From positions 1-32,731 of IMG/VR virus record IMGVR_UViG_3300021963_000418: a stretch of DNA of 32,731 nucleotides; one strand, given 5' to 3'. Every line of letters begins with the position of its first letter. Positions within the stretch are counted from its first letter, which is position 1. Of the stretch, positions 1 through 32,731 are shown piece after piece. The notes under the pieces were generated by a model that was given only the letters and a program-made list of their open reading frames with translations, did no database searches and was not told the DNA's origin. Source of the stretch: a virus. The translations under genes were made by a program, and so were the position numbers.

Positions 1-621
1 GGTGGGACCTTGATAAATTGCACCAAGATCTGAAATTAAATTACCGGTAACTTTCAGGCCGTCACCAGTGATGAAACGTCCTTGAATTTGGCCGTCACTG
101 AATCCACCGGCAGCAAATACAATGTCTCCGTATGTGCCATTTTCTGTGGCAAGAACCAAGTTACCGCCTGTGCCCGCCGGGGCACTGGCAAAGATATAAC
201 TGTCACCGGCATAGGTAACAGCATAAGCAGGATCATCAAACACTGAACTGGCAATACCAATGTCAACATAACCTTGTGTGTTATCACCGGTGTCGGCATA
301 GGCAATAAAGTCTGAGGATGAACTTGTACCACTGGTTGGATTATGCAAAGCTACTTGTACAAAAGAGTCTGACTCTTTGGCTATTACTACTATGTGGTCT
401 GATAGCCCAGCGTCAGCAGCAAAACCTAAAGCAACGTTACCATTACTAACTGTTAAGTTACCAGTAATGATGTTAATATCTTGTTGGAAGTTGGTTGCGC
501 CGCCGCCTGCAGCTCCTGCTGACTCAAGGCCGCCGCCCATAAGAATTGTGCCGTTACCGGCGAAAATTTTTGTTGGTCCAATTTCTAGACCGTTTTGCAC
601 TACGAAATTACTATTTGCCAT
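1..621 (-). CDS. Fibre-like virion structural protein, N-terminal part (runs off window)
   Basis: The ATG at 619-621 opens a frame that reads without a stop to base 1, so at least 207 N-terminal residues are present and the C-terminus lies outside the window. It starts MANSNFVVQNGLEIG. About residues 90-150 contain a module (SDFIAYAD, then VDIGIASS, then DSYIFAS, then IVFAAGG) that recurs in the 914-aa protein at 3263-6007 around residues 270-336 (SDFVATAD, IDLGIASS, DSYLYGN, INFVVGG). The beta-rich, Gly/Asn/Thr-rich composition is typical of tail or neck fibre proteins of T4-like marine phages. The exact structural role is inferred. The stop of the 822-aa gene and a strong hairpin lie just upstream. 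Confidence 0.75.
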   Translation of the reverse strand, partial: MANSNFVVQNGLEIGPTKIFAGNGTILMGGGLESAGAAGGGATNFQQDINIITGNLTVSNGNVALGFAADAGLSDHIVVIAKESDSFVQVALHNPTSGTSSSSDFIAYADTGDNTQGYVDIGIASSVFDDPAYAVTYAGDSYIFASAPAGTGGNLVLATENGTYGDIVFAAGGFSDGQIQGRFITGDGLKVTGNLISDLGAIYQGPT

Positions 622-663
622 TTTTATCTTTCCTTCGGTTCCATATTCCCCGACAAAGGTTTT

Positions 664-692
664 TAATTAGGGTGGCCCATCCACCCTAATTA
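664..692 (-). terminator. Strong 12-bp hairpin after the 822-aa gene, possible terminator or processing site
   Basis: A perfect 12-bp stem (TAATTAGGGTGG with CCACCCTAATTA) closes a 5-nt CCCAT loop, 7 nt after the stop at 699. In the minus direction it is followed by A rather than U residues. The T-rich flank is on the plus side, so a classical intrinsic terminator reads better on the plus strand, where no gene lies upstream. It may act as a bidirectional terminator or as an mRNA 3'-end stabiliser. Confidence 0.4.
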
Positions 693-698
693 TTGTTT

Positions 699-3167
699 TT
701 ATACTTTTAAATATTCTCTAGATAATCTAACGCTGTTTGTAGTACTAAATCCTACAAAGTTTAATTTAACATTGCCGCTAGCAACCGACGCTGTTACTAT
801 TCCTAGATTACCATTTGTTCTTACAACACCGTATTCTGATACTGTGGCAGTAGTTCCGTTGTGAATTACTAATGCCTCTGACACTTGATAATCTGTACCA
901 TTTGTTACTTGCACCAAATACTTTGCACTTCTATATGACGATGTGCTAAACGAATCGACTTGAGTTGCTACATTTGCACTTGCCACAGAAATTGCCAAAT
1001 CTTCAATTACAAGTCCACCACCTACTGGAATTGAGAAGTTTGGTTGAATATTATCAGCCTGAGAAATAAATGTAATACCAGTGTAATCATCTACGTTAAC
1101 TTGAACGAAACCCAACGAACTAGCTAGACCAACTACTTGCTGTGTAGTAGTTAGCAATCTACAGTCAATGACATCACCAGTGGCAGGTGCCTGAGTGAAT
1201 GTTAACTGATCGCCGCTGATTGTATAAGCATAACTTGCGCCACCAATTTGCAACACACCGTTAATACTAACAATAGTACTAGCCGTTGTTGCTTCTTGAC
1301 TTAACGTGAATACTGTTGTACTTCCATCACCATTGAACTGTTCTTCAACAATCAATGTGAAGTTTGTACTTGCTGTTCCCCATTCTGCTCCGTCGTACCA
1401 CTCAATGGCTAAAATAGTATCGTTATAGCGGAACATACCTTTAACGTCAGTTGCTCCAGTGCTACTTGGTCTAGTAGAGTTGGTACCAACTGGAAGTATA
1501 ATAGAATCATCTGTGTTGATAATTAATTTAGCACCTGTTACTGCTGTACTTGCTGTTGCGCTGTTACCAATGATAATGCTATCGTACGTCGAACTTGGAC
1601 GAGCCCATAATAGTGTTTCGTCGTTGGCGCCTTTGATGATAACATCTTGGCTAGCCGTTTTACTTGCATTAACTGTTAGTGCTTTATCAAAATATACATT
1701 ACCAGTAACACCTAGCCCGCCGCCATTGCTGATATTAATGGCGCCTGTTGTTGGGCTAGAACTGTTTACGCCACTGGCAGCAACTAAGTTGCCGTGTGTT
1801 TTTGTAATGCCATAAATGTTTGTTGTGGTACCAGAGTTAGCAATGTTCAGAACTGTTACAGCTTGGTCATAAACATAAGCCGTTGATGATGTTGCTTCAA
1901 TTGCATCAACAAACAAGTTACCGGCAATACCAACTCCGCCTGCTACACGCAAGGCGCCAGTGGTTGTACTGGTTGTGGCTGTGGTGTTGGCAACTACTAG
2001 TTCACCAAGTTTGACTGTGTCGTAGGCAATACCTGCATCGCTCCAGTTGATATGGGCGCCAGCCGGTTCGCTAGCAACATTACTAAAGAACACCCATGTG
2101 TTACCTTCGTGTTGTCTTGCTAGACCGGTGTGTGCGTATATCGAGCCAACTGTGTAGTCGCTAAAGAAACCAACATCATAATTGTATAAACTTAGATTAC
2201 CAAGTGCTTGCAAATAAACCAACGGATCCTGGATTGTCAGAACGTTTTGTACTACACCATAAATGTTGTTTGTGTAAACGTTACCGCCAACCCATAAGTC
2301 TTTGGCAATACTAGCACCGCCGGCTAATATCATTGCACCGCTTGATGTATTAGTTGCGTTAGTTAAGTCTGTGCCTTCTATGGTAGTAAATCTACCAGTG
2401 GCAGCAGTAATGTTACCAATTGCTGTGTCTTGCAACGCAGTGATAGTGCTCCACTTTCCACCACCATGTATATTTCCAGTTACGCCAAGGCCACCTTTAA
2501 CAACTATTGCGCCGGTTGTAGTGCTTGTACTTTCTGTTTGGCTAGCGGCAACAATATTACCTGAGGAAATAATAGTACCAGTGGTAGTTAATGTAGTAAA
2601 GGCACCTGTTCCAGGATTAATATTACCAATTGCTACTACTTGTACACCACCGATATTACCTGTTGTAAATGTAAATGATCCAGGTGTTACGTTACCAAGT
2701 TCTTTAGCTTGCAGGCCACCAGTGGTTGTTGTTTCAAATGTAACATTACCGGCTTTAACATTTGCAAAGCCAGACATATTAATTGAAGCAACGCCTGTGC
2801 CAGTTTCTGTGGTTGCAATAGCCTCAAATGCTTTATCATCTTCAACCCAAATAAATGCAGTATTAACTGAACCATATGGAGCAAGTGGTGCTAAGTTACG
2901 GTTAACCAATATACCAATATCATAGCCACTTAAACTTCCAGTGTATCCATTGTTGTAAACAACCAATGGGTCGTTAATATAAGTGTTGATCGAATTAATC
3001 GATGTTGGGGTTCCTGTTACTTGGAAATTTCCAAGAACAGTAATATTGGATGCAAGTGTCAAGTTTGCGGCAAACAAATTACTGGTAATGGTCTGATCAA
3101 CCATTTTTGTGCCAGTGATTGTGGCATCTGTAATCTGATTGTTCTTAATTCTTGTTAAAACTGACAT
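699..3167 (-). CDS. Large fibre-like virion structural protein (822 aa)
   Basis: Probably a tail or neck fibre subunit. Two copies of a module of the form DPLVxxx...YDxGxxx...W (about residues 66-118 and 314-362) also occur once in the 186-aa protein at 6762-7322. Four copies of a TTGA/SSGA..V.GG.G..GN unit lie near residues 217-232, 275-290, 402-417 and 472-490, and GNI.P.TG.FTT units lie near 158-262. The C-terminal 270 residues hold three blocks shared with the 914-aa protein: an ILPVG...RYND...WYDG block (about 556-598), a SINGVLQI..AYTISGDQLTF block (about 605-672), and a terminal YRSAKYLVQ...VIHNGTTA block. The ATG follows AGGAG at 8-nt spacing, and a late-promoter-like element sits 34 nt upstream. 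These families are known in cyanophage-type myoviruses. The receptor and exact location on the virion are unknown. Confidence 0.8.
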   Translation of the reverse strand: MSVLTRIKNNQITDATITGTKMVDQTITSNLFAANLTLASNITVLGNFQVTGTPTSINSINTYINDPLVVYNNGYTGSLSGYDIGILVNRNLAPLAPYGSVNTAFIWVEDDKAFEAIATTETGTGVASINMSGFANVKAGNVTFETTTTGGLQAKELGNVTPGSFTFTTGNIGGVQVVAIGNINPGTGAFTTLTTTGTIISSGNIVAASQTESTSTTTGAIVVKGGLGVTGNIHGGGKWSTITALQDTAIGNITAATGRFTTIEGTDLTNATNTSSGAMILAGGASIAKDLWVGGNVYTNNIYGVVQNVLTIQDPLVYLQALGNLSLYNYDVGFFSDYTVGSIYAHTGLARQHEGNTWVFFSNVASEPAGAHINWSDAGIAYDTVKLGELVVANTTATTSTTTGALRVAGGVGIAGNLFVDAIEATSSTAYVYDQAVTVLNIANSGTTTNIYGITKTHGNLVAASGVNSSSPTTGAINISNGGGLGVTGNVYFDKALTVNASKTASQDVIIKGANDETLLWARPSSTYDSIIIGNSATASTAVTGAKLIINTDDSIILPVGTNSTRPSSTGATDVKGMFRYNDTILAIEWYDGAEWGTASTNFTLIVEEQFNGDGSTTVFTLSQEATTASTIVSINGVLQIGGASYAYTISGDQLTFTQAPATGDVIDCRLLTTTQQVVGLASSLGFVQVNVDDYTGITFISQADNIQPNFSIPVGGGLVIEDLAISVASANVATQVDSFSTSSYRSAKYLVQVTNGTDYQVSEALVIHNGTTATVSEYGVVRTNGNLGIVTASVASGNVKLNFVGFSTTNSVRLSREYLKV

Positions 3168-3200
3168 AAGGTGGGCTCCTGAATCATAGTTAATTTATTA

Positions 3201-3208
3201 TATTTACC
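3201..3208 (-). promoter_or_regulatory. Late-promoter-like element (GGTAAATA) for the 822-aa fibre gene
   Basis: The minus strand reads GGTAAATATAAT, with the TAAATA core 34 nt upstream of the ATG at 3167. It resembles the core of the T4 late promoter TATAAATA, which is recognised by gp55. The gp55-type sigma gene in this window supports the call. Confidence 0.5.
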
Positions 3209-3225
3209 ACAGTCGTAGGTAATTT

Positions 3226-3243
3226 GGTTCTGGGCATAGAACC
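3226..3243 (-). other. Small hairpin between the two large fibre genes
   Basis: GGTTCT and AGAACC form a perfect 6-bp stem around a GGGCAT loop, downstream of the stop of the 914-aa gene and upstream of the next promoter. No U-tract follows on the minus strand, so a terminator call is weak. Confidence 0.3.
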
Positions 3244-3262
3244 TAAGTTTACTTGCGGGGAT

Positions 3263-6007
3263 TTAAATAGAAATCAATGTTTTAGTTAATTTTACGCTGT
3301 TACCGGAACTAACTCCGTTGCCGTAAATTATAACATTGCCCGACACTATGTTGGCACTAAAGTTCATAATCGGTGTTGCACCAGTATGTGTAGTACCATA
3401 CACCGTAATCTTCGCAGTTGTTCCGTTATGCACTACAATTACTTCATCTGTTTGATACTCAAAACCTAATATATTTGTTGAACTAATAACATATTTTCCT
3501 GTGCGGTAGTCATTAGCTGAGAAACTGTCTAAGAGTGTATCTCCGGTACTAACACTTGATATAAAATGTGAATTAATAAAAGTTGGACAGGTATTGTAAG
3601 CGTAGTTTACACCGTTTCCAAAATTAACCGGGTTGGTTGTGCCCCTGGTCGCAATATTTCCCGAAAATCCAGTTAAATCCGGAACTGTTGTACTAGCAAT
3701 AAATCGTATGTTTATAATATCCGACGCAAGTGGTGCTTGGGCAAATGTAATTTGATCACCCGAAACAGTATACGCAGGAGTTGGGCCACTGGGAATTTGT
3801 AGCGTACCGTTAATACTAACTAACAATGCTGATGCGGTTGATGCTTGATCTAATGTAAAGACCGTTTGCACACCATCTGCATAATCAATAGTCATATCTT
3901 CTAATTGATTTGATACCAATGACCAATCAATGCCAGTAAAGTATTCCAACGATCCGTATGTTGTATTAAATCTAATCTGTCCCGCTTGTCCTGTAACAGG
4001 TCTATCTTCTGACGGGCCCACTGGTATAATAAAAGAACTATTTGAATCAATGGTAACCAATCCATTGTTAACTGGCACAATGTCAATGTTCCCGGATTGG
4101 GAGAAGATATAATCAGTGTGTATGTTTCCGTAAAATTCTGCCGAAACATTACCTGAAGTTAGATTGCCAACTGTTAAATTAACAATATTTCCTGTAGTAA
4201 CATTTAAAGTATTGATGTTGCCAGTGGTAAATGTACCCAGGGTAGCCGATACATTTGCTAGGCCAGACAAGTATCCGCCGGTGACTAGAATATTACCTGA
4301 ACTAAAATTATTTGCTTGTACATCAACATTGGATAAACTTCCTCCAGTGACTAGAATATTACCTGAACTAAAATTATTTGCTTGTACATCAACATTGGAT
4401 AAACTTCCTCCAGTGACTAGAATATTACTAGATCCAACGTTTGTTATGTATCCGGTTGTTGCAGTAAAATCTGTTATGCCCCTGACATTGCCGCCAGTTA
4501 GTTGTACATTACTAGATCCAAAATTTGTTATGTATCCGGTTGTTGCAGTAAAATCTGTTAAACCTGTGATATTGCCGCCAGTGATCTGTGAGTTAGCTGT
4601 ACTAAAGTTTGTTATGTATCCGGTTGTTGCAGTAAAATCTGTTAAACCTGTGATATTGCCGCCAGACAATAACACGTTACCAGAACTTAAATTAGTAAAA
4701 TACCCAACTGTAGAATAAACATTACTCAATGCAGTTAGTTCGCCACCGCTAATAACTGCATTGGCTGTACTAAATCCAACCGTTGCTTTTAAGTATGTAA
4801 ATGTTCCTGTGCTAGGCGTTGCATTACCAATTGGTGTATTGTTGATAGACCCGAATGATGCAGAATTGGAGTATAAATTTGCGCCAATATTTAAATTGCC
4901 CGAAACTCCTGTATCACCAACTACAACTAATGTACCGGTGTTAGCAGATGTACTTATAGTATTTGGGTGATTTATTTGAACCGCTATATGTTCAAGATTT
5001 CCGCCGCCTACTACAAAGTTAATATTTTTACCAATGGTATCAGTAATTAGGTTTAAATTACCACCATTACCATACAAATAACTGTCGTTGGGACGTATTG
5101 CACTAAATGCCGGATAATTATATGTACTGCTTGCAATGCCTAGATCAATAAAGTTTGCTGTGTCAGTGCCATTATCTGCAGTTGCTACAAAATCAGAGCT
5201 GGCAAATTGGCCGCTGTTAATATTTTGATTATTAATCTGAGCATATCCGTTATAGTTTGCGCTAAATTGTGCAACTAATTGTGGAAGTACTGCATACCCC
5301 GTAGGAATACCAGCATAGATTGCACCAAACCCAGTTTCAGCATTACCAACAAAGAACGCAGAATTTAAAATTGTAATGTTACCAGCAGTGGTATTAATGT
5401 TTCCACTAACATATAAATTACCATTAATGCCCACACCACCTTCAACTTGGATTGCACCTGTTTGGTAATTAGTACTAGGTACACCACTGGTTATTCTTAG
5501 GTTGCCGGTAGTAAGAGTACTACCAGCAGGATTAGAAATATTGCCTAGTAGATTATTAATACGTGCAATAGCATCAGTCACTGATGTGGTAGTTAAAAAT
5601 GTAATTGCATTACTTGCTAGTTGGCCAGCTGTGTTTGTACCAAGAGCAATATTATTACCAGTAAAGAAGTCTTGTGTTGCTAACGAGTTTAGATTACCAA
5701 ACGCTAGATTGCCGTTGCCATCTGTATATAAAATATCATAAGATGTTCCACCAGTAATTATAATGTTGGCAGCAGTACCGAGACCGATTTTACCGGTGTC
5801 ACTGGTAATGGTATTACCAAGAATTGAAAGATTGGCAATGTGTGCATTGCCACTGACATCAAGTGTTTGTGTGGGATTTTGTGTGGCAATACCAAGACGA
5901 CGGCTAGTAACATCGAAGTATGCTAGGTCCGTGTCAACCTGTAGGTTAACACCCTGACGCTCCAGGTTCGGAAAAAGCATCTGTCCTGTTATGCGACCAA
6001 TTGCCAT
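3263..6007 (-). CDS. Large repeat-containing fibre-like structural protein (914 aa)
   Basis: The N-terminus carries the RLGIATQNPTQTLDVSG unit, a signature of phage fibre proteins (LGIGT.NP...LDV.G). Residues 180-200 and 352-372 hold TGA/TGT..V.G..G..GNL units. Residues 270-336 hold the SDF..TAD...IDLGIASS module shared with the protein at 1-621. Residues 445-525 are three 28-aa repeats (GG NITGLTDFTATTGYITNF), and 529-577 are 22-aa repeats (SSGNILVTGG SLSNVDVQANNF); both are near-identical at DNA level. The C-terminal 255 residues repeat the three-block end of the 822-aa protein. The ATG follows AAGGGG, 8 nt after the stop of the 140-aa gene. Regular repeats like these suggest a beta-helical or beta-prism shaft, with an exposed tip at the C-terminus. 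This is inference from pattern, and no close homologue can be named. Confidence 0.8.
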   Translation of the reverse strand: MAIGRITGQMLFPNLERQGVNLQVDTDLAYFDVTSRRLGIATQNPTQTLDVSGNAHIANLSILGNTITSDTGKIGLGTAANIIITGGTSYDILYTDGNGNLAFGNLNSLATQDFFTGNNIALGTNTAGQLASNAITFLTTTSVTDAIARINNLLGNISNPAGSTLTTGNLRITSGVPSTNYQTGAIQVEGGVGINGNLYVSGNINTTAGNITILNSAFFVGNAETGFGAIYAGIPTGYAVLPQLVAQFSANYNGYAQINNQNINSGQFASSDFVATADNGTDTANFIDLGIASSTYNYPAFSAIRPNDSYLYGNGGNLNLITDTIGKNINFVVGGGNLEHIAVQINHPNTISTSANTGTLVVVGDTGVSGNLNIGANLYSNSASFGSINNTPIGNATPSTGTFTYLKATVGFSTANAVISGGELTALSNVYSTVGYFTNLSSGNVLLSGGNITGLTDFTATTGYITNFSTANSQITGGNITGLTDFTATTGYITNFGSSNVQLTGGNVRGITDFTATTGYITNVGSSNILVTGGSLSNVDVQANNFSSGNILVTGGSLSNVDVQANNFSSGNILVTGGYLSGLANVSATLGTFTTGNINTLNVTTGNIVNLTVGNLTSGNVSAEFYGNIHTDYIFSQSGNIDIVPVNNGLVTIDSNSSFIIPVGPSEDRPVTGQAGQIRFNTTYGSLEYFTGIDWSLVSNQLEDMTIDYADGVQTVFTLDQASTASALLVSINGTLQIPSGPTPAYTVSGDQITFAQAPLASDIINIRFIASTTVPDLTGFSGNIATRGTTNPVNFGNGVNYAYNTCPTFINSHFISSVSTGDTLLDSFSANDYRTGKYVISSTNILGFEYQTDEVIVVHNGTTAKITVYGTTHTGATPIMNFSANIVSGNVIIYGNGVSSGNSVKLTKTLISI
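4281..4412 (-). repeat. Perfect 66-bp tandem repeat, two copies, in the fibre gene
   Basis: The unit beginning GTGACTAGAATATTACCTGA at 4281 recurs at 4347 and begins a third time at 4413 before diverging. The two full copies appear identical and encode a 22-aa unit in frame, so copy-number change would keep the fibre reading frame. Confidence 0.9.
4443..4664 (-). repeat. 84-bp tandem repeats, three copies, in the fibre gene
   Basis: A block starting GTTATGTATCCGGTTGTTGC occurs at 4443, 4527 and 4611, an exact 84-bp period (28 codons). A conserved segment of about 34 bp is identical in all three, and the last two share more. In between lie diverged linkers, indicating older duplication than the adjacent 66-bp repeat. 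Confidence 0.88.
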
Positions 6008-6015
6008 ACTACCCC

Positions 6016-6438
6016 TTAGGTTGCGTCTGTGCTATTAATATTATGAATAACAACTATTTGGTTTGGATTAATTCCCGGTGCTGGAGGAGGACTAGTAAAA
6101 GCAATTCCGTATCCGCTAACAGTATAATTGTCTGTGGGCTTTTGATAAACACCACCAATGAATACTGCCAATGCTGTTGGGTCTGACTCACTTTGTGTCA
6201 TAGTAAATGCTTGTGTTAACCCGTCGCCAATAAAACTATCAACCACTAACTGGACAGATCCAATCTTAGCAATTTGATTCCATTTGTTATTGTAATAAAA
6301 TTCAATCTTGTCGTTGGTTTGATTATATCTTATCTGTCCGTTAACTGGACTGTCAGGGCCAACACTACTACTGCCTACTGGCAATTGTACTGCGTAGCTT
6401 CCGCCTTCTAGTTGAGTATTTTTAAGAAATCGTCCCAT
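6016..6438 (-). CDS. Small structural protein with fibre-tip modules (140 aa)
   Basis: This short protein consists almost only of two modules found at the C-termini of the 822- and 914-aa proteins: LPVGSSSVGP...GQIRYNQTNDKIEFYYNNKW (about residues 19-54), and a DGLTQAFTM...VFIGGVYQ...YTVSGYGIAF block (about 65-122). It therefore looks like a stand-alone version of a fibre tip or adaptor. It lies 2 nt downstream of the 103-aa gene and 8 nt upstream of the 914-aa gene, on the same strand and probably in one operon. No strong Shine-Dalgarno sequence was seen, so coupling with the preceding gene is likely. Confidence 0.65.
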   Translation of the reverse strand: MGRFLKNTQLEGGSYAVQLPVGSSSVGPDSPVNGQIRYNQTNDKIEFYYNNKWNQIAKIGSVQLVVDSFIGDGLTQAFTMTQSESDPTALAVFIGGVYQKPTDNYTVSGYGIAFTSPPPAPGINPNQIVVIHNINSTDAT

Positions 6439-6440
6439 TA

Positions 6441-6752
6441 TTATAAACCAATCGAACTTACTGTTGCTACAATTGAGTCGCCAACGTTGGCGTTTGCCTG
6501 CAACATATCACCGGGCCCCAAGAAAATCTTTTCTAGGTCAGCAATATATGTATCATTGCTGGCTATCAATTTATTACTGTAAACAATGTTGTTTCCGTTT
6601 GCTGTAAATCCTGCAGGAACTGCATACAAATTAAATGTAGTAGCAGATCCAGATCTGTTACAGAAATAGAATGTAGTTGACGCTGTGCCCAATGAGCCTG
6701 TTCCAACTAAAATATTACCTACGGTTAAGTTCAATGGTGTATTTTGTATCAT
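6441..6752 (-). CDS. Small hypothetical virion protein (103 aa)
   Basis: A 103-aa beta-rich protein starting MIQNTPLNLTVGN, with no signal peptide or obvious motif. AAGGAAC precedes the ATG at good spacing. It lies 9 nt after the 186-aa gene and 2 nt before the 140-aa gene, within a run of virion genes. That context suggests a small adaptor or decoration protein. No function can be assigned from sequence alone. Confidence 0.6.
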   Translation of the reverse strand: MIQNTPLNLTVGNILVGTGSLGTASTTFYFCNRSGSATTFNLYAVPAGFTANGNNIVYSNKLIASNDTYIADLEKIFLGPGDMLQANANVGDSIVATVSSIGL

Positions 6753-6761
6753 GTTTGTTCC

Positions 6762-7322
6762 TTATAGCAAGACTGTGTAAAGCAAAGCCTTGGTTTTATT
6801 AATTAATTCCTGGTTTAGGTGTAGTGTGTTTGATGCATATACACCAGTGCCACCACCACCAACTGTACTACTAATACTGATGTTAGAAGTAGTATCAAAA
6901 ATTGTATGGCCACGCAAGTCTAAGTTAGAGCTGATTGCCGGCGCAGGATCTTGGAATACGTTTGCTAACGTTAATCCCGAAGCACTGGTTGCAACAGGAA
7001 CATAAATTGTACCATCGTTGGTAATTTCCCATAAATCAATTGACTCATTCCACCGTAGTGTTACATCTGGCTGCGATCCACGGTCAATTTGTATTCCTGA
7101 ATATCCAGTGGATACGCCGGCACCTGACTCACCTTTGTTTAAAACAATAACGTTGTCTGAAATATCAGAATTTGTAGTAGTAACTGAAGTTGCTGTACCG
7201 CCAACAAGCATGTTACCATTAACAAAAAACGTATCTGTAGTAATTGTTACGTTGCCCGTGGTAAGACCACTGCCTTTATTGACAATATTAAAGTCTCCAG
7301 AAATTCGTTTGGTAACGCTCAT
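6762..7322 (-). CDS. Fibre-like structural protein (186 aa)
   Basis: It contains the module DNVIVLNKGESG...TGYSGIQIDRG...LRWNE..DLWEITNDGT (about residues 52-106), related to two segments of the 822-aa protein (DPLVVYNN...YDIGILVNR...FIWVEDD). The C-terminal part ends in NLDLRGHTIFDTTSNISI and a helical tail. The ATG follows AGGA at 8-nt spacing, and a CATAAATA element sits 24 nt upstream. A terminator closes the preceding transcription unit, so this gene opens the 186-103-140-914 aa operon. It is a virion structural protein by family resemblance; the precise location is unknown. Confidence 0.65.
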   Translation of the reverse strand: MSVTKRISGDFNIVNKGSGLTTGNVTITTDTFFVNGNMLVGGTATSVTTTNSDISDNVIVLNKGESGAGVSTGYSGIQIDRGSQPDVTLRWNESIDLWEITNDGTIYVPVATSASGLTLANVFQDPAPAISSNLDLRGHTIFDTTSNISISSTVGGGGTGVYASNTLHLNQELINKTKALLYTVLL

Positions 7323-7345
7323 GTAAAGTATCCTAATCTATCAAG

Positions 7346-7353
7346 TATTTATG
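7346..7353 (-). promoter_or_regulatory. Late-promoter-like element (CATAAATA)
   Basis: CATAAATAC on the minus strand differs from the T4 late consensus TATAAATA only in the first base. It lies 24 nt before the ATG at 7322 and just downstream of an intrinsic terminator, so a new transcription unit is expected to begin here. Confidence 0.6.
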
Positions 7354-7370
7354 TGAATCAAATTATTAAT

Positions 7371-7402
7371 AAAATCAAAAAAAGTGGCCCAAAGGCCACT
7401 TT
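7371..7402 (-). terminator. Intrinsic terminator after the 130-aa gene
   Basis: On the minus strand a 9-bp perfect stem AAAGTGGCC/GGCCACTTT with a 4-nt TTTG loop is followed by TTTTGATTTT. It lies 40 nt past the stop of the 130-aa gene. Confidence 0.85.
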
Positions 7403-7441
7403 AATTTTGTCATGCTATTTCAACATAGCCGTTTGTTTTTA

Positions 7442-7834
7442 TTAAGTTAAATCAACGTTACCTGTGAATGTACTATTTGTACCCGCTTCTTCAACTTGTA
7501 CTGCACCGTCACTGTTAGATGAACTAAAGTTCCATGGGTAACGAATTCCGTTGCTGGCTGTTACTAGATGGCGTGAAATTTTAGTTACAAACAAATCTGT
7601 GCCAGCATCGTTGGTAATTGTGATGCTCATTTGTCCTGCAACTAAACTACCGTCTGCAATAGACTTTAATAAGCAAATTGCAGTATTTCCGCTTGCATCA
7701 ATGCACGTAAATCTTTTGCTACTTTTTTGTTTTACAATGGCTCCTGCAACAGAACTTGTTCCGTTGTGAAATTGCACACGTAAATTATTATTGGCATCTG
7801 CGCCAAAGAATCTTTTTGGTAATGGACGTCCCAT
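7442..7834 (-). CDS. Small structural protein, next to the capsid gene (130 aa)
   Basis: It begins MGRPLPKRFFG, an N-terminus I associate with small conserved proteins of cyanophage/pelagiphage-type myoviruses that sit near structural genes. The rest is beta-rich and ends in EEAGTNSTFTGNVDLT. It has its own promoter-like element (7927), a strong AAGGAG Shine-Dalgarno sequence and its own terminator (7371-7402), so it is a monocistronic unit right after gp23. That arrangement suggests high late expression, as for a head decoration or other abundant virion protein. The function is inferred from context. Confidence 0.6.
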   Translation of the reverse strand: MGRPLPKRFFGADANNNLRVQFHNGTSSVAGAIVKQKSSKRFTCIDASGNTAICLLKSIADGSLVAGQMSITITNDAGTDLFVTKISRHLVTASNGIRYPWNFSSSNSDGAVQVEEAGTNSTFTGNVDLT

Positions 7835-7926
7835 GATTATCTCCTTTTTGTTTAAGATATTAGCGTTCTATGCTATACGCAGTAAGGGGTCTGCATAAAC
7901 TCCAACTTATTCGGAGCGAACATAGT

Positions 7927-7934
7927 TATTTACC
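7927..7934 (-). promoter_or_regulatory. Late-promoter-like element (GGTAAATA) for the 130-aa gene
   Basis: GGTAAATAAC on the minus strand lies 93 nt before the ATG at 7834 and just beyond the gp23 terminator. The same GGTAAATA octamer occurs at 3201 and 14117. Confidence 0.45.
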
Positions 7935-7944
7935 GCGATCAACA

Positions 7945-7968
7945 AAAAAGCCCCTTGCGGGGCTTTTT
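7945..7968 (-). terminator. Intrinsic terminator after gp23
   Basis: A 10-bp stem (AAAAAGCCCC paired with GGGGCTTTTT) encloses a 4-nt loop, and on the minus strand the T-run continues past the stem. It is 22 nt beyond the gp23 stop codon. Confidence 0.9.
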
Positions 7969-7989
7969 GTATCTTTGATAATCCGTGGA

Positions 7990-9168
7990 TTATTGGAAAG
8001 ACAAGTTAGCAACGTCGATTTCACCAACGTAGTCACCAGCGTTACCTAGAGACGATGCTGTGTTTGTTAACTCAACATAGCCGTAACGTGTCATAAACGA
8101 AACTACTGGTTCGAATGTGCTAGGATCTAGAACAACACCAGAACTCATCAACGGAATGTAAGGGCAATAGAACGCAGCTGCATCAGCTTCGCTAGAACCT
8201 TTGTAACCAACTAGAACAGCTTGGCTGTCGTTGGCATAACCGTCAACATAAATCTTCATTGCGCCATTCAATGTACCAACAAACTTAGTGTTTGTAGGAG
8301 CTTCGAAAGTACCTTCTGTTGTACGAGCAAATGCGCTAGTAGTAGCAGATTGTAATACTGTCAATGCAGCTGGACTTACAACAGCCCAGTTACCAGCACC
8401 ACGACGTGTACGCTGAGCGATCAAGTTAGCTGTGCGGTTAATTAAAACAGCAAGAGCAGCATGCTCGTCACCAACGAAAGTAGCTGTACCTGATACAGCA
8501 GCTTGGTCGTATGTGTAGTCAGTTGCAGCCAACGCACGTAGAGAACCTAGGATCTCTTGGTCAATTTCAACTGTGATTTCTTGTGCCAAAGCAGCCATAA
8601 TTTCAGCTTCAACATCCAAACCGTGCATAGATTGTGCATCTTGCGCGGCTTCAAATGTCCAACGAGCTGACAACTTACGTGTCTTAGCTTCAACAACTTG
8701 TTTCAAGATTTGAACGTTGATCTTGTTACCAGCAACACCTTCAAGTGTAGATGTGCTTGTAGCCTGACCAGTTGCGTTGCTACCAGAGTAAGCAACAGCA
8801 ATCTTGAATGGGCTTAATGCCTCGTCACCGGCTGTGGTACTTGTACCATAGCTTGAACCATCATTAACGCTGTCAGCATAGCGAACACGCAATGTGTGGA
8901 TCTGTGCAACAGGGCCAGTCATTGGTTGAACGCCAACGATTTCGTTAGCGATAACTGTAGGCATAACACGACGGATAACAGGTAGAATTACACGGTTAAG
9001 TGTAGCTACGTTGCCAGCTTGTGTTGAACCTGCGCTGGCATTTTCTGCCAACATTTTACGGGTGTTTTCTAAGATAACGCCCATTGTGGTGCGCTTAGAA
9101 CCATTTAGGCCTTCTAACAGGGCGTCTTTGGTTTCGCCCCAACGGCTTTCTAATAATGCTTGTGTCAT
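7990..9168 (-). CDS. 23: Major capsid protein, gp23-type (392 aa)
   Basis: The main shell protein of the T4-like head. The diagnostic segment PVIRRVMPTVIANEIVGVQ followed by PMTGPVAQIHTLRVRY (about residues 63-98) closely matches T4 gp23. Candidate prohead-protease sites of the (L/I)xE type lie in the N-terminus; LAE at residues 40-42 is the most likely delta-peptide end, by analogy with T4. T4 gp23 is 521 aa, so this capsid protein is short and probably lacks the large insertion domain. No gp24 vertex gene is seen nearby. The ATG follows TAGGAG. The gene lies directly downstream of gp22 and is closed by a strong terminator, the canonical 21-22-23 order. Confidence 0.95.
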   Translation of the reverse strand: MTQALLESRWGETKDALLEGLNGSKRTTMGVILENTRKMLAENASAGSTQAGNVATLNRVILPVIRRVMPTVIANEIVGVQPMTGPVAQIHTLRVRYADSVNDGSSYGTSTTAGDEALSPFKIAVAYSGSNATGQATSTSTLEGVAGNKINVQILKQVVEAKTRKLSARWTFEAAQDAQSMHGLDVEAEIMAALAQEITVEIDQEILGSLRALAATDYTYDQAAVSGTATFVGDEHAALAVLINRTANLIAQRTRRGAGNWAVVSPAALTVLQSATTSAFARTTEGTFEAPTNTKFVGTLNGAMKIYVDGYANDSQAVLVGYKGSSEADAAAFYCPYIPLMSSGVVLDPSTFEPVVSFMTRYGYVELTNTASSLGNAGDYVGEIDVANLSFQ

Positions 9169-9195
9169 TTCAATTTTCTCCTATTTAGGGTTTAG

Positions 9196-10314
9196 TCACT
9201 TTAGCCCTGCTAAACGTTTCATTTCAAATACATTTGACATTATGTCATTTGCACGAGAATTGTCAACGGCAGTTTTAGCAGTTTTATCACCAGTTACTTC
9301 TACACGACTCTCAGTTAATACTTTTGCTTGTGGAGCAGGAGTAGCAACAGAGCTGTTGTTTAGAACGGCTGGTAGATATTTTTCATATGCAGACTGTAAC
9401 TTATCTGTCTGCACTGATTCGAGTAAGTCACGCATGATTGCGGCTTTCTCTTTGTTTAAAGGTTTCATCATTTCTGCAAGTTTTTCCTTGCGAGCTGCTG
9501 ATTCTTTAATGATCTTAATTTCTTTTTCTTTGGATTCAACTAAAACATTTTTGTTTTCAATTGCACGAACTGCTTCGCCCAATCTCTGAGACAATGCACC
9601 AACGGTACCTTGTAACTCACGGATCTGCTTGTTCTCATTTAAATGAGTGCCAGCAAACTCGCTTGCAAATGCTTCGAATAAACGACGACCGAACATGTTT
9701 TCACGTGCAGACGTAATGTCTTCTTTTAGTTGAGTCAGTTCTGACTCTAACGAACTGGTAACAGCCTCTTGAACAGCGGCAGCAGATTGCTTAACAAATC
9801 GAGCTTGTAGTTCAGCTAATTTAGCTTTACCTTCAACAACCAAGCGAACCTTAGTTTCCACTACGGCTTTCTTGTCTTGTTCAAACTCTTTGATTTCTTC
9901 TGCTAGAGCACGGATAACAAACTTTTCTAACTTGCCTGTGGCAGCTTCGTAAACTTTGCGATCAGCACGTAATTCTTTAATCTCTTCGGCTAGCTTGCTA
10001 ACCATAAAACTATCAAATTTTCCAGCACTTTCCACCATGTGGTTTTTAAACTTTACACGGTCTTCTGCTAACTGTTTCTTTTCGTCTGCGAACTCTTGTA
10101 GTTCAGCAGTGAGAGATTCTGTAACCATTTTGTCAAGAGCTTCAACCATAACTTGTTTGTCATGTGTATAACGTTGTGCGAATTCTTCACGTAGTTCAGC
10201 ACGTACTTGCTCTTTTGCTTCAGTGATTCTGGTTTCCCAGGCTTCGGCAATAGCTTGACGTGTGTCTTCGTTGATAATTCCGTTATCCAACAATGGTTTG
10301 ATAGCATCTAACAT
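9196..10314 (-). CDS. 22: Prohead core scaffolding protein, gp22-type (372 aa)
   Basis: The main internal scaffold around which gp23 assembles, later degraded by the prohead protease. Almost the whole protein is charged helix or coiled coil, with repeated stretches such as FVIRALAEEIKEFEQDKK and MVSKLAEEIKELRADRK (about residues 100-150). Many (L/I)xE sites (LAE, IAE, LQE) fit digestion by gp21. The C-terminus, VFEMKRLAGLK, resembles the conserved end of gp22 proteins. The ATG follows AAGGAG, 12 nt after the gp21 stop. Position and composition together make the call firm. Confidence 0.9.
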   Translation of the reverse strand: MLDAIKPLLDNGIINEDTRQAIAEAWETRITEAKEQVRAELREEFAQRYTHDKQVMVEALDKMVTESLTAELQEFADEKKQLAEDRVKFKNHMVESAGKFDSFMVSKLAEEIKELRADRKVYEAATGKLEKFVIRALAEEIKEFEQDKKAVVETKVRLVVEGKAKLAELQARFVKQSAAAVQEAVTSSLESELTQLKEDITSARENMFGRRLFEAFASEFAGTHLNENKQIRELQGTVGALSQRLGEAVRAIENKNVLVESKEKEIKIIKESAARKEKLAEMMKPLNKEKAAIMRDLLESVQTDKLQSAYEKYLPAVLNNSSVATPAPQAKVLTESRVEVTGDKTAKTAVDNSRANDIMSNVFEMKRLAGLK

Positions 10315-10326
10315 CTGGATATCTCC

Positions 10327-10968
10327 TTATAATTTTAAATCTTTGATTAGGCGTTTAATGCCTTCTTGCAGGTACTTTTGTACTTTTTGATTTTGATTGG
10401 CTTCACAGGCCATCTCAAATACTTTCTCACCGCCACGCATGTTCATTAAACCTTCATAAATTGCTTTAGGATAGGCATGAGGTGCGCTGGGTTGAGCCAC
10501 GATGTCCACAGTAATGATTTCAAACTCACTAACATGTCCACTGCTTTCGTTAACATTACCAGAACCACGTGAGCTAACACCTAGTTTAACGCCGCTTGTT
10601 AGCATTGCAGTAACTAGTTCGCCCATTGGAGTTGGTAATATTGTTAATTTTCCAAAACCTGCAGGACCGTCCATCCACATTTTATCAATCATGTGTGATA
10701 CACGGTCTAGGTTAATTTTTAAATCATCTGGATGATCTACTTCGCCTAGGACGGAGTAGCCACCTTTGATTTGATCGTTAATGGAACTTACAGCTTTTTC
10801 AATTTCATGAACGGGGTAAACACGTTCGTTGGCGTTCTTAACACCACCTTCGATGAATACCCCCTCCATTCTGAGCTTTTTCTTACCACTCCCGTCGGTA
10901 GCGTCTTCAGATATAATCTTCAGACCTGCCCGGTCGAATGTTAAGTGCTCTTTTAGGTACAAAGCCAT
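10327..10968 (-). CDS. 21: Prohead maturation serine protease, gp21-type (213 aa)
   Basis: Cleaves scaffold and capsid proteins after (L/I)xE during head maturation. The catalytic His is visible in GEVDHPDD (H79), the Ser in LGVSSRGSG (S132 or S133), and a conserved acidic segment VDIVAQPSAPHAYP follows at 154-167. These are the landmarks of the T4 gp21 / herpesvirus-assemblin fold. Length is close to T4 gp21 (212 aa). The ATG has an AGGA Shine-Dalgarno sequence and lies 13 nt after the stop of the acidic core protein. The order 21-22-23 is conserved. Confidence 0.95.
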   Translation of the reverse strand: MALYLKEHLTFDRAGLKIISEDATDGSGKKKLRMEGVFIEGGVKNANERVYPVHEIEKAVSSINDQIKGGYSVLGEVDHPDDLKINLDRVSHMIDKMWMDGPAGFGKLTILPTPMGELVTAMLTSGVKLGVSSRGSGNVNESSGHVSEFEIITVDIVAQPSAPHAYPKAIYEGLMNMRGGEKVFEMACEANQNQKVQKYLQEGIKRLIKDLKL

Positions 10969-10981
10969 TTGTAGTTCCTAA

Positions 10982-12007
10982 TTACTTTCGGCCAGTGTTC
11001 TGTGCTTGCACAGACTTAGTGGCTACTGGTAACTTACCGCCTGTGGTTTGGCCTTCTGCACCGCGAGCATCTTTGGTATACTCATGGCCTGTGCTCTTAG
11101 GAGCGCCAGCTTTGCCGCCAGGAACGTTTACGTTACCGGATTTGATTAGCTCAGGCTTGTCTGCAGCTGCAGGGCTTGTGCCGTCTTGATTCTGTTCGCC
11201 ACCTTTGGCTTTGATAACGTTGCCGCCGAAGTCAGCACCGGGGCCTGTAACAGACTTGCTGTTAGTAGGGGCTTTCTTAGAGCCAGTACCTGTACCAACC
11301 GGAGTACCTTCTGTTGCATCACCGGCGCCACCATAGATGTCACCAACTGTTTCAACATATTCACGCATTAATTCTGTGGCTGTTTTACGGCTTTCCATTT
11401 TACCGGAACCGCTTTTGCCAGACTGTGCAGAACCAGACTTACCTGATTGTGCAGAACCTGATTTGCCTGAACCTTTAGCAAATGGGTTACCTGAACCTTC
11501 TTTGGCTTCAGCAAACTCTTCTGGTTGCTCTGCAGGAGCTGCACCGTCCATGCTGTCCATTCCGCCCATTCCTGGCTCTTCAGCAGGAACTTCGTCTCCA
11601 CCGCCCATGATAGAATCAAACTTAGCCAATAACTCGTCTAGTTTGCTATCAATGTTCATAACTGTACCTTCGAGCTCTTGTGGCTCTTCAGCACCCATTT
11701 CGTCACCGGCAGCAGGGGCATCGCCCATTGGGCCATCTGGAGCGCCGTCTGTGTCAGCATCGCCGTCCAGGCTAAATTCTTCTCCGCCTTCTTCATCGGC
11801 TTCGCCCATAGATTCTTCGCCGGCAACTTCGTCGACTAGGTCTTCTACTTTGGTGCCAGAAACGGCTTCTTCCATGTCAGCTTCTTCATCCATGATAGAC
11901 TCATAGATGTCGCGGCTTTTTTCTACCACGATATCGTGGAACAACGCACGAGCTTTTTGGTCTTCGTCGTTGATGATGTATTCAATTAATTTCTCAAACT
12001 TGTTCAT
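10982..12007 (-). CDS. Acidic prohead core protein, gp67/gp68-like (341 aa)
   Basis: The conserved-looking N-terminus (MNKFEKLIEYIINDEDQKAR, then LFHDIVVEKSRDIYESIMDE) together with its place just upstream of gp21 marks it as a prohead core component like T4 gp68. T4 gp68 is only 141 aa. Here a very acidic low-complexity region (about residues 40-115), a Met/Gly/Pro-rich stretch, a Ser-Gly-Lys repeat (180-203) and a Gly/Lys-rich tail have been added. Low-complexity acidic and basic blocks fit an internal head protein that is proteolysed on maturation. AAGGAG precedes the ATG, and a late-promoter-like element is 36 nt upstream. Confidence 0.7.
   Translation of the reverse strand: MNKFEKLIEYIINDEDQKARALFHDIVVEKSRDIYESIMDEEADMEEAVSGTKVEDLVDEVAGEESMGEADEEGGEEFSLDGDADTDGAPDGPMGDAPAAGDEMGAEEPQELEGTVMNIDSKLDELLAKFDSIMGGGDEVPAEEPGMGGMDSMDGAAPAEQPEEFAEAKEGSGNPFAKGSGKSGSAQSGKSGSAQSGKSGSGKMESRKTATELMREYVETVGDIYGGAGDATEGTPVGTGTGSKKAPTNSKSVTGPGADFGGNVIKAKGGEQNQDGTSPAAADKPELIKSGNVNVPGGKAGAPKSTGHEYTKDARGAEGQTTGGKLPVATKSVQAQNTGRK
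11399..11470 (-). repeat. Three 24-bp repeats coding SGKSGSAQ units
   Basis: Residues 180-203 of the core protein are SGKSGSAQ, SGKSGSAQ, SGKSGSGK, encoded by three similar 24-bp units. This is in-frame microsatellite-like expansion. Confidence 0.85.
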
Positions 12008-12042
12008 AAGAACTCCTTAGTAATGTTTGGCTTTGTAAAGTT

Positions 12043-12050
12043 ATTTACAA
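12043..12050 (-). promoter_or_regulatory. Late-promoter-like element (TGTAAATA)
   Basis: TGTAAATAAC on the minus strand lies 36 nt before the ATG of the acidic core protein gene at 12007. It shares the TAAATA core with the other structural gene promoters and would drive the core protein-21-22-23 unit. Confidence 0.5.
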
Positions 12051-12119
12051 AACTACGTATATTTCTGCGTTAAATGGGGGTTTTTTGAAGGATTTAGACT
12101 AATATTATGATTTTTAATA

Positions 12120-12350
12120 TTAGATACCCGCTCCGCCTGCTTCAGGTGGCGGAGTATATTGTTTTGATACTGCTTTTAGTTTCTTTTCGTGCTCGAGTTT
12201 ACGCACGTCGTGACCTTTACGCAGTTGATTTAAATGTGCTAGAGTGAAGCGTGTAGCACCACGGCTGTCAGTTTTTTTGGCGATACTCTGATCGTCTTGG
12301 TCGGACTGATAGCCAGGGGCGGGGCGGTCAAATAATTCTAAAATAAACAT
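12120..12350 (-). CDS. Small charged protein between portal and core genes (76 aa), gp67 position
   Basis: A 76-aa protein beginning MFILELFDRPAPG and rich in Lys, Arg, Asp and Gln, ending PPPEAGGAGI. In T4 the small core protein gp67 lies between gp20 and gp68, and this ORF has the same position. It lies 25 nt downstream of the portal gene. I see no motif that proves a gp67 relationship, so the assignment is positional. The ATG at 12348-12350 is the only plausible start, and its Shine-Dalgarno sequence is poor. Confidence 0.5.
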   Translation of the reverse strand: MFILELFDRPAPGYQSDQDDQSIAKKTDSRGATRFTLAHLNQLRKGHDVRKLEHEKKLKAVSKQYTPPPEAGGAGI

Positions 12351-12375
12351 AGTAATACTATTTAACCTTTTTTAA

Positions 12376-14094
12376 TTAAACCATTGGTCCAGCGGCATTG
12401 ATTGCGGCGCCGGCTCCTGGTGCATTGGGGCCACCGGCTTCTGGTGCACCTGCAGTCGGGCCTTCAGGTGCTGCGTCAACGTCAGGTCCTAGTCCTTCTA
12501 AATCAGCATTAATACCACCTGGGCTAATACCAACGCTACGTGGGCTAGCAGCATCAGGCTGTGCAAGCTCAACGTCGCCTTTTTCTTCAGCCCACATGCT
12601 TTCGTTTTCACTGATCTCTTGCTCTGTCATGCCCAAATAACGCTTCATTAACCAACGTTTACTTAGGTAAGGATATGCTTCTAACTGTGTAAATGTGGCA
12701 ATACGTGCGCTGTCTATGTCAGCTTGACGGTATTGTGCAAAGTTTTGCGGTTCGTTAAATGATAAATCAAACAAACTTCCATCAATGTTAAAGCCTCTCC
12801 AACGCATAAACAGTTTAAATTCACTGTCTAGCTTGTCTGCAATCATTGACTGCATACGCTGGCAATACTGATTAAAGCGCCATTCTTGAATAAGTGCAGT
12901 ACCTACACGACCGTCTGTGTATGCTTGGCTACCGTCGTCTGCTGTAGTAGGCAAATAGCTACTGGGGATCCGCAAACCACGGAATAACTTGTTGGTAAAG
13001 AAACGTAAGTCTGTGATTTCGCCTAGATTAGCACCACCGGGCAATACATCTACACTCGATCCACGTTGGTCAGCAGTAACAGGGAAGAAGTAATCTTCGT
13101 TGGTTGACAGCGGATTGTATGTAGCATCCATGAATGATGAACCAGGATTAGAACCACCACTTTGGCTGGGAATTCTACGCTGATGAATTTCGTTTTTAAT
13201 ACGTTCAACAAAGGCCATAGCCAAGTGACTGGGCATGTTGCCTACGTCAATCTTAAAGATTCTACGTTCTGGAGCACGTTGTACACGATAGATAATGATA
13301 CTATCTTCAAGTAACTCTTTTTGCTTAAAGACTTTAAAAATGTTTTCTAACACTGAGTTACCAAATGGCCAATATACATCTAGGCCTTCAGTTAAACTGA
13401 TGTGTACCACGTGTTCTGCATTAATAACTGCTTCATTTTGTGCATGACTAAAGCGGCTACCACCACCAAATGGGCTTTGTGGCTGTGTATAAGCACCACT
13501 GGGACCACCCGATTGTGGGTGATTCATATAAGTGTCTGTGGTAGCCACTGCGGTAACTGTTAGATTTTGAAAGTTAGGATTTAAATCTTTGATAAGATAT
13601 TGCTCGGGCTTTTTACCTTCACTTTCGTTGACAATAACTTTGGTAATTTTGGACATTTCTGTCCAATACAACTTAAAGTTTTCTGGATCTCTAACAAATA
13701 CTTGATCGCCGTACTTTAATACGTTGCGAACAATCTTAAACATACGTTTGTTAAATTCATTCAACGCAACCCATTGCTGTAATTGCTCTTTGATAATACG
13801 TACTTCATTGTCGCTGGGCGATTCTTTGAACTTGATGGTAAATGCTGTGTGGTTTTCTGCGTTCTTTTGTGTGCAGAACTCAGCAAGAATATCTAATGCG
13901 GCATTGACCTCCGAATCCATGTCCATTTGTTCGTATTGATTGTAACGTTCAACACGATTGGGCTGTCCTGTGTAAACTTCAGGAAGCTGACTTTGATAGT
14001 TACGAAACCCAGGATCGGGCAAACGGCCACCACCTAAGGGACTAATGTTACTAGGTAAATTATTGGTTTTAAAATATTTTTTCCAACCGGCCAT
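12376..14094 (-). CDS. 20: Portal vertex protein, gp20-type (572 aa)
   Basis: Forms the dodecameric portal through which DNA is packaged and to which the neck attaches. Characteristic segments are RYNQYEQMDMDSEVNAALDILAEF (split here as RYNQYEQMDMDSE and VNAALDILAEF, about residues 50-73), KYGDQVFVRDP (about 127-137), and LPGGANLGEITDLRFFTNKL (about 350-370). These match the well-known cyanophage/T4 portal family, whose g20 is used as an environmental marker. Length is near T4 gp20 (524 aa), with a Pro/Gly/Ala-rich tail of about 60 residues added. It heads the 20-core-21-22-23 block, with a late-promoter-like element 23 nt before the ATG. Confidence 0.95.
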   Translation of the reverse strand: MAGWKKYFKTNNLPSNISPLGGGRLPDPGFRNYQSQLPEVYTGQPNRVERYNQYEQMDMDSEVNAALDILAEFCTQKNAENHTAFTIKFKESPSDNEVRIIKEQLQQWVALNEFNKRMFKIVRNVLKYGDQVFVRDPENFKLYWTEMSKITKVIVNESEGKKPEQYLIKDLNPNFQNLTVTAVATTDTYMNHPQSGGPSGAYTQPQSPFGGGSRFSHAQNEAVINAEHVVHISLTEGLDVYWPFGNSVLENIFKVFKQKELLEDSIIIYRVQRAPERRIFKIDVGNMPSHLAMAFVERIKNEIHQRRIPSQSGGSNPGSSFMDATYNPLSTNEDYFFPVTADQRGSSVDVLPGGANLGEITDLRFFTNKLFRGLRIPSSYLPTTADDGSQAYTDGRVGTALIQEWRFNQYCQRMQSMIADKLDSEFKLFMRWRGFNIDGSLFDLSFNEPQNFAQYRQADIDSARIATFTQLEAYPYLSKRWLMKRYLGMTEQEISENESMWAEEKGDVELAQPDAASPRSVGISPGGINADLEGLGPDVDAAPEGPTAGAPEAGGPNAPGAGAAINAAGPMV

Positions 14095-14116
14095 GTTTGT
14101 TCTCTTTATATTAGTA

Positions 14117-14124
14117 TATTTACC
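14117..14124 (-). promoter_or_regulatory. Late-promoter-like element (GGTAAATA) for the portal gene
   Basis: GGTAAATATAC on the minus strand is placed 23 nt before the gp20 ATG, directly after the stop codon of the tape-measure-like gene. Confidence 0.5.
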
Positions 14125-14127
14125 GCA

Positions 14128-16710
14128 TTAGGCAGAAGCCCACATAGTCTTTTCCGAAATGTCTCTATGATCTTTCATAACAACAATCATTTCTTCAATT
14201 TTCTTAATTAATGCGCTGTTGTCCATGGATACTGGTATACTACGGCCATCCGGCAGCGGAATAACTGCTTCTGCACCTGCTTCGCCAGCAAGACTCGGAC
14301 CGTTGGTAATACCGCCATTTTTCAATTCTGCATGCATGTGTCCGCCTGTGGCGTGTGTGCTTGGAAAGTTGTATTCATCAAGTACACTACTAAATCCCAG
14401 TTGTTTAATTTGTGCCGCAATGGCCTTGCCTTGTTCTAAGGTAGGAGTAAAACCTAGCTTAAAGTCAACAGCTTCGCCTTTTGCATGTTTACTGTTGGCA
14501 CCTCTCTGATACGTGTCATTTAACGCACTAAACACACCGCCTGGGAACATTTTTTGCATTTCTCTAGCCATTGCAACAGTACGAGCATTGGCTGGACCTC
14601 CGGCTACTGCTTCACCGGGATACCGTCCACCAATGTTCAATCCTGAATAATCAGTGGTCATTGATCCTGCTTGCGCTTGTGCATTGGCGCCAAACAGTTG
14701 ATCGTACAATGATTTTCCTGCGCCAACAATGCCGCCGGCGATTGCGCCTGCGCCTGCGCCAAATCCGGTTCCTACTCCCGGTATTACACTACCGGCAATT
14801 GCTCCAGCAATTCCGCCGTAGCCTGCGCCCGCTAACGCAGATTTACCAACCGCTGACATACTAACACCAGTTGGTGCTGGTGGTGGATTTGGATTAGACC
14901 CAATACTTAATCCATACTTGCCCAAGGCGTCGTTGGTTGCTTTTATTAAATTAAATGCACGAACTTGTTCTTCGGCAAACTTTAAAATTGCTGGGGTCAA
15001 TTTTTCACCCAATGCAGTACGTAGAGTTTGTGCATTTTTGTCAATTTGATTAACGGTTGCTTGTAACGCATCTGTTGATTTTGCCGCAGCTTCAACATTT
15101 TTTGCTATATTTTCTGCTGCGTTCGGAGCCTCTAATCTACGATTAAATTGTATTAATTGATTGGCAAAGTCTGCAACACCTTGTTGCGTTGCATCTCCAC
15201 TTAATCTTGCATTTCTAGCAAGTTGTCCAACACCTTCTAGGTTTTCAGTTTGGTATTTTGCTATGCCCGCCGACAACTGCATTTGTAAATCTCTTGCATC
15301 TTTTCCAGACTTGCTAGTGTCACCTATTATGCCAATTAGCTGATCAAATGCACCGGCTATCTTTGGATTAAAATTCATCATTAGCGCGGTTACTGGATCG
15401 GTAATTGTATTGCCCGATAACTTTTCAAGAAAACCTTTTTTCAACACATCTGGCATTGTAGCTAAAATTTCAGTGAGTCTATCAACTCCGCCTTTGCCGC
15501 CAAGTGTCATGGCTTTGAGCATGACGTCAGCTTCCATTGATTGCTCTCGGGCTTTGTCTAAACGCTTTTTAGCATCTTCGCCGGTGAAGTCTGCAATAAC
15601 TCTTAAATTCTTACCGTATTCTAAAGTAGTAGCAGCTAGTTCTTTGTTGCCTGTGGTCAGTAACCTAGCGGATCCAATTTGACTACCAGTAAATGCAATT
15701 AGATCTAATTGCTGTTGTGTGTTGTATCCCAAATTACGTAGCTGTTGATCTAGTCCCGAATCCTGCAATGCTTTACTAACACCGATTAGCCTTTTGGATG
15801 CTGCCGAAGTACCAATACCCATCATTGACAAACTAGCTTGATTGTCTTTGATAAACTGTCCAAACTGTCCTACATCTAACCCGGCATCACGTGCGGCATT
15901 TCTAAGTTCGCCCATACCTCCGGCAAAACTTGCACCTGCACTAGTTGCAGCTTCAAATCCCTTGCGTGTTTTTACCAATTCGTCAATGAAGAATTTTTGT
16001 ATTTCTATAGCGGCTTTGGTTAATGCCCCTGCGGTTTCTGATATACCAACACCCAGTAATCCCAGGCCACCAATGACCATTCTCAGTGGGCGTAACCACG
16101 GAACAAATATTGATGCAACAGCGGCAATGCCTGATGCCGCTGTCATAAAGTCGCCTATGGCTTTGGCAAATTGTCCTGCGGCTTCAGTGGACTTAACAAT
16201 AGTATTACCAAACAACTCCAGTGGGTCTTGACCAGATTGTAGACCACGTGCAAATTGCATAGCGCCAGTCAACATTGTACCCGCAACTTCGCCCAGGCCA
16301 ACAGCCAAGTTTGCAAAGGCTGTTTTCACATTCTTAGTTGCCGCGGCTTTGGCTAAATCGTTTCTATCATTTTGTAGTGCAGAAGCTTGTGCAGATGCAG
16401 CAAACTTCTCTGTTGCGTCTGTGGCTGCATGTTCAGCTGCAATCGCTTTCTTAATTGCAGTTTCAAGTTCTTGTAATTCGTGAGATACATCAACAAGATC
16501 TTTTTTAGTGCCAGATAAGAATTCTCTAAATGTTTGTTGTGCTGGTGCAGTCTTTTTTAAGTCTTCGGTAAACTTTCTCATCTGTTTACTAAAGGCTTCT
16601 AAATTATCAACATCAAAAAATTTCAGAGCTTTACCATTTCCCCCACCGCCCGAAAGTGCAGCAGCAAGCGCCGCAATTGATTTTTCATCTAGTGTAATAA
16701 TATCTGCCAT
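14128..16710 (-). CDS. Tape-measure-like tail protein with C-terminal M15-type peptidase domain (860 aa)
   Basis: Most of the protein is helical and Ala/Gln-rich. A hydrophobic stretch at about 190-235 (GIAAVASIFVPWLRPL, MVIGGLGLLGVGI) and a Gly/Ala zipper at about 640-680 both look membrane-active. Residues 740-796 hold SKHAKGEAVDF and GGHMHAEL, the zinc-ligand pattern of M15/VanY-like peptidases (H742, D749, and H791 or H793). Immediately after comes LAGEAGAEAVIPL, the C-terminal motif common in phage tape-measure proteins. I therefore read it as a tail-length/DNA-ejection protein that can trim peptidoglycan at entry. Its place directly upstream of gp20 is unlike T4, whose tape measure gp29 is in a baseplate cluster. 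CAGG precedes the ATG. It is divergent from the gp26-type gene. Confidence 0.7.
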   Translation of the reverse strand: MADIITLDEKSIAALAAALSGGGGNGKALKFFDVDNLEAFSKQMRKFTEDLKKTAPAQQTFREFLSGTKKDLVDVSHELQELETAIKKAIAAEHAATDATEKFAASAQASALQNDRNDLAKAAATKNVKTAFANLAVGLGEVAGTMLTGAMQFARGLQSGQDPLELFGNTIVKSTEAAGQFAKAIGDFMTAASGIAAVASIFVPWLRPLRMVIGGLGLLGVGISETAGALTKAAIEIQKFFIDELVKTRKGFEAATSAGASFAGGMGELRNAARDAGLDVGQFGQFIKDNQASLSMMGIGTSAASKRLIGVSKALQDSGLDQQLRNLGYNTQQQLDLIAFTGSQIGSARLLTTGNKELAATTLEYGKNLRVIADFTGEDAKKRLDKAREQSMEADVMLKAMTLGGKGGVDRLTEILATMPDVLKKGFLEKLSGNTITDPVTALMMNFNPKIAGAFDQLIGIIGDTSKSGKDARDLQMQLSAGIAKYQTENLEGVGQLARNARLSGDATQQGVADFANQLIQFNRRLEAPNAAENIAKNVEAAAKSTDALQATVNQIDKNAQTLRTALGEKLTPAILKFAEEQVRAFNLIKATNDALGKYGLSIGSNPNPPPAPTGVSMSAVGKSALAGAGYGGIAGAIAGSVIPGVGTGFGAGAGAIAGGIVGAGKSLYDQLFGANAQAQAGSMTTDYSGLNIGGRYPGEAVAGGPANARTVAMAREMQKMFPGGVFSALNDTYQRGANSKHAKGEAVDFKLGFTPTLEQGKAIAAQIKQLGFSSVLDEYNFPSTHATGGHMHAELKNGGITNGPSLAGEAGAEAVIPLPDGRSIPVSMDNSALIKKIEEMIVVMKDHRDISEKTMWASA

Positions 16711-16733
16711 TTTTTAACCTGATTTTAGTAGTA

Positions 16734-16743
16734 CATAAATATA
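16734..16743 (+). promoter_or_regulatory. Late-promoter-like element (CATAAATATA) for the gp26-type gene
   Basis: The plus strand reads ACATAAATATAC, a near match to TATAAATA, with the core about 38 nt upstream of the ATG at 16779. Confidence 0.55.
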
Positions 16744-16757
16744 CTGTACCTCAATTA

Positions 16758-16765
16758 TATTTATT
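16758..16765 (-). promoter_or_regulatory. Late-promoter-like element (AATAAATA) for the tape-measure-like gene
   Basis: The minus strand reads CAATAAATATAATTG, with the core 48 nt before the ATG at 16710. It lies within 20 nt of the plus-strand element, and the two point in opposite directions, so their transcripts would overlap. Confidence 0.5.
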
Positions 16766-16778
16766 GGATCTAAAAAAC

Positions 16779-17627
16779 ATGGAAAATACAAAACAAAACC
16801 CGCTGTCTAAATATTTTAGACAACCTGCCATTTACATGAAATTGCCGTCTAACGGGCAATATTGGGCTGAAGGTGCTGTGGAGTTACCTGTAACTGGTGA
16901 AATCCCTGTGTACCCAATGACTGCCAAAGACGAAGTTACCATTCGCACACCAGATGCGTTGATGAATGGAACCAGCGTTGTTACCATCATCGAAAGTTGC
17001 TGTCCCAGTATCAAAGATGCGTGGAAAATGCCCAGCGTTGATGTTGATGCAGTATTAATTGGTATACGCATTGCTAGCTACGGTGCAGCAATGAACATAG
17101 ATACAAAATGCCCACATTGCAGTGAGGAAAACGCACATGATATCAACCTAACAGGTGTGTTAGACGGTTTAGGTTGCCCGGACTATACGCAGAAGATCGA
17201 AGCACACGATTTGAAAATTAAAGTACGTCCACAAGAATTCTTTGAAGTTAACAAACGCAATGTGATTGCATTTGAAGAACAACGTTTAGTTGATGCACTT
17301 GGCAATTCGGCACTGAGTGCAGAAGATCGTACAACACAGATTGTAACCAGCATGGACAAGCTGGTTGAATTAGGTATTTCCACTGTGACACAAAGCACAG
17401 AATCCATTGAGCTTGCAGACGGAACATTGGTCACAGACACTGGGCATATCTCAGAATTCTATTCAAACACAGATGGTAATGTTGTACGACAAGTACAATC
17501 TCATCTAGCTAAAATGGCCAATGAGTACGCCATTAAACCACAGAAGGTATCCTGCAGTGAATGCCAGAAAACCTATGATGTTCCCTTAGAGTTCGATTAC
17601 GCAAATTTTTTCGCAGCCGGCTCCTGA
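16779..17627 (+). CDS. 26: Baseplate hub assembly chaperone, gp26-type, with zinc ribbon (282 aa)
   Basis: Resembles the T4-family baseplate protein group to which gp26 belongs. Visible features are KYFRQPAIYMKLPSNG near the N-terminus, IPVYPMTAKDEV, and two CxxC pairs, CPHC (residues 111-114) and CSEC (259-262), that could form one zinc ribbon. A TTG codon 15 nt upstream would add five residues, but the ATG is the more credible start. The C-terminus NFFAAGS follows directly on a slippery run of T at 17606-17612, where a -1 shift would replace the last four residues by the 76-codon frame leading into the next ORF. It is divergent from the tape-measure-like gene. I infer a role in assembling the hub and initiating the tail, as for lambda-type tail chaperones that also use a frameshift. 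Confidence 0.75.
   Translation: MENTKQNPLSKYFRQPAIYMKLPSNGQYWAEGAVELPVTGEIPVYPMTAKDEVTIRTPDALMNGTSVVTIIESCCPSIKDAWKMPSVDVDAVLIGIRIASYGAAMNIDTKCPHCSEENAHDINLTGVLDGLGCPDYTQKIEAHDLKIKVRPQEFFEVNKRNVIAFEEQRLVDALGNSALSAEDRTTQIVTSMDKLVELGISTVTQSTESIELADGTLVTDTGHISEFYSNTDGNVVRQVQSHLAKMANEYAIKPQKVSCSECQKTYDVPLEFDYANFFAAGS
17606..17612 (+). promoter_or_regulatory. Candidate -1 programmed frameshift site (T TTT TTC)
   Basis: Read in the frame of the gp26-type gene (GCA AAT TTT TTC GCA), the heptamer TTTTTTC fits the X XXY YYZ slippery rule, and the preceding A AAT TTT also fits. A -1 slip enters the frame of the 62-aa ORF, which is open from here and reads FFRSRLLTLDNDAIVEMIE. The zero-frame stop comes only 12 nt after the last Phe codon. 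The fusion would be about 354 aa. Confidence 0.7.
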
Positions 17628-17643
17628 CATTAGACAATGACGC

Positions 17644-17672
17644 TATCGTAGAGATGATTGAATCTTACGATA
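17644..17672 (+). other. Stem-loop over the internal ATG of the -1 frame ORF
   Basis: TATCGTA pairs with TACGATA, and inside it AGAT pairs with ATCT around a GATTGA loop, with one bulged G: 11 bp in total. The stem contains the ATG at 17654 and so would block separate initiation there. It starts 31 nt past the slippery site, which is farther than usual for a frameshift stimulator. Confidence 0.55.
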
Positions 17673-17842
17673 AAGAGTCTCGGGCCATTAAGGAAGAAGC
17701 GTTAAAGATGTGTTGGTTTATGCGTGGTGGCTTAACCTATGAAGAAGCCATGTATCTCAGTCAGTCAGAACGCGAATTAATTAGCAAGCTCATCAAGAGC
17801 AATATCGAAACAACCAAAGAATCAGGACTTCCCTTTTTCTGA
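17654..17842 (+). CDS. Short baseplate/tail chaperone ORF, probably expressed by -1 frameshift fusion (62 aa)
   Basis: The product has the segment ALKMCWFMRGGLTYEEAM and ends KSNIETTKESGLPFF. I associate this type of sequence with short ORFs that follow gp26-type genes in marine T4-like phages. The ATG has no proper Shine-Dalgarno sequence (GAG touches it) and sits inside a stem-loop. The frame is open for 14 more sense codons back to the slippery site at 17606-17612, and those codons (RSRLLTLDNDAIVE) look like real protein. I therefore think it is translated mainly as the C-terminal 76 residues of a gp26-type fusion, like the lambda gpG/gpGT chaperone. Independent translation is the alternative. 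The biochemical function is unknown. Confidence 0.6.
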   Translation: MIESYDKESRAIKEEALKMCWFMRGGLTYEEAMYLSQSERELISKLIKSNIETTKESGLPFF

Positions 17843-18332
17843 TAGGCAACACAAAAAGATTTTTGTTTTATTTAAAGATGTACTACGTACATCTGTTGCT
17901 TCGCTTTCGCTCACAACACTATTTCTTTTATAACTGTTACAAGAGCGAAGCGATGATAGTTTCATCTAGATTGTTTGGTCACACTTTGCCCACACAGGGC
18001 AAAGAAATTTCATCTGAGTCAACTCAGTCACTTAGCGTTAGCACATTACAGAGGCGGTTGTCCGGTACCTCGAGTGCTGTCTTTACAACAACGGCAATTA
18101 TACACACATACGCTAACATGCTGTATAACCTGTAGAATTTATCTACTCTTTTTAGCCTTTTAATTCCTATTCAAATAACCAAACCGCGGCGATTAGCGAT
18201 CCTCGTCCTGTAAAGGATAGTGGTTAAGCACTTTCGACGGCGAAAGATTTACGTCCCTGCGACCCGAGGTCCAGTTTTCGTGTACGCATGATATTAGCCT
18301 GCGTGAGCTGTAAACCGTCTGATTGTTATTAC
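17843..18332. other. Structured non-coding region between convergent genes
   Basis: About 490 nt without a credible gene. It contains several hairpins: AGATGTA/TACATCT (17876-17894), GCTTCGC (17898) with GCGAAGC (17945), CTTTGCCC/GGGCAAAG with a 5-nt loop (17984-18004), CTGAGT/ACTCAG (18014-18027), GTTAGC (18037) with GCTAAC (18112), and then a tight GC-richer cluster at 18201-18269. In that cluster CCTCG/CGAGG encloses GTCCT/AGGAT, AGTG/CACT and CTTTCG/CGAAAG. TACGCA/TGCGTG (18283-18305) follows. Neither strand shows a full tRNA cloverleaf. It could encode a stable phage RNA or hold terminators for the two converging operons. Confidence 0.5.
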
Positions 18333-18779
18333 TTAGGTATAGAGTTTAAAGAGATTGTTATAATGTAAGTGAAATTGTATAAAGTGTTTGTCAAAAAAAT
18401 CTATAGTAATAGTGCCGTTTTTGTCCCAGAACGTGGTGTTAATTGTGTTTGTGTCTTGATCAGTGTTATACGCACACAAATGGAACAGCTTTTCTGAATC
18501 CCAAATGATGCCACCAAATTTTAATTGTTTTAGTTGCACATATTTATTGTGTATAATCTCGTTTAGTGAATTTAATTTAGTGTCAGTGCCATAATTTTTA
18601 TTTGAAAGCTGTAGTGTAATTGTGTTTGGTAGTTCTATTTTTGTGTTTATTGAGATGGTCTCTGCGGTGTAATTTTTAATTTCTTTAATAATGGACTGTC
18701 TAGACTCAACAATGACATCCATTGTGCCGTTACAATGTCCAAAATCTAGCACTAATTCTAAATCAGTTAAAATGGACAT
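18333..18779 (-). CDS. Unknown beta-rich protein at the end of the radical SAM cassette (148 aa)
   Basis: I start it at the ATG at 18779 (MSILTDLELVLDFG), inside the end of the B12-type radical SAM gene. An in-frame start at 18809 would add ten residues but overlap more. Hydrophobic strands alternate with polar turns, for example NTITLQLSNKNYGTDTK and FWDKNGTITIDFFDKHFIQF. The NGT..I.F..P/K..-like ending is reminiscent of small carbohydrate-binding-like beta-sandwich proteins in large phages, but this is only an impression. No catalytic motif is seen. The overlap with the upstream gene implies translational coupling, so it may serve the same pathway. Confidence 0.6.
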   Translation of the reverse strand: MSILTDLELVLDFGHCNGTMDVIVESRQSIIKEIKNYTAETISINTKIELPNTITLQLSNKNYGTDTKLNSLNEIIHNKYVQLKQLKFGGIIWDSEKLFHLCAYNTDQDTNTINTTFWDKNGTITIDFFDKHFIQFHLHYNNLFKLYT

Positions 18780-20152
18780 ACAACGTTGAATCCGCACTCT
18801 TCGGTGCATATTGTTCTAAGTTCTTGAAAATATTCTTGTCTTTGTTCGGAAGTAATGTTTAACTGTTGATTAACCCAATGTACTCTATCTTCCTTGGTTT
18901 TTATCGGAGTCAGCGTCATATTCTTGCCGCTGTGTTCTATTTTTGTGCCAGGCAGAATTTCCAGTGGTGACAAAAATACTTCAATGACGCTGTTGTTTGC
19001 ATATTGCTTTCTATCCCTGAACCATTGCTTGGTAAATTCATAATCTTCTAAAGTTTCTGTTGGATATCCCACAATTAACAACAATGTTTGTGTAATCCCG
19101 TACTTTTGTCCCATCTCAAGATGATAATCTACATCCTCATTGCTAAAGGATTTGCCTAGTGCATGTCTAACATTGGGCACAACACTTTCTACCCCCATAA
19201 ACACACGACCATTGGTGTCTTGTATTTGTTGCCACACTAGTTCGGGGTGCTGACTTGCTTGACGTACAATAAATGAGCCTTCCCAACTTATCTGTTCACT
19301 GCGATATTTGCCTTGGTTATACACAGACATCAATGCTAATAATTTTTTAAACTCTTTGAGATTACCATTAGATATACTACTTCTAAAGTCGAAGTGCAAT
19401 ATGTCATGCTTTTTATATTGATGCATCATTTGCTCAAATATTTTCTCGGCAGTCATATATTGATACTTTTTCCAAAAAGCAACAACATCGCAAAATTCAC
19501 AATCACGCACACAGCCTTTACTGTCCATGATAGGAATACTAGGTTCTTTGTACCAAAACCAATTGTAGTCTGAATAGTCAGGGGCAGGTAAGTTATCTAA
19601 ATCTGCGACAGGAATCCATGTGTCAGAGTTGATGCCTGGGTAACTTAGGTTACCTTTGACATATTCAACAAACGATTCTTCTCCGTCCCCGGTGATGTAA
19701 TCGTCGATTAGCCCCAACTCAATCATCTTATCCCTGTATGAAATATCCGTTACGTTTGTTTTAACACCCGGACCACCGATTACAATACGACAGGTGGGAT
19801 TCTTGTGTCTAATTGATGCACATAACCATGCTGTAAAAATCTGACATTGGTAGCAGAACAAACTAAGTCCTATTATACTAGGATTGTGTGCTAGAATACG
19901 ATCGGTGCAATGCTCAATTATGCGCCCAACATCCTCAACAATGAGATCATCAACTTTTTGTTTATAGAAAAATTTAACAATTTTATCTTTGTGGTAGTGC
20001 CCCGACACCTTGGAAACTACTTCGGCGTTTAAATCAATGGTAATACTTGCAATCCCGTGTTTGGCCAACGCGGCTTTTAACACCGCTGGAGCTGCCATTG
20101 GACGATTAACATCCACGTACGGCACTGATGCAATTACTATTGTTTCTGCCAT
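18767..20152 (-). CDS. B12-binding-type radical SAM enzyme (461 aa)
   Basis: The N-terminal ~185 residues form a Rossmann-like cobalamin-binding-type domain: VPYVDVNRPMAAPAVLKAAL, then SIIGLSLFCYQCQIF, then RIVIGGPGVK, then DDYITGDGEESF. A classic DxHxxG cobalt-ligand motif is not visible, as in many enzymes of this class. The radical SAM domain follows, with the 4Fe-4S ligands in CVRDCEFC (C214, C218, C221), then HFDFRSSI, GVESVVPNVRHALGK and LLLIVGYPTET. Family members methylate or rearrange unactivated carbon centres; the substrate here is unknown. Its ATG abuts the stop of the GIY-YIG gene (TAAATG), so the two are coupled. No Shine-Dalgarno sequence is present. Confidence 0.85.
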   Translation of the reverse strand: MAETIVIASVPYVDVNRPMAAPAVLKAALAKHGIASITIDLNAEVVSKVSGHYHKDKIVKFFYKQKVDDLIVEDVGRIIEHCTDRILAHNPSIIGLSLFCYQCQIFTAWLCASIRHKNPTCRIVIGGPGVKTNVTDISYRDKMIELGLIDDYITGDGEESFVEYVKGNLSYPGINSDTWIPVADLDNLPAPDYSDYNWFWYKEPSIPIMDSKGCVRDCEFCDVVAFWKKYQYMTAEKIFEQMMHQYKKHDILHFDFRSSISNGNLKEFKKLLALMSVYNQGKYRSEQISWEGSFIVRQASQHPELVWQQIQDTNGRVFMGVESVVPNVRHALGKSFSNEDVDYHLEMGQKYGITQTLLLIVGYPTETLEDYEFTKQWFRDRKQYANNSVIEVFLSPLEILPGTKIEHSGKNMTLTPIKTKEDRVHWVNQQLNITSEQRQEYFQELRTICTEECGFNVVCPF

Positions 20153-20581
20153 TTAAATCTTGTTAATAATATGTGAACCGTGTACACGAACAGAGATCTG
20201 TCCGTTGTAATAATCTGTTGTCTCTAATACTTTTCTATCAAATTGTTCTCTAGCTTCGATGTAGCTACACTCTGCTTTTGATTTACAATAATGTAATATT
20301 TCACGAGTAAAATGGTCTTTGCCTAATTTTTCAATGTCTGCTGTTAAGTCTGTGCTTGACCCATAGTATTCTCGCCAGTCACTGTCAATTTTACTGCGAA
20401 TTTTCTTTTTCTTTTTTGTACCATTTTTTAGTTTAACTGTTTTTGTAGTAGTCTTAGCAAACTTGGCTAGTTTTTTACCTACATATTTTCTACCTGTTAA
20501 GGTATTAGTAATAAGGTATACAAAACCTACACAATTTTCTGGCAATTCATTGATAACGTTATTTCGATACATCCATGTCAT
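20153..20581 (-). CDS. GIY-YIG endonuclease-like protein (142 aa)
   Basis: The N-terminal GFVYLITNTLTGRKYVGKK (residues 18-36) matches the GIY-YIG signature, and REYYGSS, FTREILHYCKS and a downstream Glu (YIEAREQF) fit the rest of the catalytic fold. It resembles the free-standing Seg-like endonucleases and small GIY-YIG proteins of T4-like phages. A Lys-rich insert (KNGTKKKKKIRSK) could bind DNA. It lies 7 nt after one radical SAM gene and directly abuts the next, fully inside the cassette, so it may be a mobile element that moved in or a working member of the operon. Confidence 0.75.
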   Translation of the reverse strand: MTWMYRNNVINELPENCVGFVYLITNTLTGRKYVGKKLAKFAKTTTKTVKLKNGTKKKKKIRSKIDSDWREYYGSSTDLTADIEKLGKDHFTREILHYCKSKAECSYIEAREQFDRKVLETTDYYNGQISVRVHGSHIINKI

Positions 20582-20588
20582 TAAGTAG

Positions 20589-21824
20589 TTATCTGTTGCT
20601 GGTAGTAAAAAAATAATTTGCTATATCTACATCGTCGAACCAATTCCATTTTTCTAAACGATCGTACATTTTTTTAGTTAACTTATTATCTCCTGATTGT
20701 TTAAGTAAATTTATTACGTTACGCATTTCGTTGTCGGCGTGCAACTTTTGCAATTCTGGTTCTCGACCGTTACTAATAATTCCTGTACTGTTTGAAAACT
20801 CCCAATCTACGTTATCAAGCAATCTTTGTTTAACACCCCTTGGTAAATTTTGAACTTGAAATTCGGGCGGGTATTCTAAGGTGTTACTTAATATTCCGAG
20901 ATTGTTTTCTAATGCCCAGTTTAATGTATCTGCATAGGTATGAACACTTAATGCACTGATAACAGTACGTAATGTTACGTAATACCCCGGTCCTTGAAAC
21001 TGCTGAATCTTTTTAATGTTTTGGATCACAGTTTCTGTGACAGAGCCGGCACGTATGTAATTGTTTAATTTAGTAGTAGACTCTAAACTAATGCCAACAT
21101 CGACATGTCTAAATTCTTGTAGCTTTTTAAAAATTGATTCTTTATAAATGGTGCCATTGGTGCTAAAGCCAAAGTAGATGTTTGTTTTTCCTGCGGCAAT
21201 TAGACCGTCAATGAGTTCTTCAAATCTATAATTTAGAAATGGTTCGCCACCAATTACGTGTACAAACTGTAGATCGGTACTAGCAATCATAGTATCCATT
21301 AGGTGTTGCCACGCATCAACATTATCGGTCCAATTCATACGTACTGGACTATGTTTTTCCATAAATGCAATTTTGCTACTATAACTAGGTTCGCAGGTTC
21401 TACAGTATAAATTGCACTCGTTGCCTAGACTAAAGTGAAAGCTTCGAAGATTTAAATTGGCAATAGCCGGAGTTGATAACTGCGTATTGTCGCGACTATG
21501 TTTAAAAGTAAGGTCAAATTTCGTGTCGTGAATGTTACTTTTTAAATTCTCTCTAATTCGCTTACTACTACCCCCGCCGCCCTCGGCGGCATAACACGAC
21601 CCACAATGCGGATCTTTGACTCCGTTTAATTTATTGGTACGGTCGTTGACCATGTAACTATGTGACATCCACTCGGGAATAGACATAGTTTGTATATTAT
21701 AAACATTGGCTAGCTCGGTGTCACTGATCCAGTTTCTTTGCATGCCGCAGGTGTGATAACTACCATCAGCATTGATATGTACCTCAAACCACGGCACAGT
21801 ACAAAATGATTTATCTATTAACAT
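20589..21824 (-). CDS. Twitch/SPASM-type radical SAM protein (411 aa)
   Basis: The core motif CNLYCRTC (C137, C141, C144) binds the catalytic 4Fe-4S cluster, and IGGEPFLN (191-198) is the SAM-binding GGEP motif. An N-terminal Cys set (FCTVPWFE with C8, C26, and CGSC with C74 and C77) looks like an auxiliary-cluster (twitch/SPASM-like) domain placed in front of the radical SAM barrel, as in the 507-aa protein at 25778-27301. SPASM/twitch enzymes often modify peptides or proteins; the substrate here is unknown. The start overlaps the stop of the previous radical SAM gene by 7 nt. The end is 7 nt from the GIY-YIG gene. Confidence 0.85.
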   Translation of the reverse strand: MLIDKSFCTVPWFEVHINADGSYHTCGMQRNWISDTELANVYNIQTMSIPEWMSHSYMVNDRTNKLNGVKDPHCGSCYAAEGGGGSSKRIRENLKSNIHDTKFDLTFKHSRDNTQLSTPAIANLNLRSFHFSLGNECNLYCRTCEPSYSSKIAFMEKHSPVRMNWTDNVDAWQHLMDTMIASTDLQFVHVIGGEPFLNYRFEELIDGLIAAGKTNIYFGFSTNGTIYKESIFKKLQEFRHVDVGISLESTTKLNNYIRAGSVTETVIQNIKKIQQFQGPGYYVTLRTVISALSVHTYADTLNWALENNLGILSNTLEYPPEFQVQNLPRGVKQRLLDNVDWEFSNSTGIISNGREPELQKLHADNEMRNVINLLKQSGDNKLTKKMYDRLEKWNWFDDVDIANYFFTTSNR

Positions 21825-22804
21825 TCTCTACACTTTACTCTACACACTGGCAACGGGCCCGAACTGAATGTTCCGATTAGCTCGTCCCAACATGGATCTT
21901 CTAAGATCTCTTTTAAACTTCTAGTATGTATACTGATTCTATCTTGGTATTTTTTAACAAATAAATTCTTTTGATATCCAGTATTAAACCATCCGCATGG
22001 GTACACATATCCCTCTACCGTAACATTAATTTCTCTGTTACCATTAAGGCATTTTGCCCAAGCATGCTTGCCTTTTTCTAAATCATAGGTAAAAGGATCG
22101 TTGCGTCCAAATACCACTTGTCCATGATAGTGTGCGCTACTTTCTATATACGCAGGATTAACAGGCTTTAACGGGTCCGCACCATTAACAAGATATCGAT
22201 AATCGAACTTACTACTACGCACAGGTTGAAAGGTATCGCAACCCATAGCTCTGGCCTTGTTTGCTATTTCATGAATACGATCTTCGTTGAACTTAAAATA
22301 GATTGTACTCCAATTTATATAGCATTGACTGTGTTCACGTAGTATACGCATACCATCTATTATGCTGTCAAAGTCGCTGTTAACCCTGTACAAGTTATTG
22401 GACTCATTATCCCATCCATCGACGCTAAAAGTAACTCCGTCGTCTTCATTTAGTAGACATCCGAGCTCTTCCCAGAAGTATGCTTTCTTGTAGCTACCAT
22501 TAGTAATAATTCTAATGTTTGTTTTACTGTGAGCCTTAACGTATTCAATTATATGCAAAAAATCATTGGCATAAATGCTGTCACCGTGGTGGCCGCAAAA
22601 TAGCAAATACTTAATTTGATCTAATACTTCGGGAGTAAAAGTTTTTACAAATAAATCTAAATCAATTTCTTGGTTAAGGAAAGGCAATAACAACTCCGTT
22701 CTCGGACACCGTGGGCATTTAAGCACACATTTACTGCTAATCTCTACTTGTACAATGTCAAGATTAAACGATGTTGATATCGGTGTTGTAACTTGTAAAT
22801 CCAT
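21818..22804 (-). CDS. SPASM-type radical SAM protein (328 aa)
   Basis: The cluster motif CVLKCPRC (C26, C30, C33) lies close to the N-terminus, followed by LLFCGHHGDS in place of the usual GGEP, and TNGSY. C-terminal cysteines C252, C270 (YVYPCGWFN), C305, C321, C325 and C328 form a SPASM-like set; the protein ends PVCRVKCREC with Cys as the very last residue. The arrangement is the common one (barrel, then SPASM) and differs from the two twitch proteins nearby, so this is not a recent duplicate. The ATG lies 41 nt inside the 3' end of gp46, an unusually long overlap, with no later ATG before the motif. Confidence 0.85.
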   Translation of the reverse strand: MDLQVTTPISTSFNLDIVQVEISSKCVLKCPRCPRTELLLPFLNQEIDLDLFVKTFTPEVLDQIKYLLFCGHHGDSIYANDFLHIIEYVKAHSKTNIRIITNGSYKKAYFWEELGCLLNEDDGVTFSVDGWDNESNNLYRVNSDFDSIIDGMRILREHSQCYINWSTIYFKFNEDRIHEIANKARAMGCDTFQPVRSSKFDYRYLVNGADPLKPVNPAYIESSAHYHGQVVFGRNDPFTYDLEKGKHAWAKCLNGNREINVTVEGYVYPCGWFNTGYQKNLFVKKYQDRISIHTRSLKEILEDPCWDELIGTFSSGPLPVCRVKCREC

Positions 22805-24533
22805 TTTCTTTTACTACATGAAGTGTATTGTTAACACGACCTGCAAGTTCATCTTTGTGAGACACTAACCAAATACTCTTATTTGCATCTCGACTCATTT
22901 TCTTAAGAATGGCCAACGAATTTTCAACGCCGCTACTATCCATGCCGCTATCTATCAATTCGTCAATAAACAACAAGTTAATAGGTTGGTATAAACTTTC
23001 CCAAACATCACGGAATGCCCAGCTCAGGCTTAAAATAAGTCTGTTCCTCTCGCCACGCGACAGGTTATCAAAGTCTAAGTCTCTGCCTAGCTCAGTGATA
23101 CTCACGCTTAGATCGTTGTTAAACTTAATAGTATGTGGCAGACCAATTCGGTCTAAGTATTGCCCCAGCCGAGCGTTTAAGTAACTTAAATTTTGATCAA
23201 TAATTCGTTTGCGGATAAAACTATCTTTGTTTGTTAATAGTTTTAACAAGAACTCTTGATGCTCCTTGATATTAGTAAGGTCATTCATTACATCAAACTT
23301 AATTTCTTCTACGCCTTGTGTTTGCATTTCTGCAATTTGTTCTGCGTAAGGATCTGCTTCTTGTTCTTTAGCAGTTAGCTGTGTTAATACACTACTCATA
23401 CTACTGCGATGCTCAAATGCATCGCTTTCTCTGTCATAATAAACCTTAGGTGGCACACCCGGCAACCCTAATTCTGTTAACGCAGTTTTAAGTTCATTAA
23501 TTTGTAACTCAAACACCACTATATCTGCACTAACAGTTTCTAATTCTTTTAGCTTTTCGACTAATTGTTTTTCGTGATTAGCATCGTGCAACTCTCGCCC
23601 ACATGCATGGCATTTGTGTTCGTTTAGAGCAGAAACTTCATGCTCTAACTTAATACAAGTCTTACGCTCACGATCCTGATCCAATTCTGCACGTTTGAGT
23701 GCTTTAGTTAAGTCGTTAATATCCTTAACTTGTTGGTTGTAGTCACTTAGTAGTTTGTGTGCAAGTAACTCTGCTTCAATGTCCAATGCATTAAGTTCGT
23801 CGAATGCCGTTTGAAATCGAGCAACATCTTCTGTGTGTTTTGTTTTCCACAGAGTTTGTCTGCGTTTTAAATTATCAATCTGTTCTTCGATGCGCTTGTT
23901 TGCATCACCAACAGCTTTAATTCTATATTCCTCTTGCGTAATTGCATCCTTGGTGGCCTTGTTAAGTTCTTTTAACTTATCGGCTTTTTCACTAAGCATA
24001 GTAATGCCTAATAGTTGCTCAATGATAGTTCGTTGATCATTGGCCTTTAATGCTAAAAACGGTTCGGTGTAAGTATTAAGAGCTACAACGTGTTTGAACA
24101 TGTCGTGACTCATTCCCAACATACGTTCTATCTCTGCTTGTGTTTCGCGACTGTCCCCTTGGGCATCGTCAGTAATTTCTTTTTCACTGCCTGCTACCCA
24201 GAACTTCATGATACCAGGCTTTCGGCCACGTTCAATCCTATAGTCAATACCATCTTTTTCAAAGTCAATGGTAACCAATAGCCCTTTTGCGTTAGTCTTA
24301 TTAATAAGATTGTCTTTTTTAATGTTAGTTAACGCATTGCCGTACATAGCATAACTTAAAGCGTTAATGATAGTGGTTTTACCTGTACCGTTTCTTGCAC
24401 CACTATCGTCTCCGCCTAAGTCTAAGTTCTCGCCTAGTACCAGCGTAAGATCTCTTCGATCAAAGTCTACTGCCTGTGTAGCATTACCTACACTCATAAA
24501 GTTTTTAACCGTTAGTGTTTTAATTTTAAACAT
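22764..24533 (-). CDS. 46: Recombination nuclease ATPase subunit gp46 (Rad50/SbcC-like, 589 aa)
   Basis: With gp47 it makes the Rad50/Mre11-type complex that processes DNA ends for recombination-dependent replication and host DNA breakdown. Walker A is GARNGTGKTT (residues 45-54), the zinc hook is CHAC (C308, C311), the ABC signature is LSRGE (491-495), Walker B is LLFIDE (520-525), and the switch His is in WLVSHKDE (H559). Length is close to T4 gp46 (560 aa), with short coiled coils. The gene is separated from gp47 by a radical SAM gene and a PP-loop gene. It has no visible Shine-Dalgarno sequence, and a 7-bp hairpin lies about 30 nt upstream. Confidence 0.95.
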   Translation of the reverse strand: MFKIKTLTVKNFMSVGNATQAVDFDRRDLTLVLGENLDLGGDDSGARNGTGKTTIINALSYAMYGNALTNIKKDNLINKTNAKGLLVTIDFEKDGIDYRIERGRKPGIMKFWVAGSEKEITDDAQGDSRETQAEIERMLGMSHDMFKHVVALNTYTEPFLALKANDQRTIIEQLLGITMLSEKADKLKELNKATKDAITQEEYRIKAVGDANKRIEEQIDNLKRRQTLWKTKHTEDVARFQTAFDELNALDIEAELLAHKLLSDYNQQVKDINDLTKALKRAELDQDRERKTCIKLEHEVSALNEHKCHACGRELHDANHEKQLVEKLKELETVSADIVVFELQINELKTALTELGLPGVPPKVYYDRESDAFEHRSSMSSVLTQLTAKEQEADPYAEQIAEMQTQGVEEIKFDVMNDLTNIKEHQEFLLKLLTNKDSFIRKRIIDQNLSYLNARLGQYLDRIGLPHTIKFNNDLSVSITELGRDLDFDNLSRGERNRLILSLSWAFRDVWESLYQPINLLFIDELIDSGMDSSGVENSLAILKKMSRDANKSIWLVSHKDELAGRVNNTLHVVKENGFTSYNTDINIV

Positions 24534-24562
24534 TAGTCTATTGTAGATGAATGTAGTTAGAT

Positions 24563-24579
24563 AGTCAAATTATTTGACT
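24563..24579 (-). other. Hairpin in the leader between the PP-loop gene and gp46
   Basis: AGTCAAA and TTTGACT make a perfect 7-bp stem with a 3-nt loop, 30 nt before the gp46 ATG. There is no U-tract on the minus strand, so it is more likely an RNA-processing or translation-control hairpin than a terminator. Confidence 0.35.
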
Positions 24580-24597
24580 GTAATTTTAAAAAGTTTT

Positions 24598-25773
24598 TCA
24601 TTTTGCAAGCTCTCCAATTTTATAAAACGGTGTAACCATTCCCACAAGCCCGTCACTTTTGCCATTGTGATCCTTTAGTATATGCTTGGGATCTATGTTT
24701 TGTTCCATATAATCAATGCTGTATTGCCATGAGTTTAATACCTTAGAATCTACATTACTTTCTTCGTACATCCAATTATCTAGTTCGCACCATAATGTGC
24801 TAGATGGTTTCATGGCCTGGAATCGATCCTGTTGCCAGTAAGGATAAATGATACTACGAACCATAGACTCGTACTGATTACGCATTACATATGATTTAGA
24901 AGCATCCGGACTTACCATTAGTAGTAAATTTGGATTCTTCTTTATATGATTCATAATATGATGCGTCTGCACTTTAACAACCTCGGGCATGTCTGGCGTC
25001 CAGTAGAATAATTCCGATGCAGAAAATGAATCTTCGTAGTTATCAAATTGGATAACAATTCCCGCAACGCTGTCTAAATAAAATACAAAGAAGTTACCGT
25101 TGTGGCAACACATACGTGGTTTGTCAATGCCAAATAAATGACATCCGCGAATACCTTTATCGTGGAACATACGCTTGTATCGATCTAATGCAGTTTTCCA
25201 TCTTACAACGTGCGACGGGCTTAATTGTACCCCGAGTCCTTTTTGGAACCAAGGATCATTGTCAGACTCTGCAGACTTAAAGAAATCCATAGACTCTTCG
25301 GAAAAATCGTAAAACTCAATATGTATTTCTGGATGATACTGTGCAAGCCATTTAAGGTCTGGTGCCAAGGTCAAATCCCATTCGCTTAAATGATTATCCG
25401 CATTCACAACATTAGTTGGGGTGTAAATTGTTTGTGTGCGTTTTTCTGGCCAACGAACTAAAATTTCGTCTAGTTTAATATTGTTTTCTAAAAATGTGTG
25501 TAAAATATTATGACTGTCTGACCCGCCACTATAGTTTAATACAATATAATCATATTTTTCTCTGAGTTGCAATGCCCTACGTTTGTAGACTTCTTTTAAC
25601 CCTATTGATGGCGGTGTTAACCAATCAAATCTTCCAAATACATCATTATTAAAAACCCAGTCGCATGGCTTACCTGTAGCTTTAGATGCAATTAACGCAT
25701 CTACTTTATTAGAGTATGATTCCAACCCCACGCTGTAATAGCCAAATCTGTTTATAATTTTATTGTTTAACAT
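24598..25773 (-). CDS. PP-loop ATP pyrophosphatase-like protein (391 aa)
   Basis: The motif YIVLNYSGGSDSHNIL (SGGSDS at residues 82-87, counted from the ATG at 25773) is the pyrophosphate-binding loop of the adenine nucleotide alpha-hydrolase superfamily (QueC, TilS, ThiI, PAPS reductase, asparagine synthase and relatives). These enzymes adenylate a substrate and then add nitrogen or sulfur. No QueC-type zinc cysteine cluster is seen at the C-terminus. The remainder (about residues 90-391) is unrecognised, with aromatic-rich segments such as NNDPWFQKG and WYEE-like stretches. An in-frame TTG at 25797 would extend it into the previous gene; the ATG 4 nt after that gene's stop is preferred. It is sandwiched between a radical SAM gene and gp46. 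Confidence 0.7.
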   Translation of the reverse strand: MLNNKIINRFGYYSVGLESYSNKVDALIASKATGKPCDWVFNNDVFGRFDWLTPPSIGLKEVYKRRALQLREKYDYIVLNYSGGSDSHNILHTFLENNIKLDEILVRWPEKRTQTIYTPTNVVNADNHLSEWDLTLAPDLKWLAQYHPEIHIEFYDFSEESMDFFKSAESDNDPWFQKGLGVQLSPSHVVRWKTALDRYKRMFHDKGIRGCHLFGIDKPRMCCHNGNFFVFYLDSVAGIVIQFDNYEDSFSASELFYWTPDMPEVVKVQTHHIMNHIKKNPNLLLMVSPDASKSYVMRNQYESMVRSIIYPYWQQDRFQAMKPSSTLWCELDNWMYEESNVDSKVLNSWQYSIDYMEQNIDPKHILKDHNGKSDGLVGMVTPFYKIGELAK

Positions 25774-25777
25774 ATTT

Positions 25778-27301
25778 TTAATTGTATAAATCGGCAAACT
25801 GTGGGTAAGTTGTTAGAAATGATTCTTTGCGATGTGCGTCTTGCAATTTGGTAATTCGGTTAAATTCTGGCAATAGGTAACTAACATCCTTTGCATACAT
25901 AAACTCAATGACACTTTTCCAGTTTGCAATTAATTTGTCTGCCCCTTTGCATTGCAATATGTGTTGATTAATCAATTTAGCAATACGATCTTTATGATGT
26001 AACGGTAGTACTTGCAACGAGTGCATTTCTGGTGTATACATTAGCGAAACAGCAAAATTTTCTAACGGAACTTGGTTATTGGTGTGCCAGTGTACTTGCA
26101 AATCGATTAAACTTTCAACTGTTAATAGCCCAGCAGTTGAAGTAACTGTAAATTTTACATTAGGACACTTTTCTCTAACTAAATTTAAATTATTTTCTAT
26201 AATGTTCCATTTTGTACCGTGACGTGCGTATTCTAATTTCTCTCTAAATGCGTCAATGCTTGCGCCAACTGTAATATTTGAAAACTTTGTCCAAAGATCT
26301 AGTACACTTTTATGCTTAAACGACAAATTGGTAAAGTTAGTATTATAAATTATTTCTACATTGGTATTGCCGCACTCTATTAATTTGTCTAAAATCTGAT
26401 AATGTTCGGACATAATTAACGGTTCGCCACCTGCAAAATAAATTTTTTCAACAGAACTTATATATTGATTGCAAATATTTTCCAGTGCCTGTCTTTTTTG
26501 TGCAGTGGTTAATGTTTGGTAACCAGTTCCGAATAATTCAACTTCTTCTTGTGCAATGGCGCTACTATAATGACCACTACAATACCTACATTTTAGATTG
26601 CAAATATTATTAAGTCTGATATCTAAATATTTTGGAGAAAATTCTATAGTTCCGTCAGGAAGAGTAGAATCCACTAGACTTTTTAAATGATGCCATTCTT
26701 TATTTGATGTTTGTCTGTAGCTTTGTATATTGACAGATTCTGCAAGATAACATTGGCTACATTCTTTTGACCGGATACCCGATAACATATTTTTTCTGAT
26801 AGTTTTTGCGTTATCGTTGTTAATAATCTTTCTAATAGAATCAACATTTATACTACCTAGTGGAAATTCTTTATCACTCATGCAACAAGGCATGATATTG
26901 CTGTCGGGCCCTATGTATAAATGCATCCAAGGCAAAATACAAAAAGTGTCAGTGGGCTCGGGTATCTTGCGTAGAAATTCTTGCTCTACTAATACAAAAT
27001 CTATAGGCTCATCGCTGAGTTGTTGAAATTCTTGTTCAAATTTTTTATTTGATGTAACTACAGTAATAAAAAATTGTGGAATATCAATTTGTTTAATATA
27101 TTCAACAAATTTACTAAGTTGTGCACCGGGGGTATTTTGAAATTTGAACAAGTCTTGAAAATAATGAATTACAATCTTGTCTCTTATATCATATTTATCT
27201 TTACGCAATTCAAACAGAGATTTATACAATTCGCCGTCCGTGAGGTTAGACAAATCAAGTACTCCTAGTACGTTAGATTTGTCTAATAGGGCAAGTGTCA
27301 T
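25778..27301 (-). CDS. Twitch/SPASM-type radical SAM protein with extra N-terminal domain (507 aa)
   Basis: Residues 1-115 form an extra domain with alternating strands and helices (VLGVLDLSNL, KIVIHYFQDLF, QFFITVVTSN, IDFVLVEQEF), perhaps Rossmann- or flavodoxin-like. Then comes an auxiliary-cluster module, FCILPWMHLYI (C121), MPCCMSD (C139, C140) and CSQC (C181, C184), and then the radical SAM barrel with CNLKCRYC (C234, C238, C241) and AGGEPL (290-295). The order auxiliary module-barrel is the same as in the 411-aa protein, so the two are relatives. Its ATG overlaps the gp47 stop as ATGA, a typical coupling signal. The substrate is unknown. Confidence 0.85.
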   Translation of the reverse strand: MTLALLDKSNVLGVLDLSNLTDGELYKSLFELRKDKYDIRDKIVIHYFQDLFKFQNTPGAQLSKFVEYIKQIDIPQFFITVVTSNKKFEQEFQQLSDEPIDFVLVEQEFLRKIPEPTDTFCILPWMHLYIGPDSNIMPCCMSDKEFPLGSINVDSIRKIINNDNAKTIRKNMLSGIRSKECSQCYLAESVNIQSYRQTSNKEWHHLKSLVDSTLPDGTIEFSPKYLDIRLNNICNLKCRYCSGHYSSAIAQEEVELFGTGYQTLTTAQKRQALENICNQYISSVEKIYFAGGEPLIMSEHYQILDKLIECGNTNVEIIYNTNFTNLSFKHKSVLDLWTKFSNITVGASIDAFREKLEYARHGTKWNIIENNLNLVREKCPNVKFTVTSTAGLLTVESLIDLQVHWHTNNQVPLENFAVSLMYTPEMHSLQVLPLHHKDRIAKLINQHILQCKGADKLIANWKSVIEFMYAKDVSYLLPEFNRITKLQDAHRKESFLTTYPQFADLYN

Positions 27302-28314
27302 AAATTTCTATATATGTCTAACAATAAATTTGGGTTATATTGATTGCTGTCAATTGAACTCAGTTGGCTATGAACAATTTGATCAACACTCTCAAACTCG
27401 ATGTTGCCTTGAATTTCGTATTCTGTTAGTTCGGTTGTTTTTGCTGGAATTAATGTAATCTCTCGCAACTTGTACGTGTCAATGAATGTTTCTTTGATAA
27501 ACGTAGCTTCTTCGTAGCTAATGTCAATGTCAAGATTAACTCGTACATGCATATTAGGTTTAAGCATAGCATCGGTGTGCTTTAGTACATCACTAAGTTG
27601 GAACACACGATACATTGGTTGCCCAGGCCAAGAATGAAATTCCGGCTCTTTGCCCCAATCCAAGATCATTAGTCCACGATCGTCATCGCCGGCATCGGCA
27701 TAATTGTGCGGAAAACAATTACCGATGTATGTTACATTACGTTTAGTTTGACGTTTATGAAAGTGTCCGGTGAATACATGTTCAAATCCTTGTAATGAAT
27801 CTACACTCATTTCGCCGTGCTCCGGCATAGCCACCATGGCATTCATTAAATATCCAGGCAATTCAAAGTGCCCAAACATATATTTGCCTTTTAACTTAGC
27901 AAGACGTTTGTAATCATCCCCAACTAACCAAGGGGCAATAACTACATCGCTGTCGCTAAACCAATCGTTGCAAATCCTGACGTTTGGCAGATGCTTTGCC
28001 CACTCAACTGATTGTACGTCACGCTTATCTCTGTAATACAAATCGTGATTGCCGGGAATAAAAAATACTTGTTTAAAGTTATCGTTTAGGTGTTCTAGGG
28101 CACGTAGACTGTAGCCCAATGTTAAAATATTTATTGACGCACGATTATTATGCCAATCACCAAGGAAAAAGGCAGTTTCGCACCCCTCTTCTAATGCTTT
28201 AGATGTAGCCCATTTAACAAACAATAAACAGTCCTCGTTGTGCAACGTGCTGTTGGATTTTAGCCCAAAATGGATGTCTGTAAAAACGGCAGCTTTCTTA
28301 AATAAATTACTCAT
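27298..28314 (-). CDS. 47: Recombination nuclease subunit gp47 (Mre11/SbcD-like, 338 aa)
   Basis: Metal-dependent phosphoesterase partner of gp46. The five motifs are clear: FTDIHFG (D13, H15), LGDWHNN (D53, H55), PGNHD (N89, H90, D91), FGHFE (H149) and TGHFHK (H184, H186). Length equals that of T4 gp47 (339 aa). It lies 42 nt downstream of gp55 and overlaps the next radical SAM gene by 4 nt. It has no Shine-Dalgarno sequence. A TACAAT hexamer ends 5 nt before the ATG; if used as a -10 it would give a leaderless mRNA, but reading through from the gp55 promoter is simpler. Confidence 0.95.
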   Translation of the reverse strand: MSNLFKKAAVFTDIHFGLKSNSTLHNEDCLLFVKWATSKALEEGCETAFFLGDWHNNRASINILTLGYSLRALEHLNDNFKQVFFIPGNHDLYYRDKRDVQSVEWAKHLPNVRICNDWFSDSDVVIAPWLVGDDYKRLAKLKGKYMFGHFELPGYLMNAMVAMPEHGEMSVDSLQGFEHVFTGHFHKRQTKRNVTYIGNCFPHNYADAGDDDRGLMILDWGKEPEFHSWPGQPMYRVFQLSDVLKHTDAMLKPNMHVRVNLDIDISYEEATFIKETFIDTYKLREITLIPAKTTELTEYEIQGNIEFESVDQIVHSQLSSIDSNQYNPNLLLDIYRNL

Positions 28315-28356
28315 TAACTATTGTAACAGATTTATCTAGTGTAGAGCAAATGAAAT

Positions 28357-29244
28357 TTACTCATCTGAATCATATCCGCCGCCCCCGCCCCCGGAACTCA
28401 TTCCCTGTCTAGTGTAGCTAGGGTTTAACCCATTCATTTCTAAAATGTCATCACGCAAGTTTTGATTGCGTTTCTCGATGTTCAAGACACGAGTAAAGCT
28501 ATTAGTGATAGCGGCAGTATAATACGCAAAAGGGTTCTGCGATTTTGACTCGTCGAATTGCAGTCCAATTTGGCTGAGTTGTAGCAGGGCTTGTCCCCGC
28601 ATTTCTTCGTTGTAGGTGTATCCACGCCAGTTGCTCCTTGTTGCATATCGTTCACATAATTTAATAAACATGTGTGCTAGTTTTGCGGTCATTTTCCCGT
28701 GATCTTTGCTAAACACTCCATCTTCTAACTTACCTTTCCAGTGGCTACGGCCCACTATTACGGGTTCCCCGGCGTCACTGATTTTGTAGTGTACAAATGG
28801 TGGAAAGTTTACTTTAACATATTTTGTATTACCAATTAAGTCCAATTCTTCGTCATCGTACTCACTACGTGGAATTGCACCTTCTTCCTCTTCCATGGCT
28901 TTTACTGCGGCCTTGCGACTTTTAACATCATCAACAGGAACGTGATCCCAGGACATTACTCGGAACACAACGTCAGTGTCTTTGACATCTTTGAGTTTAA
29001 TTTCGAACTCTTCAAGTTTACGTTTAATACCAGTTTCTGCTAGTGCAGTATCTAATGCAAGTTTAGCCAATCGATCCGCGCGATTTTGTCGAGCTTCTTT
29101 GATGTTCTTTTTATTAATCTTACCTGCATCCGGTAAAATCATATCATAATCTGCATCAGCTAAGTCATTGAACGAACAATAAGTTGTTTTGCTCTTATGA
29201 ATTTCTTTTAAAATGTCTTTGTTGTTAAGATAATTATGGCGCAC
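28357..29244 (-). CDS. 55: Late-transcription sigma factor, gp55-type (295 aa)
   Basis: Directs host RNA polymerase to late promoters. Residues 185-280 contain the sigma-like core: LAHMFIKLCERYATRSNWRG, then YNEEMRGQALLQLSQIGLQF, then NPFAYYTAAITNSFTRVLN. This matches the T4 gp55 pattern (KNPFAYFTQI and neighbours). T4 gp55 is 185 aa; this longer form, with an N-terminus YLNNKDILKEIHKSKTTYC, is the cyanophage type as I know it. The tail is Gly-rich and ends in the acidic YDSDE, possibly the sliding-clamp contact known in T4. The start is GTG, supported by AAGGA 8 nt upstream. It leads the gp55-gp47-cassette-gp46 unit. Confidence 0.9.
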   Translation of the reverse strand: MRHNYLNNKDILKEIHKSKTTYCSFNDLADADYDMILPDAGKINKKNIKEARQNRADRLAKLALDTALAETGIKRKLEEFEIKLKDVKDTDVVFRVMSWDHVPVDDVKSRKAAVKAMEEEEGAIPRSEYDDEELDLIGNTKYVKVNFPPFVHYKISDAGEPVIVGRSHWKGKLEDGVFSKDHGKMTAKLAHMFIKLCERYATRSNWRGYTYNEEMRGQALLQLSQIGLQFDESKSQNPFAYYTAAITNSFTRVLNIEKRNQNLRDDILEMNGLNPSYTRQGMSSGGGGGGYDSDE

Positions 29245-29260
29245 CTGCTGTTCCTTATAA

Positions 29261-29298
29261 GTTAGTGCATACTAACATATTTAAACCATGCTTGTCAA
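29261..29298 (-). promoter_or_regulatory. Sigma70-like early promoter for gp55, with operator-like dyad
   Basis: On the minus strand a perfect TTGACA (29298-29293) is followed after 18 nt by TAGTAT (29274-29269, 4 of 6 to TATAAT). An inverted repeat GTTAGT-GCAT-ACTAAC (29261-29276) covers the -10 region. This is the only good -35 box I found, and it would drive gp55 and the genes behind it. Confidence 0.6.
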
Positions 29299-29336
29299 CC
29301 TTTTTAAAAAACATTATCTGGGTATATATTGTCATC

Positions 29337-29346
29337 AATAAATACA
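29337..29346 (+). promoter_or_regulatory. Late-promoter-like element (AATAAATACA) for the baseplate operon
   Basis: The plus strand reads CAATAAATACAATA, with the TAAATA core 21 nt before the ATG at 29365. It is divergent from the gp55 early promoter, 40 nt away. Confidence 0.55.
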
Positions 29347-29364
29347 ATATAAAACAGGATCACT

Positions 29365-30369
29365 ATGCCAGTACTACAAAATTCATCAGCATCCGGAAAC
29401 TCACTGACAGGTGCGTTTGGTCAGAAGATCGGACAAGTTGTTACATCTAGTGTTTTGGGATCTGTTGGATTAAACCAAGCAAGCACACGTCAAAATGTTG
29501 CCGGAATGTTTAAGTACAGCGAACGTACTGCTGGCCCTGCACCGTTGATTACGTTCCCGTCTGCAAATCAAGATTGGCGAGTGCGTGTTAGTCTTGCACC
29601 TAACAGCGATTATTTTTACAATGATCCACAAAACACACTACTAAGTCCGTTAGTTAGATTACCCGGCGGCGCTGCTCCTGGCGGCAATGCCATTGCCAGT
29701 GGGCTAGGGCAAATTTTTGGCATAGGCGGATCTGTACGTGTTGGTGTAGTATTTCCTTATACGCCACAATTGACAGTGACTCACACAGCAAGTTATGCAG
29801 AACAAAAATTAACTCATAGTAACTACAACAATTATTTTTATGAAAACTCTGGAGTTTCTGCTATAGCGTTGTCTGGTGAATTTACAGTACAAAGTGTAGA
29901 TGAAGGACAATACTTGTTGGCGGCAATTTACTTTTTTAGGTCAGTGACAAAGATGTTTTTTGGCACAGATCCCAATGCCGGCAATCCTCCACCAATTGTT
30001 TACTTAAACGGCTACGGACAATACTATATGCCTAACGTGCCTTGTGTGGTAACTAGCTTTGCACACACCATGCCTGCAGATGTAGACTACATGGACATTC
30101 CTGAACCTTATGTCACAAACACTGGCTACAATCCGCAGATTACTGCTCCAAGGTTAAACAGCACACGCTTGCCAACAACCAGCACAATTACATTATCGTT
30201 ACAACCAATTTACAGTCGTGCAGCACAATCTGCAGGATTTAGTCTAATAGACTTTAGTCGTGGCGCATTAGTTAACAAAGCTAATTCAAATAATCCAGCA
30301 ACAGCATTTGGCGCAAGTCAACAGGCTGCCTATGCTAAAACATTCAAACCCACTGGCGGATTCCTATAA
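29365..30369 (+). CDS. Baseplate/tail-tube junction protein, gp48/gp54-like (334 aa)
   Basis: A structural protein with the segments VVFPYTPQLTVTHTASYAEQ, HSNYNNYFYENS, LSGEFTVQSVDEGQYLLAAI and VPCVVTSFAHTMPADVDYM. I associate these with the tail-tube cap/baseplate junction proteins of T4-like marine phages. Length agrees with T4 gp48 (364 aa) and gp54 (320 aa), but sequence reading alone does not separate the two. The ATG follows AGGA at short spacing, after a late-promoter-like element. The stop overlaps the next start by one base (TAATG), and the following gp53-like gene strengthens the baseplate call. Confidence 0.6.
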   Translation: MPVLQNSSASGNSLTGAFGQKIGQVVTSSVLGSVGLNQASTRQNVAGMFKYSERTAGPAPLITFPSANQDWRVRVSLAPNSDYFYNDPQNTLLSPLVRLPGGAAPGGNAIASGLGQIFGIGGSVRVGVVFPYTPQLTVTHTASYAEQKLTHSNYNNYFYENSGVSAIALSGEFTVQSVDEGQYLLAAIYFFRSVTKMFFGTDPNAGNPPPIVYLNGYGQYYMPNVPCVVTSFAHTMPADVDYMDIPEPYVTNTGYNPQITAPRLNSTRLPTTSTITLSLQPIYSRAAQSAGFSLIDFSRGALVNKANSNNPATAFGASQQAAYAKTFKPTGGFL

Positions 30370-30674
30370 TGTCTACAGCAGTATATAAAAAATCTAGTCC
30401 TTATAGCGGAACACCAATGTGGGGCAACTTCTTGGATGTATGGGCCGGCAAGCAAATTTACACAGATGTAACAGATGCATTGTATCAAATTGATTCAATC
30501 TATAATAATAGACCAGATTTGTTATCATTTGACTTATATGGTGATACTGGGTATTGGTGGGTATTTGCTGTACGCAATCCCAATGAGCTGACTGACCCAT
30601 TGATGAGTTTTACTACGGGTAAAGTTATTTACGTACCCACATTGGCCACAGTTAAGCGATCGTTGGGAATTTAA
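30369..30674 (+). CDS. 53: Baseplate wedge protein, gp53-like (101 aa)
   Basis: The signature is the stretch NRPDLLSFDLYGDTGYWWVFAV (quoted here as NRPDLLSFDLYG and DTGYWWVFAV), then RNPNELTDPLMSF, then TGKVIYVPTLATVK, ending with a LysM-like G..I.VP motif. It is half the length of T4 gp53 (196 aa), as in many marine relatives that keep only the conserved part. The start overlaps the stop of the preceding gene by one base, and the next gene begins 1 nt after this stop, so all three are coupled. The protein would sit in the baseplate wedges that contact the hub. Confidence 0.7.
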   Translation: MSTAVYKKSSPYSGTPMWGNFLDVWAGKQIYTDVTDALYQIDSIYNNRPDLLSFDLYGDTGYWWVFAVRNPNELTDPLMSFTTGKVIYVPTLATVKRSLGI

Positions 30675-30675
30675 C

Positions 30676-32731
30676 ATGGCTGCTATCATAGAACCTACTG
30701 GGTTAGCGTATTACGCAGACGTAAACCCGCCGCCAGCAGGCGTGGTAATTCCACCTGGATATCGAGCTGCATCATCGTTGGAAGTTGGCGACGAATCAGT
30801 CAGCGGTGTAAAAACAATTGTGGCCAGCGACGGAAACAACATGTGGGTAGTACCTGCATCGACACCTGCAACTCCTACTCTTCCAACAGTCACAACTACT
30901 AATACTAATACAACAAAAGTAACAAACACAGATGGGGCGCCTGTACAAGAAATTGTAGTCACCGCAAAAAGACCAAAACGGTCTGTGGTAGTGCCTAACC
31001 CGTTACACAAGTATGCTAGTTATACATATTCGTGGTCCCTGTGGTGGCTCGACCCAATGGATTACAGTACCTTATCCGGATTAGATTCGGTGGTTGCGGC
31101 AGCAGATTGGAGCCCAACAGTTGGTAAAAGTTTTGTTGTAGCCGAAGATGGCGGTCGATTTGTCGATCAACGATTGCCTACTAGTCGTGGATACAATTAT
31201 CATATTAACGGGGTTAATTTTAACACAACCATAGCACCCAACCGTCAAAGTTTGAATACCAATATGTTGACAGGTAGTATGGTTATTCGTGAACCATATG
31301 GCGTTACATTACTTGAAGTACTGGCCATGCAGGCATTTTTATCTAAACCACTTAATCAATCTGCAGCAAACTACACTGATCACCCGTATATGTTGCAATT
31401 AGATTTCGTTGGCTATGATGATGACGGCAAAGCTATACCTGAAGGTGATACTGCAATATTTAGAAAACGTTTTCCTATTAAAATTTCTAATATAAAATTA
31501 GAAGTTACCACAGCAGGCACAGAATATCGCCTGACATTTTTTCCTTCTAATCATGTTGCATTACACGAGCAACATGCTAATATTCCCAAAGCTATGCCGG
31601 TGTCAGGATCTACTGTGGGAGAAGTATTCAGAGATTTGTCTAAGCAATTGCAACAGCACTGGGCAGAACAAGTAACATTTGGTCTTCAAGGATATTCAGA
31701 CGGAATAAGTTTTGAATTTGATCCAAGTATTTCACAGAGTAAAATTGTTTATCCCAAAGATGAATCGATTGCAGGCGCAAACTCCGACGGAGTTACATTG
31801 GATCTAAAAACAAAACAATTTATGATTCCAGAGGGAACTAAAATTGTTGACGTGATTAATAAAATTATGTCGCTGAGCGAGTTTATTATTAATCAATTAA
31901 AAACACAGGGTGGTCTTGCAAGCGCACATACATCAAGTTTTAATTCTTTTAAAGTTGTAGTGGGACTGCAATATGGGGCTGCAGGTAAAGCTGATCCTAA
32001 TACCATTGAATTTGCTGTACACGATCCTGTAAGAAATCAATACCCTAAAATAATAAAATTTAAGATACATCAATACACTACATTTGCTGGTAACCACCCA
32101 GCATTAGATCAAGCACCAGACAGCAAGCCTTTTACAGTTAAAGCCTACAATTACCTGTACACAGGTAAAAATATAGACATTATTAACTTTAAATTAAATT
32201 TTGATACAACATACTATTCGCAGGTATTGTCGTATAAAGCAAACTTTGCGGCTTCACAAGCCGCAGAGGATGTTGAGGTAAACGCAGCAGAGGCACGGGC
32301 AGGACTTACTTTAAATGTGGGACCAAGTTTGCTGTCGGTTAGATATCCAGCACTATCAAATATTCCAATTCTAACACCAGTTAGATACTTGCCGGTGGTT
32401 AATAATCAAGCAATCACGGCCGGGTTTGGTATTTTAGGTAATCCACAGGCTCAAAAAGCCGCAGATGTAATTACTAGTTTGTATTCTACACAAAACGGGG
32501 ATATGCTTGCTGTTGATTTAACTATTATCGGCGATCCTCACTTGATTAAACAAGATGATTGGTATTTCTCACCAGGCCCGTCATCTAAGGATTATGCAGG
32601 GATCAGCCAATCTGACTTTGCAACAAAGTACGGCTGGCTAAGAATGGACACCGGAGATTTAATAGTCTCCCTGACAGTTAATACACCAATTGACCAAGAT
32701 GCAGATGTAACTGGTAAAGGATTGATGTTAT
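30676..32731 (+). CDS. Large baseplate hub-like structural protein, C-terminally cut by window end
   Basis: Opens at ATG 30676 and reads through to the last base, giving at least 685 residues. After a Thr/Asn/Pro-rich linker (about residues 60-85) come HPYMLQLDFVGYDDDGKAI, GTEYRLTFFPSNHVAL, GEVFRDLSKQLQQHW, and near the end QNGDMLAVDLTIIGDPHLIK then DDWYFSPGPS. Such segments resemble hub proteins of contractile tails, where an IxGDP-type motif is common. Position behind gp53-like and tail-tube-cap-like genes supports a hub role. I cannot tell whether a lysozyme or spike domain follows outside the window. T4 gp5 and gp27 are the nearest functional comparisons. Confidence 0.6.
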   Translation, partial: MAAIIEPTGLAYYADVNPPPAGVVIPPGYRAASSLEVGDESVSGVKTIVASDGNNMWVVPASTPATPTLPTVTTTNTNTTKVTNTDGAPVQEIVVTAKRPKRSVVVPNPLHKYASYTYSWSLWWLDPMDYSTLSGLDSVVAAADWSPTVGKSFVVAEDGGRFVDQRLPTSRGYNYHINGVNFNTTIAPNRQSLNTNMLTGSMVIREPYGVTLLEVLAMQAFLSKPLNQSAANYTDHPYMLQLDFVGYDDDGKAIPEGDTAIFRKRFPIKISNIKLEVTTAGTEYRLTFFPSNHVALHEQHANIPKAMPVSGSTVGEVFRDLSKQLQQHWAEQVTFGLQGYSDGISFEFDPSISQSKIVYPKDESIAGANSDGVTLDLKTKQFMIPEGTKIVDVINKIMSLSEFIINQLKTQGGLASAHTSSFNSFKVVVGLQYGAAGKADPNTIEFAVHDPVRNQYPKIIKFKIHQYTTFAGNHPALDQAPDSKPFTVKAYNYLYTGKNIDIINFKLNFDTTYYSQVLSYKANFAASQAAEDVEVNAAEARAGLTLNVGPSLLSVRYPALSNIPILTPVRYLPVVNNQAITAGFGILGNPQAQKAADVITSLYSTQNGDMLAVDLTIIGDPHLIKQDDWYFSPGPSSKDYAGISQSDFATKYGWLRMDTGDLIVSLTVNTPIDQDADVTGKGLML

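Follow-up and report, generated by a model that had tools for sequence, protein, structure and literature searches.

A cargo hotspot of large T4-like phages with interchangeable radical SAM modules and a possible role in sugar or glycan tailoring

The genes for the late-transcription sigma factor (sigma55), gp47, gp46, a GIY-YIG protein and the baseplate hub protein are constant across 104 non-redundant gp46 loci of related phages, while the intervals between them are variable, often empty, and serve this lineage of large T4-like phages as a hotspot for cargo. Within the stretch of viral DNA analyzed here (32,731 nt, hereafter the window), we propose, at close to but short of an even chance, that the radical SAM modules found in this hotspot are interchangeable sugar- or glycan-tailoring enzymes. 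The cargo takes the form of swappable modules that share one orientation and lie between the constant genes; they would serve small-molecule tailoring, and four of them are in the window: Twi1; a PP-loop enzyme; a SPASM-type enzyme with Twi2; and a B12-type radical SAM enzyme with a small CBM60-like protein.

Backbone and cargo of the locus

All open reading frames of the preliminary description were recovered on the minus strand at the positions it gave (Table 1). Judged from their coordinates, they overlap by 43, 7, 41, 20 and 4 nt, two junctions nearly abut (0 and 7 nt), and 64 nt separate gp46 from the PP-loop frame. A promoter and terminator scan found promoter-like sites to be no commoner than in shuffled sequences. 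Against near-identical contigs, dN/dS is 0.02–0.10 for every minus-strand gene in Table 1 save Twi1, so these open frames, Twi1 excepted, are not due to chance. Selection on the window genes is mostly purifying and the catalytic motifs are intact. The observation that intact enzymes of the named classes are threaded through the gp47–gp46 region is thus borne out, as the motifs are present and the catalytic residues have not been lost among relatives, which favors function.

Table 1. Features of the window and the matches that identify them
Feature	Coordinates	Strand	Remarks
Baseplate hub protein	16764..17627	+	phrog_150 77 bits; backbone, other hotspot edge
Small all-beta protein, 158 aa as called	18333..18809	-	constant partner of B12-type enzyme
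B12-binding-type radical SAM enzyme, putative cobalamin-dependent C- or P-methyltransferase	18767..20152	-	PF04055 39 bits
SegE-type GIY-YIG endonuclease-like protein	20153..20581	-	PF19835 117 bits (gathering cut-off 25 bits); locus backbone
Twi2, N-terminal-twitch radical SAM protein	20589..21824	-	NF033640 231 bits; paired with SPASM-type gene
SPASM/twitch-like radical SAM protein	21818..22804	-	CX3CX2C at 26; directly behind gp46
gp46 recombination endonuclease subunit	22764..24533	-	phrog_77 340 bits; backbone
PP-loop ATPase family protein	24598..25797	-	SGG[SA]DS and GxDKP conserved in family
Twi1, N-terminal-twitch radical SAM protein	25778..27301	-	NF033640 367 bits; between gp47 and PP-loop gene
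gp47 recombination endonuclease subunit	27298..28314	-	phrog_100 203 bits; backbone
Late-transcription sigma factor, gp55 type	28357..29244	-	phrog_12791 267 bits; backbone, hotspot edge

The gp46 of the window is 50% identical to that of Pseudomonas phage PA5oct. The GIY-YIG gene, at first counted as a cassette member, turned out to be part of the backbone: 53 of the 60 relatives where this region is visible have it in the interval from gp46 to the hub gene. Its phrog_447 name, 'NAD synthetase', was judged a mislabel in view of the PF19835 match.

The cargo itself is sparse in most relatives. Of 44 complete ones, 20 carry no radical SAM gene at the locus, 13 carry one, and two, the window included, carry four; the cultured relatives PA5oct, Atu_ph07 and Phosso have no annotated radical SAM gene there. 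Gene-order comparison therefore found the genes largely singly and scattered, which speaks against the single fixed pathway first suggested. That all window genes serve one multi-step pathway now appears very improbable: the shared direction and tight junctions are in keeping with it, as is the relative L003, which keeps the PP-loop protein, the SPASM type, Twi2, the B12 enzyme and the small protein at 62–83% identity, but L003 has TctC in place of Twi1, the full set is possible only in near-identical contigs, and the GIY-YIG gene is not cargo. Neighboring genes differ strongly in synonymous divergence, and adjacent genes therefore seem to have been exchanged separately.

The radical SAM and PP-loop enzymes

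The four enzymes described as dissimilar are all radical SAM proteins, but Twi1 and Twi2 fall in one NCBIfam subfamily, NF033640 (N_Twi_rSAM), both exceeding its curated cut-off of 170 bits as well as that of PF04055 (47.1 and 51.8 bits, cut-off 29.5). The CX3CX2C motif, at residue 234 in Twi1 and 137 in Twi2, is kept among relatives of the N-twitch proteins together with the N-terminal cluster cysteines; the conserved cysteines of Twi2 are 8, 26, 74, 77, 137, 141 and 144. Orthologues of Twi1 with 45–48% identity occupy the same slot in L205–L208 and L210. The SPASM-type label needs correcting. The protein is a radical SAM protein with C-terminal cysteines, its PF04055 score (28.7 bits) lying slightly under 29.5 although the motif is there and the family alignment is conserved, but the SPASM domain PF13186 stays below cut-off (19.7 vs 21.5 bits) and the seven cysteines of a two-cluster domain are absent. 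As there are four conserved C-terminal cysteines (252, 270, 321 and 325) rather than seven, we regard it as twitch-like, with one auxiliary cluster. SPASM-type genes fill slot C in 41 of 88 relatives, and the pair with Twi2, a genuinely linked unit, recurs in L003, L010, L014, L032 and L048.

In the PP-loop protein, SGGSDS lies at residue 90, and S90, G91, G92, D94 and S95 are nearly invariant across 42 sequences. Its AlphaFold2 model (pLDDT 89.4) gives weak fold matches to carbapenam synthetase, LarE, TilS and GMP synthetase, none with E <= 0.001 and all with TM < 0.4. Because residues 1–13 are largely disordered in this model, Met9 (base 25773) is the most likely translation start, which would abolish the overlap with Twi1. 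No Pfam family is reached above cut-off, no sequence relative in the PDB is significant, and there are no direct relatives in 50,697 cultured-phage records. At the gp46/gp47 locus the gene is confined to the window and the relatives L002 and L003, and elsewhere the family adjoins TctC/TctA/DctP uptake proteins, with TctC in 32 of 45 loci.

Phage 7-deazaguanine and thymine hypermodification pathways employ radical SAM and PP-loop enzymes, and T4-like phages glycosylate their own DNA. These precedents, and a diversity of cargo that resembles an arms race, would suit a hypermodification of DNA or nucleotides that protects against host restriction, with the tailoring of glycosylated bases by radical SAM enzymes among its possible forms. 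We nevertheless consider this improbable, since QueE- and QueC-type matches are absent (Twi1 scores 25.7 bits with TIGR03963 against a cut-off of 260, and family-model searches gave no QueC-type match to the PP-loop protein), scores for the 7-deazaguanine pathway thus being far under the cut-offs, and just 5 of the 17 environmental records carry a thymidylate-synthase-type gene. The thymine-hypermodification family PF18724 had no match in 20 records, a weak argument because the control was silent too.

The B12-type enzyme and its partner

The B12-type enzyme has its CX3CX2C motif at residue 214 and a PF04055 score of 39.0 bits (cut-off 29.5), and its B12-binding domain, correctly placed ahead of the radical SAM core, scores 24.6 bits with PF02310 (cut-off 32.1). 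A B12-binding-like N-terminal domain ahead of a CX3CX2C-bearing radical SAM core is likewise seen in cobalamin-dependent radical SAM methyltransferases (TIGR03975, the P-methyltransferase PhpK, TsrM and OxsB), yet the window enzyme is far under every equivalog cut-off, the best NCBIfam model being TIGR03975 (RiPP C-methyltransferase; 60.1 bits vs 281.85). To the best of our knowledge, none of these enzymes is co-encoded with a small CBM60-like protein.

Here, the genes for the small protein and the B12-type enzyme are neighbors in 69 of 106 cases (43 of 74 after clustering at 70% identity), compared to a mean of 11 and a maximum of 21 upon within-locus shuffling, and often overlap, making the two a genuinely linked unit. 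The probable start of the small protein in the window is Met11 (base 18779), which gives 148 aa and shrinks the overlap to 13 nt. Its AlphaFold2 model is a compact, confidently predicted beta-sandwich (pLDDT 92.7), for which Foldseek returned only two PDB matches with E <= 0.001, namely 2xhh (E 1.9e-4) and 2xfd (E 6.8e-4), both calcium-dependent CBM60/CBM36 modules; TM values for this fold match are 0.5–0.68. A CBM60/CBM36-like jelly-roll is therefore the closest predicted fold. Unlike those modules, the window protein is free-standing, phage-encoded and without an attached enzyme domain, and it has neither a significant family-level sequence match to CBM60/CBM36 nor a significant sequence relative in the PDB; one of 40 family members matches Pfam CBM60 (E 0.0068).

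The same pair could be read as a protein-modifying system. The small protein, of ~150 residues, would then be a structural or secreted beta protein that is C-methylated by the B12 enzyme, and the twitch and SPASM enzymes would act on further peptides of phage or host in a RiPP-like manner. Peptides are common substrates of SPASM/twitch enzymes, the B12 enzyme has a RiPP methyltransferase model as its best match, and the two genes are closely co-encoded. We find this unlikely all the same, because the partner is a compact folded domain without a leader–core layout, has no invariant candidate target residue except an NG motif, and in some cases occurs without the B12 enzyme. The recurring neighbors, too, include no recognized RiPP precursor or transporter family, but do include glycosyltransferase-like and carbamoyltransferase genes. 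Model scores for known RiPP maturase families were far under the cut-offs.

The modules might also share no pathway at all, being independent auxiliary metabolic genes that serve nutrient uptake or the chemistry of cofactors or lipids and are tolerated between essential genes. Their independent variation across relatives and the unequal synonymous divergence of adjacent genes are as expected if so, and the TctC, TctA and DctP genes beside PP-loop relatives point to carboxylate nutrition. The strong linkage within the two gene pairs and the five genes kept together in L003 nonetheless render this rather improbable, as does the finding that Bdellovibrionia MAGs hold related Twi, SPASM and B12-type enzymes together, beside PP-loop-like proteins of another family. 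Given this clustering, cooperation between such enzymes is quite plausible.

Sugar genes in relatives and a tailoring model

Glycan tailoring is suggested by the company that such enzymes keep elsewhere. Large relatives have 8–20 radical SAM genes each, mostly N-twitch; environmental records contain 2–21 N-twitch genes, while 0 of 14 control bacteria have one above the NF033640 cut-off. The N-twitch arrays, which were retrieved by a twitch query and represent subclades different from Twi1 and Twi2, are accompanied by a glycogenin-like glycosyltransferase, a carbamoyltransferase and SGNH-like proteins. Among 64 loci with at least three N-twitch genes in an array, a DGDN-motif protein is encoded in 42, and a glycogenin-like protein and a carbamoyltransferase in 25 each. 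The glycogenin-like protein matches solved glycogenins (E 7e-6); the DGDN-motif and TEKIxKPI neighbors were not confirmed as glycosyltransferases. Of 17 environmental records, 15 contain the carbamoyltransferase, which 3 cultured outgroups all lack, and 12 have it no more than about 5 kb from the array. In a 354-kb relative that shares the gp46 locus, the whole glycosyltransferase/twitch/carbamoyltransferase operon lies elsewhere in the genome, and the isolated Vibrio phage K566 has a small twitch array. In cultured phages, relatives of the SPASM-type protein adjoin two nucleotide-diphospho-sugar transferases (CP220), and an ArnB-like aminotransferase and a carbamoyltransferase (Mosig). In the window itself there is no glycosyltransferase or sugar-nucleotide gene, and Twi1 and Twi2, although members of NF033640, are two singletons outside any glycosyltransferase/carbamoyltransferase array. 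Cargo at the locus in relatives also includes AMP-ligase, TctC and SDR-like genes, which need not concern glycans.

From this we infer a chemistry and a target that the modules may share. The substrate of the radical SAM modules would be a sugar or glycan synthesized or altered by the phage, with the twitch and SPASM-type enzymes oxidizing, epimerizing or deoxygenating sugar carbons, the B12-type enzyme methylating an unactivated carbon, and the CBM-like protein keeping hold of the glycan or bringing in the B12-type enzyme. The PP-loop enzyme could use ATP to activate a carboxylate or carbonyl for amidation or thiolation, its substrates possibly being carboxylates imported by the TctC/DctP receptors of relatives. 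Candidate targets are the virion, the host surface or glycosylated DNA. It is conceivable, if on balance doubtful, that these giant T4-like phages, a widespread lineage, encode a modular glycan-tailoring system, composed of a glycosyltransferase, tandem N-twitch and O-carbamoyltransferase operon with a plug-in B12-methyltransferase/CBM60-like partner, that places a hypermodified sugar on virion, DNA or host surface.

Swappable radical SAM modules in phages are already known. Interchangeable clusters were reported in 2010 for the Campylobacter phages CP220 and CPt10 (PMC2853527), T4-like phages with 11–12 radical SAM genes, in which a five-gene cluster is swapped as a block between close relatives, with sugar-nucleotide transferase-like neighbors. 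One CP220 enzyme is distantly related to the SPASM-type protein of the window (27% identity over 195 residues). As in CP220, variable cargo occupies constant sites (104 loci), but a block of the window type is not swapped whole; in the CP220 stretch examined, furthermore, the cluster is accompanied by an amidinotransferase, does not surround gp46/gp47, and lacks both a B12-type enzyme and a CBM-like partner. In 2017, a T4-like ocean genome was described that has 12 radical SAM genes (PMC5332604), showing that radical-SAM-rich T4-like phages exist in nature; in the part of that source consulted, these genes are read as iron-sulfur cargo and no glycan pathway is proposed. The preliminary description, which knew of no phage pathway of this composition, was hence close to right, save for these interchangeable clusters. 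In the literature, we found no description of the B12/CBM-like pair, of the glycosyltransferase/twitch/carbamoyltransferase operon, or of a phage pathway combining radical SAM enzymes with a PP-loop enzyme or a carbamoyltransferase.

If the glycan-tailoring proposal is true, these phages hold a large store of radical SAM chemistry, with up to about 20 genes per genome, the orphan family NF033640 would gain its first functional context, and the radical SAM clusters seen in Campylobacter phages since 2010 would become easier to explain. The two-gene module of B12-type enzyme and small CBM-like protein offers a simple entry point for expression and assay.

Gene content and relatives of the region

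Every gene named in the preliminary description is found in the window on the minus strand at the stated position, and the catalytic motifs are intact there and conserved among relatives. Both N-terminal-twitch (N-twitch) radical SAM proteins, Twi1 and Twi2, score above the 170-bit cut-off of NF033640 and are thereby members of this subfamily of twitch-domain radical SAM proteins. The annotated starts of the PP-loop protein and the small protein are probably too far upstream, because their N-termini are poorly ordered in the models, and Met9 and Met11, respectively, would be the better choices. The label "NAD synthetase" that PHROGs attaches to phrog_447, the family of the GIY-YIG protein, looks like a mislabel.

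Radical SAM genes of the window and the genes accompanying them, with their assignments
Feature	Coordinates	Strand	Assignment
Small protein (158 aa)	18333-18809	minus	
B12-type radical SAM	18767-20152	minus	B12-binding-like region and radical SAM core; distant resemblance to cobalamin-dependent methyltransferases
GIY-YIG protein	20153-20581	minus	SegE-type
Twi2	20589-21824	minus	NF033640, 231 bits
SPASM-type radical SAM	21818-22804	minus	CX3CX2C and four conserved C-terminal cysteines
PP-loop protein	24598-25797	minus	SGGSDS; none found in family search
Twi1	25778-27301	minus	NF033640, 367 bits

Compared with the near-identical contigs L002 and L125, all genes but Twi1 have dN/dS values of 0.02-0.10 and are therefore under purifying selection. 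The nearest cultured match of gp46 in this 32.7-kb virus record is that of Pseudomonas phage PA5oct and its kin (50%), followed by Sinorhizobium phage Phosso and Agrobacterium phage Atu_ph07, all of them large T4-like phages. The window and PA5oct share the gene order baseplate gene, structural protein, late sigma factor, gp47, gp46, and, further on, baseplate hub and portal; in PA5oct, no genes lie between gp47 and gp46.

A hotspot for cargo within a constant backbone

Relatives were collected by searching viral contigs with gp46, which yielded 80, and with the PP-loop, B12-type and twitch proteins as further queries. They are for the most part metagenome fragments, in which open reading frames were called by simple rules and neighboring genes were labeled with profiles built within this analysis. 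In 104 non-redundant gp46 loci we distinguished four intervals: A (sigma factor to gp47), B (gp47 to gp46), C (gp46 to the GIY-YIG gene), and D (GIY-YIG gene to hub). Among the observable cases, these were empty in 51/69, 30/84, 31/88, and 40/53, and held a radical SAM gene in 5/69, 18/84, 45/88, and 3/53, respectively. The GIY-YIG gene itself is present in 53/60, and the remaining cargo includes an AMP-binding enzyme, TctC, an SDR-like protein, and SGNH-like proteins, the last recognized by eye from their sequences. The region is thus a hotspot where the cargo varies and the frame stays the same.

The preliminary description had suggested a multi-step pathway from the whole gene set. This is supported in part: the enzymes are intact and of the named classes, but the comparison does not support one fixed pathway. 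The window is one of two loci with four radical SAM genes among the 44 that are complete from gp47 to the hub; three such genes occur in four, two in five, one in 13, and none in 20. When the window is set against its nearest contigs, synonymous divergence changes abruptly from one gene to the next (dS 0.007 for Twi1, 0.755 for the PP-loop gene, 0.048 for gp46, and 0.17 for Twi2), which would fit separate exchange of the pieces, an indication only, as both near-identical contigs are fragments. Twi1 differs from its L002 counterpart by 11 nonsynonymous and two synonymous changes; taken with its low dS beside the divergent PP-loop gene, this suggests that the region recombined recently and that selection on Twi1 may have changed.

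Linked genes within the cargo

The B12-type gene and the gene for the small protein form the clearest pair. The 158-aa protein belongs to a diverse family with 86 members in the loci collected at that stage, and a gene of this family directly adjoins 69/106 of the B12-type genes longer than 300 aa, downstream in 65 cases and upstream in four, mostly with an overlap of up to 62 nt. After clustering at 70% identity the adjacency persists in 43/74 clusters, and when genes were shuffled within loci, adjacent cases averaged 11 and never exceeded 21, compared to 70/107 observed in that count. An AlphaFold2 model made with 40 relatives (pLDDT 92.7) predicts a carbohydrate-binding-module-like (CBM-like) fold: only two PDB entries, 2xhh and 2xfd, were matched by Foldseek at E ≤ 0.001, and both are calcium-dependent modules of the CBM60/CBM36 type. 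Pfam CBM60 was matched by 1/40 family members (E 0.0068), and among predicted viral proteins the good matches were to uncharacterized phage proteins only. The pair looks phage-specific, since bacteria yielded relatives of the enzyme when one genome per species was searched, but the small partner turned up in a single contig, 7.9 kb of a Rickettsiales MAG. In some loci (L171, L172, L192, L203, and L204) the B12-type enzyme has no CBM-like partner, and next comes a protein of 190-213 aa that by eye resembles a 2-oxoglutarate oxygenase; the L192 copy has no Pfam match.

The pair of SPASM-type gene and Twi2, which begins within the 3' end of gp46, is also present in five other loci (L003, L010, L014, L032, and L048), with a small CBM-like protein next in L010 and L048, and many other relatives have a lone SPASM-type gene in interval C. 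Orthologues of Twi1 (45-48% identity) are likewise inserted between gp47 and gp46 in L205-L208 and L210; two of these loci have an SGNH-like gene next, where the window has its PP-loop gene.

At the gp46 locus, the PP-loop gene is confined to the window, L002, and L003, the closest relative that carries it. The family as a whole has 60 members in 45 loci, and 32 of the loci encode a periplasmic receptor of the TctC type within three genes, compared to nine TctC genes among 3853 in loci fetched with other queries; by member, TctC is nearby in 41/60 against a shuffle mean of 14. In L003, TctC (PF03401, 95 bits) lies directly downstream. Phage PP-loop proteins regularly adjoin exported TctC receptors (L003, 2558-3514; L005; L091-L119) and sometimes TctA or DctP; the hydrophobic N-terminus is kept in 41/45 full-length TctC copies. 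The PP-loop model is confident but has only general and weak matches across the superfamily (carbapenam synthetase, LarE, TilS, and GMP synthetase). The link between PP-loop and TctC genes is best accommodated if the enzymes are independent auxiliary genes, an explanation that we otherwise consider improbable for the gene set.

Radical SAM arrays and a possible role in glycan tailoring

Fourteen environmental records above 130 kb contain 8-20 radical SAM genes each, and the cultured outgroups Atu_ph07 and Phosso four each; no radical SAM match was found in the PA5oct genome. The N-twitch type makes up the majority in the large relatives, with 2-21 matches per environmental record and none above the cut-off in 14 control bacteria, and forms arrays of three to seven genes. 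In 64 array loci, fetched with a twitch query, so that twitch genes are expected and only their neighbors are independent, we found a DGDN-motif protein in 42, a glycogenin-like protein in 25, an SGNH-like protein in 26, a carbamoyltransferase in 25, and each of two other proteins in 34. The profile of the glycogenin-like protein hits both solved glycogenin structures (E 7e-6) and Pfam Mannosyl_trans3, and the carbamoyltransferase is clearly assigned to PF02543/PF16861, these two being the only neighbors with an assignment; the carbamoyltransferase occurs in 15/17 environmental records and 0/3 cultured outgroups, and by coordinates lies about 5 kb or less from a twitch array in 12 records.

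These genes form a widespread phage operon (L213-L282 and L370) of a glycogenin-like protein, a DGDN-motif protein, 3-7 tandem N-twitch proteins, an SGNH-like protein, and an O-carbamoyltransferase, together with two further families of about 360 aa each. The 354-kb relative from which L012 derives shares this gp46 locus and carries the complete operon at another site (L370). SPASM-type relatives adjoin nucleotide-diphospho-sugar transferase-like proteins and an amidinotransferase in Campylobacter phage CP220, and an ArnB-like aminotransferase and a carbamoyltransferase in Pelagibacter phage Mosig. The same enzyme classes also cluster in MAGs of Bdellovibrionia, relatives of predatory bacteria (L284, L285, and L286; 22-37 N-twitch matches per genome), in dense arrays with SPASM-type, B12-type, and PP-loop-like genes, the last recognized by eye through their SGGLDS motifs; the stretches examined yielded no phage backbone gene.

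Swappable radical SAM clusters in T4-like phages are already known from CP220/CPt10 (PMC2853527), and 12 radical SAM genes have been reported in one T4-like genome from the ocean (PMC5332604). In contrast, neither the B12/CBM-like pair nor the glycosyltransferase/N-twitch/carbamoyltransferase operon turned up in our literature search, which had thin coverage of subscription journals and preprints.

In related phages, genes for sugar transfer and carbamoyl transfer are thus strongly associated with the enzyme families. Modification of a peptide seems unlikely, and modification of DNA a little less likely still. We tentatively favor, at somewhat short of even odds, a reading in which the radical SAM enzymes would serve as tailoring enzymes for a sugar or glycan, which the B12 enzyme may methylate and the CBM-like protein may present, the PP-loop enzyme activating a carboxylate or carbonyl. 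The isolated Vibrio phage K566, whose genome has a named record, carries a small N-twitch array together with a PagP-like gene (L363, 152844-177791) and offers a tractable system for studying function.
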